From Vibrio sp. HB236076 (lineage in GTDB: Bacteria > Pseudomonadota > Gammaproteobacteria > Enterobacterales > Vibrionaceae): 64,000 nt of DNA. A program made the position numbers and the translations under genes. A model generated the notes under the pieces. That model saw only the letters and a list, made by a program, of their open reading frames with translations, was not told the origin of the DNA and made no database searches. Location of the stretch: NCBI RefSeq assembly GCF_040957575.1, contig NZ_CP162602.1, forward strand, positions 682,001-746,000. Reading direction: 5' to 3'. Positions 1-64,000 of this stretch are shown in pieces; the first letter of the stretch is position 1; each line of letters begins with the position of its first letter.

Positions 1-615
1 ATCATTTCACGGCTGGTCCGGCCGCGATTGATCCAGTGATCGCTTATCAAAAACAGCAAATCATTGGGCTGGATGGCGTATTGATATTGGGCCTGCCACT
101 GGTGGATTTCACCAATGAGCTTCTCTCGATAGTGGCCGCCGCCACTGACCATGTGATGCGCAATGATCCACACGGTGCCAAGCGAGCACGTCACTCGATA
201 TTGGTGCGGTGTATCACTGTTGTGGCTCGTCTCTAGCGGCGCTATCTGGCAAGGCAGTTGAAAGTTGTCCAGTGTGTGCTTCATTCTGCGGCTAAAGGCT
301 TTCGCCAAGTGATGTTGGTTGATGCCCTTATTGTGTACCGCAGGATAATGGTTTTGACAGATCACCAGGCAATCACGCTGAAAATCTCGTACGCTTTGAG
401 TAACAAAATCGAGTAACAAGGCCAGTAGTTCCGTGACTTAGCAATCAAAACAGCTTACCACTGGCCAGGGGCGACTGACTAGCCTTAGCGTCGCGCTTCT
501 TGAAGTGCCTAACAATTTCTCTACTGACGGCGGTTAAGCAAAGATCGTTATATCGCTGTTCATCGTAATCTCTGTCATTACCTAAACCTTGTGGATAGCA
601 AACGGTCTTTGTATT
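1..615 (-). pseudogene. Degenerate, unrecognised gene cut by the left edge
   Basis: Two minus-strand open stretches in different frames follow each other. The upstream one (615 to 445) reads protein-like sequence containing DYDEQRYNDLC and SREIVRHFKKRD and ends in TGA at 447-445. The second starts just after a TAA at 440-438 and stays open to base 1, with HHLAKAFSRRMKHTLDNF and WIIAHHMVSGGGHYREKL. Neither has a convincing start codon with a Shine-Dalgarno sequence. The simplest reading is one gene broken by an indel near 440 and by loss of its start. I do not recognise the family; no function is proposed. It could also be two unrelated remnants. Confidence 0.4.
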
Positions 616-666
616 TCAGATTTGATAATTTATTGAAAACGGGAATGAACCTTTGTCGCTATCCTC

Positions 667-729
667 AATCAAACCTTTCAAAGAATCATTAATCAAATCT
701 TTGAAACTCTTATCATTCATCACTATGAT
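667..729 (+). promoter_or_regulatory. Promoter and imperfect direct repeat upstream of yceJ
   Basis: A -35 TTGAAA (701-706) and a -10 TATGAT (724-729) are separated by exactly 17 bp and lie 31 bp before the yceJ start. Overlapping the -35 is a direct repeat of AATCAAAyCTTTsAAA (copies from 667 and 691, two differences in the first 15 bases), which could be an activator or repressor site. The promoter spacing is direct observation; use in the cell is inferred. Confidence 0.55.
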
Positions 730-760
730 TAAGCATAGGGATGAATAAAAAGGAAACGTC

Positions 761-1300
761 ATGGATGAAACGGTATCGACCTACCCAAAGCTTATTCGCA
801 TCGTTCACTGGGTATCGGCCTTAGTGGTGATTGCGATGTTTGCCGTTGGCCTGTGGATGGTGGATTTAACCTATTATAGCGCTTGGTATCAAACCGCACC
901 GAATTGGCATCGCTCAATTGGTATTTTACTCGCCCTGCTGACCTTGGTGCGCATGGGGGCCAAAGTGGCGATGCGCTCACCGACAATACAAGGCACGGCG
1001 CTTGAGCGGCGTCTTGCTCATAGCGCGCATGGGATTTTATACCTTTTGTTGTTAACCATGTTTGTGTCGGGGTATTTGATTTCAACCGCCGACGGAAGAC
1101 CCATTGCCGTGTTTAATTGGTTTGAAGTACCTTCGACGGGGCAGTGGTTTGAGCATCAGGCTGATATCGCAGGTAATGTCCATTATTACGCGGCTTGGTG
1201 TTTGATTGTGCTGGCGGGCTTTCACGCTTTAGCCGCTTTAAAACATCACTTTTACGATCACGATGATACCTTGAAAAAGATGACAGGAGTCTCTAAATGA
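761..1300 (+). CDS. yceJ: Cytochrome b561 family protein (YceJ-like)
   Basis: A 179-residue integral membrane di-haem b-type cytochrome of the CybB/YceJ type, expected to pass electrons from quinol within the inner membrane. Four hydrophobic segments (about 17-35, 50-67, 86-106, 144-162) carry the usual histidines: RIVHW near residue 16, NWHRS near 49, HSAHG near 87-90 and FHALAALKHH near the end. Start ATG follows AAGGA. Its last four bases overlap the yceI start (ATGA), so the two are translationally coupled, as in the E. coli yceJ-yceI pair. Precise electron acceptor unknown. Confidence 0.9.
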   Translation: MDETVSTYPKLIRIVHWVSALVVIAMFAVGLWMVDLTYYSAWYQTAPNWHRSIGILLALLTLVRMGAKVAMRSPTIQGTALERRLAHSAHGILYLLLLTMFVSGYLISTADGRPIAVFNWFEVPSTGQWFEHQADIAGNVHYYAAWCLIVLAGFHALAALKHHFYDHDDTLKKMTGVSK

Positions 1301-1866
1301 AAACATTGTTAAAACGCGTGGCATTATCTGCGCTTTGTTTGATGCCATTGTCGGCTTTTTCCGCTGACTATGTGATTGATACTAGTGGAGCGCATGCGTC
1401 CGTGAATTTTAAAGTCAGTCACTTGGGCTACAGTTACATCATCGGACGTTTCAATCAGTTTTCTGGCACCTTTAGCTATGATCCTGAAGCGATTGAAAGT
1501 TCCAGTGTGTCTGTAACGGTGGATACCACCAGTCTCGATTCCAATCACTCAGAGCGCGATAAGCACTTGCGCGGCAGTAAATTTATTGATGCGTCCAAAT
1601 ACTCAACGGCGACCTTTGTCAGTAAAAGTGTCGAAGACAAAGGCGATGGTAAATTGTTGATCACCGGTGACATGACCTTGCATGGCGTGACACGTTCAGA
1701 AACTTTAGAAGCGAATTTAGTTGGCGCGGGTAAAGACCCGTGGGGCGGGGAGCGAGCAGGCTTTGAAGCTAAGACGCGACTTCAACTCGATGACTACGGC
1801 ATTAAGCCCGTCGGGGCCACCACTTATGTCGATTTGGATATTGTGTTTGAAGGGATCAAGCAATAA
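1297..1866 (+). CDS. yceI: YceI family periplasmic protein
   Basis: A 189-residue secreted lipocalin-like protein with a clear signal peptide (MKTLLKRVALSALCLM, cleavage after AFSA near residue 22). Family features visible: ASVNFKVSHLGYSYIIGRF near the N-terminus, the DSNHSERDKHLRG segment and a late HGVTRSETL. YceI proteins have a beta-barrel that binds long isoprenoid chains; together with the cytochrome b561 encoded just upstream a quinone-linked role in the periplasm or inner membrane is likely, but no reaction is established. Length fits the family. Confidence 0.92.
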   Translation: MKTLLKRVALSALCLMPLSAFSADYVIDTSGAHASVNFKVSHLGYSYIIGRFNQFSGTFSYDPEAIESSSVSVTVDTTSLDSNHSERDKHLRGSKFIDASKYSTATFVSKSVEDKGDGKLLITGDMTLHGVTRSETLEANLVGAGKDPWGGERAGFEAKTRLQLDDYGIKPVGATTYVDLDIVFEGIKQ

Positions 1867-1989
1867 TACGCTTGATTGAGTCAGCGAATCTCCTCACTTG
1901 TCTGGCTGGGGAATAGAGGGGCAGCACTTTTGTGTTGCCACCTGCTGCACAGGGTTTTGATCCATCTTGGCGTTATCGTTCATCACTAC

Positions 1990-2042
1990 GCCGCTTCATG
2001 AGATGACCTCTTATTAAGGCAATCTCATGAGGCGGCCTTTTA
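1990..2042 (+). terminator. Candidate terminator of yceJ-yceI
   Basis: Inverted repeat with 15-base arms (1990-2004, core CTTCATGAGAT; 2022-2036, core ATCTCATGAGG), one G-U type pair and a 17-base loop, followed by CTTTTA. It lies between the convergent yceI and thiE and may serve both. Confidence 0.6.
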
Positions 2043-2074
2043 TGAGGCACTGAAGGGACAATGTCTCTCTCAAA

Positions 2075-2689
2075 TTACGCCATTAAGCTAAGAAGGTATT
2101 GGCACCTGGTTTTGGGATCATCGGCATAACAGATGGTTGAGACCAATGCCAAACCGTGTACGCCGGTTTTGCTAAGGGCCGCGACATTGTTTTCGTTTAT
2201 ACCGCCAATCGCAACGATGGGTAGTGTGGTTTGACTGAGCGCCATTTTCAAACCATCAATGCCCCAGTATTTCTGAGTATCGGTTTTGGTTGGTGTCGGA
2301 TAGATGGCACTTAAGCCAAGATAATCAATCGGCAGCGAATGGGCGGCTTTGAGCTGCTGTTCATTTTCTATCGATAACCCGAGGATCTTATCTGGGCCAA
2401 TCAGTTTACGGGCGATAGCCACAGGCATGTCCGATTGCCCAAGGTGCACACCATCGGCGTCGACGGCAAGGGCAACGTCAATGCGATCGTTAATGATTAA
2501 GGGAACATTCGTCCCTTGTAGAATGTCCTTTACCGCTTGTGCGCGTTCGATGAAAGTGCGTACATCACCATGTTTTTCACGAACTTGCACCATAGTGACG
2601 CCCCCTTCAACCGCACTGCGAACCACGCGTTTTAGAGTGGCTAAATCTTGTTTATCATCGGTGACGAAATAGAGTCGATATGGGTTCAT
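2075..2689 (-). CDS. thiE: Thiamine-phosphate synthase
   Basis: Joins hydroxymethylpyrimidine pyrophosphate (HMP-PP) with thiazole phosphate to give thiamine monophosphate in the cytoplasm. A TIM-barrel protein of 204 residues, normal length. Hallmarks: VREK at 36-39, INDR at 66-69, DGVHLGQ at 79-85, PTPTK at 131-135 and the phosphate-binding IGGIN at 161-165. Start ATG is preceded by AAGAGAAAAACA. Last gene of the riboswitch-controlled thi operon, 77 bp after thiM. With ThiD and ThiM it completes salvage of both thiamine halves; no de novo genes (thiC, thiG) are in this operon. Confidence 0.95.
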   Translation of the reverse strand: MNPYRLYFVTDDKQDLATLKRVVRSAVEGGVTMVQVREKHGDVRTFIERAQAVKDILQGTNVPLIINDRIDVALAVDADGVHLGQSDMPVAIARKLIGPDKILGLSIENEQQLKAAHSLPIDYLGLSAIYPTPTKTDTQKYWGIDGLKMALSQTTLPIVAIGGINENNVAALSKTGVHGLALVSTICYADDPKTRCQYLLSLMA

Positions 2690-2766
2690 TGTTTTTCTCT
2701 TAGCCTACCGCGCATAAGGGCGCAGCAGGCGTTTGTATTGTCTGTTGTGTTTTCAGTACTCAGAGC

Positions 2767-3564
2767 TCAATATTCGGTGACCTTCAGTGCCAGTCGCTTG
2801 GTTAATGTGTCCTCATCAAGTTGGTATAACTCGTCAAGCAATGTCACTTGTAAACTGCCTGGCCCGCGACTTTGTTCAGCGGCGATTTCACCGGCGACGC
2901 CCAGTATCGCCGCCGCGCTCAAACCGGTGTCATCCCCCACGGCCGCGAAGGCCGCCGTGAGCGCCGTAAGGGTACAACCCATACCCGTTACGTATGGCAT
3001 CATTGCATCCCCATTGTGAAGAGCGACGATGCGATCGTTTGTCACGATATAATCGGTTTCACCAGACACCACAACGTTCGCGCCATACTGTGCAACCAAA
3101 CATCGAGCCGCGGCAAGGGCGCTATCACTGCGGTCTAAAGCATCAACGCCTTTACTTTGCGCTTGCTCGCCCGCCAGAGCAATGATTTCCGAACCATTAC
3201 CGCGAATGATCAGTTTGTTCGCGAGCTGGGCAATTTGTCGTGAGGTTTCGGTTCTTAAATGACTCGCCCCGCACCCCACCGGGTCGAGAACCACGATTTT
3301 ACCTTTGGCATTTGCTTGCTCAACGGCAAAGAGCATACGAGGTGTCCAGGTACTGTCTAGTGTACCAATGTTGATCACCAGCGCGCCGGCATAAGCCATC
3401 ATTTCTGCCATTTCTTGCTTAGAATGCGCCATGATGGGCGAGGCGCCTATTGCGAGCAAAGCGTTAGCAGTATTGTTCATCACCACGTAATTGGTGATGT
3501 TTACTACCAAGGGTTTTTGTTCACGCACGTCGCTAAGTGCTTGTGTGATCTGTTTTGTTAGCAT
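2767..3564 (-). CDS. thiM: Hydroxyethylthiazole kinase
   Basis: Phosphorylates hydroxyethylthiazole for salvage into thiamine. I place the start at the second in-frame ATG (3564, 265 residues) because the six codons before it contain the ribosome-binding sequence CGGAGAAACAAG; the alternative start at 3582 would encode that region. Motifs: [10 protein letters not shown] at 22-31, DPVGCGA at 94-100, RGNGSEI at 121-127 and the anion-hole/active-site [10 protein letters not shown] with Cys197. It follows tenA by 30 bp and precedes thiE. Confidence 0.94.
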
Positions 3565-3594
3565 CTTGTTTCTCCGTTCCATCGTTTGCTACGA

Positions 3595-4281
3595 TCAACC
3601 TTGCTGTTTATGGTGGCCTGGTTGCGCATTGAGCCCTTGCTGCCAAAACGCGATTTCCATACGTGTGGCAGTTTTAAAGACGTGGATAAGGTTTTGACCG
3701 CGCAGACTATTGAGATCGATCTCAGCCAACAGCTCATTAAAGTGCTCCGCGCCATTGGCAACGGCAGACTGAAATTCTTGACCGCCATAAAGGTGAATCC
3801 AACTGGCGTATGGGTTACCCTCGAGGACTGTGTTTTGATCTGTGATCAACCGCTGGCCAATACTGGCATAGCCAATAGAACACGGCGCTAATGCGGCATA
3901 CAAATCCACTAAATCGCCCGTCATCCCTGCGTCCAGCACGTAGCGTGTGTAAGCCACAGTGCCGACATCTTCCGCTTCGCGCTCTAAGTCTGCTTCCGTT
4001 AATCCCCATTGCTGACAATACGTCACGTGATGCGCGATTTCTGAGTCCAACAAAGCATGAACACTCGGTAGCGCGCGGCGCATATCATATAAAGTGCGCG
4101 CTTTATAAATGGCTAAGGCATAAGCACGTGCGTATTGTTTGAGAAATAAAAAGTCTTGTTTTAGGTAATGGAGAAAACAAGGCTGAGGGAGAGTGCCCTT
4201 GGCTAACTGCTCAACAAAATCATGTTGAGTGTAGGCTTGCCAGTCTTGATGACAAGCTTGGATCAAATCTTGGTATGTCAT
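3595..4281 (-). CDS. tenA: Aminopyrimidine aminohydrolase (TenA, thiaminase II)
   Basis: Hydrolyses aminopyrimidine breakdown products of thiamine to HMP, feeding ThiD. 228 residues, all helical family. Catalytic residues as in TenA are present: Asp43 in KQDF, Cys134 in LAPCSIGYASIG, Tyr111 in VAYTRY, and a late glutamate in TRMEIAFW. The start overlaps the thiY stop by 4 bp (ATGA), indicating translational coupling. Placement after a pyrimidine ABC transporter supports a base-salvage role rather than regulation. Confidence 0.93.
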   Translation of the reverse strand: MTYQDLIQACHQDWQAYTQHDFVEQLAKGTLPQPCFLHYLKQDFLFLKQYARAYALAIYKARTLYDMRRALPSVHALLDSEIAHHVTYCQQWGLTEADLEREAEDVGTVAYTRYVLDAGMTGDLVDLYAALAPCSIGYASIGQRLITDQNTVLEGNPYASWIHLYGGQEFQSAVANGAEHFNELLAEIDLNSLRGQNLIHVFKTATRMEIAFWQQGLNAQPGHHKQQG

Positions 4282-5246
4282 AATGAATTCGCCTCGTCGT
4301 CAAAGCGAGCCACGTAATCTTTTGCTTTTGGCAGCGTGGTAATGATGTGTTGAGCGTACATAAACTCGGCATAATCGTCGTAGCGTTTGAGATCCGCGGC
4401 TGAAGGGCGCAGGGCGAAACGGGTTAAGGTGTCATTCCAGGCGCGCTGATTGAGTTCGTTGTTGAGGGTATCGGGCGAGTAAGCGACAAACTCTTGCCAA
4501 GCGGCCTTGGGGTGATTAACGATGTAAGTGGTGGCTTGTTCTAACGCTTTGTTGAAGGCTTGGATGGCTTTTTTATCGTAAGTGTTGGCATTGGCGACAA
4601 ACACCAGTTCGTCATAAGTGGGCACCCCGTGCTCTTCGGGAAAGAAAGCGTGTGCTTGATAGCCCTCTAAGGCCAGTTGATTGGTCTCGAAGTTGCGCAG
4701 TCCGCCCCAAATGGCATCGACTTTACCAGAAGCCAAAGAGGACGACAGCGCCCAGCCGACGTTGATGATTTCGACATCAGAATAGTTGACCTGCTCCTGG
4801 GCTAGCATAGTGCCGATGGTGGCTTCTTCATTGCCCGCAATCGAAATGCCGATTTTTTTGCCTTTGAGATCGGCAAGGCGGTCAATCTTACTATTGTCTA
4901 ATACCATCAAGGTATTGAGTGGCGTTGCAATCAGCGTAGCGGTGCGGATCAGTGGCAGACCGGCGGCGACGTCCATGGTCAGGCTAGGCTGATAGGAAAT
5001 GGCCATATCCACTTTCCCCGCGGCGACCAATTTGGGCGGCGTGCTCGGGTCGGCCGGCTCTTGAAGCTTGACGTGCAAACCTTGCTGTTTAAAGTAGCCG
5101 CGCTCTTTGGCAATAATGATCGGGCCGTGATTGGGATTGACGAACCAATCTAACATCAAGGTCAGCTCCTGGTCGGCCGCCATGACGTGGGTTGAAAGGA
5201 GTGAAGTGAGTAGTGCGGCGATATTTATCCGTTTGTTTTTGTGCAC
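4278..5246 (-). CDS. thiY: ABC transporter substrate-binding protein for a thiamine pyrimidine (ThiY, NMT1/THI5-like)
   Basis: Periplasmic binding protein for HMP or formylaminopyrimidine, delivering it to ThiX/ThiZ. 322 residues, signal peptide ending near STHVMAA (residue 24), then the family opening LTLMLDWFVNPNHGPIIIA typical of NMT1/THI5-like proteins. Start is GTG (5246): AAGGAAGATACCCC precedes it at suitable distance and no ATG is near. It sits 97 bp after thiX, separated by an 8-bp tandem repeat. Exact ligand cannot be read from sequence. Confidence 0.9.
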   Translation of the reverse strand: MHKNKRINIAALLTSLLSTHVMAADQELTLMLDWFVNPNHGPIIIAKERGYFKQQGLHVKLQEPADPSTPPKLVAAGKVDMAISYQPSLTMDVAAGLPLIRTATLIATPLNTLMVLDNSKIDRLADLKGKKIGISIAGNEEATIGTMLAQEQVNYSDVEIINVGWALSSSLASGKVDAIWGGLRNFETNQLALEGYQAHAFFPEEHGVPTYDELVFVANANTYDKKAIQAFNKALEQATTYIVNHPKAAWQEFVAYSPDTLNNELNQRAWNDTLTRFALRPSAADLKRYDDYAEFMYAQHIITTLPKAKDYVARFDDEANSL

Positions 5247-5274
5247 GGGGTATCTTCCTTTTATCCAGTTTTGT

Positions 5275-5370
5275 TTAATAAGTTAATAAGTTAATAAGTT
5301 AATAAGTTAATAAGTTAATAAGTTAATAAGTTAATAAGTTAATAAGTTAATAAGTTAATGAGTTGATGTG
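5275..5370. repeat. 8-bp tandem repeat (TTAATAAG) between thiX and thiY
   Basis: Ten perfect copies of TTAATAAG (5275-5354) are followed by two degenerate ones, TTAATGAG and TTGATGTG; the degenerate copies form the last codons and stop of thiX. The array therefore seems to have grown out of, or into, the thiX 3' end. The unit is not a multiple of three, and it is wholly AT-rich, so length changes would alter spacing and mRNA structure between two cotranscribed genes without changing proteins. Confidence 0.97.
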
Positions 5371-6164
5371 TTTTCCCAGGGAATGGCTTTTTTCAGCAAG
5401 GTATCAGTGGTGAAGTAAAGTCCGATCGACAGTAAGGCGAGCAGAAACAGGGCAGCAAACATCTCGTCAATGATCATGCGCGCATTGGCTTGCAACATCA
5501 GATAGCCCAACCCTTCACTCGAGCCGACCCATTCGCCGACCACGGCCCCAATCGGCGCGACCACCACGGCAACGCGAATACCAGAGGCCAATGCCGGCAG
5601 CGCCGCGGGAAATTGAATATGGCGCAATCGTTGCCATTTTGACGCTCCCATGGTGATGGCCAAATCGAGATAGCCGGTGGGGGTATTGCTTAAGCCGTCG
5701 TAACAACAGGTTGTCACCGGGAAAAAAATAATGATGGCCGCCATGACGACCTTGGACGCCATGCCGTAACCGAGCCACAACATTAAAATTGGCGCAATGG
5801 CAAATACCGGGATCGCTTGACTGGCAATCAGCATCGGTAACAACCAACGTTTTAGTGGCTCAAACAACAACATTTGTAGGGCAAACACCAAACCCATCAC
5901 TAAACCAAGCGTGAGTCCAAGTAAGATCTCCTGGGCGGTGACCCAGGTGTGTGCGAGCAACACATCAAAGCGAAAATACAGTCGAGTCAGAACTTCAACT
6001 GGAGTTGGCAAAATGAAACTGGGCAGCTTGCACACCACCACAATCACTTGCCAAAGCGCCAATATAACCAAGGTGCTGACGGTTAGGTACAGAGCCGGGT
6101 GAGTAACGCGATCTGTTTGACGGTTGTGAGCGGATACCGGCTTGTATTGAGTGTTCTCACGCAT
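5355..6164 (-). CDS. thiX: ABC transporter permease for a thiamine pyrimidine (ThiX)
   Basis: Inner-membrane permease of the SsuC/TauC/NMT1 type. The start is taken at 6164, second of two adjacent ATGs, because GGAGCAAG precedes it; the open frame extends further upstream but only inside thiZ. 269 residues with about six membrane segments and the binding-protein-dependent EAA-like loop (MGASKWQRLRHIQFPAALPA). Overlaps the thiZ stop closely, so the two are coupled. Its last codons lie in the TTAATAAG repeat array. Confidence 0.92.
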   Translation of the reverse strand: MRENTQYKPVSAHNRQTDRVTHPALYLTVSTLVILALWQVIVVVCKLPSFILPTPVEVLTRLYFRFDVLLAHTWVTAQEILLGLTLGLVMGLVFALQMLLFEPLKRWLLPMLIASQAIPVFAIAPILMLWLGYGMASKVVMAAIIIFFPVTTCCYDGLSNTPTGYLDLAITMGASKWQRLRHIQFPAALPALASGIRVAVVVAPIGAVVGEWVGSSEGLGYLMLQANARMIIDEMFAALFLLALLSIGLYFTTDTLLKKAIPWENTSTH

Positions 6165-7086
6165 CATCTTGCTCCAATTGTTGTAAAATCTGCTGTTGTA
6201 AGGCCGCGCTGTCGCTATCGAAAAGGCGAGGTGGTAAGGCGCGAGGCACGGGCAGCGGTTTGGCCTGGGCGGGGTTGCCTTGCAATACATACAATTGGTG
6301 AGCGAGGCGCAGGGCCTCTTGTGGTTCGTGAGTGATCAACACCACGGTTTTATCTTGTAGCATGGTGGCGGATAGGGTTTGCAATTTATGACGAGTGACC
6401 GCATCGAGCGCCGAAAAGGGCTCGTCCATTAACACAATTGGCTTGTCTTGCATTAAGGTCCGCGCGAGGGCTACGCGTTGGCGCATCCCGCCTGACAGTT
6501 GTGCGGGTTTGGCATTGGCATGCGCGGCTAGGCCCACTTTTTCAAGTAAATGAAGGGCTTTTGCTTTGTCTTTGGCCGCGGCGTTGGTGTGTGAAAAGCG
6601 CGAGCTTAGGCAGACGTTTTCTAACACATTGAGCCAAGGTAGTAATAAATCTTGCTGCGCCATGTAGGCGATACGCGAATGTATCTCTCCGCCATCGCTG
6701 GTGGTGAGTGTGCCTTGCCATCTGACCTGCGTCGGTAATAAACCGGCCAGATAGCGCAAGAGCGTGGTTTTCCCCCCACCACTTCGCCCGAGTAAAACAG
6801 TCCACTGCCCAGCGGGGAAGGTGATGTTTAACCTCGCCAGGGTGGCGGTGTCGCTGTCGTGGTATTGCAAACTTGCGTCAGTCAGTTGAATGCCAACCGG
6901 TTTTTCCTTGTTGTCATAGGCGCCTTCAGCGCGTTGGTCACGAACACATGCTTCACTTTGGTATGGTTTAGTCGCGCCTTGTTTATCTGCGCTTTGTTTA
7001 TTCGAGCATTGTTTACTAGTGGATTGTTTACTCGTGGATTGTTCGCGGCGGTTTATTTCGCGGGCGCGGTGTTGATTATCTAACAT
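6157..7086 (-). CDS. thiZ: ABC transporter ATP-binding protein for a thiamine pyrimidine (ThiZ)
   Basis: ATPase subunit: Walker A GRSGGGKTT, signature LSGGMRQRVALAR, Walker B IVLMDEPFSALD, H-loop ITHEP. I use ATG 7086 (MLDNQHRA), which overlaps the thiD stop by 11 bp; the longer frame would run 90 bases into thiD. Before the ATPase fold starts (IQLTDASLQYHD, about residue 70) there is an unusual hydrophilic extension with five tandem pentapeptides ending KQ or TK (QSTSK, QSTSK, QCSNK, QSADK, QGATK). That extension is absent from ordinary ABC ATPases and might be translated or bypassed by a later start. Confidence 0.88.
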   Translation of the reverse strand: MLDNQHRAREINRREQSTSKQSTSKQCSNKQSADKQGATKPYQSEACVRDQRAEGAYDNKEKPVGIQLTDASLQYHDSDTATLARLNITFPAGQWTVLLGRSGGGKTTLLRYLAGLLPTQVRWQGTLTTSDGGEIHSRIAYMAQQDLLLPWLNVLENVCLSSRFSHTNAAAKDKAKALHLLEKVGLAAHANAKPAQLSGGMRQRVALARTLMQDKPIVLMDEPFSALDAVTRHKLQTLSATMLQDKTVVLITHEPQEALRLAHQLYVLQGNPAQAKPLPVPRALPPRLFDSDSAALQQQILQQLEQDDA

Positions 7087-7924
7087 GGTTGTGCCCGGCA
7101 AAAAAGTGATGAACCGGGCCGTGACCACGACCGACGTGTAACTCATCGGCATGGGCAATCGCATGAGAGATATACCGCTTGGCTAAAGCGACGGCCTTGT
7201 CGAGTGAGTTGCCTTGCCCGAGGTAGGAGGCGATCGCGGCAGAAAGGGTACACCCTGTGCCATGGGTATTGTTGGTCGGGAAACGCTTGGCGCGAATTGG
7301 AGTGGCCGAATGGGGAGTAATCAGGAGATCATTGCTGTTTTGCTCTTCTTCTAGGTGGCCCCCTTTGAGCAAAATGGCCTTTGCTCCCATAGCGCGCAGA
7401 TCGCCGATCATAGCGTTCATTTGCGCTTCGCATTGAGGCACTGTACGGCCTGTTAATGCCGCGCCTTCTGGTAAATTAGGGGTGATAATATCCGCCAGTG
7501 GGATGAGTGTCTCTTTTAAGGTGTCGATGGCGTCCGTGTCGAGTAATACATCCCCGCTGGTGGCAACCATGACAGGATCAAGCACCAAGTGTCGCGGCTG
7601 GTATTGGGTGAGTTTGTTCGCTACCGCCTTGATGATATTGGCGTCGGCGAGCATACCGATTTTAACCGCGACGATGTTTAGATCGCTGAACACGGCATCG
7701 AGTTGGCTTTCGACATGCGCGATGGGAATGGGGAAGACGGCACTAACGCCTTGGGTGTTTTGCGAGGTGATGGCGGTAATCACAGAGCAAGCGAATCCAC
7801 CCGTGGCAGAGATGGCTTTAATATCGGCTTGAATACCGGCGCCGCCACCGCTGTCAGACCCGGCAATGGTCAACACAATGGGTGTGGTGGGTGAAGAAAA
7901 ACTGGGTTGTGACGGCTGCGTCAT
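7076..7924 (-). CDS. thiD: Hydroxymethylpyrimidine / phosphomethylpyrimidine kinase
   Basis: Phosphorylates HMP twice to HMP-PP, the substrate of ThiE. 282 residues, ribokinase-like fold. Motifs: LTIAGSDSGGGAGIQADIK near 12-33, KGGHL, and the active-site THGTGCTLSAAIASYLGQG in the C-terminal half. Start ATG has AGGAG six bases upstream. First gene of the operon; its ribosome-binding site lies in a hairpin immediately downstream of the TPP riboswitch, so translation should fall when TPP is abundant. Confidence 0.96.
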   Translation of the reverse strand: MTQPSQPSFSSPTTPIVLTIAGSDSGGGAGIQADIKAISATGGFACSVITAITSQNTQGVSAVFPIPIAHVESQLDAVFSDLNIVAVKIGMLADANIIKAVANKLTQYQPRHLVLDPVMVATSGDVLLDTDAIDTLKETLIPLADIITPNLPEGAALTGRTVPQCEAQMNAMIGDLRAMGAKAILLKGGHLEEEQNSNDLLITPHSATPIRAKRFPTNNTHGTGCTLSAAIASYLGQGNSLDKAVALAKRYISHAIAHADELHVGRGHGPVHHFFAGHNHVR

Positions 7925-7932
7925 GTATCGCT

Positions 7933-7952
7933 CCTATATCAAAACGTATAGG
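7933..7952 (-). promoter_or_regulatory. Hairpin sequestering the thiD ribosome-binding site
   Basis: On the minus strand CCTATA and TATAGG form a six-base-pair stem with an eight-base loop; the 3' arm includes the AGGAG ribosome-binding site of thiD. This is a plausible expression platform for translational control by the upstream aptamer. Alternative pairing with the aptamer has not been calculated. Confidence 0.55.
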
Positions 7953-8038
7953 AACTGACTTATGCCGTACGTCATCGCCGATCGGTTTTGCGATGGACGA
8001 TCGCAAATGGCAGTGGTGCTGAGGCAAAAGGTGCATAG

Positions 8039-8122
8039 TTCCCTACGTCAGTATTAACTGAATCAGGTTCAACGGGTCTCGAATCTCGATCTCAGCCAAC
8101 ACCTATTGCGTGGCCCCCCGAC
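8039..8122 (-). promoter_or_regulatory. TPP riboswitch (THI element)
   Basis: The minus strand shows the conserved aptamer order: GGGGGGCC, CTGAGA, ACCCgttgAACCTGAT, cagtTAATactg and GTAGGGAA. It is about 115 bases upstream of thiD and heads the seven-gene thi operon. Binding of thiamine pyrophosphate should repress expression. Assignment is by motif; family is well established. Confidence 0.95.
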
Positions 8123-8129
8123 TATTTGG

Positions 8130-8158
8130 TTAAAAGAGTAACAGGAAACATCTGTGAA
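8130..8158 (-). promoter_or_regulatory. Candidate promoter of the thi operon
   Basis: On the minus strand TTCACA and TTTTAA are separated by 17 bp, with the predicted start point just before the riboswitch. The -10 is weak, so this is a moderate-quality match. Confidence 0.4.
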
Positions 8159-8174
8159 GGGTAGACTTTCTTTT

Positions 8175-8228
8175 TGAATGAACTGAATGAACTGAATGAA
8201 CTGAATGAACTGAATGAACTGAATGAGC
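8175..8228. repeat. 9-bp tandem repeat upstream of the thi promoter
   Basis: Five perfect copies of TGAATGAAC (8175-8219) and a sixth imperfect one (TGAATGAGC). A minus-strand open frame of 63 residues here merely translates the array (VHS repeats) and is not supported as a gene. The repeat starts 17 bp upstream of the candidate -35 of the thi operon. Confidence 0.95.
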
Positions 8229-8380
8229 GGAATAAGCAAAATGAGCACGACTTCTTGCGCGACTGATGTCCAAGCTCGCTGAGTGCCAACAGCAAGAAAA
8301 GCTTAGCCCTAGACGTGACAAATTGAGGTGGTGGGCATCAAAATGGTGAACTCATCGCGAGAGGCACTGCGGTATTTGTT

Positions 8381-10102
8381 TTAGTCTTGATTGTTTTGCG
8401 CCAGTTGCTCGCTGATCACGTCCGGGCTTGCAGGGCGACAAAACAAGAAGCCTTGGGCGAAATCAATGCCAATCGACTTGCAATACTCGGCCTGTTGCTC
8501 GGTTTCTATCCCCTCGACGATAATGTCTAGATTCAGCTGATGGCCGATACTCACCACCGCCGCCAGTAAAGCGGTCTCGATATGGCTTTCGGGGATGTTT
8601 TGAATAAAACTGCGGTCGATTTTTAGATGCGTGACTGGCAAGGTTTTTAAGTAGTTTAATGAGGAATAGCCTGTGCCAAAGTCATCAATGGCAATCTCGA
8701 CGCCACTGTCTTTTAGGGCTTGGAGTTGCTCGAGTAAATGATGGTTGGACTGAATAAGCGTATGCTCAGTGAGCTCAATGCCAATCTGCTCAGCGGTGAG
8801 TTGATGTTCTTGTTTGAGCTGAGAAAATTGTTCAAAAAAGTCGCTTTGGATCACTTGTTTGCCGGACACATTGATGTCTATGCGAAGGTGATGACCTTGC
8901 GCTTGCCAGGATTGAGCTTGCTGACAGGCTTGTTTTAAGACCCAATCACCAAGGTGTAGGATCAAATCAGAGCGCTCAGCAATCGGTACGAATACCGCTG
9001 GGGAGTTTGGCAGTCGTTCGTCTTGTGGGAACCAACGCAGCAGCGCTTCACAGGCGACGATCTGATGGTTACTTAAATCGTAAATGGGTTGGTAATAAAG
9101 AGTCAGTTCATCGTTGTCGATCGCTGCGTGCAACGCTTTGGATAGTGCGTGTTGTAAGAGCATGTCATCGGCCATTTTGGGTGTGAAAACCTGGTGGCGT
9201 CCGTGTCCTTGTTCCTTGGCGTGATACATGGCGAGATCGGCGTTTTTTAACAGGGCTTCAGCGCTGTGGCTGTCTTGTGGGTAGTGGCTAATACCGATAC
9301 TGGCACTGGATAACAGGTTTTCACGACCGATCTGAAAAGGAGATGAGAAGGCCGCCTGGATTTGCTGAAGACGCACTTGTACCTCAACGGTGTGTTGAAA
9401 GGGCATCAACAACACAAACTCATCGCCACCAAAACGCGCCAATAATTCGCCCTCGCTGGTGATGTTGCTCAGGCGCTGGGCAACGGCCTTAAGAAGATCA
9501 TCGCCCCAATGATGACCCAGCGTGTCATTGACTTCTTTAAAGACGTCTAAGTCGATGAAGAAAAGCGCCAATTGACAGTTTTCCCCTTGCTCTTCTATGT
9601 GTTGCTTGAGCCGCTCGTCTAAATGACGGCGATTGGGCAGGCCAGTCAATTGGTCGGTGATTGCGCGTTGGCGCAACTCCTGCTGCGCTTGGTATTGCTC
9701 ACTAAGGTCGACATCGACGCAAAACATTTCTGGCTCGTCGGTGTCTTGTTTGAGCATGATATGAGAGGAAAACACCGGTACATAAGAGCCATCTTTGCGC
9801 TGTAAAATCAATTCTGCAGAGGGGATGGCAATGCCTTTGTCTATCCATTGTTGATGTAAAGCGATGACCGTAGGGCGCATGCCTTCTGGGATAATTAAGT
9901 CTTCAAGTTTTTGGCCAAGCGCGTCTTCGCGGCGATAACCATAGATCTCTTCACTTGAGCGATTCCAGTGAATGACGCGGCGGTGTTTGTCGTATCCTTG
10001 AACCGAGACTTTTGGCAAGGCGTCGAGGAGTTCTATAAATCGACGTTCGGCGATGAGGTGACTGGCTAGCTCACTTGGTTTGGGTTTGTTTTGGGCGGTC
10101 AT
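8381..10102 (-). CDS. PAS-GGDEF-EAL cyclic-di-GMP signalling protein
   Basis: A 573-residue cytoplasmic protein with no membrane segments. Order: PAS-like sensor (about 20-135), diguanylate cyclase domain with intact GGDEF at 225-229 (ARFGGDEFVLL), and EAL phosphodiesterase domain from about 320 (CEALLRW near 350; DDFGTGYSSL and LKIDRSF later). Both catalytic signatures look intact, so it may make and break c-di-GMP. The position five residues before GGDEF reads SEGE rather than RxxD, so the usual inhibitory site is missing. Start ATG follows AGGTGTAGCT. Monocistronic; signal sensed unknown. Confidence 0.93.
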   Translation of the reverse strand: MTAQNKPKPSELASHLIAERRFIELLDALPKVSVQGYDKHRRVIHWNRSSEEIYGYRREDALGQKLEDLIIPEGMRPTVIALHQQWIDKGIAIPSAELILQRKDGSYVPVFSSHIMLKQDTDEPEMFCVDVDLSEQYQAQQELRQRAITDQLTGLPNRRHLDERLKQHIEEQGENCQLALFFIDLDVFKEVNDTLGHHWGDDLLKAVAQRLSNITSEGELLARFGGDEFVLLMPFQHTVEVQVRLQQIQAAFSSPFQIGRENLLSSASIGISHYPQDSHSAEALLKNADLAMYHAKEQGHGRHQVFTPKMADDMLLQHALSKALHAAIDNDELTLYYQPIYDLSNHQIVACEALLRWFPQDERLPNSPAVFVPIAERSDLILHLGDWVLKQACQQAQSWQAQGHHLRIDINVSGKQVIQSDFFEQFSQLKQEHQLTAEQIGIELTEHTLIQSNHHLLEQLQALKDSGVEIAIDDFGTGYSSLNYLKTLPVTHLKIDRSFIQNIPESHIETALLAAVVSIGHQLNLDIIVEGIETEQQAEYCKSIGIDFAQGFLFCRPASPDVISEQLAQNNQD

Positions 10103-10361
10103 AGCTACACCTATATTCTATTCACATTAGAAGTATAGTCGAGCTTGAGCATTTGATGAGGATCACGGGGACTTTCGCCTATTTGTTGCACGCACAGGTC
10201 ACAAATTTATCAAAAAAGATCGGGGTTTTCTTCGAGCAAGTGATCGTACTTTTTGTTGTTGACGGAGATCGACTGGGCATTCATTGCGTAACAAGACTGA
10301 GCATTGCGTTGAGCGTGGTTTTTTCGGTAGAGTGACCAGTGAGCAATCACAGGAGAAAGGT

Positions 10362-10628
10362 ATGGATATTCAGCTGACAACAAAAGATTTTCTCAGAGTG
10401 TTTGAACATATTGTGTCAAAGGGCGAAAACAAAGGAGATAAGCATCAACTTGGTGAGCTGTCCGCTTGGCAAGATTTTGATGGCTATACTTGTTGGCTCA
10501 GTTATCGTGATGTGACCGTTACCTTGATGTTTCACGGCAAGTTAAAAGTCGATTATGAAAAAATGGACAATTATGACGATTTATTGATGCGTTGCCGTCG
10601 TATTATCCGTGAAAATAACCGTCAATAA
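10362..10628 (+). CDS. DUF3081 family small protein
   Basis: An 88-residue protein starting at 10362, where AGGAGAAAGGT gives a strong ribosome-binding site; the longer open frame from 10284 lacks one. The sequence has KDFLRVFEHIVSKGE, a GY-centred DFDGYTCWLSYRDVTVTLMFH core and a basic end. It resembles DUF3081 proteins of Vibrio and relatives, whose function is unknown. No signal peptide or membrane segment. An inverted repeat (10639-10647 with 10680-10688, ATCACTGCC arms) lies downstream. Confidence 0.75.
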   Translation: MDIQLTTKDFLRVFEHIVSKGENKGDKHQLGELSAWQDFDGYTCWLSYRDVTVTLMFHGKLKVDYEKMDNYDDLLMRCRRIIRENNRQ

Positions 10629-10723
10629 CGTAGAAAATATCACTGCCCATCACCGTTGACTTTGCTGTCACGAAGGAGAGGCAGTGATTCGCTTTAACGC
10701 CTAATATTTAGTCGCAATCACAG

Positions 10724-10852
10724 TTAGCAGCAATCGCCATCTTTACAGCAATCCCCACACACACAACCGTCAGCACACTGACAGTTTTCTGTGTTACAGC
10801 AGCATTGGGCTGATTCTTGCTCTTCACAACATTTACACGCTTCACTCATCAT
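10724..10852 (-). CDS. Metallothionein-like small cysteine-rich protein
   Basis: A 42-residue protein with 14 cysteines: positions 6, 8, 9, 17-19, 24, 26, 30, 32, 35, 36, 41 and 42, in CKCC, QCCCN, CQC, CVCGDCC and DGDCC clusters, with few hydrophobic residues. CxC and CC spacing of this kind is characteristic of thiolate-cluster metal binding. It does not match my memory of SmtA or PmtA, which also hold histidines and an aromatic core. The start ATG overlaps the stop of the MerR gene (TAATG), with GGAG of the MerR end as ribosome-binding site, and a second ATG follows immediately. Coupling to a thiolate-type MerR sensor argues for induced sequestration of Cd, Zn, Pb or Cu. Function inferred. 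Confidence 0.85.
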   Translation of the reverse strand: MMSEACKCCEEQESAQCCCNTENCQCADGCVCGDCCKDGDCC

Positions 10853-11307
10853 TATTCTCCAGCTAGGTTAGGGGTGCTGTCGTCATTACAGCACTGCCAA
10901 TGGTTTTCAAAACAATCCAGTAAATGGCAACCAATTTCAGCACTTTTACTCGAGCCACAAGCGTTAGAAAACATCTCGAGGGCTTTTATCGTTGTCTCTA
11001 ATTCGGAAATTTGTGTTTTTATTTCCTCAATTTTGGCTAACGATTTGTGCTTAACCACGGATCGCGATTGACTGCAACAATGGTCGAAAACGAGAAAATC
11101 TTTAATTTCGTCTAAAGAAAACCCCACCGCCTGCAGTTTTTTTACCAAGCGGACCACCCGAATGTCTTCATCGCGATAGTGACGAAAACCACCGATTTTA
11201 GGTGGCTGCTCAATAATGCCTTTGCGCTCGTAAAAGCGAATCGTTTCTACGCCGACGTTGGCGGCTTTTGCCAATACGCCAATGGTTATGGGGTTGTTCT
11301 CGTTCAT
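10852..11307 (-). CDS. MerR family metal-responsive regulator (ZntR/CadR/PbrR type)
   Basis: About 151 residues: winged-helix DNA-binding N-terminus (ITIGVLAKAANVGVETIRFYE), long dimerisation helix, then a metal-binding loop. Counted from the GTG at 11316, cysteines are at 80, 81, 120, 130, 135, 142 and 143; C80, C120 and the ten-residue step to C130 match the ZntR/CadR class better than CueR or MerR proper, and the C-terminal HWQCC adds further ligands. ATG 11307 is chosen because the predicted transcript begins near 11312; GTG 11316 and ATG 11313 are alternatives. Autoregulated with the downstream metallothionein-like gene. Confidence 0.85.
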   Translation of the reverse strand: MNENNPITIGVLAKAANVGVETIRFYERKGIIEQPPKIGGFRHYRDEDIRVVRLVKKLQAVGFSLDEIKDFLVFDHCCSQSRSVVKHKSLAKIEEIKTQISELETTIKALEMFSNACGSSKSAEIGCHLLDCFENHWQCCNDDSTPNLAGE

Positions 11308-11318
11308 CGACATCACCT

Positions 11319-11350
11319 ACTCTACACTCTGTACCTAGGTACAGAGTCAA
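11319..11350 (-). promoter_or_regulatory. MerR-type promoter and 22-bp operator
   Basis: A perfect 22-bp palindrome (11326-11347, half-site ACTCTGTACCT) sits between -35 TTGACT (11350-11345) and -10 TAGAGT (11324-11319) on the minus strand. The spacer is exactly 20 bp, the over-long spacing MerR activators correct by twisting DNA. Half-site ACTCTG matches known ZntR-type operators. The only genes downstream are the regulator and the metallothionein-like protein. Confidence 0.88.
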
Positions 11351-11472
11351 GCAGAAGTTGGTAAAAAAAGCAAAATATTCTCGTTGGTATTGCGTTTGTG
11401 TTCGGCGTCTTCACGCTCATTATCTCAACTTTCTACGCCGAAGACGCCATTAAAATTCCAAAATATAATGAT

Positions 11473-12288
11473 TTATGGGCGTTCACCAGCCTTTAACTTG
11501 GTTTCAATATCGCTTATTACTTGTGGAAGATCAGCAATCGTGTCAATTAAATAGTGGGGCGCGCTTTTGAGCAGTTTCTGACGTGCTTGGTCACGTGCGG
11601 CATTGAGGGTTTCTTGATCTGCGGTTTGGTATTGTTCAAAAGTTAAGCCGGCTTCGTTACCCGATAGCAGCAGGCCAACAGTCCACATGCCCGCATTGTG
11701 GCCTTCGTCGATACCCGGTGCGGAATCGTCGACTTTCACGCATGCTTTAACGTCCGTTACCGCCAACTCGATCACGTTTTTCAGAGCCATAAACGGGGCG
11801 GGGCGTCCGCCTTGTGGAAGATCATCCGTTGCAACGACACAATCCGGGTGGTAACCGTGATGTGAAGCGGCGTCAATTAGTATGTCCATCACCTCTCGAG
11901 GGTAACCAGAGCAAGAGCCAATTTTAATCCCTTGGTCTTTTAGGCCGTTAACAACATCAATGGCATTGAGAATTGGCGCGGCGTGATCGGCGACTTTCGC
12001 TTTTTGCAGTGGCATAAAGGCGCTATAAATGGCGTCAATGTCTTGATGAGTCATGGCGCGACCAAATTGGGCTTTCCAACGCTTTTCCACTGAAGGAAGA
12101 CGGCCAACAGCCTGGATGTGATCCCATTTGCCCAGTCCCATTGGCTCGCGTGCTTCTGCGAGATTAATATCAAAATCAAACCCCTGCTTAAAGGCTTCGA
12201 CAAAAATACTGGTTGGGGCAAAAGAGCCGAAATCGACGATAGTGCCTGCCCAATCAAAAATGACGGCTTGTATTGGTGAGTGACTCAT
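11473..12288 (-). CDS. phnX: Phosphonoacetaldehyde hydrolase (phosphonatase)
   Basis: Cleaves the C-P bond of phosphonoacetaldehyde to acetaldehyde and phosphate. 271 residues from ATG 12288, which is preceded by AAAGGAACCCTA; the upstream 22 codons of the open frame look non-coding. HAD-superfamily signature with nucleophile Asp12 ([11 protein letters not shown]) and the cap-domain Schiff-base lysine at Lys54 (MGLGKWDH), both at positions known for PhnX. Third gene of the minus-strand AEP catabolic operon phnW-pbfA-phnX and its terminal step. Confidence 0.96.
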
Positions 12289-12413
12289 TAGGGTTCCTTT
12301 TTTACTTTTAAAGTGATGCCGACCTCTGTGAGGAGGGCAGTGAGTATTGGTCACCGGCTGTTGTCTTCGTATGGATAAACCAAGTTAACTCAACAGCGAG
12401 TGACTCTGGCCGG

Positions 12414-13784
12414 TTAACCCTCTTGACATACGTTGGCGATCGCTTGCTCTAATAGGGTTAAGGCTTCTGTTAATTGTTCACGAGAAATGATCAGCGGCGG
12501 ACTCAGTTGAATGACATTGCCTTGCGATAGTTTGAAACTGACGCCATTGTTTAGGCAGTGATACAACACCGATTCGGCTTCGTCGTAGGCGCGTTCTTTG
12601 GTGCCCTGATTGGTTACCAACTCAACCCCCCACAGCATACCGATACCGCGTACATCGCCAATCAGCGGGTATTTGGCTTTCATCTCCAGCAGTCTTTGGC
12701 GCATAAATTGGCCATCGGCTTTCGCTTTATCGAGTAAATTTTCTTGCTCAATGGCTTCAATGGTCGCCAGTGCAGCCGCGCAACCGATAGGGCTTTTTTC
12801 ATGGGTATAATGGCCCATCGAGATGTGTGCGGCGGTGTTGTACTTGTCTTTGGTGACCATGGCGGCCATCGGTACTAAGCCGCCACCTAACCCCTTGCCA
12901 ATACAGAGTATGTCTGGTTCGATATCGTAGGCTTGGTAGGTAAACCATTCACCAGTTCTGCCCATCCCGTTGGGAATGTCGTCAATGATCAGCATGACAT
13001 TGTGCTTGTCACAGATGTCGCGAATGCGTTTCCAGTAGGCTTGACTGGGCACTTGCACATCGGTGTTGCGAACGGCTTCAGCAATGAATGCACCCACGCC
13101 GCCTTCTTTTTCGATGACGTACTCTAGGTAATCGGCGTAGTGCACATCACTATCGTGACAAGAGGGAAAAGCGCCGCGATAGGACACAGGAGGAGGGATG
13201 CGTTCAACGCCTGCCATTAACGGCCCCATACCCTGCCGAAAACAAGCTTCACCACCCACCGAAATCGCGTCTAATGACGCGCCGTGAAACGAGTCCCACA
13301 ACGACACGACTTTGTAATTGCCGGTGATGTGACGTGCCAATTTCAAAGCCATGCCAACGGCGGACGTACCGCCTGGGGCGAAGAGTACGCGATTTAAATC
13401 ACCGCCACAGATTTGTGCGATTTTTTCGGCGCATTCAATAGCGGTCGCATTGGTAAAACGGCGCGGAGAAAAGGGCAATTGGGTCATTTGCTCCTGCACG
13501 CGCTTGATGACATGAGGATGGCCGTAACCGAGCTGATGGACGTTATTACCATGAAAGTCCATGTACTTTTTGCCTGTCAGATCTTGAATATAGATTCCTT
13601 TTGCTGTTTCCAAGACGTCTAAGCAAGGCGTCGACATCGCTTGGTGCACGAAAGCGTCAGCGTCTCGTTTTAACCAGGCTTTTGTGCGCTCGTTGTGGAT
13701 GGTTTCATGCCAGGTTTGACGAGCTGGGGTGGTATTGATGTCACCTTCACTGCGCCAATGAGTCGGTTTTAAATTCTGATTCAT
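12414..13784 (-). CDS. pbfA: PLP-dependent (R)-1-hydroxy-2-aminoethylphosphonate ammonia-lyase (PbfA-type)
   Basis: A 456-residue class III aminotransferase-fold protein. PLP lysine is Lys297 (CIGKGLGGG); the pyridine-binding aspartate is in IIDDIPNGMGRTG (about 268). Such proteins inside phnW/phnX loci are known as PbfA, which removes ammonia from (R)-1-hydroxy-AEP to give phosphonoacetaldehyde and so lets PhnX take the hydroxylated analogue too. It lies 36 bp after phnW and 125 bp before phnX. A transaminase role is the alternative; context favours the lyase. Confidence 0.85.
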   Translation of the reverse strand: MNQNLKPTHWRSEGDINTTPARQTWHETIHNERTKAWLKRDADAFVHQAMSTPCLDVLETAKGIYIQDLTGKKYMDFHGNNVHQLGYGHPHVIKRVQEQMTQLPFSPRRFTNATAIECAEKIAQICGGDLNRVLFAPGGTSAVGMALKLARHITGNYKVVSLWDSFHGASLDAISVGGEACFRQGMGPLMAGVERIPPPVSYRGAFPSCHDSDVHYADYLEYVIEKEGGVGAFIAEAVRNTDVQVPSQAYWKRIRDICDKHNVMLIIDDIPNGMGRTGEWFTYQAYDIEPDILCIGKGLGGGLVPMAAMVTKDKYNTAAHISMGHYTHEKSPIGCAAALATIEAIEQENLLDKAKADGQFMRQRLLEMKAKYPLIGDVRGIGMLWGVELVTNQGTKERAYDEAESVLYHCLNNGVSFKLSQGNVIQLSPPLIISREQLTEALTLLEQAIANVCQEG

Positions 13785-13820
13785 AGTGCTTCTGGTACTC
13801 TATTTATGTACATCAATGAG

Positions 13821-14942
13821 TTATTGTTGTTCGTTGTCGTTTTGACCGGTCCAGTACATGGCGTTGTCAATCGCACCGAGCAGGCGTTCGATATCGTCGG
13901 GGTAAACGTCGCCAATATTGCCAATTCGAAAGCAATCTGCGTTTGATACCTTACCGGGATAAATGACAAAGCCTTGCTCTTTCAATCGGGTGTAAAACGT
14001 TTTGAATTGATAATCTGGGTGATCGGGCGAGTAGAACGAAGTAATAATCGGTGAGTGAAGCTCTGTATTCAAAAGAGGCTCAAAACCAAGAGAGCGCATC
14101 CCATTGACCAAGGTGGTTTGGTTGGCTTGGTAACGTTGATGACGAGCGGTTATTCCTCCTTCTTGCTCTAGCTCAATTAAGGCTTGATAGAAAGCGCGAA
14201 CCGTATGTGTGGGTGATGTAAAACGCCATTTTCCGTGGTTGGTTTCCATGCAATGCCATTGGTCATAAAGGTCAAGGCTCAAAGAGCGTGCTTGTCCTTT
14301 GCATTTTTCAAGTTCCGTTTGTTTGGCTATCACAAAGCCAAATCCTGGTACCCCTTGAATGCATTTGTTGGCGGAGCTGATCATAAAGTCGACCTTGAGC
14401 TTGGCAATATCCATCGGGATCCCGCCAAAGCTCGACATGGCATCGAGGATCACAACTTTGCCGTGGGCTTTGGCAACCGCGGTTAACGCTTCAATCGGGT
14501 TGAGCATACCGGTTGTTGTCTCACAGTGAACGATGGCAACGTGAGTGATCTGAGGATCTGATGTTAAAGCGGCTTCGACTTGGTCGAGTTGGGGCGGTGA
14601 GGTTTCTCCAGGTGAAATAATCTGGCACGCAATATTGAGATACTGGGCAATTTGAGCAATACGCGCGCCGTATGCGCCATTGTCGATCACCAACAACTTT
14701 CCTTCTTTGCCTATCGCACTGCCAATGGTTGCTTCTACTGACGAGGTGCCACTGCCTTGCATTAATACACTGGTGTAGCCGGTTTGGTCTGTCGCCAACG
14801 CGACGAGTTTGTTGCGAATCACTTCAACAATGTCTTTGTTATAGTCATCATCCCAAGTACACCAGTCTTTGAGCATCGCTTGTCGAACGGTTTCAGATGT
14901 CGATAAAGGCCCTGGGGTCAGGAGTAGGTATTCATTTTTCAT
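13821..14942 (-). CDS. phnW: 2-aminoethylphosphonate:pyruvate transaminase
   Basis: Converts AEP and pyruvate to phosphonoacetaldehyde and alanine. Start placed at ATG 14942 ([16 protein letters not shown]), matching where PhnW proteins begin and with GGAAATCGCC upstream; ATG 14954 is four codons earlier. 373 residues; class V aminotransferase fold, PLP lysine Lys193 ([14 protein letters not shown]), Asp168 in LDAMSSFGG. First gene of the minus-strand operon, divergent from phnS across a 264-bp region holding two palindromic candidate operators. Confidence 0.95.
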
Positions 14943-14966
14943 GGCGATTTCCATTTACACTTCTAA

Positions 14967-14980
14967 TTGGTATAAACCAG
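14967..14980. promoter_or_regulatory. Candidate AEP-regulon operator upstream of phnW
   Basis: TTGGTATAAACCAG, a near-palindrome of the form TTGGTAnnTACCAA, located 25 bp before the phnW start. Related elements lie before phnS, the FAD oxidoreductase and phnT. Confidence 0.55.
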
Positions 14981-15161
14981 TTTGGTGTTTTTACTCTATA
15001 TAGGAAAAATGAAATCGTAAATAGGCCCGTTATGAATTTAATAAAAGCTTAATAGTGGCGGTCTTGTCGCTTTATTACGCGCTTTTTTCATCTTATTTCG
15101 TCAATCTGCCATTTTATGGCCATAGTTTCGTCACAATCGATCAGTAGGGTGAGAATTGAAA

Positions 15162-15175
15162 TTGGTACATACCAA
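15162..15175. promoter_or_regulatory. Candidate AEP-regulon operator upstream of phnS
   Basis: Perfect palindrome TTGGTACATACCAA (six-base arms, two-base centre), 31 bp before the phnS start. The closeness to the start suggests a repressor-type site, probably for the GntR-family PhnR encoded at 20.9 kb; that link is inferred. Confidence 0.6.
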
Positions 15176-15206
15176 ATGAACTTGGCTTACTTTATTGGAG
15201 AACATG

Positions 15207-16214
15207 ATGAAAAACCGTTTAATGAAAGGATCGCTTGCTGCACTGGTCACTGTGTTGGCACCAAACGCATTTTCAGCGCAGGAAGTCACGGTTTATACCG
15301 CTTTTGAAACCGACATTCTTGCCAAATACAAGTCCGCGTTTGAAAAAGAAAACCCTGATATCAATATCAAATGGGTGCGTGACTCTACGGGTATTATGAC
15401 GGCAAAATTATTGGCAGAAAAAAACAACCCCCATGCCCAGGTCGTTTGGGGACTGGCGGGTTCGTCGATGGCGCTGTTGAAAGAGGAAGGGATCCTTAAA
15501 CCCTATTCTCCAAAAGGGGTACAAGCACTCAACGCTAACCTAAACGATCCTCAATCGAATCAAGCTTGGTTTGGTAACGATGCCTTTTTTAATGCCATTT
15601 GTTTTAATCAGGTGGTGGCCGAACAACTCAACTTACCTATGCCCACCTCTTGGCAAGATTTAACCAAACCTGTCTATCAAGGCCATATTGCAATGCCAAA
15701 TCCAGCCTCATCAGGGACGGGCTACATGCAGGTTTCTGCTTGGCTACAAAGTATGGGAGAAGACAAGGCGTGGAATTACATGAGCGATTTAGACAAAAAC
15801 ATCGCCCATTACACGCATTCTGGTTCCAAGCCTTGTGTCCAAGCCGGCATGGGTGAAGTGGCGATCGGTATTTCTATGGCCAGTCGCGGTGCCAAGTTGA
15901 AAACACAAGGTGCGCCGATTGAGGTAATTACGCCCAAAGGGATTGGTTGGGAGTCGGAAGCCGTTGGCTTGGTTGAAGTCTCTGACGCAGCAAAACGCGT
16001 CGTAGATTGGTCAATTTCTAAAAAAGCGAACGAATTGTATATCGAAATGTACCCTGTGGTTGCGCATAAAGACGTTAAAGCCGACGTCTCCAACTTTCCG
16101 AATGTTCAAGCGAATATGGCGAGCATGAACTTTGCACAAATGGGAAGCCAACGCGCGCAGATCCTAGCGACATGGTCTGAAAAGTTTGACGCAAAATCTG
16201 AGCCTAAGTCTTAA
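15207..16214 (+). CDS. phnS: 2-aminoethylphosphonate ABC transporter substrate-binding protein
   Basis: Periplasmic binding protein of the iron/spermidine-type fold used by AEP transporters. ATG 15207 is best placed after TTGGAG; an ATG three bases earlier and a TTG are less likely. 335 residues with a signal peptide (MKNRLMKGSLAALVTVLAPN, cleavage after AFSA). The mature part starts EVTVYTAFETDILAKYKSAF. First gene of the plus-strand half of the locus, upstream of a FAD oxidoreductase, matching ATPase and fused permease. AEP as ligand rests on the PhnW/PhnX context. Confidence 0.9.
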   Translation: MKNRLMKGSLAALVTVLAPNAFSAQEVTVYTAFETDILAKYKSAFEKENPDINIKWVRDSTGIMTAKLLAEKNNPHAQVVWGLAGSSMALLKEEGILKPYSPKGVQALNANLNDPQSNQAWFGNDAFFNAICFNQVVAEQLNLPMPTSWQDLTKPVYQGHIAMPNPASSGTGYMQVSAWLQSMGEDKAWNYMSDLDKNIAHYTHSGSKPCVQAGMGEVAIGISMASRGAKLKTQGAPIEVITPKGIGWESEAVGLVEVSDAAKRVVDWSISKKANELYIEMYPVVAHKDVKADVSNFPNVQANMASMNFAQMGSQRAQILATWSEKFDAKSEPKS

Positions 16215-16229
16215 TTCCCTACGCCAATA

Positions 16230-16262
16230 TCAACCAAGGTGGACACATGCCACCTTGGTTGA
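16230..16262 (+). terminator. Strong hairpin after phnS (attenuator or mRNA-stabilising element)
   Basis: Perfect 13-bp arms (16230-16242, 16250-16262, core AACCAAGGTGG) with a seven-base loop, 16 bases after the phnS stop. No T-run follows, so it is more likely a partial terminator or 3'-end protector that keeps the binding protein mRNA more abundant than downstream genes, common in ABC operons. Confidence 0.6.
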
Positions 16263-16317
16263 TGTGAATACCAATCACGTGTTGTCCCGACTCTTGGATG
16301 GGTAACACTCAACGCGA

Positions 16318-16329
16318 TTGGTATACCAG
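16318..16329. promoter_or_regulatory. Candidate operator (shortened form) upstream of the FAD oxidoreductase
   Basis: TTGGTATACCAG has the same half-sites as the phnS operator but lacks the two central bases. It lies 37 bp before the chosen start of the oxidoreductase gene. The shorter centre may weaken or abolish binding. Confidence 0.4.
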
Positions 16330-16365
16330 ACATTTTTGATTCACGCTTTATCCGGTCACGAAAAC

Positions 16366-17778
16366 ATGAAACCACACCACTCGTTTTGGTTTAAACAAGC
16401 CATCGAACAAGAATTTGGCTCTTTTGAACAAGTCACTTATAGCCAACTTACCGGCGAAAAACGCTGCGATATCGCGATTGTCGGCGGCGGGTATACTGGG
16501 TTATGGACGGCAATATTATTAAAACAACAACAGCCCGATAAAAAAATCACCCTGATTGAAAAATCGCTGTGCGGCAGTGGCGCCTCTGGTGCTAATGGCG
16601 GCTGTATGTTGACCTGGTCGACTAAGTATCCCACTTTAAAAAAATTGTATGGTCAACAACAAGCGAAATGGTTGGTCGAACAATCAGAGCAGGTCATTTA
16701 TGAGATTGAAGCCTTTTGTGAGGAGCAGGGGATAGATGCCCATTTGTACCGAAGTGGGGCTTACTACACGGCGACCAACTCGTCCCAAAAAGGGGGAATG
16801 GAGCCGATTGTGAATGAACTTTGCAAGCTGGGTATTAATCGTTGGCAGAAATGTGGTGAAGCGCTTACCAAACAATCTGGCTCAACGTGTCACCTAGAGG
16901 GGCATTACTCGCCAGCTGGCGGCAGTCTTCAACCGGCGTTGTTAGCGCGGGGACTACGCCGAGTGGCGATAAAAATGGGAGTGGACATTTATGAACACAG
17001 CCCGATGCACAAGCTTGATTACGGTCAACCGGCGACGATAACCACTGACAAAGGCAAGTTGGTTGCCGATCAGGTTGTGATTGCGCTTAATGCGTGGATG
17101 GTGGAACACTTTAAGGCTTTCAAACGCAGCATCGTTGTGGTGTCTTCTGATATGGCGATCACCAAGCCTATCCCATCACACCTGGAAAAGTTCGGGCCCA
17201 AAAAAGGCGCGGCAGTGGTGGATTCTCGCCTGTTTGTACACTACTACCGAGACACGCGAGATGGACGCTTGATGTTAGGCAAAGGCGGTAACCAGTTCTC
17301 CTTTGGCAACAAAGTCGATGCCATGTTTCACAAGCCGAGCCGTTATATTTCCCTGCTCAATCAGTCATTCCAAACCTTGTTTCCGGGATTGCAGCAATCC
17401 TCTTTTGATTATCATTGGACAGGTGGCTCTGACAGATCGGTGACCGGTTTGCCTTTTTTCGGTCGCCTCAATAACCAGAGTAACGTCTTTTATGGTTTGG
17501 GGTATTCCGGTAATGGGGTAGCCCAAACACGCATCGGTGGCAAAATTCTCTCCTCAATGGTTTTGGGCTTAGATAATCCGTGGTCACGCTGCGGGATGAC
17601 CAGCGGTCCGTTGGGGTACTTTCCACCAGAGCCATTTCGTTGGCTGGGCGCGATGCTGGTGCGCAACGCCGTGCGCCGAAAAGAAGCGGCAGAAGATCGC
17701 GAAAAAGCGCCACTTTGGCTTGATAAGCAGTTAGCCAAACTCGCTGGCCCAGCGGGGAAGGCCGATAAAATCCGTTAA
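16366..17778 (+). CDS. FAD-dependent amine oxidoreductase of the AEP locus (DAO family)
   Basis: 470 residues from ATG 16366; earlier TTG 16318 would overlap the operator-like palindrome. N-terminal dinucleotide fold IAIVGGGYTGLWTA with the GxGxxG pattern at 40-45, acidic Glu65 (LIEK), then SGASGANGG (71-79) and a C-terminal FYGLGYSGNGVAQT FAD loop: the D-amino-acid oxidase/glycine oxidase class. Recurrent FAD enzymes in AEP clusters (described as PbfC/PbfD) oxidise AEP or its N-methyl form. Here it would give a second, pyruvate-independent entry to phosphonoacetaldehyde or a demethylation step. Substrate is inferred from context only. Confidence 0.82.
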   Translation: MKPHHSFWFKQAIEQEFGSFEQVTYSQLTGEKRCDIAIVGGGYTGLWTAILLKQQQPDKKITLIEKSLCGSGASGANGGCMLTWSTKYPTLKKLYGQQQAKWLVEQSEQVIYEIEAFCEEQGIDAHLYRSGAYYTATNSSQKGGMEPIVNELCKLGINRWQKCGEALTKQSGSTCHLEGHYSPAGGSLQPALLARGLRRVAIKMGVDIYEHSPMHKLDYGQPATITTDKGKLVADQVVIALNAWMVEHFKAFKRSIVVVSSDMAITKPIPSHLEKFGPKKGAAVVDSRLFVHYYRDTRDGRLMLGKGGNQFSFGNKVDAMFHKPSRYISLLNQSFQTLFPGLQQSSFDYHWTGGSDRSVTGLPFFGRLNNQSNVFYGLGYSGNGVAQTRIGGKILSSMVLGLDNPWSRCGMTSGPLGYFPPEPFRWLGAMLVRNAVRRKEAAEDREKAPLWLDKQLAKLAGPAGKADKIR

Positions 17779-18055
17779 CACTTGGTTCTGTTATCGGTGG
17801 CGCTTTGCCCAAAGGCGGGCGTTGTTGGCCGGTATCAGACCTTGTTAATAGCCATAGTGCGACGTCGTCTTTCTAACGGGTAATACACCAGAGACGACGT
17901 TTGAACCCGACCTGGCAGTGCGATCTAAACAATGTCTTTATTGAAAACCACGACGTGCTGCCCAGGTTTTTACTATCACTTTTATTGATTGTGACAAGGT
18001 GAAAAAGCGATGTTACTTCGTTTGTCATTGGTCTGTAATGAGGGAAAGTTAAAAT

Positions 18056-18069
18056 CTGGAATATACCAT
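18056..18069. promoter_or_regulatory. Candidate AEP-regulon operator upstream of phnT
   Basis: CTGGAATATACCAT shares the TGGnAnATACCA core with the sites before phnS and phnW; it ends 14 bp before the phnT start. Suggests phnT-permease-phnR can be transcribed from its own regulated promoter. The 300-bp gap before it (17779-18083) otherwise holds only an imperfect inverted repeat with ACGTCGTCT arms (17862-17870, 17892-17900). Confidence 0.5.
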
Positions 18070-18083
18070 TTGGAGTGTGTGTT

Positions 18084-19190
18084 ATGTCAACCAATCAAGA
18101 TTACTTATTAGTCGACAACGTTGTTAAGAAATTTGGCTCATTCACGGCGTTAAATAAGATATCGTTAGCAATTGAAAAGGGTGAATTTATTTGTTTTCTT
18201 GGCCCTTCTGGCTGCGGTAAAACTACATTGCTACGTGCCATTGCCGGGTTGGATTTACCGACGTCGGGTGCGATTTTTCAAAGTGGATTCGAAACGACTT
18301 ATCTGCCACCAGAAAAACGCGATTTCGGGATTGTTTTTCAATCTTATGCGTTGTTTCCTAACTTGACGGTACAAGAGAACATTGCGGTTGGTCTGCAAAA
18401 CCAAGGCATGTCAAACAAAGAGGCATTCGACAAAGTGGCACTCTGGTTAGAAACCATCGGCCTACCAACCTCTGGAGAAAAATTTCCCAATCAACTGTCT
18501 GGTGGCCAACAACAGCGGGTGGCACTTGCACGAGCTTTGGCACTGTCACCGGGTCTATTACTCCTTGATGAGCCTTTGTCAGCCTTAGACGCAAAAGTTC
18601 GCGTTCACTTGCGTGATGAGATTTGTAAACTGCAACGCAAGCTTGGTATCACCACCATCATGGTGACTCATGATCAGGATGAAGCCTTGTCGATGGCAGA
18701 CCGAATTGTTGTCATGAATCATGGTGTTATCGAGCAAGTTGGCACGCCACAAGCCATCTATCAACAACCCAAGACGCGGTTTGTCGCCGAGTTTGTTGGC
18801 AACATGAATTTTATAGAGACCTCGGTCATCACCGATACTCAAGTGCGCATCGCCGACACTTTACTGCCAGCGCCAACACTGGTTAATCGTGAGATTCAAC
18901 GAGGTGATTGCTTCGACCTTGCCGTGCGTCCTGAACAGTTTCAATTCGTAGATAAAACCGAATACGCCTTGCCAGTCACCGTAAGGGCCTTGGAGTTTCA
19001 GGGGGCCTTTTATCGCGTTGATTGCGTATTGAAAAACGACAGTGTAGCGCGAACCATTGCGGTCAATGTACCGGCTAAAAGCGTCGACAAACTCAATATT
19101 AAACAGGGTGACACTCGTTTCCTGCAATTTTGTCAAGAAGGGTTATATGGTTACACCTTGTCTTCGGCTGACAAAGGCCTGGCGGCGTAG
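18084..19190 (+). CDS. phnT: 2-aminoethylphosphonate ABC transporter ATP-binding protein
   Basis: Energises AEP import. 368 residues from ATG 18084, with TGGAG eight bases upstream; the open frame begins at a GTG nine bases earlier. Walker A GPSGCGKTT at 40-48, Q-loop VFQSYALFPN, signature LSGGQQQRVALARAL near 138, Walker B LLLLDEPLSALD, H-loop MVTHDQDEA, then a C-terminal TOBE-like domain (about 240-360). Same class as iron and polyamine importer ATPases. Eight bases before the permease gene. Confidence 0.92.
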   Translation: MSTNQDYLLVDNVVKKFGSFTALNKISLAIEKGEFICFLGPSGCGKTTLLRAIAGLDLPTSGAIFQSGFETTYLPPEKRDFGIVFQSYALFPNLTVQENIAVGLQNQGMSNKEAFDKVALWLETIGLPTSGEKFPNQLSGGQQQRVALARALALSPGLLLLDEPLSALDAKVRVHLRDEICKLQRKLGITTIMVTHDQDEALSMADRIVVMNHGVIEQVGTPQAIYQQPKTRFVAEFVGNMNFIETSVITDTQVRIADTLLPAPTLVNREIQRGDCFDLAVRPEQFQFVDKTEYALPVTVRALEFQGAFYRVDCVLKNDSVARTIAVNVPAKSVDKLNIKQGDTRFLQFCQEGLYGYTLSSADKGLAA

Positions 19191-19198
19191 AGGTAGAT

Positions 19199-20917
19199 AT
19201 GGATTCAATGACATTGAAGATAAATCGTCAACAGACCAAAGGCAAAGCCTGGATTGGGCCAATGAGCCGTGACAAACTGGTGTTGTTGGGGTTACTGACC
19301 GCCTTGTCGGCAATGATGATGGTATTTATTGTCATGCCACTTTGGGCGATGCTGGCGAAGAGCGTTGAAAATAGCCAAGGTGAGTTCGTCGGTTTGGCCA
19401 ACTTTGCGGCGTATTTGTCGTCGTCGAGTTTGTGGGCGTCGGTAGGCAATACCTTTATTCTCGGCGGGATGGTGACTGCGATAGTGGGCGTGATGGCGTT
19501 TGGTTATGCGTATGCACTTACCCGTTCCTGTATGCCGTTTAAAGGTGTTTTTCAAATTTTGGGTACAGCCCCGATCCTCGCTCCCTCTTTGTTACCGGCG
19601 ATCAGTCTTATTTTTCTCTTTGGTAATCAAGGTATTGCTAAGGAGATGTTACTTGGAAAGTCGGTTTATGGTGTGATTGGAATCTCAATGGGGTTGATCT
19701 TTTGGACTTTTCCTCATGCCTTGATGATTTTGACGACCTCGCTGCGCACCTCGGATGCGCGTTTATACGAAGCGGCACGTGCTTTGAAAACCTCACCCCT
19801 AAAAACCTTCTTTATGGTCACCCTACCTGCAGCGAAATACGGCTTGATCAGTACGCTGATCGTTGTGTTTACGTTGGTGATCACCGATTTTGGTGTGCCG
19901 AAAGTGATCGGTGGCAGTTACAATGTCCTGGCGACTGATATTTTTAAGCAAGTGGTTGGCCAACAAAACTTTGCCATGGGCGCCGTGGCCAGTATCATGC
20001 TTTTGTTTCCTGCGGTGTTGGCATTTGGGGCCGATCGCTGGGTGCAGAAAAAACAAAAGAGCTTATTTGATAGTCGTTCGGTACCGTATCAGCCTGAGCC
20101 AAATAAAGCCCGTGATGGGATTTGTTTTCTCTATTGCACGCTAATTTCCGTTGCCATTGTTGTGGTGCTGAGTATGGCGGTATATGGCTCGCTCGTGACG
20201 TTTTGGCCATGGAATCAAGCGCTGACACTTAATAACTATCGCTTTTCTGAAATGAGTACCTATGGCTGGAGCCCCTTTTTTAACTCCCTCACCTTGGCGG
20301 GGTGGACGGCGGTGATCGGTACGGCGGTGATCTTCGTTGGCGCTTATTGTATCGAGAAAGGCCGGTCGTTTGCGGTGATTCGCCACGCGTTGCAAATCTT
20401 AAGTGTTGTCCCTATGGCGGTGCCTGGCATGGTATTAGGTTTGGGGTATATTTTTTACTTTAACGATGTCAATAATCCTTTGAATCTGCTCTATGGCACC
20501 ATGGCATTTTTGGTGATTAATACCATAGTGCATTATTACACCGTCGGTCACATGACCGCTTTGACGGTGCTTAAGCAACTGCCCGCCGAGATCGAAGCCA
20601 CTGCGGCATCGGTGAAAATGCCGCAGTATAAATTGTTTTTTAAAGTGACTTTACCCGTGTGTTTACCGGCCATATTGGACATGGCGACCTATTTGTTTGT
20701 TAATGCATTAACCACCACTTCTGCGGTAGTATTTCTTTACTCAACCGATACGATTCTGGCGTCGGTGTCCATTTTAAATATGGACGATGCTGGCCAAACC
20801 GGGGCGGCAGCGGCAATGGCGGTGATGATTATGTTCGCAGCTGCCATGTCGAAAGTCGCTCAAATGATATTAGGGCAATGGTTAGAAAATCGCACACAAG
20901 CTTGGCGTAAAAGATAA
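19199..20917 (+). CDS. Fused two-domain ABC permease for 2-aminoethylphosphonate (PhnU-PhnV type)
   Basis: 572 residues with about twelve membrane segments: two homologous permease domains in one chain, like FbpB-type permeases. Each half has an EAA loop (YEAARALKTSPLKTFFMVTLPAA near 190; EIEATAASVKMPQYKLFFKVTLPVC near 465). Salmonella encodes separate PhnU and PhnV; the fusion replaces both. Ribosome-binding site GAGGTAGAT before ATG 19199. Lies between phnT and phnR. Confidence 0.9.
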   Translation: MDSMTLKINRQQTKGKAWIGPMSRDKLVLLGLLTALSAMMMVFIVMPLWAMLAKSVENSQGEFVGLANFAAYLSSSSLWASVGNTFILGGMVTAIVGVMAFGYAYALTRSCMPFKGVFQILGTAPILAPSLLPAISLIFLFGNQGIAKEMLLGKSVYGVIGISMGLIFWTFPHALMILTTSLRTSDARLYEAARALKTSPLKTFFMVTLPAAKYGLISTLIVVFTLVITDFGVPKVIGGSYNVLATDIFKQVVGQQNFAMGAVASIMLLFPAVLAFGADRWVQKKQKSLFDSRSVPYQPEPNKARDGICFLYCTLISVAIVVVLSMAVYGSLVTFWPWNQALTLNNYRFSEMSTYGWSPFFNSLTLAGWTAVIGTAVIFVGAYCIEKGRSFAVIRHALQILSVVPMAVPGMVLGLGYIFYFNDVNNPLNLLYGTMAFLVINTIVHYYTVGHMTALTVLKQLPAEIEATAASVKMPQYKLFFKVTLPVCLPAILDMATYLFVNALTTTSAVVFLYSTDTILASVSILNMDDAGQTGAAAAMAVMIMFAAAMSKVAQMILGQWLENRTQAWRKR

Positions 20918-20927
20918 GGACACGCAG

Positions 20928-21632
20928 TTGCAATACGTAAAAATTAAAGATTCGATTGTTGAACAAATTGAAGCGGGCATGTTGACGCCGCGTAAAAAAT
21001 TACCCGCAGAGCGCAAGTTGGCAGAGTCGTTTGATACTACCCGCGTTACTTTGCGTGAAGCTTTGTCATTGTTAGAAGCGGAAGGTCGGATTTATCGCGA
21101 AGATCGCCGAGGTTGGTTTATCTCTCCTGAGCCTTTGCGTTACGACCCAACCCAAACGCTCAACTTTTCCAATATGGCCAAAGCGCAAAATCGTGTGCCC
21201 AACACGGAGGTGGTGGCGGCAAAAGGGGTGTTAGCCAATAAACAAGCTGCCAATTTATTGAAGTTACAGCCTTTCTCAAATGTGTATCAAGTTGATAGAG
21301 TGCGCTATCTCGATGGTCGTCCGGTGGTATACGTGACCAACTTTATCCGGCCGGAGCTATTTGCCAATCTGCTTGAACACGATTTATCGAACTCACTGAC
21401 GGATATCTATCGCGAGCACTATGGGGTTTGCTATCAAAAAATTCACTATCGGATTTCAAACAACATCTTGTTAGGTGAACGGGCACAGGCACTGCGTGCG
21501 ACATCCGGAACACCGGCCATCGTGGTTGAGCGCATTAACTACGACCAACGAGGTGAGTTGATTGACTGCGACATAGAGTATTGGCGAAATGATGCCATTA
21601 GCATTGAATCGGTGGCGGAGATCAAGCGTTAG
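20928..21632 (+). CDS. phnR: GntR/HutC-family regulator of AEP genes
   Basis: 234 residues: GntR winged helix (IVEQIEAGMLTPRKKLPAER, then TTRVTLREALSLLEAEG, to about 70) and a UTRA ligand-binding domain (about 95-230). The start is TTG 20928, with AAGGA seven bases upstream; no ATG is suitably placed. Last gene of the phn plus-strand operon. Expected to bind an AEP-related ligand and the TTGGTAnnTACCAA elements; this pairing is inferred, not shown. Confidence 0.88.
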   Translation: MQYVKIKDSIVEQIEAGMLTPRKKLPAERKLAESFDTTRVTLREALSLLEAEGRIYREDRRGWFISPEPLRYDPTQTLNFSNMAKAQNRVPNTEVVAAKGVLANKQAANLLKLQPFSNVYQVDRVRYLDGRPVVYVTNFIRPELFANLLEHDLSNSLTDIYREHYGVCYQKIHYRISNNILLGERAQALRATSGTPAIVVERINYDQRGELIDCDIEYWRNDAISIESVAEIKR

Positions 21633-21700
21633 GTGATGTCTCACCCTTCACAAAAATACGCGGTGAGAATACAGCGTTTGCGGGGGTGTCAACCTAATCA

Positions 21701-21742
21701 AACCTTGTCTTCTAGAGGGCGAAGAAGACAAGGTTATTTTTA
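21701..21742 (+). terminator. Rho-independent terminator of the phn operon
   Basis: Perfect 12-bp arms AACCTTGTCTTC / GAAGACAAGGTT (21701-21712, 21724-21735), 11-base loop, followed by ATTTTTAT. Lies between phnR and the convergent TIGR02647 gene. Confidence 0.85.
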
Positions 21743-21757
21743 TGGCGATGATGGTGA

Positions 21758-21991
21758 TCAAGCCTGCAACACATCTAAGATCTTTTCGGCGTACTCAGCC
21801 ATTTCAATCCCTTCATCCGTCAAGTAACCACCGTCGGGCTGAGTGCACAATTTCTTCTCATACAAACGGGCCGCGGCGTCTTGCATTTGCGGTGACGCGT
21901 CTTTGTGGACTTTGACACCGGTGGCGGTACTGCTTAAATTGAATTGGAGTAGTAGGTTGAGCTCGGCAATGTGATTCTCTGAATATTTCAT
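21758..21991 (-). CDS. TIGR02647 family protein
   Basis: 77 residues, start ATG after AAGGAATAACG. Contains LNLLLQFNLSSTATGVKVHKDA, then ARLYEKKLCTQPDGGYLTDEG, the pattern of the TIGR02647 family found in marine gammaproteobacteria and pseudomonads; those are often described as small winged-helix, possibly DNA-binding, proteins. No biochemical function known. Monocistronic and convergent with the phn operon. Confidence 0.78.
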   Translation of the reverse strand: MKYSENHIAELNLLLQFNLSSTATGVKVHKDASPQMQDAAARLYEKKLCTQPDGGYLTDEGIEMAEYAEKILDVLQA

Positions 21992-22234
21992 CGTTATTCC
22001 TTATTATTTTTATTTAAATATTGTTTTTGTTTAAAGCTAGTCGGAAAAACGCATTTGGGCAATAGCCGCTGTTGATAAGTGTTAAGTATAAATGAGTATC
22101 TTTAAATACCTTGATCCCGTTCGTTTTCTATTCGATGGCCATTTGAAGGTAAACACTCATCGCGTGGTCGGGCCGGTGACACCATGTCCGTTGCTTGACT
22201 TTCGAACTGTGCCTAGTGTTGCGTTTTAGGTTAT

Positions 22235-22254
22235 GCATCGATATCTATCGATGC
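22235..22254. promoter_or_regulatory. Inverted repeat upstream of the P-loop kinase gene
   Basis: GCATCGAT-ATCT-ATCGATGC, perfect eight-base arms, about 84 bp before the kinase start. Possible operator. The rest of the gap 21992-22337 is AT-rich promoter-like sequence with nothing else recognisable. Confidence 0.4.
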
Positions 22255-22337
22255 TAAATTGTGTGAAGTGACAAAGCGCGCGGCGAAAAAACGCTGACGG
22301 CAATAAAATGCTATGGAAGGCCATACACGGAGGCAAG

Positions 22338-22844
22338 ATGAAAAATCAGGGAACCTTGTTCTTTTTCTGCGGCAAGATGGGAGCCGGTAAATCGACGCAT
22401 TCCAAGGTGGTTGCGGCAGAAAAGAAGGCCGTGTTAATTTCTGAAGACGATTGGTTGTCCGCTCATTATCCATCTCAAATCAACACGTTTGACGATTACA
22501 TTCGCTATTCAAATCTCATTAAGCCTTTTGTTAAAAGCCATGTACAAAACTTACTCAATCTTGGTGTGGACGTGGTGATGGACTTTCCCGCAAATACGAC
22601 CAAGCAAAGAGCCTGGTTTATCGCGTTGTGCCGCGAGATCCGCTGTGAACATCTGCTTTGGCATCTCGACTTAACCGATGAGCAATGCCTATCTCAGTTG
22701 GCAAAACGTCGCGTGGAAGAGCCAGAGCGAGCTGCATTTGACACAGTAGAAGTATTTCATCATGTCACTCAGTATTTTGAGGCGCCCACGGCGAGTGAAG
22801 CGCTTAATTGGCAGGTGTGGCCGCGTTTAGCCAACAACCATTAA
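22338..22844 (+). CDS. P-loop kinase-like protein (AAA_33 / zeta-toxin-like fold)
   Basis: 168 residues from ATG 22338, chosen because GGAGGCAAG precedes it; ten upstream codons are unlikely to be used. Walker A GKMGAGKST at about 12-20, then SEDDW near 38-42 (typical of small-molecule phosphotransferases) and VDVVMDFPANT around 80-90 as Walker-B-like strand; RRVEEPER resembles a lid. Similar proteins phosphorylate small molecules such as antibiotics or nucleosides, but the substrate is unknown. Not part of an operon. Confidence 0.75.
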   Translation: MKNQGTLFFFCGKMGAGKSTHSKVVAAEKKAVLISEDDWLSAHYPSQINTFDDYIRYSNLIKPFVKSHVQNLLNLGVDVVMDFPANTTKQRAWFIALCREIRCEHLLWHLDLTDEQCLSQLAKRRVEEPERAAFDTVEVFHHVTQYFEAPTASEALNWQVWPRLANNH

Positions 22845-23092
22845 TGTGTTGATAGGCGACGGGAATGCATTGGCTCACAGTATGGCGAGTAGGGGGAAGC
22901 TATTTCGTGCACCACAGTCTGAAATTCATCACCACGCTCAATACTGTGCGCATTTTCTGAGTTTCCTTTGGTGATCAGTTTCTGAATATCTTTGATTCGT
23001 TTAAGAAGTTGTTCAAACTATTCAGCTGTTAGTTTGGTTGAGTTGACAATATCACCGCTGATCACGGCAATCGGTTTAGAGGTTGGTCCCAC
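22841..23092 (-). pseudogene. SatD-like gene interrupted by an amber codon and truncated
   Basis: On the minus strand a GTG at 23092 with AAGGAG upstream opens a frame reading KPIAVISGDIVNSTKLTAE, the signature start of SatD-family/cyclase-like proteins. TAG at 23020-23018 interrupts it, after which the same frame continues as FEQLLKRIKDIQKLITKGN and HSIERGDEFQTVVHEIA before ending at TAA 22843. The family is about 200 residues or more, so the C-terminal part is missing too. One nonsense change plus truncation implies fairly recent decay. Confidence 0.75.
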
Positions 23093-23121
23093 ATTAAAAC
23101 TCCTTCTTTCATGTCAATCAA

Positions 23122-23171
23122 ATTTAGCCATTTATGGCTAATCGTTAGCAATTCGCTATAAATGGCTAAAT
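23122..23171 (-). promoter_or_regulatory. Inverted-repeat operator candidate upstream of the SatD-like remnant
   Basis: Perfect 13-base arms ATTTAGCCATTTA / TAAATGGCTAAAT (23122-23134, 23159-23171). Inside them are further TAGC/GCTA half-sites, giving an array of TTAGCnA-type elements over 50 bp. Located 30 bp upstream of the GTG start, so it was probably this gene's operator. Confidence 0.55.
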
Positions 23172-23276
23172 GATGGTGAAAGTTTGCCTTAGCTTAGCAA
23201 ACGAGTCGGCGCCTTTATTTCCAATGTGCTAAAGACGCTTTTTGCCCGTGAGCGCCGAGCGCAAATCAATAAGAGA

Positions 23277-24176
23277 CTATGGCGCCAACAAGGCTTTGAT
23301 CGTCGGCATGGCCGCTTGAGTCGCTTGGTATCCCGCTTCAATCGCGCGCCGTTTCTCATCAAATGCGCCACTGCTGCTGGGTTCAAAACGAGGAGCGATC
23401 ACCACATCGGCACTGTTTAACTCTGCTTGAGACAAACGACAACTTTGCATTCTAAAAACGGCAAGGGTGATTTTGCTGGCGCTGATTTCTGGTGTGGGTT
23501 GGTTGTGACAGTAAATATCAACGGCAATGACTTTTTTAGCCCCTAAGGCTCTTGCACTGTACACTGGCACGACACTGAATATACCGCCATCGACGAGAAG
23601 ATCACCTTGGTGTTGCACAGGAACAAAGGCGCCTGGGATGGTTGATGATGTTTGTACCGCGTGACCTGGGTTACCAGAGCGAATCATCATGGTCGTTTGG
23701 GTGGTTAAATTGGTCGCGGTGACGGCCACCGGAATGGGCATGGCATTGAGGTCTTGATAGTCAACTTGAGAGTTAATCCACTCAGATAACCGCTTACCGT
23801 TGATTAGCCCTTTTGAAGACACCACAAAATCGGCAATATCAGACACGCCGATGTCATCAATGACCTTTTCCATGCTATTGAGGCTCATACCGGAGGCGTA
23901 GAGAATGGCGGCGATCGAACCTGCGGAAGTGCCGCTGACCACATCTGGCTTTATACCCTGCTCTTCAAGGGCTTTGAGCACACCTAAATGCATGAATCCT
24001 CGGACACCGCCGCCGCCAAAGGCCAAGCCCAGTTCATGGTCGCTGCGCATTGGCGTTGGGGTGGTATTGAGCTCGTTATATCGATTGGGTGACGAGCAGG
24101 CCACTAGGAATCCCAACCCCAAAAAAATGAGCGAGGACTTTAATGCTGTTATTTTACCAAGCGCTTTTATCTTCAT
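23277..24176 (-). CDS. Patatin-like phospholipase lipoprotein
   Basis: 299 residues from ATG 24176. Lipoprotein signal with lipobox LVACSS near residue 27, so likely membrane anchored. Patatin catalytic dyad and oxyanion hole are present: GGGGVRGFMHLGVL, GTSAGS (nucleophile serine) and DGGIFSVVPV (aspartate). Short for a RssA-like protein plus lipobox, which is the best comparison. Expected lipid acyl hydrolase of the envelope; substrate unknown. Monocistronic, divergent from the AraC gene. Confidence 0.9.
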   Translation of the reverse strand: MKIKALGKITALKSSLIFLGLGFLVACSSPNRYNELNTTPTPMRSDHELGLAFGGGGVRGFMHLGVLKALEEQGIKPDVVSGTSAGSIAAILYASGMSLNSMEKVIDDIGVSDIADFVVSSKGLINGKRLSEWINSQVDYQDLNAMPIPVAVTATNLTTQTTMMIRSGNPGHAVQTSSTIPGAFVPVQHQGDLLVDGGIFSVVPVYSARALGAKKVIAVDIYCHNQPTPEISASKITLAVFRMQSCRLSQAELNSADVVIAPRFEPSSSGAFDEKRRAIEAGYQATQAAMPTIKALLAP

Positions 24177-24380
24177 CGTAACCACATCCTCATAGTCACA
24201 GTATCCTCACCGTAATCTTCGCGTACTTGTTGAGCGCATTGCTCGTGTATCATGGGATTTGCACGCGACACTGAGTGAGAGTATGGTGGAAAGAAATTTA
24301 CTATAGATGTCATTAGTTGGTATAAGAAGACCAATTAGTCTCTAAAAATTGCCTATTTGTATTGTTTGTATCATTTGAGT

Positions 24381-25277
24381 ATGCCAATGAAAAAGAGAAT
24401 AAAACACCTCGTAGAGCGCCTAATCACTGATGACGGTATGTTTGAAACCGGCATCAAAGGCGTCAGTTTGTTTAGGGTGACCCACGCAATACCCTGTGCA
24501 CCTGCGGTCTATGAACCCGCTGTGGTGGTGATATTAAATGGCAAGAAGGAAGCGATTCTCGATGGGGAACACTACCTTTACGACAACCGTCAGTATATGT
24601 GTTGCACGATATCGCTTCCGGTTGAAGCAGGGACGCCGCAAGCCTCACCAGACGATCCTTTGCTCGGCGTGTATATTTCTTTAGATACCCAAGTGATGAC
24701 CGAACTGGCGATTGAGATGGAAAGTACGGCTGGTGCGCTGAAACGACCGAAAAGCGGTTCCCAGCCGCCAGGCATGGCATTGGCGAACTGGGACGACACG
24801 TTTTCCGATGCGCTATTAAGGCTACTTCAATTGTGTGAGATGCCTGCCGATGCTGCAATTCTGGGCAAAAGCCGCTTGCGTGAATTCTATTACGCGATAT
24901 TAAAAGGCGATGCCGGAATGAGTGCAAGAAGGGCATTTGGCATTGGTAATGAAATTGCTAAGTCAATTGAATATCTATCACTTAACCTAAACAACCATGT
25001 CACGATCGATGATCTTGCGTCTTTGGTAGGCATGAGCCGTGCGGTGTTTCATCGTAAGTTCAAACAAGCGACTCGAATGTCGCCGATTCAGTTTATGAAG
25101 TCGATGCGCTTAAACCAAGCCGCGATGAAGATCGCCTCCGGGATGACGGTTAACCAAGCGGCAATGGCGGTCGGATACCTCAGTTCTTCTCAGTTTAGTC
25201 GTGAGTTTAAACGCATGTATGGCCAATCGCCGAAACAATGGAGTCAATCAAAGGGCGAAGTTGAACGCATTGCGTAA
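24381..25277 (+). CDS. AraC family transcriptional regulator
   Basis: About 298 residues from ATG 24381 (an ATG six bases later is also possible). N-terminal AraC_N-type cupin-like domain (PCAPAVYEPAVVVILNGKKEAIL) followed by two helix-turn-helix motifs in the last 100 residues (IDDLASLVGMSRAVFHRKFK and VNQAAMAVGYLSSSQFSREF). Such YqhC-like regulators often sit next to oxidoreductases; the SDR gene 0.9 kb downstream is a likely target. Confidence 0.9.
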   Translation: MPMKKRIKHLVERLITDDGMFETGIKGVSLFRVTHAIPCAPAVYEPAVVVILNGKKEAILDGEHYLYDNRQYMCCTISLPVEAGTPQASPDDPLLGVYISLDTQVMTELAIEMESTAGALKRPKSGSQPPGMALANWDDTFSDALLRLLQLCEMPADAAILGKSRLREFYYAILKGDAGMSARRAFGIGNEIAKSIEYLSLNLNNHVTIDDLASLVGMSRAVFHRKFKQATRMSPIQFMKSMRLNQAAMKIASGMTVNQAAMAVGYLSSSQFSREFKRMYGQSPKQWSQSKGEVERIA

Positions 25278-25413
25278 CGCGTACACGCTTTGTCTTTTCT
25301 GATCTTAAAATACAAAGATGATACAAATGGGCAATTTTTAGAGAGTATTTCGCCTAGTTTGACATCAAGTTGATAGCTATAGTGCTCGCATCAGGTTAAC
25401 TAAAGGGTTATTC

Positions 25414-26112
25414 ATGAATAAGCTCTTACTTTCGACTGGGGTGACTATGGTTCTTTCTGTATCAGCGTTTGCTAACGACATCCACAACACACGAAATGCG
25501 TTGCAAGATAGCGTGCAGGACGTGGAGGGCAATGTCTATCGAACGGTGACAATCGGCGATCAAGTTTGGTTAGCCGAAAATCTAAGAAGCACGACATTTC
25601 AAGATGGTAGTGCGGTGAGAACCGGTGCCATTGTGAAAGACGATCCCGCAAACTTATTGAAATATGGCCGGCTTTACAACTGGCACGACGTCGCGGATGA
25701 AAGAAACTTGTGCCCAGAAGGTTGGAGAGTAGCGACCGATGATGATTGGAAGACGCTGGAGCGTACCTTGGGTATGTCTGACGAGGAGCTCGACCAAGAG
25801 GGTTGGCGCGGGGGTGAGCAAGATCTTGGCTTACAACTGAAAGAAGCGCAGGCCGATGGCCCATTTAAAAAAATCGATCAATCACTTCTCAATAAGCATC
25901 ACTTCTCTGCAAGACCGGCAGGCGTTAAGTGGCATGGGTGGTACATCACACAAGGGGCTTACACTGAGTTTTGGACCGCCAGTAGTGCATCGGAGAGCAA
26001 AGGCCGTATTCGTACCCTCGCTTATTCGTGGTGGAATGCGCACAAAGGTGAAATTCGTCGTTCGACGAGCTCGAAAGAGTACCTGTTCAGCGTTCGCTGT
26101 GTGAAGCGTTAA
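25414..26112 (+). CDS. Secreted FISUMP-domain protein
   Basis: 232 residues with a signal peptide (MNKLLLSTGVTMVLSVSAFA, cleaved near 21). The mature part matches the Fibrobacter succinogenes major paralogous (FISUMP, TIGR02145) domain: TIGDQVWLAENLR near 47-59, GRLYNWHDV near 90, LCPEGWRVATDDDW near 105-118, and a C-terminal WTASS / SVRCVK end. Common in Bacteroidetes and Fibrobacteres and rare in this lineage, so horizontal gain is plausible. Function unknown; single domain, no anchor. Confidence 0.82.
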   Translation: MNKLLLSTGVTMVLSVSAFANDIHNTRNALQDSVQDVEGNVYRTVTIGDQVWLAENLRSTTFQDGSAVRTGAIVKDDPANLLKYGRLYNWHDVADERNLCPEGWRVATDDDWKTLERTLGMSDEELDQEGWRGGEQDLGLQLKEAQADGPFKKIDQSLLNKHHFSARPAGVKWHGWYITQGAYTEFWTASSASESKGRIRTLAYSWWNAHKGEIRRSTSSKEYLFSVRCVKR

Positions 26113-26190
26113 CCCAATCTTTTTGATCACATCGACGAGCGACTCTATCGGTGTGAGTCGCTTTATCTTCTCAAACTATAGGTAGGTCAT

Positions 26191-27120
26191 ATGACGCATT
26201 CATCAATCCTCATCACCGGGGCAAATTCTGGGCTGGGCTTCGAAGCAGCAAGGCAGCTCGCTCATCAGGACGGGGTGTCTAAAATCATTTTAGCCTGTCG
26301 CAATGAAACCCGAGCACAAGACGCCTTGCAAAGGTTAGAAACGCTTACCGAAAAACGAATTTTTGAAATCTTGATTGTCGATGTCAGTGATTTAGAGTCT
26401 TGTCGGGCGGCGGCAGAGCGTTTAAACACGAACATTGATGGCATGATTTTAAACGCGGGTGGCGGCGGCGGAAAAGAACCGCTGAAACGCACCAAAGAAG
26501 GCTCGACGTTCATCTTTTCTGCCAACGTGCTGGGGCATGTTCACTTTACGGACCTGCTGATGCAAAACGGTAAGCTGTCCGCTAAAGGCTCGGTCATGTA
26601 TGTGGCGAGCTTTGCAGCCAGAGGCGCGTCTGAGGTCGGGGCGGCGAAACCGCCGATCAGTGAAGGCTCGATGGCCGAGTGGCGTTCGGTGGTCAATGGC
26701 GATAAATTTATCAACAACAAAACCTACACCGACATCTACGGCGCGACAAAGCTGATGGGCGCAATGTGGACCATGAGCATGGCGAGAAAATACCCGCAGA
26801 TGCGTTTTCTTACGGTTGACCCAGGCATGGCGCGAGGCACGGCTGGGGCGGCTTCTCTGCCTTGGCATCAACGTTGGACGATGAGTTTCGCGATGTGGGT
26901 GATGCAAGTCATGGGTAAGGCGCATACCGTGGAGGTTGGGGCAAAACGTTATCTGGATGTCCTGCTCGATGAACAAACCTTTACCTCTGGCATTTGGTGG
27001 GGCAGCGAGAAAGGCATGACTGGAGAGCTGGCCGATCAAGTCGCTCATTGGCCTGAAATCATTGGTAATACCTCAGCACAAGACGATGCCAATACCGTGA
27101 TTCACGAGTTTATTGAGTAG
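26191..27120 (+). CDS. Short-chain dehydrogenase/reductase
   Basis: 309 residues, start after AGGTAGGTCAT. Rossmann motif [13 protein letters not shown] at 8-20, NAGGGGG near 90, and YGATK as the catalytic YxxxK near 187. Looks like the retinol/protochlorophyllide-reductase branch of SDRs, NADP-preferring (CRNE after strand 2). Substrate unknown. Its last 220 bp are duplicated 4.5 kb downstream next to an IS66 end. Confidence 0.9.
26901..27120 (+). repeat. 220-bp direct repeat, copy 1 (3' end of SDR gene)
   Basis: Matches 31396-31615 base for base except two substitutions. Both copies end at the TAG stop and differ immediately after it, and the match starts at GATGCAAG. Confidence 0.98.
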
Positions 27121-27173
27121 GGGGGAGGATAGGAAAATTCGATTTTTACTTACCTATAATCGTAGCTCAATAC

Positions 27174-27206
27174 TAGAACGCTTATCTGCACTGGATGAGC
27201 GTTCTA
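27174..27206. terminator. Hairpin between convergent SDR and TSUP genes
   Basis: Arms TAGAACGCT / AGCGTTCTA (27174-27182, 27198-27206) with a 15-base loop. Poor T-tract, so termination is uncertain. Confidence 0.45.
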
Positions 27207-27229
27207 TCGTATAAATTTAGTTCTAGTTT

Positions 27230-28012
27230 TTAGAACAGGAATTTATAACCCAGTGAAATCATTAGTAAACTGAGTGATACTGAAATGGTTCGTTGAATCA
27301 ATTTGGCGCCATACTTCATTGCTGATGCGCTACCAACATGGTTGCCAAGTAAGTTCATCGCGACCAAAGGCATTGCCAGCATATATAAGACGTTTCCTGC
27401 TATCATAAAAGCGAATAACGCGCCGATGTTAGAGGAAAAGTTAAACAACTTTGACGTCGCTGATGCTGAAACTAAATCGAACCTAAGTAAGTAGTGTAAC
27501 GCCAGAATGAGAAAACTGCCTGTACCCGGGCCAAAGAATCCATCATAGAAACCAATGACAAATACAGCAGTTGGAACGCCAAATAAAATGGCTGTTTTGT
27601 TAATTGGAGCTGAGTTATCTTCATTGCGATTCTTCTTCGGAATGAACGATAACATTATTCCGAAAGGGAGCATAAAGAGAATGATTTTACCGATAGTATC
27701 GGGATCAAAGTAGAGAATAGCTTGTGCACCGGCGTACGCACCGATCAGGCCTGCTGGGATACCTGTTGCCACGGCAGTCCAAATAACTTTTTTATTTCGT
27801 ATAAAATTACGTATTGCTGCGATAGTACCTAATGTGCTGACAATTTTTTCTTGTCCAAGCGCTAATTGAGGAGGCAATCCAGCAAGGATAAAAGAGGGGA
27901 CTAAGATTAACCCTCCACCGCCTGCTACTGAGTCAATGAAACCGGCCGCAAAGGCCGATACCATTAATGCTATTAGTATTAAAAGTGTAATGTCGTTACC
28001 GAAGAGTTCCAT
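27230..28012 (-). CDS. TSUP (TauE/SafE) family membrane transporter
   Basis: 260 residues, about eight membrane segments, opening with FIDSVAGGGGLILVPSFILAGL, the first TSUP repeat; PGTGSFLIL in the second half is its counterpart. TSUP proteins export sulfite or other organic/sulfur anions. Start ATG after CAGGAACTTTTAGT. Last gene of an operon with a beta-hydroxyacid dehydrogenase and a 2OG-oxygenase fragment, so a small acid product of that pathway may be the cargo (inference). AT-richer than neighbouring core genes. Confidence 0.88.
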   Translation of the reverse strand: MELFGNDITLLILIALMVSAFAAGFIDSVAGGGGLILVPSFILAGLPPQLALGQEKIVSTLGTIAAIRNFIRNKKVIWTAVATGIPAGLIGAYAGAQAILYFDPDTIGKIILFMLPFGIMLSFIPKKNRNEDNSAPINKTAILFGVPTAVFVIGFYDGFFGPGTGSFLILALHYLLRFDLVSASATSKLFNFSSNIGALFAFMIAGNVLYMLAMPLVAMNLLGNHVGSASAMKYGAKLIQRTISVSLSLLMISLGYKFLF

Positions 28013-28032
28013 ACTAAAAGTTCCTGTCGACG

Positions 28033-28905
28033 TTATCGTTCGTAGATTTTGAAAAGCACAGAAGTATCCATACGACCAAACCCTTGTTGCTGTAGGGACT
28101 GATATTCACTGTCCACTTTTTCTGTTAACGGAAGCTCAACACCCATCTTATTGGCTTCATTTAGGCAAATGCTGAGATCTTTGTGCATCCAGTCAATTGC
28201 AAAACCAAAATCGAACTTATCTTGTGACATGGTTACGGCTCTGTTCTCCATTTGCCATGAACCCGCCGCACCATGCTTCAACACATCAACTAACTGGTTT
28301 ATATTCAGACCTGCTTTTTTTGCCAGCAGGAGACCTTCGCTTAGCCCTTTCAATACACCTGCAATACAGATTTGATTGACCATCTTACTACGCTGTCCCT
28401 GACCATTTTTGCCCATTAAAGTCGATTGCTTACCATAACTTTTCATCACGGGCTCTACGCGATCAAAAACCGTTTGTTCACCACCACACATAATGGTGAG
28501 AGCGGCATTTTCAGCTCCAGCCTGACCGCCTGATACTGGAGCATCTATAAACGAAATGTTCTTTTCCACACAAACTCTAGCTAATTCCTCTGCAAGCTCT
28601 GCAGATGTTGTCGTGTGGTCAACCAAAACAGATCCCGGGAGCATACTGGCGAGTACTCCGTCATCGCCATAGACAACACTTCTTACATCGTCATCATTCC
28701 CCACACATAAAAACACAATGTCACAGTTTGTCGCAGCTAACCTAGGGGTCGGCTGGTATTCACCATAAAACTCTTGAGCCCATCGTTTGGCTTTGCTTTC
28801 TGTACGATTAAACACTTTGGTCTTGTACCCTGCTTTGGCAAGATGACCCGCCATTGGAAAACCCATTACACCTAAGCCAATAAAAGCGACGTTGTTTGAT
28901 TTCAT
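28033..28905 (-). CDS. NAD(P)-dependent beta-hydroxyacid dehydrogenase (3-hydroxyisobutyrate dehydrogenase-like)
   Basis: 290 residues. N-terminal AFIGLGVMGFPMAGHLAKAG dinucleotide motif with NRT after strand 2 (NADP-leaning), DAPVSGGQAGA substrate loop near 118-128 and GQGQRSKMVNQ containing the catalytic lysine near 170. Family includes 3-hydroxyisobutyrate, tartronate-semialdehyde and succinic-semialdehyde reductases. RBS AAGGAAGATAAA. 20 bp before the TSUP gene and 17 bp after the oxygenase fragment. Confidence 0.9.
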   Translation of the reverse strand: MKSNNVAFIGLGVMGFPMAGHLAKAGYKTKVFNRTESKAKRWAQEFYGEYQPTPRLAATNCDIVFLCVGNDDDVRSVVYGDDGVLASMLPGSVLVDHTTTSAELAEELARVCVEKNISFIDAPVSGGQAGAENAALTIMCGGEQTVFDRVEPVMKSYGKQSTLMGKNGQGQRSKMVNQICIAGVLKGLSEGLLLAKKAGLNINQLVDVLKHGAAGSWQMENRAVTMSQDKFDFGFAIDWMHKDLSICLNEANKMGVELPLTEKVDSEYQSLQQQGFGRMDTSVLFKIYER

Positions 28906-28922
28906 TTTATCTTCCTTGTTTT

Positions 28923-29474
28923 TTAATAATTTGACGCACTTGATAACGGTAATACTGAACAGATAATTCGTTCTGTCACGGGCTCACATGCTAATGGTAA
29001 ATCTGGGTTATCAACATGATGACCAAAAGTAAACGTGGAGCCATGAGATGACTTTTCGTTGAGAGCATTGAATGCAGGTACCACATGCCTAAATAAGAAT
29101 CCTTTATTTTCATTTTGGTATGATATAAGCCCAATTTGGGCTAATTGATATATGCCAATGTGAATGGCGCTAGTTAAAGGCAATTTTGATGGTGGAACAT
29201 AACCGTTGTAAGGTGTCGAACATAAATTACTATCAACAGGTAAACCGCGGATAATCAGGGCGCATTGATCATCATCTGACTTAAAATCCTGAGTAGTGTT
29301 GATTGCCTCATCATTAAGGCTGTCGTTGACTACATTCCCAAGCCATTCTCTTATGTTAAGCCACTCATTGTCCTCTCTAAACCGTAAGTCACAGAAGGCA
29401 CGTTTTAGCTTATTTGCCGCATCATATGATACATGTACTTCTTGTACACTTTGCGTTTTAAGTGTCTCTACCAT
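28923..29474 (-). CDS. Truncated Fe(II)/2-oxoglutarate oxygenase (clavaminate synthase/TauD-like), N-terminal half
   Basis: 183 residues. CALIIRGLPVD and LFRHVVPAFNALNEKSSHGS, then TFGHHVDNPDLPL resemble asparagine/arginine hydroxylases of the clavaminate-synthase group; HVD would be the HxD/E iron-binding pair. The family is about 330 residues and has a distal histidine and arginine, both absent, because the frame stops 17 bp before the next gene. Either a degraded enzyme or a ligand-binding remnant. Divergent from the MocR regulator. Confidence 0.6.
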   Translation of the reverse strand: MVETLKTQSVQEVHVSYDAANKLKRAFCDLRFREDNEWLNIREWLGNVVNDSLNDEAINTTQDFKSDDDQCALIIRGLPVDSNLCSTPYNGYVPPSKLPLTSAIHIGIYQLAQIGLISYQNENKGFLFRHVVPAFNALNEKSSHGSTFTFGHHVDNPDLPLACEPVTERIICSVLPLSSASNY

Positions 29475-29669
29475 TTCTTTTAGCGTTTTTTAAGCCTGAT
29501 TTGATATTGTCACAGGCTACATTGAGTTGGTTCAATGTCTTTTTTTATAAGTTACGCCTCAAATTGAACTATGTCAATTGTGGTTGTGTGTATTTATTTG
29601 AAATAGTAAAAACCCAAAAGACATATGTTATAATTTATTGAGAATTAGGATCGTCCCAGGAGTCTCCTT

Positions 29670-31010
29670 GTGAGTAATAGTAAGTTCATCCGTATAGCAG
29701 AAGTTATAGAGCAGAAAATTGAAACAGGTGAGTTCCCGCCAGGTTCAAAACTACCCACTCATCGTTTACTCGCGAAGGAGCTTGGAACGACACCTGCAAC
29801 CGTTGCAAAAGCTTATAAGTTGCTTAATGACAGAGGGTGTTTAGAGTCATTTATTGGTCGTGGTACGTTTGTTAGAGCAAACTCGGAACTTGACAAAGCC
29901 ATCCAAGCTGCCGATGAAGAAACAAACTTTAACTTCTCTATCCTTCAACCTTACCTGGAGAAAAATGTACCTGTATTGAAGAATGTCTACCGACAATCTG
30001 CGGAGTTACTGACCCCTTCTGTGACTGGGTATGTTGAGCATTCTGGTCATGAGGTCCATAGAGCTGCTGGAGTTAAATGGGCGAAAAAGTACGGCTTAGA
30101 GGGGGCAAACAGCGATAATATGTTACTGACAAATGGGGCGCAGCACGCTTTGTCTTTACTCGTTGATACTTTGACTAAACCAGGTGACACTATTCTAGTC
30201 GAACGACTTACCTACCCAGGTATTTTGGCGATTTTAAATATGTCTGACCGTCATGTAATTGGTGTAGATCTTGATGAGTATGGTTTATGCCCAGAAGCTT
30301 TGGCGAGTGCAATTGATGTACATCAAGCTGTAATGGTGATAGCGATTCCCAGTCATCAAAACCCAACAGGTATCTCAATGCCGGAATCCCGAAAAAAGGA
30401 AATAGCAGGAGTTATCAACGATAAGAAAGTCTGGCTGGTTGAAGATGATATTTATTGTTTTTTAGATGATGAACCAGTGCCTCCAATTGCTAACTTTGCT
30501 CCAGATTATACGTTCCACATTTCTGCGTTATCTAAGGCAATTAGTCCTGCAATGCGTTGTGGCTACTTAAAAGTCCCGGAAAATCAGATAACGGCTCTCA
30601 ACGCAAATATTCGAACGAATATTTGGCTTGCCTCTCCCATTAATTTTATTGCAGCAACATTGTTAATTGAATCTGGTGATGCTTTTCGGTTAGCGGACCA
30701 GCAAAGGGAATTGGCGAATGACAGGCAGAAAATGGTAAGGGAGATTTTTACATCTACAGAGTTCGCAGCTTCTGGATACCATATTTGGCTACCATTAGCT
30801 GCTCATTGGCAGCCAGATCGATTTGCGATGGAAGCAAAAAATCGAGGTATAATAGTTACCAGTGGTAGTTACTTCTGCGCAAATAATGAAAGTACACCAC
30901 ATGTCAGGTTGTCTTTGATGTCAATCGGGAATGAGGCTCGATTGAGAGATGGTTTGAATCAGATCCAACGATTATTGGATTCTGACATTAATCGTTTTTT
31001 CCCATACTAA
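29670..31010 (+). CDS. MocR/PdxR-type GntR-aminotransferase regulator
   Basis: 446 residues: GntR winged helix (IETGEFPPGSKLPTHRLLAK, TTPATVAKAYKLLNDRG; 1-75) joined to a type-I aminotransferase-fold domain with VEDDIYCFL and the PLP lysine in SALSKAISPAMRCGY. Start is GTG with AGGAG seven bases upstream. Divergent from the oxygenase-dehydrogenase-TSUP operon and almost surely its regulator, responding to an amine or amino acid through PLP. Confidence 0.92.
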   Translation: MSNSKFIRIAEVIEQKIETGEFPPGSKLPTHRLLAKELGTTPATVAKAYKLLNDRGCLESFIGRGTFVRANSELDKAIQAADEETNFNFSILQPYLEKNVPVLKNVYRQSAELLTPSVTGYVEHSGHEVHRAAGVKWAKKYGLEGANSDNMLLTNGAQHALSLLVDTLTKPGDTILVERLTYPGILAILNMSDRHVIGVDLDEYGLCPEALASAIDVHQAVMVIAIPSHQNPTGISMPESRKKEIAGVINDKKVWLVEDDIYCFLDDEPVPPIANFAPDYTFHISALSKAISPAMRCGYLKVPENQITALNANIRTNIWLASPINFIAATLLIESGDAFRLADQQRELANDRQKMVREIFTSTEFAASGYHIWLPLAAHWQPDRFAMEAKNRGIIVTSGSYFCANNESTPHVRLSLMSIGNEARLRDGLNQIQRLLDSDINRFFPY

Positions 31011-31225
31011 AGGCTCAAGCGAATTATTTTGAAGTCACTAAGGTGTTGATGAGCTTGGTGTAACCGGTTGCGGTCAAATTTTTCGACCACATAATTGGTA
31101 GGAAGCCACCCGTACAAAAACTGGCTATGATATGGAATTGTGATTTCACAAAGAATTCCACGAGCCAACCGGCTATGTCGGTAAGGAGTGGGGCACTGAA
31201 TTTAATCGCCTTATACCTCAATCAA

Positions 31226-31395
31226 AACAGTCGTGCGAGGGCATGCCCTGTTGCCTTCTTGGCCCATGCACGGTGTAAGTTCATGGATGCGAAGAAGCTT
31301 CAAGGGAAAGGTAAGTCAGGCAAAGCAGATAAAGCGCAGGCCAAAATCCAGAAGCTCATCAGCTATATCGCCCCGTGGGTTGATGGGGCGGATAC
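31226..31395 (+). mobile_element. IS66-family transposase remnant with right terminus
   Basis: One frame reads FLAHARCKFMDAKKLQGKG and SGKADKAQAKIQKL, typical of the IS66 TnpC core, then jumps directly to the sequence GCCCCGTGGGTTGATGGGGC that follows the tnpC stop in the second remnant at 34.5 kb, showing an internal deletion. It ends ...GGCGGATAC at 31395, directly before the duplicated SDR segment. No left end is seen; 31011-31225 is not identifiable. Confidence 0.75.
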
Positions 31396-31615
31396 GATGC
31401 AAGTCATGGGTAAGGCGCATACCGTGGAGGTTGGGGCAAAACGTTATCTGGATGTCCTGCTCGATGAACAAACCTTTACCTCTGGCATTTGGTGGGGCAG
31501 CGAGAAAGGCATGACTGGAAAGCTGGCCGATCAAGTCGCTCATTGGCCTGAAATCATTGGTAATACGTCAGCACAAGACGATGCCAATACCGTGATTCAC
31601 GAGTTTATTGAGTAG
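31396..31615 (+). pseudogene. Duplicate of the SDR 3' end (copy 2 of 220-bp repeat)
   Basis: Encodes the last 72 residues of the SDR with one amino acid change (GELAD to GKLAD); the other substitution changes ACC to ACG, silent. It has no start of its own and is joined to the IS66 end. The first eight bases, GATGCAAG, would be an 8-bp target site as IS66 elements create. Not expected to be functional. Confidence 0.9.
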
Positions 31616-31625
31616 AGTAGGTTGA

Positions 31626-31660
31626 ATAAGCGGCACAGAGTGATTTACTGGGCCGCTTAT
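31626..31660 (+). terminator. Hairpin after the SDR duplicate
   Basis: ATAAGCGGC / GCCGCTTAT arms (31626-31634, 31652-31660), 17-base loop. Possibly the original terminator of the interrupted SDR copy. The following 200 bases to mdaB hold only short inverted repeats. Confidence 0.4.
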
Positions 31661-31865
31661 CGGTAGAGGAGGGCTGTGGCAATAACTCAATGCTCTCCTG
31701 ATTTTGACCGAATCGCCTTAAGGGGCAAATGCCCTCAAGAGTTGTCGTTGACAACGAATCGTCAATGAAGATACTCGACTACTCACCTCTCTAAATAAGG
31801 AGGTGGGTAGAAAATAATTCAGTGACCACTAGGTCCGATCAAAACGTGGTGATATCGGCTCTAGA

Positions 31866-32450
31866 TTAACTGGAAAACACAGTCTTTAAATGCAGTTTAT
31901 ACCTCTCAAAGTCGTTTTCTATTTGGGGATTTTTTATGACATCATTACACATAAATGTGCTCAGAGGCGTCATTCCCAAGAACTGATGAGCTTTATGAAA
32001 TGGTAGGTATACACCGTCCACCCCCACGCCTTCAAAGAACTGAGAAGGATCAGTAAAAGCGTCTTGTGGGGCATTCCATGTCACCGAAAGCATATACTTT
32101 TTCCCTTGAATCAACCCACCGGAACCATATTTGGAGTTTCTATCACTTCTTGTCCGGCCATCGCTTTGATACAAACGACCGTGACCAATAGTAAAGACAT
32201 CATCGATATATTTTTTTACGATCCAGGGCGCTCCCATCCACCATGCTGGATTTTGGTGGATCACAACATCGGCCCACAACCACTTTTCTATTTCAGTCTC
32301 TATGTCGTAGCCGCTATCAACTTCAGTAACCTTTACGACATGGTTTAATTCAGCCAAATAATTTACAGCTAATTCTACTAAGCTACTATTAAGTGCCCCT
32401 TGGGAGTGAGCAAACTTTTTACCGCCATTAATAATCAATACATTACTCAT
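31866..32450 (-). CDS. mdaB: NADPH:quinone reductase / modulator of drug activity B-like flavoprotein
   Basis: 194 residues from ATG 32450, which follows the dkgB stop by one base (TAAtATG); the longer frame overlaps dkgB. Flavodoxin-like fold: VLIINGGKKFAHSQGALN at the start, HQNPAWWMGAPWIVKKYIDDV (WWxxPxxxKK motif of the MdaB/NQO2-type family) near 75-95. Likely reduces quinones with two electrons, protecting from redox stress. Coupled to dkgB. Confidence 0.88.
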   Translation of the reverse strand: MSNVLIINGGKKFAHSQGALNSSLVELAVNYLAELNHVVKVTEVDSGYDIETEIEKWLWADVVIHQNPAWWMGAPWIVKKYIDDVFTIGHGRLYQSDGRTRSDRNSKYGSGGLIQGKKYMLSVTWNAPQDAFTDPSQFFEGVGVDGVYLPFHKAHQFLGMTPLSTFMCNDVIKNPQIENDFERYKLHLKTVFSS

Positions 32451-32451
32451 A

Positions 32452-33252
32452 TTAATCGTCCCATTTTGGAGCAAGACCATCAGGGCTAACTTGACGCCCG
32501 TTACGCTCAAGGCTATCGATCAATTCAATGTCCTCACTCAATAGTTGGATCTGCTGAGATTGAAGATTGTTGATTAGATTGTTACGTTTGGTTGAAGACG
32601 GAATAACGGCAAACCCCTTTGCCAATGCCCAGGCCAGTACAATTTGCGCAGGAGTCGACTGATACTTGCTTGCGATATCATTAATCAGAGGATCGTTTAA
32701 AACCTGGCCATACCCCAGCGTCATATAAGACGTCACTTGTATGCCGTTTTCTTGCATAAATGACACCAGTTTACGGTTTTGTACAAATGGACTTAGCTCA
32801 ATTTGATTGGTTGCAATATTGTCTTGGCCAACCGCATCAAAGGCTTTGTTTAACAACTCGATATTGAAATTTGATACACCAATTTTTCTCGTTAACCCTA
32901 ACGATTTTGCCTCAAGCAGGGCTTGCATGTACTCTTCGACATTTTCGTTTGTACCTGGCCAATGAATCAATGTTAGGTCAACATAGTCAGTGTTTAGTTT
33001 TTCTAGGCTTTCCTTGAGGCTTGGAATGAGTTTGTCCTCAGACATATGGTCTACCCAGATTTTTGTTGTGAGGAATAACTCTTCACGGGGCAATTTAGAT
33101 TCTGCCAGTACTTCGCCAATACTCGCTTCGTTACCATAGATTTGAGCGGTATCAATCACACGGTATCCAACTTCCAATGCATTGCGAACGGAATCTTTCA
33201 CCACTTCACCTTCTAAACGAAAAGTGCCGACACCAAATGAAGGGACTGTCAT
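32452..33252 (-). CDS. dkgB: Aldo/keto reductase (2,5-diketo-D-gluconate reductase B-like)
   Basis: 266 residues, RBS AAGGAAATAAC. Catalytic tetrad visible: Asp and Tyr in [10 protein letters not shown], Lys in LTTKIW, His in LIHWPG. Typical AKR5 length. Reduces small aldehydes such as methylglyoxal or diketogluconate with NADPH. Divergent LysR gene matches the yafC-dkgB arrangement of E. coli. Confidence 0.9.
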
Positions 33253-33362
33253 GTTATTTCCTTAATATTTTTGTTGAACTTGTTGTTGACCGTCACTTTA
33301 CTTACTCAAACCTATTCCATAAAGTAAACATTAGTTAATTATAAATTTACAAAAGGTAACGA

Positions 33363-34268
33363 ATGAAATCGACCTTGGATGAAATGAAAGCGCTGATCGC
33401 TGTTGCAGATACAGGAAGTATAAGAGGGGCCTCGGAGATGCTTTCTATAACGCCAGCCGCAGTGAGTAGAACGATCTCTAGGCTCGAAGCGAAACTAGAC
33501 ACCACCTTACTCAATCGGACTACACGTAAATTGAGTGTGACTTCAGAAGGTGGCCTTTATTTGAAAAGAGTTCGCAAAGTGCTCGAAGAAGTTGAATTAG
33601 CCGAAGGACAACTCAGACGCCAGAAAGATACGCCCTCAGGCTTTTTGCGCATCAATGCGGCCACGCCGTTCGCGATTCATGGGCTTGCTCCGTGCATTTC
33701 GCGCTATCAATCCCTTTACCCTGATGTTCAAATAGAGTTGACGACAGACGAAGAAAACATTGATTTAGTCGGTAAACACACCGATATTGCTATCCGCATT
33801 GGTCAGCTCAAAGACTCTTCATTAAGAGCCGTATTTATCGGTAGCAGCAGAATACGCATTGTCGCTAGCCCTGATTACTTAAAGGAATTTGGTGCACCGA
33901 GTGGCATCGATGAACTGTCTAACCATAGGTTATTAGGGTTTAGTCGGCCTGAGATTCTGAAAAACTGGCCGCTCAAAGATGAAAACGATAAGATTTTTAG
34001 AGCAATGAGTGACTTGCAAGCCGATAACGGTGAGGTGCTCCGACATTTAGCACTAAGTGGGGCAGGTATCGCATGCTTATCTGATTTTATGACATTCAGT
34101 GACAGGCAAAATGGCCGCTTGGTGGAACTGTTCCAAGAGTCCTCGCTCAAAATAGAGCAACCCATTCATGCTATTTACTATAAAAACTCGGCAACTTCTT
34201 TGCGGATCTCATCATTTATCGCCTTTATCAAGGCAAACCTAAATGTTGAGAATAATGAATTTATGTAG
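33363..34268 (+). CDS. LysR family transcriptional regulator (YafC-like)
   Basis: 301 residues: N-terminal helix-turn-helix (SIRGASEMLSITPAAVSRTI; 1-60) and LysR substrate-binding domain. RBS AAAAGGTAACG. It reads away from dkgB-mdaB across 110 bp; LysR regulators of this subtype commonly control the divergent oxidoreductases, so redox or aldehyde signals are likely. Confidence 0.92.
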   Translation: MKSTLDEMKALIAVADTGSIRGASEMLSITPAAVSRTISRLEAKLDTTLLNRTTRKLSVTSEGGLYLKRVRKVLEEVELAEGQLRRQKDTPSGFLRINAATPFAIHGLAPCISRYQSLYPDVQIELTTDEENIDLVGKHTDIAIRIGQLKDSSLRAVFIGSSRIRIVASPDYLKEFGAPSGIDELSNHRLLGFSRPEILKNWPLKDENDKIFRAMSDLQADNGEVLRHLALSGAGIACLSDFMTFSDRQNGRLVELFQESSLKIEQPIHAIYYKNSATSLRISSFIAFIKANLNVENNEFM

Positions 34269-34395
34269 TTTGTCTTTATCGACCACGATAGAACGCGCTC
34301 ATGAGTCACTCGATGATTTAACTCCCTGAGAGTATTTAGCAAGGCATGAAAGCAGGAATAACTTTCATTTGCAGTGTCACTAAAACAGGGAAGGT

Positions 34396-34548
34396 TACAA
34401 GACGGCTAAAGCCAACGGCCTCATCCTCTACGATTACATGGTCAAGTGCATGAAAGAGCTGGCGAAAGCTGAGCTAGATATCGATGCACTCCTACCTTTG
34501 AACTTCAAACATTAGCTATATAGCCCCGTGGGTTGATGGGGCGGATAC
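34396..34548 (+). mobile_element. IS66-family transposase C-terminal remnant with right terminus
   Basis: A frame from 34396 reads YKTAKANGLILYDYMVKCMK then ELAKAELDIDALLPLNFKH and stops at 34515, the standard C-terminus of IS66 TnpC. It continues into the same GCCCCGTGGGTTGATGGGGCGGATAC end as at 31395 (written here from 34523) and finishes at 34548. No left end. 34269-34395 and 34549-34680 contain nothing else recognisable. Confidence 0.75.
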
Positions 34549-34680
34549 AGAATATCCCAACAAGTGTCGAGGTAGTTAATGTTTTCAAAGTAACTCCATA
34601 TCAATAAAAATGTATATCAGTCTCTATTATGGTTAAGCCAAACCTATGATGATATTTACCACAATGAGTAGTTTAGGCCA

Positions 34681-36975
34681 TTACTTCTTCAGCAGCCTCA
34701 ACCCATTGGCTACAACAAGTAAGCTTGCGCCAACATCAGCAAAAACTGCCATCCACATAGTACCCACGCCAGCAAAAGTTAGGACTAGAAACAGGGCTTT
34801 TATAGCAAGAGCAAAGCTAATATTCTGTATCAGTATTTGGTAGGTACGTTTAGACAAGCTGACAAATGTCGGGATTTTTCGTAGATCATCATCCATCAAT
34901 GCGACATCAGATGTTTCAATGGCGGTATCAGTTCCCATAGCACCCATAGAGAATCCAATATTTGCAGCCGCCAGCGCAGGCGCATCATTAATGCCATCTC
35001 CCACCATACCTATAACACCGTTACTTGAGTAAGTTTCAATAGTACGATACTTATCTTTAGGAAGCTGATTGCCATGAGCTTCGTCAATACCGACTTGAGA
35101 CGCAACTGCTGATGCGGTATGAGAGTTGTCTCCAGACAGCATGATCGTTTTAATGCCCAAATCATGGAGCTGTTGAACTGCGACACGACTACTTTCTTTT
35201 ACAGCATCTGCCACTGAAAATAGTCCCAGAACTTGGATACCGTTATGAAGCAATGACACGGTCTTACCTTGTTTTTCTAACTTAGAAATTTGGTTTTTAA
35301 TGTCCGCAGGTACAGTAAAGTGTCTCTCTACAAGGTTCTGATTGCCCAAATAATATTTTTGTTTGGCGATTGTTCCAGATACGCCTTCGCCTGCAATGGC
35401 TTTAAAATCGCCTACATCAATGCTTTTTTGAGTAGATAGCGCTGTGGCAATAGCGGTAGAGACTGGGTGGTCAGATAGATTTGTAAGATTAAACCCTAAT
35501 GAGCAAACAGAATCTTCTGTCCATTCGTTGAAAGTTATAACGTCAATCAACTTTGGTTTCCCGTAGGTAATCGTCCCAGTTTTATCTAAAGCTAGTGCTT
35601 CTAGTTTTCTCCCCTGCTCAAGATACACACCTCCTTTAATCAAGATGCCTTTACGTGCTGCCGCTGTCAGGCCGCTAACAATAGTGACAGGCGTAGAGAT
35701 AACAAGTGCACAAGGACAAGCAATCACTAACATAACAAGCGCTTTGTAAATCCAATCTAACCATTCGCCATACCCCAAAATGGGTGGTAGCACAGCAACT
35801 GCGAATGCAATCGCAATGACAGCGGGTGTGTAGATTTGAGAAAAACGATCAACAAAACGTTGAGTCGGAGCTTTAGCACCTTGAGCTTCTTCCACTGCAT
35901 GAATAATGCGTGCCAAAGTCGTATTGTGAGCTGTTGCGGTCACTCTATACTCAAAAGATCCAGCTTGATTGATCGTTCCTGCAAAAATTGAGTCACCTTC
36001 AATCTTATCGACTGGCATACTTTCACCAGTAATAGGGGCTTGGTTAATGGTGGTCTGCCCTTTAATGATATTGCCATCGAGACCAATACGTTCCCCAGGT
36101 TTGACTCTGACAGTGGCACCAAGTTGCACGGTTTGAGCATCAACTTCTTTCCAAGAGTTGTCTGATTGCTGAACTATCACCGTATCCGGTGTTAAACTCA
36201 TTAATGAGCCGATAGCGTTTCTAGCTCGGTCGAGTGATTTTGCTTCAATTAGTTCAGCAATAGTAAACAATACCATTACCATGGCCGCTTCTGGCCATTG
36301 ACCAATAATAAATGCACCAGTAACCGCAATACTCATCAATGCATTCATGTTGAGATTAGTATTGCGTATAGATATCCAGCCTTTTTTATAAGTTGTTAAC
36401 CCACAAGAAAGTACAGCAATTAATGCTAATGTGGCTTGAATCCACTCCGACATCCCCATCCAATGTACTACTTCCGACCCTATCGCTGAGATACCAGCCA
36501 AAGCCAATGGCCACAATGGTTTCTCCTTTTCATGAGGAACTTTGTGAACCTGACTTTTATCAGATACATCTGGCTCAAACCCAAGTGAACGGATAGCAAC
36601 TAATATTATATCCAAGGAATCTGTTGTATGAGTGACTGTTAGTACCCTTTGCATCAAATTGAATTCAAGGCTCTTTACCTGATTCATCCCGCCAAGCTTC
36701 TTTTGAATTAACTGCTCCTCAACGGGACAGTCCATTTGCATAATACGAATTTCAGTACGGACATCATTTCCTACCTTTTTAGAACCAGATAAGCTCTTAA
36801 GTTCGCTCGGAGTAGGCGTAGAACATGAACCACAGCCATTTTGATCATGCTGGAGAACAGTTTCAGTATGTTGATGATCATCCTTGTTCTCTTTTGTTAT
36901 ATGCGAATGGTTATGTGTTGAACTACAGCATGTACTTGTGTTCTCACTAAGATGTTTATCCGTACAATCACTCAT
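34681..36975 (-). CDS. zntA: Zn/Cd/Pb-exporting P1B-type ATPase
   Basis: About 764 residues. Histidine/cysteine-rich N-terminus (CTDKHLSENTSTCC, HNHSH, DDHQHTE, CGSC), one heavy-metal domain with MDCPVEE, then membrane CPC motif (IACPCALVIST), phosphorylation DKTGTIT, SDHPVS as the HP locus, and GDGINDAPAL. These mark a P1B-2 zinc/cadmium/lead exporter. ATG 36975 is favoured over three earlier in-frame ATGs because GAGATGATGAAA precedes it. Divergent from cadR; confers metal efflux. Confidence 0.94.
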   Translation of the reverse strand: MSDCTDKHLSENTSTCCSSTHNHSHITKENKDDHQHTETVLQHDQNGCGSCSTPTPSELKSLSGSKKVGNDVRTEIRIMQMDCPVEEQLIQKKLGGMNQVKSLEFNLMQRVLTVTHTTDSLDIILVAIRSLGFEPDVSDKSQVHKVPHEKEKPLWPLALAGISAIGSEVVHWMGMSEWIQATLALIAVLSCGLTTYKKGWISIRNTNLNMNALMSIAVTGAFIIGQWPEAAMVMVLFTIAELIEAKSLDRARNAIGSLMSLTPDTVIVQQSDNSWKEVDAQTVQLGATVRVKPGERIGLDGNIIKGQTTINQAPITGESMPVDKIEGDSIFAGTINQAGSFEYRVTATAHNTTLARIIHAVEEAQGAKAPTQRFVDRFSQIYTPAVIAIAFAVAVLPPILGYGEWLDWIYKALVMLVIACPCALVISTPVTIVSGLTAAARKGILIKGGVYLEQGRKLEALALDKTGTITYGKPKLIDVITFNEWTEDSVCSLGFNLTNLSDHPVSTAIATALSTQKSIDVGDFKAIAGEGVSGTIAKQKYYLGNQNLVERHFTVPADIKNQISKLEKQGKTVSLLHNGIQVLGLFSVADAVKESSRVAVQQLHDLGIKTIMLSGDNSHTASAVASQVGIDEAHGNQLPKDKYRTIETYSSNGVIGMVGDGINDAPALAAANIGFSMGAMGTDTAIETSDVALMDDDLRKIPTFVSLSKRTYQILIQNISFALAIKALFLVLTFAGVGTMWMAVFADVGASLLVVANGLRLLKK

Positions 36976-37006
36976 TTTCATCATCTCTATCATGTACTAT
37001 TATTAT

Positions 37007-37038
37007 CATTAAAAAGCCTGATCCAACTACAGAGTCAA
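37007..37038 (-). promoter_or_regulatory. MerR-type promoter/operator of zntA
   Basis: Minus strand: -35 TTGACT (37038-37033), 20-bp spacer, weak -10 TTAATG (37012-37007). The spacer holds an imperfect dyad beginning ACTCTGTAG and ending CAGGCT (37015-37035). The arrangement parallels the better palindrome of the metallothionein operon at 11.33 kb. Confidence 0.6.
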
Positions 37039-37056
37039 GAACTAAAAGGGGCATAA

Positions 37057-37506
37057 ATGAAAATTGGAGAACTCGCTAGACAGGCAGACTGTCCAGTAGA
37101 GACCGTTCGATACTATGAAAAGCAAGGGTTACTGCCTAAACCTCAAAGAGAAATGGAGAATAATTACCGTCGTTATGATGCCACCCACTTAGAAAGGCTC
37201 TTGTTTATCCGCCGTTGCAGAGCTTTGGATATGGCCCATGATGAAATACGAGCACTGTTGGAAGCGATGAACTCTGATAGTGTATCCTGCTCTCCCATTG
37301 ATACGGTTATTAGTCAGCATCTTGAGCATGTACAAGATCGAATCAAAGAATTGAAACTTTTAGAGGGCGAGTTGAAAAAACTGAGAAATGAATGTGATTC
37401 TAGGCGTTCGCTGGAAGAGTGTGGCATTGTAGAAAAATTAAATGCTAGCGAAAAGGTTATCTCTACGATTCCTAAAAAAAGCAAACATTTAGGTGGGGTT
37501 CATTAA
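37057..37506 (+). CDS. cadR: Cd(II)/Pb(II)-responsive MerR regulator
   Basis: 149 residues, RBS AAAAGGGGCATAA. MerR helix-turn-helix (MKIGELARQADCPVETVRYYE), then CadR-type cysteines: CSPIDTVISQHLEHV near residue 77, NECDSRRSLEECGIVEKL near 112-119. Divergent from zntA with the operator between them, so it should activate efflux on metal binding. Different subgroup from the MerR at 10.9 kb. Confidence 0.92.
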   Translation: MKIGELARQADCPVETVRYYEKQGLLPKPQREMENNYRRYDATHLERLLFIRRCRALDMAHDEIRALLEAMNSDSVSCSPIDTVISQHLEHVQDRIKELKLLEGELKKLRNECDSRRSLEECGIVEKLNASEKVISTIPKKSKHLGGVH

Positions 37507-38023
37507 AGGACTGGCTTCAATAATGGTATTCCAGTCGCAACTACAGTCAGTCAAGATTTACTGATACATTCGTGGAAGTTCAAATTGTCATAGGCATGCT
37601 AAACTATGAAATCAGTTTGTTCAAAACTCAGAATTGAGGCTCGATGTACTACATCTATACTTATTGAATGACATATTTTGAACCTCTAATGCTGGACTTG
37701 AACTAAATCGCGGTAATTAAAGCGCACGCTATTGTCCATTTAAGACAGATTTTATTTAAATTCCGTTTGTTCGAATCTTATTCACATTCCAGTTCATCAA
37801 ATGACGGAGTGCATAGCGAAACATCACTTTTTTTATACCAGACAAGTTACTACAAATGAGCCTCTAATTTGATTAACGCTAGTTAGCTTAGTCCACAAAG
37901 AAAAAAGCGAACCTTGTAAGGGTTCGCTTTTGAATTATTAGGAATTAACCAACTCCATTAAGATAACCATCTTCATTAAATCGTTAACCAACTTAATTAG
38001 TTATCCTCAGCACACCAACCCCA
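37507..38023. other. Intergenic region between cadR and gcvP
   Basis: About 517 bp without a supported gene. Apart from the terminator at 37903-37931 I find only AT-rich sequence with scattered stops in all frames; it may be the right junction of the accessory block. Confidence 0.6.
37903..37931 (-). terminator. Rho-independent terminator of gcvP
   Basis: AAAAGCGAACC arm pairs with GGTTCGCTTTT; on the minus strand a run CTTTTTTCTTTG follows. It lies 93 bp past the gcvP stop. Also able to stop plus-strand transcripts. Confidence 0.75.
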
Positions 38024-40885
38024 TCATTGATACTCTTCAATACTCGGGCAAGAACACACCAAATTGCGATCGCCATAGACATTATCGACACGGTTCACCG
38101 TTGGCCAATACTTATTGCCCTTCAAACCGTCGGCAGGAAAACACGCAATGGCTTGCGAATACGGATACGGCCACTGCGCCAGCACCAAATCAGCTTGGGT
38201 GTGGGGCGCATTACAGAGCGGATTGTTATCGGCTGGCCACACGCCTTGCTCAACGTGCTCAATCTCTTGGCGAATGGCAATCATGGCATCACAAAAACGA
38301 TCCAACTCGAACAAATCCTCGGATTCGGTCGGCTCAATCATCAAGGTGCCAGCGACCGGGAACGACATGGTCGGGGCATGAAAACCATAGTCCATCAAAC
38401 GCTTGGCAATGTCTTCTTCAGAGACACCGGATTGCGCCTTGAGCGGACGAATATCAATAATACACTCATGAGCCACTCGGCCTTGCTGACCGCGATACAA
38501 AATCGGGTAGTGGGGGGCTAAACGCTCGGCAATGTAGTTGGCACTTAAAATGGCCAATTCGGTCGCTTGAGTTAACCCTTTATCACCCATCATGGCAATG
38601 TAGGCCCACGAAATAGGCAAAATCGACGCTGAGCCAAAATCGGCCGCCGCCACCGCAAACGCTTGACCGTTTTCACCGCCTTCAATGTGGCCTGGTAAAA
38701 AAGGCGCAAGATGAGATTTTACCCCAATTGGCCCCATACCTGGGCCGCCGCCGCCATGCGGGATACAAAACGTCTTGTGCAAATTAAGGTGCGACACATC
38801 CGAGCCAATAAAGCCTGGAGACGTGAGCCCTACTTGGGCATTCATGTTTGCGCCGTCGAGATACACCTGACCACCGGCTTGGTGAACGCGCTCACACACT
38901 TCGGCAACGCGATCTTCAAACACGCCGTGGGTTGACGGGTAAGTGATCATAATCGCGGCGAGATTCTCGTGATGCTGCTCAATTTTGGCGTTGAGATCAT
39001 CAAGGTCAATATTGCCATCTTGATCGCACTTGACCACCACCACTTTCATCGACAACATCGAGGCGGTAGCCGGGTTGGTGCCGTGCGCTGAGCTTGGGAT
39101 CAAACACACATTGCGATGGGCCTCACCACGGCTGGCGTGATAGCGCTGAATGGCAATCAGCCCAGCATATTCACCACTGGCGCCGGAGTTCGGTTGTAAG
39201 GAAAAACTGTCGTAGCCGGTGATCTGACACAGCTTATCGACCAAATCTTGGGTTAACGCATGATAACCTTTGGCTTGGTCTTTAGGGGCAAACGGGTGCA
39301 AATTGGCAAACTCAGGCCAAGTAACGGCCAACATTTCCGTTGCCGCATTGAGCTTCATGGTACAACTGCCGAGCGGGATCATACCGTGAGTGAGAGAGAA
39401 ATCCTTATTCTCCAATTTTTTCAAATAGCGCATCATCGCGGTTTCGTTGTGATAACGATTAAAGACCGGATGAGTCAAATAGTCACTGTCGCGGCGACAA
39501 GAGCTCGGGATGGCAGCAAACTCATCTTGGCCAATGTGAGCCGATAATAGGTTCACGTCTGCCTCAACACCAAAGGCGGCAAGCAACTGCTCGATATCGT
39601 CAATTGAGGTAGTCTCATCACAACTGATGCCAAGCTGGTTTGGCAAGGTGCGCAAGTTTAACCCTTTGGCTAACGCCGCCTGATAAATGGCCTCGGTTTG
39701 CGCGCCAGTATTGACCGTAATGGTGTCAAAGAAATGGGCATTCGCCAAAGAAAACCCATTTTCTGTTAATGCCTTAGCAAGGATAGCGGCCATATGATGG
39801 GTACGACGAGCAATCTTCTTCAGCCCTTGTGGTCCGTGGTAGACGGCGTAAAATGCTGCCATATTGGCTAACAAGGCTTGCGCGGTACAAATGTTCGACA
39901 TCGCTTTTTCACGGCGAATGTGCTGCTCACGGGTTTGCATGGCCATGCGAAGGGCAGGTTCACCATGGCGATCCACGGACACACCAATGATACGCCCAGG
40001 CATACTGCGCTTAAATTTATCTCGGGTCGACATAAAGGCAGCATGAGGGCCGCCATAACCCATAGGCACACCAAAACGCTGACTCGAGCCGACGACCACA
40101 TCGGCGCCCATCTCACCAGGCGGGGTCAATAAAGTGCAAGCCAGCAGATCGCAAGACACAGTCACCAAGGCTTTGTGTTGATGACACTGTGCAATCACAT
40201 CGGTTAAATCGCGAACCTCGCCTAACGTACCTGGGTATTGTAAAAACGCGCCGTAACACTCAGTGCTCTCGAGTTGCTGCACATCACCAATCACCAATTC
40301 AATATCGAGGTAATACGCGCGGGTTTTTAATACCTCAATGGTCTGAGGGTGCGTTTGGTCATCGACAAAAAAGCACTTGCTCTTACTCTTACTGGCACGA
40401 AAACACAGCGTCATTGCCTCGGCCGCGGCGGTGGCTTCATCGAGTAAAGACGCATTGGCGATGTCCATGGCGGTGAGATCCATCACCATTTGCTGAAAGT
40501 TGAGTAAGGCTTCTAAACGGCCTTGAGAGATCTCGGGTTGATAGGGCGTGTAAGCGGTGTACCAACCTGGGTTTTCCAGCACGTTGCGCAAAATAACATT
40601 GGGGGTCACGGTGTCGTAATACCCTTGGCCAATGAAACTGCGATTTAGGGTGTTAAGATCAGCGTAAGATTGTAACGCCTCGATGGCTCCGCGCTCGCTT
40701 AACCCTGCCCCTAAATTGAGGTGATCACTGACGCGAATACTCGACGGTATCGTTTGCGCGATCAAATCCGATAAAGACTCGAGTTGCAGTGCCGCTAACA
40801 TCCGCTGTTGCTGTGACGCGTCAGGGCCGTTATGGCGGGATATAAATTCATTGTCAGTGTGCAAAGTTTGCAGTAAATCACTCAT
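38024..40885 (-). CDS. gcvP: Glycine dehydrogenase (decarboxylating), P-protein
   Basis: 953 residues, full-length single-chain P-protein. Decarboxylates glycine and loads the aminomethyl group on the lipoyl arm of GcvH. N-terminal [10 protein letters not shown], glycine-rich [17 protein letters not shown] with the PLP lysine (about residue 700), and [16 protein letters not shown] before ATG. Follows gcvH by 40 bp in the same minus-strand operon. Confidence 0.97.
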
Positions 40886-40925
40886 GGGACAGCCTTAATT
40901 CCATTAATGTCAACGTAGGGGAGGG

Positions 40926-41306
40926 TTATTCTTCTTCGATGGTCGCTAAATAGACATCTGCGGCTTGCAAATTGTCTAACTCACTGTGATCGGCAAGCTT
41001 AATTTTGGCAATCCAACCGTCTTCATAAGGCGAATCATTGATAAGCTCTGGGCTGTCTTCTAAATCTTCGTTCACCTCAATGATCACCCCAGAGACTGGC
41101 GCATAAATATCGGACGCGGCTTTTACCGATTCGACCAACGAAAAATTATCGCCCGCCTCAACCTCTTGCTCTAACTCTGGTAATTCAACAAACACCACAT
41201 CACCGAGCATGGATTGTGCGTGTTCAGAAATGCCGACCGTGACCGTGCCATCGCCATTGTCTCTCACCCATTCGTGGCTTTGTGAAAATTTCAGTGTCGT
41301 CTCCAT
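40926..41306 (-). CDS. gcvH: Glycine cleavage system H protein
   Basis: 126 residues. Lipoyl-lysine in [18 protein letters not shown] near residue 62; N-terminal [20 protein letters not shown]. Shuttles the aminomethyl group between GcvP and GcvT. First gene of gcvH-gcvP, divergent from the XRE regulator. Closely similar to the second gcvH copy at 43.6 kb. Confidence 0.96.
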
Positions 41307-41505
41307 TGCAACATGCTCCTTGTATCACCGTCATTGTGGTGTGAATTGTGGGATGAGTGGATCACATAGGTTTACCGAGTGAATCCTTGCGGACAAACCG
41401 AAAACGACCTGTGAGATCACTCCATTTTTTAATCAATTATTACGCCAATAGCAGTAATGATCGAGCAATAAACATACCGATTAATCACAATGAATTCAAT
41501 AAAAA

Positions 41506-41521
41506 GTTTCTTATAGGAAAC
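41506..41521. promoter_or_regulatory. Palindromic operator upstream of the XRE-cupin regulator
   Basis: GTTTCTTATAGGAAAC; one mismatch from the perfect palindrome before gcvT. It lies 84 bp before the regulator start within the 300-bp divergent gcvH/regulator region. Confidence 0.65.
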
Positions 41522-41605
41522 ATTAGTGAATTTAAAGCCAACCAACTACCGTTTATGGCAATATGCGGTATGATAAGAAAAAGACAAATAAACATGAGAA
41601 TCGCC

Positions 41606-42229
41606 ATGGAGAATGACATCCAAGATGAATACCCGTCATTAAAATTAGAAAAGCAATCAGACAGCGCAGTCGAGCCGTTAAAACTTGGTGAGCGCATCAA
41701 AGACATTCGTCAAACCCTCAATTACACCTTAGAAGACGTGAGTCAACGCACCGGTTTGGCGCGCTCAACCCTGAGTAAAATAGAGAACGAGCAAATTTCT
41801 CCAACCTTTCAAGCGATGCAGAAATTAGCGCAAGGGTTATCGATTGGCATGCCGCAGTTATTTGCGCCGCCGAAAAAGCGACAAGCGATGGGCCGCCGTG
41901 ACATCACGCGTGTAAATGAAGGTAAGCCACACCCGACGCAAACCTATGAACACGAATTGTTGGCAACGGATTTATCGAATAAAAAGATGATGCCATTTAA
42001 GAGCCGAATTCGAGCCAGACACTTTGATGATTTCCCCGATTGGGTGCGCCATGATGGTGAAGAATTTCTGCTCATTTTAGAAGGCGAGGTAACACTGTTT
42101 ACCGAGTTTTATGAACCCTTGTCACTGTGCGAAGGCGATTCGGTTTACTACGACGCCAACATGGGGCACATGCTGATTTCCACCAGTCAAGAAGACGCCT
42201 TGATTCTTTGGGTAACCTCAAACGGTTAA
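41606..42229 (+). CDS. XRE-family regulator with cupin domain (glycine cleavage locus)
   Basis: 207 residues from ATG 41606; ATG 41594 is an alternative, and the longer frame runs through the operator. Helix-turn-helix of the 434 Cro type (LGERIKDIRQTLNYTLEDVS, TGLARSTLSKIENEQISPT; about 27-80) and a C-terminal cupin (DGEEFLLILEGEVTLFTEFYEPLSLCEGDSVYYDANMGH in parts, 130-200). Placed between gcvH-gcvP and gcvT, it probably senses glycine or a related metabolite and binds the GTTTCCTATAGGAAAC element. Functional link inferred. Confidence 0.9.
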   Translation: MENDIQDEYPSLKLEKQSDSAVEPLKLGERIKDIRQTLNYTLEDVSQRTGLARSTLSKIENEQISPTFQAMQKLAQGLSIGMPQLFAPPKKRQAMGRRDITRVNEGKPHPTQTYEHELLATDLSNKKMMPFKSRIRARHFDDFPDWVRHDGEEFLLILEGEVTLFTEFYEPLSLCEGDSVYYDANMGHMLISTSQEDALILWVTSNG

Positions 42230-42352
42230 AGTCACACCGATATGGCATGCACCAAGCGTGATCGTGCTTGCCTTCATTGAGTGAGGTCGCGTTTAAAGCG
42301 ACGGCTTTTTAACCATGCTCGCTTGACGAGCGGCAGAGAACATGGTTTATTT

Positions 42353-42368
42353 GTTTCCTATAGGAAAC
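42353..42368. promoter_or_regulatory. Palindromic operator upstream of gcvT
   Basis: GTTTCCTATAGGAAAC, perfect 16-bp palindrome, 25 bp before the gcvT start, overlapping the likely promoter region. Same element precedes the XRE-cupin gene. Confidence 0.7.
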
Positions 42369-42393
42369 TTATGCTTTGATAGGGAGATCACCC

Positions 42394-43524
42394 ATGACCG
42401 ACGATGTGTTACTACAAACGCCACTTCACTCACTGCACCTAGAAGCGGGGGCGAAAATGGTGCCCTTTGCGGGTTACGCCATGCCAGTACAGTATCCACT
42501 GGGAGTAAAAAAAGAGCACCTGCACACTCGAGAGCACGCTGGCCTGTTTGATGTTTCACACATGGGCCAAATTTTGGTGTCAGGGGATGACGCTGTGTCA
42601 CTGCTTGAGACCTTGATCCCCATCGATGTCGAAGCGCTTGCGGTCGGCAAACAAAAATACGGCCTGTTTACCGCTGACACTGGCGGCATACTCGATGATC
42701 TCATGGTAGCAAGATTAGGCGAAAGCGAGTTTTTACTGGTGGTTAACGCCGCAACCAAAGCCGCTGACTACCAACACCTGCTTGCCCACAGCGCCTCGTT
42801 TTCCCAAATCAGTGTGACGGCATTAGACGATCGCGCGCTGCTGGCATTACAAGGGCCGCAAGCGGTTGACGTGTTGTCATCGATTTTTCCGGCGGTTGCC
42901 AGCATGCGTTTTATGGACGTGGTTACCCAAGAGTATAGCGGTGAATCTTTTGTCATCAGCCGCAGCGGTTACACCGGTGAAGATGGCTATGAAATCTTAC
43001 TGCCCGCCACTCAAGCGACAGACTTTGCCAAACAACTGCTCAGCTTTGACGCGTGTCAATGGATTGGGTTAGGGGCGCGCGATTCACTGCGTCTTGAGGC
43101 GGGGTTGTGTTTATACGGCCACGACATCAATGCTAACACCACACCGATTGAAGCGGCGTTATCTTGGGCGATCAGCCCGTCAAGACGCACTGGGGGCAGT
43201 AAAAGCGGTGGCTTTATCGGCGCTGATGTGATCTTAGCGCAAAGCCAACAAAATACCTTAAAACAAAAAAGAGTCGGCTTGATTGGAGAAGCCAAAGCGC
43301 CCGTGCGGGAAGGGTGTTTGTTGTTTGATCAAAACGACCAACAGATTGGTCACGTGACCAGCGGTACCAGCGGCCCGACGGTCGGCAAGCCGATTTCCAT
43401 GGGCTATATCGACGCGCAATACGCCAAGCTCGGCGAAGTGGTATTTGCCGAAGTGAGAGGAAAAAAGCTTGCCATGACAGTCAGTAAAATGCCTTTTGTG
43501 CCAGCGAATTACTTCCGAGGCTAA
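42394..43524 (+). CDS. gcvT: Glycine cleavage system T protein (aminomethyltransferase)
   Basis: 376 residues from ATG 42394, with GGGAG upstream. Transfers the methylene group from aminomethyl-GcvH to tetrahydrofolate, releasing ammonia. FAGYAMPVQYP, FDVSHMGQ, TADTGGILDDLMV and RSGYTGEDGYEI are typical; the catalytic aspartate lies in the GLGARDSLRLEAGL segment. Transcribed separately from gcvH-gcvP but next to its regulator. Confidence 0.96.
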   Translation: MTDDVLLQTPLHSLHLEAGAKMVPFAGYAMPVQYPLGVKKEHLHTREHAGLFDVSHMGQILVSGDDAVSLLETLIPIDVEALAVGKQKYGLFTADTGGILDDLMVARLGESEFLLVVNAATKAADYQHLLAHSASFSQISVTALDDRALLALQGPQAVDVLSSIFPAVASMRFMDVVTQEYSGESFVISRSGYTGEDGYEILLPATQATDFAKQLLSFDACQWIGLGARDSLRLEAGLCLYGHDINANTTPIEAALSWAISPSRRTGGSKSGGFIGADVILAQSQQNTLKQKRVGLIGEAKAPVREGCLLFDQNDQQIGHVTSGTSGPTVGKPISMGYIDAQYAKLGEVVFAEVRGKKLAMTVSKMPFVPANYFRG

Positions 43525-43570
43525 GGAGTTCCGAGGCTAATCCGCTTTGTAAAAAGAGCACAACGCAAAA

Positions 43571-43600
43571 GCCCCTCTGGTATGAGGGGCTTGTTTTATC
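43571..43600. terminator. Bidirectional terminator between gcvT and second gcvH
   Basis: AAGCCCCTC / GAGGGGCTT arms (43571-43579, 43586-43594), six-base loop, GTTTTA on the plus side and CTTTTG on the minus side. Confidence 0.8.
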
Positions 43601-43635
43601 CATGGTCGAACGGCGCTCAATGGGTCATCGCCGAA

Positions 43636-44019
43636 CTACTCCTCATCTTCCACTGCGGCTTGATAGCTTTCAATGTCTTTGAGATCGTCAAGCTCAGCGG
43701 GGTCAGCAATACGAATAATCGCAATCCAGCCAGCTTCATAAGGATCGTCATTGATAAGTTCGGGGGTGGATTCTAAATCTTCATTGACCTCAATGATTTC
43801 GCCGCTGATCGGCGCGTAAATATCCGAAGCCGCTTTCACCGATTCAACCAAAGAAAAATTTTCTCCCGCTTCCACTTCGTTGCCTATCTCAGGTAAATCG
43901 ATAAAAACCACATCACCGAGCATACTTTGCGCATGCTCAGAAATACCCAACGTCGCGGTGCCATCACCGTTATCGCGAACCCACTCATGACTGTCACTAA
44001 AACGCAATTGACTCTCCAT
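43636..44019 (-). CDS. gcvH: Second glycine cleavage H protein
   Basis: 127 residues from ATG 44019 ([20 protein letters not shown]); the open frame extends 26 codons upstream without RBS. Lipoyl motif [16 protein letters not shown] is intact. Very close to the gcvH at 40.9 kb, differing mainly in the C-terminal third, so a tandem-locus paralogue. It lies convergent to gcvT and outside the gcvHP operon, suggesting separate regulation or a lipoate-relay role. Confidence 0.94.
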   Translation of the reverse strand: MESQLRFSDSHEWVRDNGDGTATLGISEHAQSMLGDVVFIDLPEIGNEVEAGENFSLVESVKAASDIYAPISGEIIEVNEDLESTPELINDDPYEAGWIAIIRIADPAELDDLKDIESYQAAVEDEE

Positions 44020-44534
44020 ACTCTCTTCCCCTAATACGTGCGGCAACGGTTTTGCCCAGATGTTGGTAATGGCCAAACGCGATTGTCTCTTTGACATTCA
44101 ACTCATTAGCCGTGATTTTTCCTGAGTGTAGACAGGCTTAGTGGGCTGTGCGAATAATAAACCTCCAATCTGTGAGTTATGACCACTTGGTTGAATATTT
44201 CTTTTTATCGGTAATCCCTTTATGCTGAGTAGAATAAAAACGGAACGCTCATTGGCTGATGGTGCGACTTGGGTTCCGTTAAATGCCATTGTTTATTGGG
44301 TTATTGGGTTATTGGGTTATTGGCTAAGGAAACGACCGCGAGCAACCTATCATCATTGCATCGATGGCAGCCAAGACAAGGTTTCTGAGTGGTTTCTCGA
44401 GGCATGGAGCGCATTGCTCGGCCGCGCAGATAACGTCCACCAATCAGGCTTAATATCACAGAATGATGATGAACGGTTTACGAAAAGCCGGTATGGCATA
44501 CACTTAGATCATGAGTATACGGAACGGAAAGCGG
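44020..44534. other. Intergenic region with 8-bp repeat upstream of the protease gene
   Basis: 515 bp. Holds four copies of TTATTGGG (44293-44324, last copy TTATTGGC) and presumably the promoters of gcvH2 and the protease. A plus-strand open frame of 126 residues spans it and enters the protease gene, but it lacks an RBS and is partly made of the repeat, so I do not call it a gene. Confidence 0.7.
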
Positions 44535-45605
44535 ATGAAAAAACGTACAATTTTGTCTGGTCTCATCTTATCGGCATTGGCCGGGCAAGGGATGGCGACT
44601 GAGGAAACCTCGCAATATATCGTTAACGGCAATGATACGACCGTTACCGAATACCCCTCGATGGCGAGTTTGTATTACGATGCGAGCGAATATACGGGAA
44701 ATCCTGAGGATCGTTCGACCGGTCCGTATTGTGGCGCCACCATCTTAGATGATACCCACGTGATGACCGCGGCGCACTGTGTGGTGTCGCTCTCCGACGG
44801 AGACAATTATTTTGCCGTTGTGGTGCCGCAACTCGAAGACGAAGAGGATTATCTCAATAGCACGTATTATCGAGTGAAAAACTTTTACTACCCCGATGAC
44901 TACGTGCAATCTGCCAATCTTTTGTATCCCAACGACATCGCGATCCTCGAATTGGAAGAATCGATGAACGTCAGTAGCAGCGATTACGTCGCCTACACCG
45001 ACGATGAAAGTTATCGCGATGAAGACAACACCTTTATCGCGGTGGGCCATGGCTACACCTCGACCAACGCTGACGAGACGACAGTGTTGCAAGAAACCGA
45101 CCTGATTTACGTATCCAACAGTATCTGCGAAAATGTCTTTGGTGATGAATTAACCGATGCGCAGATCTGTTTTGATGGTGAGTTAAACAGCGCGACCGGA
45201 TTAAAAAATGCCGTCTGCTCCGGTGATTCTGGTGGCCCTGTGTATTGGATTGATGGCTCAAGCCAAACGCAAGTCGGGGTAACCAGTTTTGGCCCCACCA
45301 CGTGCGGCAATCCCAATTTGGATGTCACCTCTGTGTTTACCGAAGTGAGCGATTATACCGATTGGATTGAAGATGTGCTCGACGGCAACGAAACCCCTCA
45401 GCTGTCAGTGACTGACCAAGACCGTGAAGATTACGATTTCACTGAAGAGACCGACTCAGAGTTTAATCCTCGCCTCTCTGCCGACCCTGATAACTCCACC
45501 ACGCTGTTTTCTTCCTCAGACGGCGGCAGTATTAACCTATTCGCCTTGTTCGGCGGCTTAGCGCTATTGGGTTGGCGCCGACGTCAACAAGGTAAGCGTC
45601 AGTAA
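44535..45605 (+). CDS. Secreted trypsin-like serine protease with GlyGly-CTERM tail
   Basis: 356 residues from ATG 44535. Signal peptide MKKRTILSGLILSALAGQGMA, propeptide, then YIVNGNDTTVTEYPSMAS, where activation would expose the IVNG N-terminus. Catalytic triad TAAHC (His), NDIAIL (Asp) and GDSGGP (Ser). A long acidic linker leads to a GlyGly-CTERM signal: GGSINLFALFGGLALLGW and RRRQ. Family knowledge: such proteins leave by type II secretion, are cut by rhombosortase and anchored to the outer surface (compare VesB of V. cholerae). Rhombosortase is not in this window. Confidence 0.92.
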   Translation: MKKRTILSGLILSALAGQGMATEETSQYIVNGNDTTVTEYPSMASLYYDASEYTGNPEDRSTGPYCGATILDDTHVMTAAHCVVSLSDGDNYFAVVVPQLEDEEDYLNSTYYRVKNFYYPDDYVQSANLLYPNDIAILELEESMNVSSSDYVAYTDDESYRDEDNTFIAVGHGYTSTNADETTVLQETDLIYVSNSICENVFGDELTDAQICFDGELNSATGLKNAVCSGDSGGPVYWIDGSSQTQVGVTSFGPTTCGNPNLDVTSVFTEVSDYTDWIEDVLDGNETPQLSVTDQDREDYDFTEETDSEFNPRLSADPDNSTTLFSSSDGGSINLFALFGGLALLGWRRRQQGKRQ

Positions 45606-45687
45606 GGTGAGTATCAGCAAAGTTAACATGTTAGCAGTCGGCGGATCATAGCCCTTAATTCTGTGATTTGTGATTCAATAAAGACGA

Positions 45688-45716
45688 AAAAGGCCCTGGT
45701 TTGGGCCTTTTGTTTG
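45688..45716. terminator. Bidirectional terminator between protease and nitrilase fusion genes
   Basis: AAAAGGCCC / GGGCCTTTT arms with six-base loop, followed by GTTTG on the plus strand and CGTCTTTATT after the A-run complement on the minus strand. Confidence 0.75.
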
Positions 45717-45739
45717 TCACGCTATAGAATTTTTATCAA

Positions 45740-47260
45740 TCACTCATCCATTCGATACACATCGGGGCGGCGGTGTCTTAAATTGGTCACCGAGCCTTCA
45801 GTATTGAGCTGTTTGAGCTTGGTTAAATCGACATCGGCGAAAATAATCATCTCGGTATTAGCACTGGCTTCGGTAATGATCGAATCGTGAGGGAAGAAAA
45901 TGTCCGAAGGGGAAAAGACCGCCGACTGGGCATATTGAATATCGACGTTATCCACTCTTGGCAAGTTGCCCACACTGCCGCCAATCGCCACATAACATTC
46001 GTTTTCAATCGCTCGCGCTTGAGAGCACAAACGCACCCTTTGATAGGCGTTTTTGGTGTCGGTCCAAAACGGCACAAAGATAATTTGTACGCCTTGCTCT
46101 GCCATCATGCGGCCAAGCTCGGGAAATTCACTGTCGTAACAAATCAAAATGCCAATCTTACCCGCATCGGTATCAAACACCTTGACTTGATTACCCCCAT
46201 CGATCACCCAGTCTTTCTGCTCATGGGGGGTAATGTGGATTTTACTTTGCGACTGAATATCGCCATCGCGCTGCAACAAGTAAGCGACGTTGTAGAGTTT
46301 TTCATCGTCAATCACCGGCATACTGCCGGCAATGATATTGATGTTGTAAGAAATAGCCAGTTGCGAGAGGCGGTTTTTGATTTCTTCGCTGTATTGGGCG
46401 AGGGAGCGAATCGCTTCGACCGAGCGCTCCGAATTGTGCAGCCCCATCAGCGGCGCATTAAAAAACTCTGGCAGCAACGCAAAGTCGGCTTTGTAATTTG
46501 ACAGCGATGAGATGAAAAATTCTGCCTGATCAATCAGATCGTCAACACTTTCAATCGCGCGCATTTGCCATTGCACCACCCCGATACGAACGAGGCTCTT
46601 ATCACCACCGGGAGAATAATCACTTTCTTCTTCGTAAAAATAGTTATCCCATTCTAGTAAGGTAGCGTAACCATGAGACTTGCTGTCTTCGGGCAAGTAA
46701 TTGCGCATCAAACGTTTGACGTCAAAATCATTAGAAAGCTGGAAAGACAAAATCGGATCGTGAATTTCGTGGCGTTTGACTTTGTTGATGTATTCCATCA
46801 CGGTCAATTCTTCGGCGTGAAGGTGGTAATTGGGAATGCGGCCGCCGGCGAGAATCGCTTTAAAGTTCTCACTCATACACAATTCTTTGCGTGCGTCATA
46901 CAAACGACGGCCAAGGCGTAAACCGCGATAGTCGGGGTGTACAAACACATCGAGTCCGTACATGGCATCGCCAGAGGATTGGTTTTGAATCACATTGTTT
47001 TCGGTGATGATGTCGGTGTAGACGTGCGGCAGTGAAAAACGATTGTAATCCACTTTAATGGTCAAAGCAGCGCCGACAATCTTACCGCCATCTTCGATAC
47101 AAATTTGGCCTTGAGGAAATTGGTGAATTAAGTCCATGATGGTCATACGCGGCCAAGCACCGCCGACATCGGGGAAAACCAAATCCATTAGGGCTTCGAG
47201 TTGTGGATAATCCGTCGCTTCAATTGGACGGAGTGTCAAACGGGGTGAAAGTGTATCCAT
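45740..47260 (-). CDS. GNAT acetyltransferase-nitrilase (carbon-nitrogen hydrolase) fusion protein
   Basis: 506 residues from ATG 47260 (MDTLSPRLTLRPIEATDYPQ); the 43 upstream codons look untranslated. N-terminal GNAT domain (about 1-200; VHPDYRGLRLGRRLYDARKE is the acetyl-CoA loop). C-terminal nitrilase superfamily domain with its triad: Glu in LLPEFFNAP, Lys in SKIHITPHEQ, Cys in ILICYDSEFPE. Fusions of this sort are widespread but their substrate is not established. Monocistronic. Confidence 0.9.
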   Translation of the reverse strand: MDTLSPRLTLRPIEATDYPQLEALMDLVFPDVGGAWPRMTIMDLIHQFPQGQICIEDGGKIVGAALTIKVDYNRFSLPHVYTDIITENNVIQNQSSGDAMYGLDVFVHPDYRGLRLGRRLYDARKELCMSENFKAILAGGRIPNYHLHAEELTVMEYINKVKRHEIHDPILSFQLSNDFDVKRLMRNYLPEDSKSHGYATLLEWDNYFYEEESDYSPGGDKSLVRIGVVQWQMRAIESVDDLIDQAEFFISSLSNYKADFALLPEFFNAPLMGLHNSERSVEAIRSLAQYSEEIKNRLSQLAISYNINIIAGSMPVIDDEKLYNVAYLLQRDGDIQSQSKIHITPHEQKDWVIDGGNQVKVFDTDAGKIGILICYDSEFPELGRMMAEQGVQIIFVPFWTDTKNAYQRVRLCSQARAIENECYVAIGGSVGNLPRVDNVDIQYAQSAVFSPSDIFFPHDSIITEASANTEMIIFADVDLTKLKQLNTEGSVTNLRHRRPDVYRMDE

Positions 47261-47558
47261 AGTGATCGTGATCCTTTGTGCAAAATTTTCTCGCGAGAGT
47301 CGGGCTCGTGAATCCAGAGGGCATGGTGCGTTGCTGGGCAACCTTGACAACGGGGCGTTAATGAAACAATGACAGGGCCTTGAGCGCACACGTCATCGCA
47401 CGGGACTCGACTCGAATCTATAAACTACCACACTTGTGTGACGAGAGTGTCAAATCATTGAATTGTTTTATTTTTCACCATGAATACGCAATTGAATTTT
47501 GATTTTTTGTCTGACTCTTTGCTACTCTAGCTCAGTATTCAATTGAATTGAGGCCACC

Positions 47559-48416
47559 ATGAAACCATTTCTCTTGGCGATAACCTTGTTATTGTCTTTT
47601 TCTGCGTCGTTATCAGCGCAGGAGAGCACGCCGTATAAATCTCAAGATATGCTCGATAAGCCTTTGATGGAGCGATACATTATTGATGAGTTAAAAAGTT
47701 TGCGCACCGATCAGCAAGATTTGGAGCGCCGCTTAACTGTGCAATTTACCAATCGAGAATTAGAGGTGGCCGATAAATCCCTCAATTACGCTAATGTCAC
47801 GGTCACGTATTTCTTTTACATCATCGCTGGGGTTGCCTCGCTCATTGCTTTGATCGGATGGCAATCGTTAAAAGAAATTAAAGTGCGAACGCGTGAAATG
47901 GCCGAACAACGACTGGACCGGATTGCTAAAGAATACGAGAAAAAGTTCGTTGCCCTTGAGCGCGATTTAAAACGCAAAACCCGCACCATCAGTGACAACA
48001 ACAAAGAAATCGAAATCATTAACGAATTGCACAACTTGTGGTTGCGTGCCCAAAGTATGCAAACCCCAGAGCAACGTGTTGAAGTGTATGATGAAATTCT
48101 CAAACTTCGTCCTGGCGATCTTGAGGCCTTAACCTACAAAGCCGATGCTGTGATGGAAATGAAGGAATATCACTGGGCATTGAGCTTGTCGAACCGAGTG
48201 CTCGACCTTGATGAGTCAAATGGCCCAGCTTTGTATCAACGGGCGTGTGCTTATTCTCGTTTAGGCGCAGAAGAGCAAGCGATTGAAGATCTCGAAAAAG
48301 CCATCGACGCCAGTCCATCGGTGCGTGACTTGATCACTGAAGAGCTCGATTTTGAGTCATTACACGGCAATCCACGATTCGAAGCGCTATTGCCAAATGA
48401 AACGCCGTCGTCATAA
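47559..48416 (+). CDS. Membrane-anchored TPR and coiled-coil protein
   Basis: 285 residues; RBS GAGGCCACC. Signal peptide (MKPFLLAITLLLSFSASLSA), a membrane segment around 80-100 (VTYFFYIIAGVASLIALIGW), a charged coiled coil (KVRTREMAEQRLDRIAKEYE onward), then at least two TPR units from about 165 (YDEILKLRPGDLEALTYKAD). Resembles uncharacterised Vibrio TPR proteins. Likely periplasmic or cytoplasmic scaffold; function not known. Confidence 0.8.
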   Translation: MKPFLLAITLLLSFSASLSAQESTPYKSQDMLDKPLMERYIIDELKSLRTDQQDLERRLTVQFTNRELEVADKSLNYANVTVTYFFYIIAGVASLIALIGWQSLKEIKVRTREMAEQRLDRIAKEYEKKFVALERDLKRKTRTISDNNKEIEIINELHNLWLRAQSMQTPEQRVEVYDEILKLRPGDLEALTYKADAVMEMKEYHWALSLSNRVLDLDESNGPALYQRACAYSRLGAEEQAIEDLEKAIDASPSVRDLITEELDFESLHGNPRFEALLPNETPSS

Positions 48417-48534
48417 CGGCGTTTGAATCGCGAATGGGTGACTCGTTAGATGGCTTGCAAAACGGGCTAAAAGCGCGTCACCCTAGAGGTTCAATAAGCT
48501 CGCACTGATAACGACCCTGCTAGAGCAACCCCGA

Positions 48535-49689
48535 TTATTCGTTTGCCATATAAGCGGGCTTGGTTTTTAAACTCACGACCAACATATAAAGACAGGTTGA
48601 GAGCAAGGTGAGCAGCAAATAATACTCCAGGCTCCAATGCCACTGCGCCAACCAACCCGCCAGAATCGGCCCCATTACGGAACCCACACTGTACATCAAC
48701 AGCATCCATTGGGTTACGTGAACGATGTGTGATGAGTGAGCGTGTTGACAAGCCAAGTTTATCGCAATGGGGTAAAGCGCAAACACCGCCACGCCCAGCC
48801 AGAAAAAGACCAGCGCCAGTGTGATGATAGAATCACTGAGCACCATGCTCGCCCCCGCCATCGCCCCGATTAAGCTAAAGCCAGCCATTAACAGAGTTTT
48901 GGACACAAACTGACTGAGCCATGGAATGGACAACTGCACCAAAAAACCACCCAACATCAAACACGCCATTAAGGCACCGATGCGTTCAGAATCAATGCTA
49001 CGCAGTGACAATTCTAACGGCATCAGGCCGTAAATGGTGGCCAGGAGCAACCCAGAGACCACCGAGCCGATCACGGCACTGTGATTTAATTTGCCCATGG
49101 TGCCAGTAACCGAGAGCGCATTGGACTCGAGTTCGACATCCAGGCGGGGCTCTTTGGCTTTGAGCAGAACGGCGGTCGCGAGCACCATCAGCAGCGCAGA
49201 AAAATAAAAGGGCAGGTGAGCGTGCAATGGGATCTGACCGATTAACAGCTGCCCACACATGCCGCCGCCGTACAAGGTGATCATGTAAAAGCCCAAGCGC
49301 TTCGCTCTTTGCTGAGGATCGCTTTGCATGAGCCAAGACTCAACCGCAACAAATAAAACGGCCACACTGATACCGGCCAAAAAACGCAACACCAGCCAGG
49401 CCATCGGATGAGTGACAAAAGGCATGAACAAGGTCGACAAGGCCAGAATAAGCAAGCTGATCATAAAGCTGTGCTTATTACCACAAGGTTTGATCATCCA
49501 TTCTGCTTTGGTCGAGCCGAGTAACAAACCGAGGTAAAAGGCACTGGTCAGCCAGTGAATGAGATCTTGCTCAATGCCATAGCGCTCACTGATAAGCGGG
49601 ATCACACTCATGATGTACCCAGCGGCAAAAGCGTAAATGCCAAGCGCCATTAAAGGCCAAGTAATCAAAGGGATGGTTAAACGTTGCAT
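48535..49689 (-). CDS. Major facilitator superfamily transporter (YcaD-like)
   Basis: 384 residues with about twelve membrane segments. Conserved FLAGISVAVLFVAVESWLM resembles YcaD-type permeases; acidic/basic loop GSTKAEWMIKPCGNKHSF after segment 2. Transports an unknown small molecule. RBS is weak (GATTCGC). Convergent with the TPR gene and divergent from the TonB2 operon. Confidence 0.88.
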   Translation of the reverse strand: MQRLTIPLITWPLMALGIYAFAAGYIMSVIPLISERYGIEQDLIHWLTSAFYLGLLLGSTKAEWMIKPCGNKHSFMISLLILALSTLFMPFVTHPMAWLVLRFLAGISVAVLFVAVESWLMQSDPQQRAKRLGFYMITLYGGGMCGQLLIGQIPLHAHLPFYFSALLMVLATAVLLKAKEPRLDVELESNALSVTGTMGKLNHSAVIGSVVSGLLLATIYGLMPLELSLRSIDSERIGALMACLMLGGFLVQLSIPWLSQFVSKTLLMAGFSLIGAMAGASMVLSDSIITLALVFFWLGVAVFALYPIAINLACQHAHSSHIVHVTQWMLLMYSVGSVMGPILAGWLAQWHWSLEYYLLLTLLSTCLYMLVVSLKTKPAYMANE

Positions 49690-49964
49690 GCGAATCTTTA
49701 AATCGAAGGGAATCCGCGCGACTATGCCGTGTTTTACAAAAAAAGAACAACGAAAAATTTTATTGGTGACGATAAAAAATTCCCGTCATTATCTCCCTGT
49801 TTGCCCAAGCTTTTTTACTTGGCCTGCCTAGCTTGAGCCAAAGGCACAAAGTGCACTCACTCGCCACAGGACAACACCCATACAAACTAAATTGATTGCA
49901 TAATGACAAGCCGGTTGATTTAGGACTTGGTATTGCGAAATGTTTTCTATAGAATGTGCAAACT

Positions 49965-49983
49965 GATAATGATATCCGTTATC
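49965..49983. promoter_or_regulatory. Fur box of the TonB2-type operon
   Basis: GATAATGATATCCGTTATC matches 16 of 19 positions of the Fur consensus GATAATGATAATCATTATC. It sits 34 bp before the DUF3450 gene. The surrounding 327-bp gap (49690-50016) holds no further feature apart from the divergent promoters. Confidence 0.85.
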
Positions 49984-50016
49984 AATTACATTCACCGAGT
50001 ATAACGACTGACAATA

Positions 50017-50787
50017 ATGAAAAAACTTGCTAAAGCAGGCGTTGTCCTGATGTGTTACGGCTTCATCTCTATTGGCCATGCTGCTAGTTACGATAAAGCG
50101 GAATCAGTGCAGAGCCAGACCAATACCGACTCACAGACCAGCCAGAAACGAATCGATAACAGTGCAGAAATCAGCGCCCAGACCCGCGCAGATATCGAAC
50201 AGTTGCAGGCAGAAATCACCAATTTGAAGGTGTATCAATCTCACTTGGACAAAATGGTGCAGAGCCAAGACAAAGAGAAAAGCAGCCTTCAAGAGCAGAT
50301 CGACCAAATTCAAGCCACTCGTCAAGGGATTGTGCCTTTGATGTACAAGATGCTCGACGAGCTCGAAAACCAAGTTCAGCAAGGCCTGCCGATCCAGCGC
50401 GCGAGTCGCCTACAACGGGTAGAAAAACTGCGCACGACTATGACCCGTGCTGATGTTAGCGACGCCGAAAAGTTTCGTCGCTTGCTCGAGGCCTATCAAA
50501 TTGAGCTGAGCTATGGCAGTAAAATGGGCCACTATGACGATCAAATTACCCTTAACGATGGCAAGCAAATCGAAGTCAGCGTGATGTATCTTGGCAAGGT
50601 GTCTTTGTTGGCGCGAGCTCTCGATCGTCAAACATACTGGTACTGGGATCAAAGTCAGCAACAATGGCAAACCCTGGAGTCTGGTTTTGAGGCGATCGAT
50701 CGCGCCTTTGACGTGGCCGATAAAAACACCACGCCGACCTTGCTCGACTTACCACTCTCATTGTCACTCAACGAGGAAGAAAAATAA
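50017..50787 (+). CDS. DUF3450 periplasmic coiled-coil protein of the TonB2 system
   Basis: 256 residues, signal peptide ending near IGHAAS (residue 23), then a long predicted coiled coil (RADIEQLQAEITNLKVYQSH) and a compact C-terminal domain with YQIELSYGSKMGHYDDQI. DUF3450 genes head TonB2-type clusters of Vibrio; role in assembling or energising the TonB complex is assumed but undefined. Its stop shares a base with the next start (TAATG). Confidence 0.88.
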   Translation: MKKLAKAGVVLMCYGFISIGHAASYDKAESVQSQTNTDSQTSQKRIDNSAEISAQTRADIEQLQAEITNLKVYQSHLDKMVQSQDKEKSSLQEQIDQIQATRQGIVPLMYKMLDELENQVQQGLPIQRASRLQRVEKLRTTMTRADVSDAEKFRRLLEAYQIELSYGSKMGHYDDQITLNDGKQIEVSVMYLGKVSLLARALDRQTYWYWDQSQQQWQTLESGFEAIDRAFDVADKNTTPTLLDLPLSLSLNEEEK

Positions 50788-52133
50788 TGAAAAAAGCATC
50801 GTTGACTATGTTGGCGTTGAGCGCTTTGTTACTCAGTGCCAACAGCAGTGCAGATTTAGTGTCGAAAGCGACGGAAAATCAGCAACAAACCCAAGCGCAT
50901 AACCGCGAACGCGAACAGAATTTTGCCGCGACAGAAAAAGCCCTTCTGGCGCAAAAAAAGCAATTGCAACAACAACGCGACCAGTTGCAGCGCAACATTG
51001 ATACCCTGAGTGACACCTTAGGTGACAATGAAAAACAACTGGCGCAATTGCAACAAGAACTCAATCTTGCCAGCGGCAGTTTAGGGGAATTATTTGGGGT
51101 GGTACGCCAACACGGCAAAGAAGTGAAAAACGCGCTCACCGATGCGGTGACCACCATTGACACTGAGCACAGCACCGAGGTTATCGATCGCATTGTTGCG
51201 GCAGAAACCTTACCGACCATGACGCAACTGACCGACTTTTGGCAGGTGCTCAGCGAGCAAATCACGCGCAGCGGTCAAGTGCATTTTGCCGAGGTTAATT
51301 TCGTCGATGGCAAGGGAAACATTGCGCCCGTCAACGCTGCGACCGTGGGTAATTTTGCTCTGGTCACGCCTCAAGGGGTGGCCGAGTGGCAAGCGAAAAC
51401 CCAACAAGCGCGTCTTTACGAGCAATTACCCGCTCGCAGTTTGACGTTAGAGACGCTCACCGAGCCCAGTCAGTCGCCGGTAGTGGCATTGTTAGACCCA
51501 ACCAAGGGCGAGTTGTTTGCACAGCTAAAAAACAAACCGACGCTGACCGATCGCCTGGTGGCCGCTGGCGGGGTAGGTAAAGTCATTCTCGCGCTCTTGG
51601 TGGTGGGGTTAGTGATTGCCCTGTATCGCGGTTTTGTGTTACTCAAGACGCGTCAGTCGATTGTCAAACAGCTAAAAAACCCGCAAAGCCCACAAGATAA
51701 CCCGTTAGGGCGCGTGCTGTCGGTCTATCAAGCCGAGCAACAACGCAGTGTGGAAGCCTTGGAGCTTCGCATGTTGGAAACCATTGTCGATGAACAGGCA
51801 GAATTGGAAAAAGGCTTGTCGATGCTCAAATTGCTCGCGGCCTTAGCGCCAATGCTGGGCTTACTTGGCACCGTGACCGGTATGATTGAAACCTTCCAAG
51901 TGATCACTCAATTTGGCAATGGCGATCCGAAAGTCATGGCCGGCGGGATCTCGATGGCGCTGATCACTACAGTACTTGGTTTGATTTCGGCGATTCCTTT
52001 GCTCTTGGCCCATAACCTGCTTAGCTCACAAGCACAGGCGTTGCGCCACATATTAGAAAAACAGGGGATTGGTCTAGTGGCCGAACAAGCCGAAGCGAAC
52101 GACAGCAAAATGGCGGGAATGAAAACGGCATGA
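50787..52133 (+). CDS. ttpC: TtpC-like MotA/TolQ/ExbB proton channel protein
   Basis: 448 residues: signal peptide, periplasmic coiled-coil region rich in Gln (about 30-125), then three membrane segments and the TolQ/ExbB core (LLAALAPMLGLLGTVTGMIE, AGGISMALITTVLGLISAIP). TtpC is an accessory component that TonB2 of Vibrio needs besides ExbB2. Overlaps both neighbours (TAATG and ATGA). Confidence 0.92.
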   Translation: MKKASLTMLALSALLLSANSSADLVSKATENQQQTQAHNREREQNFAATEKALLAQKKQLQQQRDQLQRNIDTLSDTLGDNEKQLAQLQQELNLASGSLGELFGVVRQHGKEVKNALTDAVTTIDTEHSTEVIDRIVAAETLPTMTQLTDFWQVLSEQITRSGQVHFAEVNFVDGKGNIAPVNAATVGNFALVTPQGVAEWQAKTQQARLYEQLPARSLTLETLTEPSQSPVVALLDPTKGELFAQLKNKPTLTDRLVAAGGVGKVILALLVVGLVIALYRGFVLLKTRQSIVKQLKNPQSPQDNPLGRVLSVYQAEQQRSVEALELRMLETIVDEQAELEKGLSMLKLLAALAPMLGLLGTVTGMIETFQVITQFGNGDPKVMAGGISMALITTVLGLISAIPLLLAHNLLSSQAQALRHILEKQGIGLVAEQAEANDSKMAGMKTA

Positions 52134-52693
52134 TGGAGTGGTTCAGCGATATGCTGCCTAGGTTAGCCCAGCCTTTTCAAAGTCTGAGCGCCTTGCAGCA
52201 ATTTATGCAGCAAGGCGGCCCCATACTTTGGTGGCTTGCCTTAGTGGTGATCGTTTATTGGCTATTGCTGATCGAGCGGATCGCGTATCTATGGCTCACT
52301 TACCCCAATCAACAAGCGCATTGGGTGGAGTGTTGGCAGCAGCGCCGCGATCACCATTCATGGGCAGCGCTGGCCATTCGCGATCGCTGGTTGTCACAAG
52401 CGCGTTTATCCTTGTTCAAATACCTCGATTTTATTAAAGTTTTGGTCGCGATCTGTCCTATGCTTGGCTTGCTCGGTACCGTGACGGGCATGATTTCGGT
52501 GTTTGATGTGATGGCAGAGCAAGGCAGCAGCGATCCGAAATTAATGGCATCTGGGATTTCATTGGCGACATTGCCAACCATGGCCGGTATGGTGGCCGCA
52601 TTAGTCGGTATGTTTATTCATGCAAGATTGCACAAGGTGTGTGTTAAACGCACCCATCATCTAGAAAAATTGTTAAGGAGCCGTTCATCATGA
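52130..52693 (+). CDS. exbB: ExbB-type proton channel subunit
   Basis: 187 residues, three membrane segments, ICPMLGLLGTVTGMISVFDV and ASGISLATLPTMAGMVAALV as the conserved TolQ/ExbB core. Forms the stator with ExbD and passes protons to drive TonB. Start overlaps the ttpC stop by four bases. Confidence 0.95.
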   Translation: MMEWFSDMLPRLAQPFQSLSALQQFMQQGGPILWWLALVVIVYWLLLIERIAYLWLTYPNQQAHWVECWQQRRDHHSWAALAIRDRWLSQARLSLFKYLDFIKVLVAICPMLGLLGTVTGMISVFDVMAEQGSSDPKLMASGISLATLPTMAGMVAALVGMFIHARLHKVCVKRTHHLEKLLRSRSS

Positions 52694-53094
52694 GGTTGGG
52701 CAGACAGTCTTCCACCAGCGACGAGGCGACCATTGATCTAACACCTATGTTGGATATCGTCTTTATCATGTTGATCTTTTTTATCGTCACCAGTTCGTTT
52801 GTCAATGAATCTGGAGTTGAAGTGAACCGTCCGAGTGCGTCGCACGCCACCAGTCAAAAAGGGGCGAGTATCATGGTGGCGGTGACCGCCAATGATGAAA
52901 TATATGTCAACAAGCGCGAAGTTGACCCCGAGCGTTTACAGGCGTCGATTGAGCAATTGATCACCGATAAAGAAACCGCGGCGGTGGTGATCCAAGGTGA
53001 TGAATTGGCACAAAATGGCACCATTGTTAAGGTGATCGATGCGGCCAAAGGGGCGGGTATCCAACGCATTTCTTTGGCGACGGAGACACAGTGA
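52690..53094 (+). CDS. exbD: ExbD-type biopolymer transport protein
   Basis: 134 residues: short cytoplasmic end, one membrane segment starting IDLTPMLDIVFIMLIFFIVT with the essential proton-carrying Asp (PMLDIVF), then periplasmic domain (EVNRPSASHATSQ). Overlaps exbB and tonB. Confidence 0.96.
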   Translation: MRLGRQSSTSDEATIDLTPMLDIVFIMLIFFIVTSSFVNESGVEVNRPSASHATSQKGASIMVAVTANDEIYVNKREVDPERLQASIEQLITDKETAAVVIQGDELAQNGTIVKVIDAAKGAGIQRISLATETQ

Positions 53095-53762
53095 TGAAAC
53101 GCTGGCTGGTGATCGTGCCATTATCGATTTTGGTGACCCTGTCACTTTTTCAGATCATGGCTTGGATGGTAACCCAACCTCAATTAGACAAACCGCTTTT
53201 GACGACGCCGCTGACGTTAAATTTGATGGAAGAGCCAGAAGATGAAGCGATCACGCGTCGTCAACGCGACATGCCTGAGCCGCCACCGGAGCCACAACAA
53301 GCGCCGACCATGTCGATTGCCAACGTGACCCCGACGCCATCCCCTGCCGCGCCAAGTATCTCGACACCAGAGATCAGCCTTGATGTATCGGTCGATGGCT
53401 TGGCGATAAGCCCAATGCAACCCTTGCAAATCGCTGCGCCAGCAGAGCCTGTTCAGCCGAGTGCCCCCGCTCAAGTTGGCCAAGGCAATAACGATGTGAT
53501 GCCAACGCGACGGGTCAACCCCAAATACCCGACTCGTGCCCTGCGTCGTGGTATTGAAGGGTATGTGTTGCTCAAGTACGACATTGATACCGATGGCCGT
53601 CCGGAGAATATCGAAGTTCTAGAAGCCCAACCGCCCCGTGTGTTTGAGCGTGAAGCGCGCCGTGCTTTGAGTCGTTGGAAATACCAACCGAAAAAAATCG
53701 CCGGTAAAACCGTGGTACAACACGGTTTGCAGACCAAAATTGAGTTTAAGTTGGAGAAGTAA
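53094..53762 (+). CDS. tonB: TonB2-type energy transducer
   Basis: 222 residues from ATG 53094 (overlapping the exbD stop as TGATG; a GTG is three bases earlier). N-terminal anchor helix (MKRWLVIVPLSILVTLSLFQ), a short proline-rich spacer (PEPPPEPQQAP), and the C-terminal TonB domain RRVNPKYPTRALRRGIEGYV from about 140. The short spacer is characteristic of TonB2 versus TonB1. Confidence 0.95.
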   Translation: MKRWLVIVPLSILVTLSLFQIMAWMVTQPQLDKPLLTTPLTLNLMEEPEDEAITRRQRDMPEPPPEPQQAPTMSIANVTPTPSPAAPSISTPEISLDVSVDGLAISPMQPLQIAAPAEPVQPSAPAQVGQGNNDVMPTRRVNPKYPTRALRRGIEGYVLLKYDIDTDGRPENIEVLEAQPPRVFEREARRALSRWKYQPKKIAGKTVVQHGLQTKIEFKLEK

Positions 53763-53764
53763 TT

Positions 53765-54952
53765 TTGATCACACTGCGATGTTTTTTTCTTGTGCTACTG
53801 AGTGTGTTATGGGTGCCATCGGCGCTGGCAAAGTCGGTGCAAGTCAGTCCTAATATCATTACTCAAATCAACAACGCCCAAGCGCTGGCCGACAAGGATC
53901 AATACCGTAAGGCGATTGAGTTACTCAACTCACTGAGTGTGAAACGCCCAGAGGATGTTGCCACCATTGAGCGGCGCTTGAGTATCTATTACTGGTCGAT
54001 TGGTCAGAGTCGCTCAGCCATTGACCGTTTAACCAAAGCCATCAATACCAAGGTGTTTGAAGGGGATGACGATTGGTTGATGAAGTGGAATTTGGCGTCG
54101 ATGCTATTGAGCGAGGAACAAGCCAAGGCCGCGATAGGTTATTTGAAACCGCTGACTCAAGCGATCCCCAAAGGACAAGACGGCGCCCAAGTGTGGTATT
54201 ACTTGGCCCAGGCGTACTATCAAGATCAACAATATCGTTCGACCTTAAGCGCGTTAACCCAGCGTCATCGCTATAGCCGCAAAGCCTCGGTGCCGGTACT
54301 GACGTTGCAATTGGCCGCCGAGTATCAACTGAAACGTTGGTCTGCGATGGCGGGGACGGCTAAGCGTTTGACCGCGCTTGAGCCAAATAAGAAGTCTTGG
54401 TGGATGCAACGCGTGTATGCCTTGATGCAAATCGACAACAACAAGCAAGCCCTAGACGTGTTGTCGTTAGCGCAGCTGCAAGGCATTGCTTTTAGCGATA
54501 ATGAATACAAAAACCTCGCCTATTTATACGCCACGCAAGGGATCTACGAAAAAGCGGCACTGACCCTAGCTAAAGTCTCGGGTTCGCAAACCGAGTTGAC
54601 TTTACTCAAACAGCAAGCGTCTTATTGGCAACAAGCCAAAGAGTGGGACAAGGCCAGTGACTATTGGGCGTTAGCCGCTCAGCAAGATGGTCGTTACTAT
54701 TGGAACCTGGCAAGTATACTCAATCAGCAGCAGCAATTTACGCGCGCTTTGGCCGCGTTAGACAAAGTGACCAGTCAAGACAAAGCGTTTGATAAGGCGA
54801 TGCTCAAAGCCGGGATCTATTACAAACTCAACGATCTCGACAAGGCGCTGTTACATGCCAAGCAAGCGATGGACATCAAAGCGTCGAAACAAGCAGAGCA
54901 ATGGATTAAGTTTTTAACCTCTGCTCAGCAGCAAGCGCAATACCAAGGCTAG
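53765..54952 (+). CDS. TPR protein of the TonB2 operon
   Basis: 395 residues beginning at TTG (GGAG eight bases upstream, no ATG available). Signal peptide ends near ALAKS (residue 24); then tetratricopeptide-like repeats through the chain (for example LADKDQYRKAIELLNSLSVK, LAYLYATQGIYEKAALTLAK). Periplasmic partner of the TonB2 complex by gene order, as in V. cholerae. Specific role undefined. Confidence 0.88.
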   Translation: MITLRCFFLVLLSVLWVPSALAKSVQVSPNIITQINNAQALADKDQYRKAIELLNSLSVKRPEDVATIERRLSIYYWSIGQSRSAIDRLTKAINTKVFEGDDDWLMKWNLASMLLSEEQAKAAIGYLKPLTQAIPKGQDGAQVWYYLAQAYYQDQQYRSTLSALTQRHRYSRKASVPVLTLQLAAEYQLKRWSAMAGTAKRLTALEPNKKSWWMQRVYALMQIDNNKQALDVLSLAQLQGIAFSDNEYKNLAYLYATQGIYEKAALTLAKVSGSQTELTLLKQQASYWQQAKEWDKASDYWALAAQQDGRYYWNLASILNQQQQFTRALAALDKVTSQDKAFDKAMLKAGIYYKLNDLDKALLHAKQAMDIKASKQAEQWIKFLTSAQQQAQYQG

Positions 54953-54956
54953 TGCT

Positions 54957-55673
54957 ATGACGGTCAATCAAGATCACTTGGCAAACCTGGATGCCTTGTG
55001 TGACAGTGTCACGCCTTACCTCAAGCGACTCGATCGTGACACATCGAACGTGGAAGACGATGGCGACTGGCTCAGTGCTGAGGATGGAGAAACCGCCGCG
55101 TTGTTGTATCAGCGGGTCAAAGATTCACAGCCCGAGGCCGGCGCGGCGTATTGGTTGACGCGCACGTGGGGGCTTTTGTGTTGGCAACCCGTTTATTTGG
55201 CTTTGCTCAGTGTTCACGGTTGTGGAAAAGGGCTAAATTTTGCGCGCTTTGGGCAGCGGGTACAGCGCGATTACATTGCCGGTTTTAGCGATATTGATGT
55301 TGTCGATACTGACACGGTGTCACAGGCGATAGCGCAAACCGGTCAGCAGTTGGCACAATTATCAGTGCGTTATCAGCAAGCGCTCAGCCCATATCTGAGG
55401 ATCCGTCCTGGCTTTTGTCGCTACCTGCTCGCCGACACCTTAGTTCAATACAGTGTACAGCTTTGGTCTGCACAGCCTCACCGCGCCCAACAACCATTGC
55501 GCCATTGGTTAACGCAGTGGCTAACGGCTTGCGATTTACCCACTCAGGTTTTGTCGCAACTGTCGGTCATCGATGAGCAAGCCAATTACACCCGCACCAG
55601 TTGCTGTTTGGTTTACCAGTGTGGCGATCACCCCTTGTGTGCCGATTGCCCTCGACAGCGTTCGACGCCATAA
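54957..55673 (+). CDS. FhuF-like siderophore ferric-iron reductase
   Basis: 238 residues. C-terminal CC-x10-C-x2-C pattern (CCLVYQCGDHPLCADCPR) is the [2Fe-2S] signature of FhuF-type reductases; the rest matches the short TIGR03950-like branch. Releases iron from imported ferric siderophores in the cytoplasm. Four bases after the TPR gene, so iron release is cotranscribed with the Fur-controlled uptake energiser. Confidence 0.88.
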   Translation: MTVNQDHLANLDALCDSVTPYLKRLDRDTSNVEDDGDWLSAEDGETAALLYQRVKDSQPEAGAAYWLTRTWGLLCWQPVYLALLSVHGCGKGLNFARFGQRVQRDYIAGFSDIDVVDTDTVSQAIAQTGQQLAQLSVRYQQALSPYLRIRPGFCRYLLADTLVQYSVQLWSAQPHRAQQPLRHWLTQWLTACDLPTQVLSQLSVIDEQANYTRTSCCLVYQCGDHPLCADCPRQRSTP

Positions 55674-55934
55674 ACTGCCCAATCATCCGTTCAGTCATTC
55701 AAATGACCGATGGCGTCGCCCGTTTTTTGATCGTTCTTGTGTCTGTTGGTCATTTTAGTGACGCGGTAACGCATACGTTTACCATGATCATTAACAAAGC
55801 GGGTTGTGGTCAAGGTGTGCGATGTTGTCGTGATCAGCGAGAGGGTCGAGATTGGCTAGAGGGCAGTGTGCCAGTACCGGCGTGCCAGTGGCTTTAAAAT
55901 GGGTACTGGCCTTAAACGGTACTGGCGACAAACG

Positions 55935-56369
55935 TTACTTGCTTAACGCTTGATTTAACCATTGGTCAAATTGCGACTTAGGCAGAGCGCCATTGATTTG
56001 GTCGACCATCTTCCCTGCTTTAAAAACCATGACTGTCGGGATACTGCGAATTCGATATTGGGCGGCAATCGCTTGCTGGGCCTCGGTATCGACTTTGACA
56101 CATCGCACCTGGCCGGCACGTTCACTCGCCACATCACTAAACACAGGGGCAAAACCGACGCATGGGTTACACCAAGGAGCCCAAAAATCGATCACAACCG
56201 GCCGATCCGATGCCAGCAAGGCGGTGAGGTTTTGCTCGGTGCCCTCAATAGGAGCGCCATCGAGTAAAGCGCCTTGGCACTTTCCGCACTTAGCGCTTTC
56301 AGAGACTTTGTCTAACGGTAAACGGTTGTTGGCTTTGCAGTGGGGGCAACGGCTAATAAATTGGCTCAT
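55935..56369 (-). CDS. trxC: Thioredoxin 2
   Basis: 144 residues from ATG 56369 (GAGAAATTC upstream). Zinc-binding CxxC pairs at Cys8/11 and Cys28/31, then thioredoxin fold with active site WCNPC (Cys67, Cys70) in place of the usual WCGPC. Cytoplasmic disulfide reductase linked to oxidative stress. Followed by a 260-bp gap containing direct GTACTGGC repeats. Confidence 0.93.
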   Translation of the reverse strand: MSQFISRCPHCKANNRLPLDKVSESAKCGKCQGALLDGAPIEGTEQNLTALLASDRPVVIDFWAPWCNPCVGFAPVFSDVASERAGQVRCVKVDTEAQQAIAAQYRIRSIPTVMVFKAGKMVDQINGALPKSQFDQWLNQALSK

Positions 56370-56578
56370 GAATTTCTCAATCAGTTGATTTACTTTGCTT
56401 CTATTGTATTGAGCAGTGTGTAATTGGCAAGTCTGTTTCCATATTGTCACCGGATAATGGCTTTGAAGGGAACTGTTTGACTAGATTGTGGTTTAATACT
56501 CTAGATGACGGTGAAACTCAATTGTACTTGTGTTTCGGAGTTAATTACCCTAGCTATTTTTACCAACAGGATGCCATG

Positions 56579-57487
56579 ATGCCAAACCCTATTTTGACCG
56601 CTTTCTTTGTTACCTTTGCCACGGCGCTGGCCGGGTGTAGTGCATTGACAGGCTCGTCGTCACAGCCACAAAGTATCGAATATAAAACCACCTCCGATGG
56701 CCAAGCCCTTGAAGTTGAGTTGTTGCCTGCGGTCAATCATCAGACTCAAGGCCCTTTGGTCGTGTGGGTGAACAACGAGTCTCAATACTTGCAGTCCACC
56801 GGTGAAGCGCTCGATTTTTCCCCTTTGTTCGACGCGTTAACTCAGCAAGGTTATCCGATAGCCAAAGTCGATTATCGCTATGGTTATGATGCTTTATTTC
56901 CCATTCCTGTTGTCGATGTCAATGATGCTATTAACCATGTGCTCAAGCAGGCGAAAACTCTGGGTATTGACCGCGAAAAGGTGGTCTTGATGGGGGCTGG
57001 CAGTGGTGCGTATTTGGCGTCCTTGCTGACCACCGCCAATAACGATCCGGACGCGAGTTTCTTTTTGGCAGGCAAAGCGCCGCGTTATCAAGTGGTGGCG
57101 GCCGTGGATTATTATGGGGTGATGGATTTGCCGTCGCTGAAAGGTCGCAGTGAAAAAGTGGACTTTGATGCGCCCAATTCAGAGCAGGCGCAATTACTCG
57201 GGGTATCGCCACGTCTCAATCCTGAATTAGCGAAGCAGGCTTCGGTGACGCATTACCTCGATTGGCACACACCGCCGATGATGATTTTACACGGTGACAA
57301 GGATCAAGTGGTGCCGGTCAGCCAAAGCCAGTTGTTTAGTGCCTTGTTATCGAAAAACGGCGTTGTTCATCGCAGCATCTATATCGAAGGGGCTGGTCAT
57401 CACGACCCGGCGTTTGTTAGCGATGAGTACATCGACAAAGTCGGTCAGTTTCTCAGCCAATACGCGCCGTTATCGGTAACAAAATAA
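56579..57487 (+). CDS. Alpha/beta hydrolase lipoprotein
   Basis: 302 residues from ATG 56579, with CAGGATGCC upstream. Lipobox LAGC (Cys20). GAGSGAYLA fits the nucleophile elbow GxSxG; HGDKDQVVP supplies the aspartate and GAGHHDPAF the histidine. Family resembles dienelactone hydrolase/BD-FAE-type esterases. Envelope-located; substrate unknown. Confidence 0.82.
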   Translation: MPNPILTAFFVTFATALAGCSALTGSSSQPQSIEYKTTSDGQALEVELLPAVNHQTQGPLVVWVNNESQYLQSTGEALDFSPLFDALTQQGYPIAKVDYRYGYDALFPIPVVDVNDAINHVLKQAKTLGIDREKVVLMGAGSGAYLASLLTTANNDPDASFFLAGKAPRYQVVAAVDYYGVMDLPSLKGRSEKVDFDAPNSEQAQLLGVSPRLNPELAKQASVTHYLDWHTPPMMILHGDKDQVVPVSQSQLFSALLSKNGVVHRSIYIEGAGHHDPAFVSDEYIDKVGQFLSQYAPLSVTK

Positions 57488-57592
57488 GGCTTTTTTGATT
57501 AGCGTTTCGTATCGTCAAGACAAATTTTTTTTGCTTTTCAAAGTTGACGTTTACCCTAATATGCATTCGAACCCAGCGCGGTGCTGGCTTAT

Positions 57593-58642
57593 ATGGACAA
57601 TAAATTAATGAATGTGTGGGTAACAGGCTTATTGGCGAGTTCCTTAGTGTTTTCAGCGGGCTCACAGGCGAAAAATGAAGTGTTGAACGTTTATGCTTGG
57701 GGCGGGTATTTGCCGGAGGCTTCTCTAAAAGCGTTCGAAAAACAAAATGGGGTCACCATTAACTACTCGACATTCGAAAGTAATGAGTCCATGTATACCA
57801 AGCTAAAATTGCTCAAAGGCTCAGGCTATGACGTGGTATTTGCCTCTGCTTACTTTATTGAGAAAATGGCTCGTGAAGGGTTGTTGTCGACGTTAGACCA
57901 TAGCCAAATTCCCAATATGCAAGACACAATGGACGGTTTGCTTGGCCAAGCGCATGATCCCAAAAACGATTACTCGCTACCTTATATTTGGGGCGCGACC
58001 GGGATCAGCTATAACGCCAGTATCATAGAGACGCCGGTCACCCATTGGTCTGAATTGTGGAAGCCAGAATACGCGCAGCAAGTGATGTTGATTGATGACA
58101 TTCGCGATGTCTTTGGTATGGCGCTCAAGCTCAACGGCCACAGTGTGAACTCTCGTGATAGCAAAGAAATTGAGCAGGCCTATCAATCGCTCGTGGCGCT
58201 AAAAGACAATGTGTTGGTGTATAATTCCGATGCGCCGCAAATGCCTTACTTGGCCGGTGATGTGACGATTGGCATGCAGTGGAATGGCAATGCCTACCAA
58301 GGTCAACAAGAAATGCCAGAGCTCGCTTTTGTGATGCCGATGGAAGGCGCTGGTTTGTGGATGGATAATTTTACCATTCCTTCAGGCAGTAAGCACAAAG
58401 CGTTGGCGCATCAATTTATCAACTTTATGTATGAGCCCAAGCAACAAGCGGAGATCGTCACCAGTTTAGGTTATGCGTCAGCCACAAAAGGCGGTCGTGC
58501 GTTACTCAGTGATGAGTTGAAAAATAACCCCACGATCTACCCTTCGCAGCAGGACATGAAACGCGGTGAGTTCCTCAACGATGTCGGTCCTGATGCCTTG
58601 GCAATCTATGAAATGTATTGGCAAAAACTCAGAGCGCAATAA
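57593..58642 (+). CDS. Orphan PotD-like polyamine substrate-binding protein
   Basis: About 349 residues from ATG 57593 (GTG 57581 and ATG 57608 also possible). Signal peptide ends after SAGSQA. Mature start VLNVYAWGGYLPEASLKAFE is the PotD/PotF opening, followed by STFESNESMYTKLKLL and SGYDVVFASAYF. Binds spermidine, putrescine or related cations in the periplasm. No potA, potB or potC gene is in the vicinity. Confidence 0.88.
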   Translation: MDNKLMNVWVTGLLASSLVFSAGSQAKNEVLNVYAWGGYLPEASLKAFEKQNGVTINYSTFESNESMYTKLKLLKGSGYDVVFASAYFIEKMAREGLLSTLDHSQIPNMQDTMDGLLGQAHDPKNDYSLPYIWGATGISYNASIIETPVTHWSELWKPEYAQQVMLIDDIRDVFGMALKLNGHSVNSRDSKEIEQAYQSLVALKDNVLVYNSDAPQMPYLAGDVTIGMQWNGNAYQGQQEMPELAFVMPMEGAGLWMDNFTIPSGSKHKALAHQFINFMYEPKQQAEIVTSLGYASATKGGRALLSDELKNNPTIYPSQQDMKRGEFLNDVGPDALAIYEMYWQKLRAQ

Positions 58643-58743
58643 GGGTTTTGAGGTTCTGGCCAGGGGAAATTAACCGCAAGTCTCGCTGAGACTGTCATCA
58701 AAGCCAGCGACATGGCCACCGTTTCAACCCCAATGACCTCAGT

Positions 58744-58778
58744 AAGCCGTGTGAGAGAGACTCTCCACGGCTTTTTTA
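58744..58778 (+). terminator. Terminator after the PotD-like gene
   Basis: AAGCCGTG / CACGGCTT arms enclosing a second GAGAG/CTCTC pairing, then TTTTATT. The remainder of 58643-59030 shows a doubled CGAGAAAACAAGAC (near 58980) and no gene. Confidence 0.8.
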
Positions 58779-59030
58779 TTAGTTCGGTTTACCATTTATT
58801 ATTTCGCTTCACCCGTTCGTTGCTTCGCACTTCTCAAGCGAGCTGTCGTTTTACCTGGCGGTGGTTCTTTTTTAACGAAAAAACCTTTATTGTACGTAGA
58901 GTGAGTTTATTCTCTAGAAAAACAAACTACTTAGCTTTGGTGACAGGGTCACTTAACAGGGAAGGCCCTCGCAAAAAGCGCGAGAAAACAAGACCGAGAA
59001 AACAAGACAGTCACAAATAAGGAAATAATA

Positions 59031-60137
59031 ATGAGTCACGCGTTCAACGCCGAATTAGAGTGGGCTAAGCTTCACATGGTTAAAATGCAAGCGGCATTGG
59101 CAAGTTTGCCTGATCTCTCTGGTGTGCGACTTGCTTGTAATATGCACCTTGATTTAAAAATGGCTCCCTTGGTCAAAGGGATCATGGACAAGGGCGCCGA
59201 GGTTTTTTTAACCACCTGTAATCCGACCACAGTACAAGATGAGGTGGTTGCGTATTTGGTGGCCCATGGCGCGAAGGCTCACGCGTGGCGAAATATGTCT
59301 GAGCAAGAGTGGCAAGAGTCATTTGATCGCGCGTTAGCCTGGCAACCCACCCACTTGTGTGAGATGGGCGCCGATTTGACCACCCGTTTAAACCAAACCA
59401 AGGGGCAACATCACATTCGCGCTGGGCTCGAAGCGACCGGTTCTGGGGTGACACGTTTGGCTGGGCAAGTGCCGGCTTATCCCATCTTTAATTGGGATGA
59501 TTTACCGGTGAAAGAAGGCCTGCACAATCGTCATATGGTCGGCTTAACCGCTTGGCATACCTTTTTTCAAACCACGCATCTAACCTTACACGAAAAAAAG
59601 GTTTTGGTTATCGGCTATGGCTTGGTGGGGCAAGGCGTGGCAGCGTCGGCCAGGGCGTATGGCGGTCAAGTGATGATTGCCGAAAAAGACCCGGGTCGAG
59701 TATTACAAGCGCAATACGATGGTTGGCCTGTGGTTGAATTAGACGAGGTGATGGGTAACGTCGATGTGATTGCCACTGCGACCGGCGCAGAAGGTGTGAT
59801 TCAGGCTCGCCATCTTGAAGCGGTTCAATCTGGGGTGTTTATCCTCAATGTCGGTCATGTGGCCAAAGAGATTGAGGTGAGCTTCTTAAAACGTTTGGCT
59901 AAGCACAGTCAGCCGCTGCCTTATGTGGATTGTTATCAGCTTGGCGAGAAAAGCATTTTCTTACTTGCCGATGGGTCTATGGTCAATTTAACCGCGGGAT
60001 ATGGCGACAGTTTGAATGCTTTTGATGTCACCCTCGCCGTGATGGTGGCGGGATTAGGCTTTATTTTCACTGAGGGAGCGCAATCACCTGCGGGCACCTA
60101 TTTATTGCCTGAATCGGCTTGGAAAGCGGTGTTATAG
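59031..60137 (+). CDS. S-adenosylhomocysteinase homologue with altered active site
   Basis: 368 residues, RBS AAGGAAATAATA. The NAD-binding domain is conserved (VLVIGYGLVGQGVAASARAYG, GxGxxGxG at 195-202) as is the overall SAHH layout, but several catalytic positions differ when aligned by eye with human SAHH: Asp131 corresponds to Met112, Glu156 to Ala135, Asp190 to His165; Lys186 and Asn191 are kept as Lys161 and Asn166. It is also 60-100 residues shorter than true SAHH. Vibrios normally use Pfs and LuxS. A different NAD-dependent reaction or a regulatory role is likely; function unknown. Confidence 0.8.
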   Translation: MSHAFNAELEWAKLHMVKMQAALASLPDLSGVRLACNMHLDLKMAPLVKGIMDKGAEVFLTTCNPTTVQDEVVAYLVAHGAKAHAWRNMSEQEWQESFDRALAWQPTHLCEMGADLTTRLNQTKGQHHIRAGLEATGSGVTRLAGQVPAYPIFNWDDLPVKEGLHNRHMVGLTAWHTFFQTTHLTLHEKKVLVIGYGLVGQGVAASARAYGGQVMIAEKDPGRVLQAQYDGWPVVELDEVMGNVDVIATATGAEGVIQARHLEAVQSGVFILNVGHVAKEIEVSFLKRLAKHSQPLPYVDCYQLGEKSIFLLADGSMVNLTAGYGDSLNAFDVTLAVMVAGLGFIFTEGAQSPAGTYLLPESAWKAVL

Positions 60138-60251
60138 ACTGTCCTATTGCGTGATTACCGGTATTTTTTAAAACATGACATTTTTATGTGATCTATATCT
60201 CGTTATTGTGTGTATACTGGTAACGTACTTTCATAAAAGAGGATTACACTC

Positions 60252-61298
60252 ATGAAAACAGTTGGTTATGCAGCACACAGTGAAAACGAGGCTTTAGCCC
60301 CTTATCATTTCGAACGTCGTGAATTGCGCAGCAATGATGTGGCGATTGAAATTACTTACAGTGGGGTTTGTCACAGTGATTTGCATACGGTTAATGGCGA
60401 TTGGGGGCCCCAGTCTTACCCGTTAATCCCAGGTCATGAAATCGTGGGTTTGGTGACCGCTGTCGGCTCTGAAGTCAGTACCTATCGCGTGGGCGATAAA
60501 GTGGCCGTTGGGTGTATGGTGGACAGTTGTCAGCAGTGTGATCAATGTGATCACGGCGAAGAGCAATACTGTCGTCAAGGTCCAACCATGACTTACGGTG
60601 CACCGGATCGCCAAGATGGCACCATCACTCAAGGGGGCTATTCTAAGCACATTGTCGTACGTGAGGAATTTGTTGTTCGCATTCCTGACGCAATGGACAT
60701 GAGCCGCGCTGCCCCTATTTTGTGTGCGGGGATCACGACCTATTCACCACTGCGCCAATGGAATATCACCAAAGGCTCTCGAGTGGGCGTCATTGGCCTT
60801 GGTGGTTTGGGGCATATGGCGGTAAAAATTGCCGTGGCAATGGGCGCTGAAGTCACAGTGATCAGTCGTACTAAGTCAAAAGAGAAGCAAGCCCTGGCCC
60901 TGGGCGCGAAAGGCATTTTGGCCAGTACGGACGAAGAGGCGTTGGCCACCGCTCACAATGGCTTTGATTTGATTTTGGATACCGTACCCACCAAACACGA
61001 CATCAACCCTTATTTGCCGCTGCTTGATGTTGACGGTACTTTGGTCATTGTCGGTCAGATTGGTCCTCTTGAAGAGCCGATGACAGTTCCTATGGTTCTT
61101 GGTCGTCGCCGTGTGGCCGGCTCTTTGATCGGTGGTATTAAAGAAACCCAAGAGTTATTGGAGTTTTGTGCCGAGCACGATGTGTACCCAGAGTGTCAAA
61201 TCATTAAGATGGATGAGATCAACCAAGCGTTTGAGCAATTAAAATCAGGCGATCACGCGCACCGATTTGTCATCGATATGGCGTCGTTGAGCGCCTAA
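60252..61298 (+). CDS. Zinc-dependent NADP alcohol dehydrogenase (YahK/cinnamyl-type)
   Basis: 348 residues. Catalytic zinc: Cys40 (SGVCHSDLH), His62-Glu63 (GHE) and a late Cys in ILCAGITTY; structural zinc: Cys93, 96, 99, 107. Rossmann VGVIGLGGLGHMAVKIA and SRTKSKEK (NADP preference). Reduces aldehydes, as E. coli YahK or YjgB. Preceded by TATACT-type promoter and AGAGGATTACACTC. Confidence 0.92.
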   Translation: MKTVGYAAHSENEALAPYHFERRELRSNDVAIEITYSGVCHSDLHTVNGDWGPQSYPLIPGHEIVGLVTAVGSEVSTYRVGDKVAVGCMVDSCQQCDQCDHGEEQYCRQGPTMTYGAPDRQDGTITQGGYSKHIVVREEFVVRIPDAMDMSRAAPILCAGITTYSPLRQWNITKGSRVGVIGLGGLGHMAVKIAVAMGAEVTVISRTKSKEKQALALGAKGILASTDEEALATAHNGFDLILDTVPTKHDINPYLPLLDVDGTLVIVGQIGPLEEPMTVPMVLGRRRVAGSLIGGIKETQELLEFCAEHDVYPECQIIKMDEINQAFEQLKSGDHAHRFVIDMASLSA

Positions 61299-61328
61299 GA
61301 CACCTATTTTAATTGATTGAAATCCCAC

Positions 61329-61361
61329 TAAGCCGAATGCGTTGTGCATTCGGCTTTTTTG
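61329..61361 (+). terminator. Rho-independent terminator after the alcohol dehydrogenase
   Basis: AAGCCGAATGC / GCATTCGGCTT arms, five-base loop GTTGT, followed by TTTTTT. Confidence 0.9.
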
Positions 61362-61463
61362 TGCTGCTGAGTTTGAGACTGGGATCAATGTCTGTCAGTG
61401 TCAATCTGCCATACTCAAGTCGTTGCAACAAAGGCCGTACAGAGTGTAAACAGGAGTGATAAC

Positions 61464-61706
61464 GTGAAACGATTTTTAAGATTGGACAATAATACTTACC
61501 TTAGCTTACAGAGTATTAGCCGAATTACGTTTTTTGAACAGAGTTTGCGCTTAGATCTCAATCATCCCGAGTTTCATTACTTGACGCTCTATAAGGGAGA
61601 AGACCAAACGTTTGAAGGGGACTTCCAAGCCACCTTGTCAGAAGTGGAATATTTTAGGGTTAAAGGCGAGCTAGAGCAGTATGTGAACAGTGAATACGGG
61701 GATTAA
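61464..61706 (+). CDS. Small protein of unknown function
   Basis: 80 residues starting at GTG 61464 with AGGAG seven bases upstream; the longer frame from 61398 crosses the preceding spacer. Sequence KRFLRLDNNTYLSLQSISRI, LRLDLNHPEFHYLTLYKGED, predicted beta-rich with acidic C-terminus EQYVNSEYGD. I do not recognise it. Not in an operon; the 246 bp after it hold only the tRNA terminator. Confidence 0.65.
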   Translation: MKRFLRLDNNTYLSLQSISRITFFEQSLRLDLNHPEFHYLTLYKGEDQTFEGDFQATLSEVEYFRVKGELEQYVNSEYGD

Positions 61707-61915
61707 TCTCAATCTGGTTAAGTCTGTGAGCAATGATGGCGAAGGAACAAGCTTGAGAACAAGGTAAGCCTTTTCTTATCAAGAACGCAATCTTATTCGT
61801 CATTCTACAGGTTAGATGCTTAACGGTGTTATCGAGTTTTTAACCCGTTAGGGTGACCAGATATTAGTTAGATTGGTATAAGTGCCGATTGAAGAAATAT
61901 CGAGACGTAAAAAGC

Positions 61916-61943
61916 AAAAAACCAGCCCGAAGGCTGGTTTTTT
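61916..61943 (-). terminator. Terminator of tRNA-Pro
   Basis: AAAAACCAGCC / GGCTGGTTTTT with a CGAA tetraloop; on the minus strand followed by TTGCTTTTTACG. Ten bases downstream of the tRNA. Confidence 0.85.
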
Positions 61944-61952
61944 TAGGTGTAA

Positions 61953-62029
61953 TGGTCGGACTGAGAGGATTTGAACCTCCGACCCCCGACACCCCATGAC
62001 GGTGCGCTACCAAGCTGCGCTACAGTCCG
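61953..62029 (-). tRNA. tRNA-Pro (anticodon GGG)
   Basis: Minus strand 77 nt from CGGACTG to CAGTCCGACCA. Acceptor stem CGGACTG/CAGTCCG, D-loop AGCTTGGTAGCG, anticodon region CATGGGGTG, T-arm GGAGGTTCAAATCCTC, encoded CCA. Apart from the acceptor stem it looks like E. coli proL as I recall it, which reads CCC/CCU. Confidence 0.96.
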
Positions 62030-62092
62030 ATGGCAAGTAATTTACTTTTTTTTCTAACTTAGGTCAATGGCTTAACAGACTGATTGCTGTTC

Positions 62093-62160
62093 TTTTATAC
62101 AATATCGTATAAAAATTTTTGCTTTTACCAATAGGTCTCATTATATTAGTAACTTCTAAT
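62093..62160. promoter_or_regulatory. Two palindromes upstream of the YeeE/YedE pair
   Basis: TTTTATAC-aatatc-GTATAAAA (62093-62114, perfect eight-base arms) and ATTAG-taactt-CTAAT (62145-62160). The second resembles the ATTAG/CTAAT half-sites used by BigR/SqrR-type sulfide-responsive ArsR repressors that control such YeeE/YedE genes in other bacteria. No ArsR gene lies nearby. Confidence 0.45.
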
Positions 62161-62228
62161 TTAGTTGGTGTTGATGTTCGTGCTTTTAGTGCTAGGGCTT
62201 AGTGGTTGGCGAAGAGGGGAAAAGCGTC

Positions 62229-62684
62229 ATGTATGGTATCGATGAACTTATTGGGGGCGGCTTGATTGGCTTAAGTGCGGCGGTGCTTTTGCTGTTTAAT
62301 GGCAAAATAGCCGGTATCAGTGGCATTTTTTATCGGGGGGTACTGAGTTCAAGCCACACGGGTAAGGAGAAAACCTGGTGCTTGGTTTTTGTTGCCGCTA
62401 TGATGATAACAGGGGCAATATTAATGACCATGAGTGAGGGGCAGTGGCAAGTTCCTCTGTTTGACCAATCTTCATCGGACCCATTCCTGCCAAGCAAACC
62501 GATCTGGCTTTGGGCACTGGCGGGACTGTTTGTCGGTATGGGGACAAAGCTCGCCAACGGATGCACCAGTGGTCATGCGGTTTGTGGCGTCGGGCGTTTA
62601 TCTAAGCGCTCAATCATCGCCACGGTGGTTTTTATTACCACGGCGGCGCTCACCGTGTGGATACAGTCACACATCAGACTTTAG
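62229..62684 (+). CDS. YeeE/YedE family sulfur-transport membrane protein, part 1
   Basis: 151 residues from ATG 62229; about four membrane segments. The hallmark NGCTSGHAVCGVGRLSKRS lies near 110-128, with the cysteine that guides thiosulfate or sulfane sulfur through YeeE-type channels. Paired with the following gene as the split two-component form of the family, 55 bp downstream. Confidence 0.9.
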   Translation: MYGIDELIGGGLIGLSAAVLLLFNGKIAGISGIFYRGVLSSSHTGKEKTWCLVFVAAMMITGAILMTMSEGQWQVPLFDQSSSDPFLPSKPIWLWALAGLFVGMGTKLANGCTSGHAVCGVGRLSKRSIIATVVFITTAALTVWIQSHIRL

Positions 62685-62739
62685 CCAACGAACACATCAT
62701 CAATCTAACATCTAACTCATGAGCAATAAGGAAGCCTCA

Positions 62740-63186
62740 ATGAATCGAGTCATCTTTTTACTGATAGCGGCAATGTGTGGCGCTTTATTTGCAGCTGGGC
62801 TGGTGGTGTCAGATATGATCAATCCTCTAAAAATATTGGGGTTTTTAGACATAACAGGGGATTGGAATCCCCGTTTAGCTTTGGTCATTATCGGGGCTTT
62901 AGCGGTTTTTATTCCGATCTACCATGGGGTGATTAAGTCGCAAAGCCATAGTGTATTGGGTGAACCCTTGACTTGCCATACCCAAGGTCGCCTAGAGTGG
63001 AAATTATGGCTCGGATCTGCTGTGTTTGGCATCGGTTGGGGGCTTATTGGTCTTTGTCCGGGCCCAGCATTAACCTTGGCACTAAGTTTAGAGCCATCGA
63101 TAGTCGTCTTTATCGTGTCGATGGCGTTTGGTATGGGCCTTAGCAGTAAAGTCGAATCGCTGTTGACGTCTTCGTCGTGTTCTTGA
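62740..63186 (+). CDS. YeeE/YedE-associated membrane protein, part 2 (DUF6691-like)
   Basis: 148 residues from ATG 62740, where AAGGAAGCCTCA is a good RBS (an ATG 21 bases earlier lacks one). Four membrane segments; GLVVSDMINPLKILGFLDIT and GIGWGLIGLCPGPAL are typical of the second half of split YeeE systems. Should form the sulfur importer together with the preceding protein. Confidence 0.88.
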   Translation: MNRVIFLLIAAMCGALFAAGLVVSDMINPLKILGFLDITGDWNPRLALVIIGALAVFIPIYHGVIKSQSHSVLGEPLTCHTQGRLEWKLWLGSAVFGIGWGLIGLCPGPALTLALSLEPSIVVFIVSMAFGMGLSSKVESLLTSSSCS

Positions 63187-63238
63187 ACGTATTTTGGTGA
63201 TTTTATTTGTGAAAAATAAACCGCGCTAATCTGCGGAC

Positions 63239-63252
63239 TTGATAAAGATCAA
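63239..63252. promoter_or_regulatory. FNR box upstream of nrdD
   Basis: TTGATAAAGATCAA is a perfect match to TTGATnnnnATCAA, 114 bp before the nrdD start. Fits oxygen-limited induction of the anaerobic reductase. Confidence 0.88.
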
Positions 63253-63277
63253 AGGCGTTGCTTCTTGGCTGTGAAAT

Positions 63278-63322
63278 ACTTCATATAGTGTTTTTTTTGT
63301 CGTTTAACACTATATCTAGAAT
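63278..63322. promoter_or_regulatory. Candidate pair of NrdR boxes upstream of nrdD
   Basis: ACTTCATATAGTGTTT (63278-63293) and ACACTATATCTAGAAT (63307-63322) each resemble the NrdR box ACAnwATATnTwGTGT and sit 29 bp apart, about three turns of DNA. NrdR represses nrd genes when dATP is plentiful. Match is partial. Confidence 0.45.
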
Positions 63323-63366
63323 TTAAGGTTCAGCTTTTTACTGCCAACGTCGATCAAGAGAAAATT

Positions 63367-64000
63367 ATGTCACAACGTGTATGCTCGCTAAGTTCTCAAT
63401 CCTCCCCACGTCATCCGCCCATGCATCACATTGAAGTGATCAAGCGCGATGGCACCCTCACTTCTTTTAAACGCGAGCGGATCTTTCAGGCGATCTTGGC
63501 AGCCTCAGAAGCAGTCGGTGACCCAGAGCTAGGCCTTGCCGAACACGTGACTTGCCACGTATGTCAGGATTTGTATCAATACACGCAAGTCTCCATTGCA
63601 ACTATCCAAGAATTCATTGAACAGGCTTTGATGGAGTGCAACAGTCAGGTCGCGAAAGCGTATATTGAATACCGTCATGACCGCGATATTGCTCGTGAAA
63701 AGAAAAGCCGCCTCAATAGCGAAATTCGCGGCTTAGTCGAACAGAGTAACGCCGATTTGCTCAATGAGAACGCCAATAAAGATGGTAAGGTCATTCCGAC
63801 GCAGAGGGATTTACTGGCTGGTATTGTCGCCAAGCACTATGCGCGCTCTTATATGCTTCCCAAAGACATTGTACACGCCCATGAGTCGGGAGAATTGCAT
63901 TACCACGATCTCGACTATGCGCCTTTTTTCCCCATGTTCAATTGCATGCTGGTTGACTTGAAAAATATGTTGACCCAAGGCTTTAGGATGGGCAACGCAG
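63367..64000 (+). CDS. nrdD: Anaerobic ribonucleoside-triphosphate reductase (5' part, runs off the right edge)
   Basis: First 211 residues. An N-terminal ATP-cone (IEVIKRDGTLTSFKRERIFQ, TIQEFIEQALMECNSQVAKA, 20-110) precedes the glycyl-radical core start (RDLLAGIVAKHYARSYMLPK, HESGELHYHDLDYAPFFPMF). Reduces NTPs to dNTPs without oxygen; needs NrdG, not in the window. RBS AAGAGAAAATT. Controlled by the FNR and possible NrdR sites upstream. Confidence 0.93.
   Translation, partial: MSQRVCSLSSQSSPRHPPMHHIEVIKRDGTLTSFKRERIFQAILAASEAVGDPELGLAEHVTCHVCQDLYQYTQVSIATIQEFIEQALMECNSQVAKAYIEYRHDRDIAREKKSRLNSEIRGLVEQSNADLLNENANKDGKVIPTQRDLLAGIVAKHYARSYMLPKDIVHAHESGELHYHDLDYAPFFPMFNCMLVDLKNMLTQGFRMGNA

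Follow-up and report, generated by a model that had tools for sequence, protein, structure and literature searches.

Does the small, cysteine-dense reading frame behind a MerR-family regulator gene in Vibrio sp. HB236076 encode a genuine protein, and if so, does it form a single unit with the regulator beside it? Genes so short escape annotation, and to our knowledge few families of bacterial metallothioneins have been recognised. We analysed the frame within a window of 64,000 nucleotides (positions 682,001 to 746,000 of NZ_CP162602.1) and compared it with relatives in other genomes. It belongs to a metallothionein-like family that is real, conserved and apparently undescribed and that has a MerR of its own, the function being predicted from sequence. 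The accessible text of the open-licence literature, a body outside which most subscription papers fall, held no description of a MerR-metallothionein operon or of the peptide. The features of the locus are as follows.

10724..10852, minus strand: metallothionein-like small gene, a 42-codon frame with 14 cysteines (from sequence, a 20-member alignment and pN/pS)
10852..11307, minus strand: MerR-family regulator of 151 residues with a C-terminal CFENHWQCC tail (from PF13411/PF09278, alignment with 5crl and a tree)
10857..10860, minus strand: GGAG, the likely Shine-Dalgarno sequence of the small gene, within the 3' end of merR (from sequence)
11319..11350, minus strand: putative promoter of merR and the small gene, −35 TTGACT (11345-11350), 20-bp spacer, −10 TAGAGT (11319-11324) (from sequence)
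11326..11347, no strand: putative operator, a 22-bp perfect palindrome ACTCTGTACCTAGGTACAGAGT with the core GTAC-N4-GTAC (from sequence)

A conserved cysteine-rich gene behind merR

The 42-codon frame translates as MMSEACKCCEEQESAQCCCNTENCQCADGCVCGDCCKDGDCC, with 14 cysteines, no histidine and no aromatic residue. Among the 912 stop-to-stop frames in the window that reach 35 codons, its cysteine fraction of 30% is the highest (the runner-up has 19%), which bears out the description of an unusually cysteine-dense 42-residue frame in the initial annotation. The frame lies immediately 3' of merR, and the TAATG then reported, in which the first ATG of the small gene (10852) overlaps the stop codon of merR, is indeed present, but a 42-residue product is the less probable one. 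A second ATG at 10849 lies 7 nt after the GGAG, and as the alignment of relatives begins at this codon a 41-residue product is likelier. All 17 loci evaluated have a GGAG or AGGAGG run upstream of the small gene.

The family comprises peptides of 41-51 residues, about one third of them cysteine, with CC and CxC runs and, in 19 of 20 members, 14-17 cysteines; P0093 has 12, and its C-terminal end has diverged into unrelated letters. Twelve of the 14 cysteines of the window peptide are invariant across the 20 aligned members and the other two are at least 90% conserved, while the Nitrospira and planctomycete form carries three extra cysteines and the L149 peptide has lost one. Aromatic residues are absent from 18 members, as is histidine, with L038 and L153 having one histidine each, at unconserved positions. 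Pooled over sequence pairs, which are not independent of one another, pN/pS was 0.105/0.492 (0.21) in six gammaproteobacterial peptide sequences and 0.057/0.229 (0.25) in eight Nitrospira sequences, a clear sign that the small gene is under purifying selection. A chance open frame behind the MerR gene might be argued from its very short length and from the lack of any Pfam or NCBIfam family, but this explanation is ruled out by the conservation, the purifying selection and the discovery of 11 new loci by the peptide alone, and we give it a negligible probability.

Membership of PF02069, the family of SmtA, BmtA and PmtA, is ruled out, as none of the 20 members matched it at E ≤ 1 in a Pfam scan and the histidine-containing zinc-finger core is also missing. 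No metallothionein family in Pfam or NCBIfam was matched by any of the 20 members, for which there was likewise no other NCBIfam match and no PDB sequence match; no Rfam family was matched either, and the single Pfam match at E ≤ 1 over all members was a sub-threshold one to AFP_2 (E 0.17) in one of them. The scan does detect cysteine-rich proteins, since control sequences of SmtA and a mouse metallothionein matched their own families. Given these controls, the peptide is best described as metallothionein-like without being a PF02069 member, in agreement with the earlier proposal that it lacks conserved histidines and is distinct from the known bacterial family, and judged by its sequence it in all likelihood works like a metallothionein.

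A single apparent promoter with a mer-type operator

merR and the small gene have a single apparent promoter, from which they are probably transcribed together. Its −10 is weak and its spacer has the 20 bp initially reported; the operator is a perfect 22-bp palindrome as described, but it does not lie wholly inside the spacer, since it covers the last 3 bases of the −35 together with most of the spacer. The generic promoter scan allows spacers of 16-18 bp only and for this reason does not list the promoter. According to the accessible part of a review, MerR promoters typically have spacers of 19-20 bp (PMC9909328). Taken alone, the bare core GTAC-N4-GTAC is not significant, with one occurrence in the window against 0.35 expected. 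The full promoter-operator pattern has a single occurrence in the source genome, and of 13 carrier genomes 10 contain the exact pattern, one copy each; the other three (G764, G746 and G670) have none, with an altered −35, an altered dyad base or a 19-bp spacer. As there is one exact promoter pattern per genome, the MerR probably serves its own operon only.

The same dyad-in-spacer layout, with small changes to the dyad, precedes merR in all 18 intact loci read, namely the window, 16 more with a measured spacer, and L146, in which the −35 is TGGACT. When the best −10 match is chosen among spacings of 17-21 bp, 16 of the 17 measured loci have a 20-bp spacer and L043 has one of 19 bp. The first ATG of merR stands 5-11 nt past the −10 across the loci (the window also has a GTG at 2 nt), so the merR message would be nearly leaderless. 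An operator of the same type, TTGACTCYGTAC-N4-GTACRG, lies between the annotated merR and merT in pIJB1 and upstream of MerT in L102 and L112; two annotated Hg-MerR records, pWW0 and the Alteromonas mer operon (pAlt83_a), have no such operator next to merR, and MerRs linked to ArsC-like, glyoxalase-type and glutaredoxin/MauE genes have it upstream as well. Found in these non-mer contexts and missing from two mer records, the operator indicates kinship in DNA binding and not the identity of the metal.

The regulator belongs to a tail-bearing MerR group

The MerR protein matches PF13411 with 58.9 bits (cut-off 21.6) and PF09278 with 43.4 bits (25.4). Its initial assignment as a ZntR/CadR-type regulator does not hold, as it scores below the NCBIfam cut-offs for ZntR (83.5 versus 167.95), CadR-PbrR (57.7 versus 151.45) and CueR (85.0 versus 147.4), and the operator is of mer type. 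Nearest of the equivalogs tested is that of Hg-MerR, TIGR02051, at 93.2 bits against a cut-off of 150.85, and the best solved relative is the mercury regulator 5crl. Cys78, Cys117 and Cys127 align with cysteines of 5crl that we take to be its metal ligands, Cys78 presumably occupying the position of Cys82 in Hg-MerR. Cys78 is present in 54 of 60 MerRs of the clade, Cys117 and Cys127 in all 60, and the same 60 proteins without exception carry Cys132, Cys139 and Cys140 in the tail. According to the accessible part of one study, a cysteine at the first triad position marks the MerR sensors of divalent metals and a serine those of Cu(I) (PMC11591864). The AlphaFold model of the regulator (mean pLDDT 79) has the usual helix order, and we left it out of the argument because the cysteine-rich tail is of low confidence. 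A Pfam scan found no TipAS domain in the MerR. In a midpoint-rooted tree of 50 hand-picked rows (seven metallothionein loci, 25 of 87 other loci and 18 of 90 proteins) the tail-bearing and metallothionein-linked MerRs form one group with support of 100/99, with members from Pseudomonadota, Nitrospirota and Planctomycetota.

Distribution and linkage of the pair

The peptide was found in one of 296 Vibrionaceae genomes by a single-sequence search and in one of 369 class-level genomes by a profile search, in both cases the source genome itself. The pair is therefore a rare accessory trait, missing from the other 295 and 368 genomes, respectively, and its suggested co-occurrence across Vibrionaceae was not seen. 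MerR matches were present in 289 of the 296 Vibrionaceae genomes, the best other one reaching 78 bits (34% identity) against 338 for the regulator itself. Outside the family there are 59 MerR proteins at 48-95% identity, from metagenomes, Psychromonas, Agaribacter and Catenovulum. The peptide lies directly downstream in the top seven of the best 80 MerR genome loci, which come from Psychromonas, a Cellvibrionaceae MAG, Blastopirellula, three Nitrospira and a Planctomycetaceae MAG. Of 100 MerR loci (these 80 and 20 viral ones) 94 had a readable frame, and the CFxxxWxCC tail and the peptide were both present in seven of these and both absent from the remaining 87. The tail is also carried by all 60 rows of the clade alignment and by two of 30 remoter proteins (P0062-P0091), most of these being proteins without flanking DNA.

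Searches with the peptide profile lead to the same regulator. They matched 5 of 177 genomes in the order of Psychromonas, 9 of 146 in that of Nitrospira and 2 of 196 in one planctomycete order; 11 of the matches are new loci, and ten of these (L145-L153 and L155) have an intact tail-bearing MerR directly upstream. The eleventh, L154 (G930:C39:72043-72153), is a relic in which a broken MerR end runs in frame into a degraded peptide; by eye, a CobW-type GTPase frame lies near this decayed copy (L154/L160). The small frame thus passes the conservation test first set for it, being kept at every tail-bearing MerR locus with readable DNA (seven and ten). In P0018, a metagenomic protein found on five contigs and one of the 59 related MerRs, the MerR continues into the cysteine-rich peptide as one chain. 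A word search with the single 42-residue sequence found no protein, and an eight-row peptide profile found P0092 and P0093 only among 31 candidates; both searches are weak for such a peptide because they require shared 5-residue words. None of 350 peptide-pattern matches in viral contigs was confirmed, and plasmids and phages gave no match in BLAST with the low-complexity filter on.

Proposed mechanism and identity of the metal

We consider it likely that the two genes form a self-activating metal-detoxification operon, in which a dedicated MerR acts as sensor and an all-cysteine metallothionein as sponge. Without metal, a MerR dimer would occupy the dyad within the overlong spacer, keeping the promoter almost silent. 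A thiophilic d10 ion, with Hg(II) or Cd(II) slightly favoured and Zn(II) possible, would bind at the Cys78/Cys117/Cys127 site, and the metal-bound MerR would then untwist the DNA and allow RNA polymerase to transcribe merR and the small gene together. The MerR, whose start lies very near the 5' end of the message, would probably be made sparingly, and the peptide, with its good ribosome site, probably in quantity. Its 14 thiolates would enclose the metal in an all-cysteine cluster, of perhaps four to five divalent ions by our guess, and as free metal drops the MerR would return to its off state.

The genes around the operon in other genomes bear on the metal in two ways. MerC (PF03203) stands after the peptide, in the same orientation, in two of three planctomycete loci (L039 and L156, not L043), and this context points to mercury; Pfam identifies a ZIP transporter near the Nitrospira operons L157 and L042 and CobW-type GTPases near L157, L042 and L040, which points to zinc. 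MerA was above its curated cut-off in none of 13 carrier genomes, with weak matches in all 13, and all 14 control genomes gave matches, one of them above the cut-off. With low certainty we place the metal among thiophilic d10 ions, with a slight preference for Hg(II) or Cd(II) over Zn(II). Elsewhere in the window (34684-37503, 23-26 kb from the operon) a 770-residue metal P-type ATPase (E1-E2_ATPase and HMA), rich in Cys and His at its start, is encoded divergently from a MerR; the half site that separates these two genes is CTGTAG, not CTGTAC, so they are probably a separate regulon. Directly beside the operon (11473-14954) lie a HAD hydrolase and two aminotransferases, by eye a 2-aminoethylphosphonate degradation set with no apparent link to it.

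The same contexts allow the peptide to be read as chiefly a buffer or store of zinc as an essential metal, induced by zinc excess, and not as a sponge for a toxic one. The ZIP and CobW neighbours and the lack of a MerA above cut-off among the 13 carriers would suit this reading, but the regulator is nearest to the mercury type and has a mer-type operator, and the source genome already possesses, at 23-26 kb from the operon, the metal P-type ATPase and the divergent MerR that belongs to it; we regard this reading as possible, though unlikely. It is improbable that the peptide acts as a regulatory partner to MerR, a reset factor that takes metal from the sensor or hands metal to it instead of binding it in bulk. 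The strict linkage to one MerR clade with three further invariant cysteines (132, 139 and 140) would fit such a partner, as would the natural single-chain form P0018, yet linkage is equally expected of a sensor and its target, and the strong ribosome site suggests abundance. We hold slightly less probable again a thiol/redox or arsenic(III)-binding factor, to which the relatives of the regulator lend some colour: several MerRs with the same operator type are among those that precede ArsC-like (L048), glyoxalase-type (L049) and glutaredoxin/MauE (L054) genes, and three-cysteine sites also suit As(III). Against this, cluster-forming metallothioneins typically have CCC and CxC runs, and no redox partner stands beside the loci examined.

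Relation to known systems

The peptide resembles SmtA, BmtA and PmtA, as far as the accessible sources describe them, in being small, cysteine-rich and probably expressed under a metal sensor. It differs in having no conserved histidine, in its CCC and CC runs and in its failure to match PF02069, and the regulator is here a MerR, of the activator class, where the SmtA type has a repressor of the SmtB/ArsR class. In the accessible portions of the respective papers, smtB adjoins smtA and AzuR is remote from nmtA, both sensors being SmtB/ArsR repressors (PMC8790569), and the three bacterial metallothioneins studied have a GATA-type zinc-finger fold (PMC10612145). A MerR-family sensor is paired with a small metallothionein-like protein also in Pseudomonas aeruginosa, where, in the text accessible to us, CadR switches on Zrd, a small and formerly unannotated protein that the authors liken to metallothioneins (PMC12301328). 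As described there, however, Zrd has two mononuclear zinc-ribbon Cys4 sites, its gene lies elsewhere, between opdD and PA1026, and cadR is not autoregulated (PMC12301328). The regulator itself shares with the Hg(II) MerR of mer operons its operator type (that of pIJB1, L102 and L112), the overlong spacer, the cysteine triad and the relative 5crl; it differs in scoring below the TIGR02051 cut-off, in its extra CFxxxWxCC tail, in a Cys117-Cys127 loop one residue longer than that of 5crl, and in carriers without a MerA above cut-off.

The nearest architecture in the accessible literature is that of TipAL/TipAS, in which a MerR-class activator and a ligand-sequestering part come from one autoregulated gene (PMC7762955). 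Here there are usually two frames, with one chain in P0018, and TipAL/TipAS differs, as there described, in having an antibiotic as its ligand and a TipAS domain that is missing from this MerR. A more far-reaching account, which we think doubtful as a whole, would see the peptides as a new class of bacterial metallothionein built on cysteine alone, which co-evolved with a MerR branch of its own into a sensor-and-sponge module carried on one transcript and spread over at least three phyla, with the CFxxxWxCC tail exchanging metal directly with the sponge, the sponge resetting the switch, and the two fused in some lineages into single-chain forms that are the metal counterpart of TipAL/TipAS. 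With the likelier detoxification operon, Nitrospirota, Planctomycetota and marine Gammaproteobacteria would gain an all-cysteine, histidine-free protein that is not of the SmtA type, and biosensing or remediation could draw on a natural, minimal module of metal sensor and sponge. The sensor linked to the peptide offers both a way of finding the family, through the regulator, and an immediate means of testing its function.

Other MerR loci

Among the more distant loci, a MerR gene stands directly before an ArsC-like low-molecular-weight-phosphatase frame in Bdellovibrio/Bacteriovorax-type genomes (L044, L047, L048, L050, L052, L060, L062, L072, L078 and L080; LMWPc by Pfam in L048). The mer-type operator is present in seven of the ten (L047, L048, L052, L060, L072, L078 and L080), and these regulators are possibly MerR-type arsenic sensors. 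A MerR lies directly before a glyoxalase-type frame in L045, L046, L049, L056 and L068 (by Pfam in L049), that of L068 ending in a CC-rich tail, and in L054 and L073 a MerR with the same operator type is divergent from a glutaredoxin-MauE gene (by Pfam in L054 and by eye in L073).
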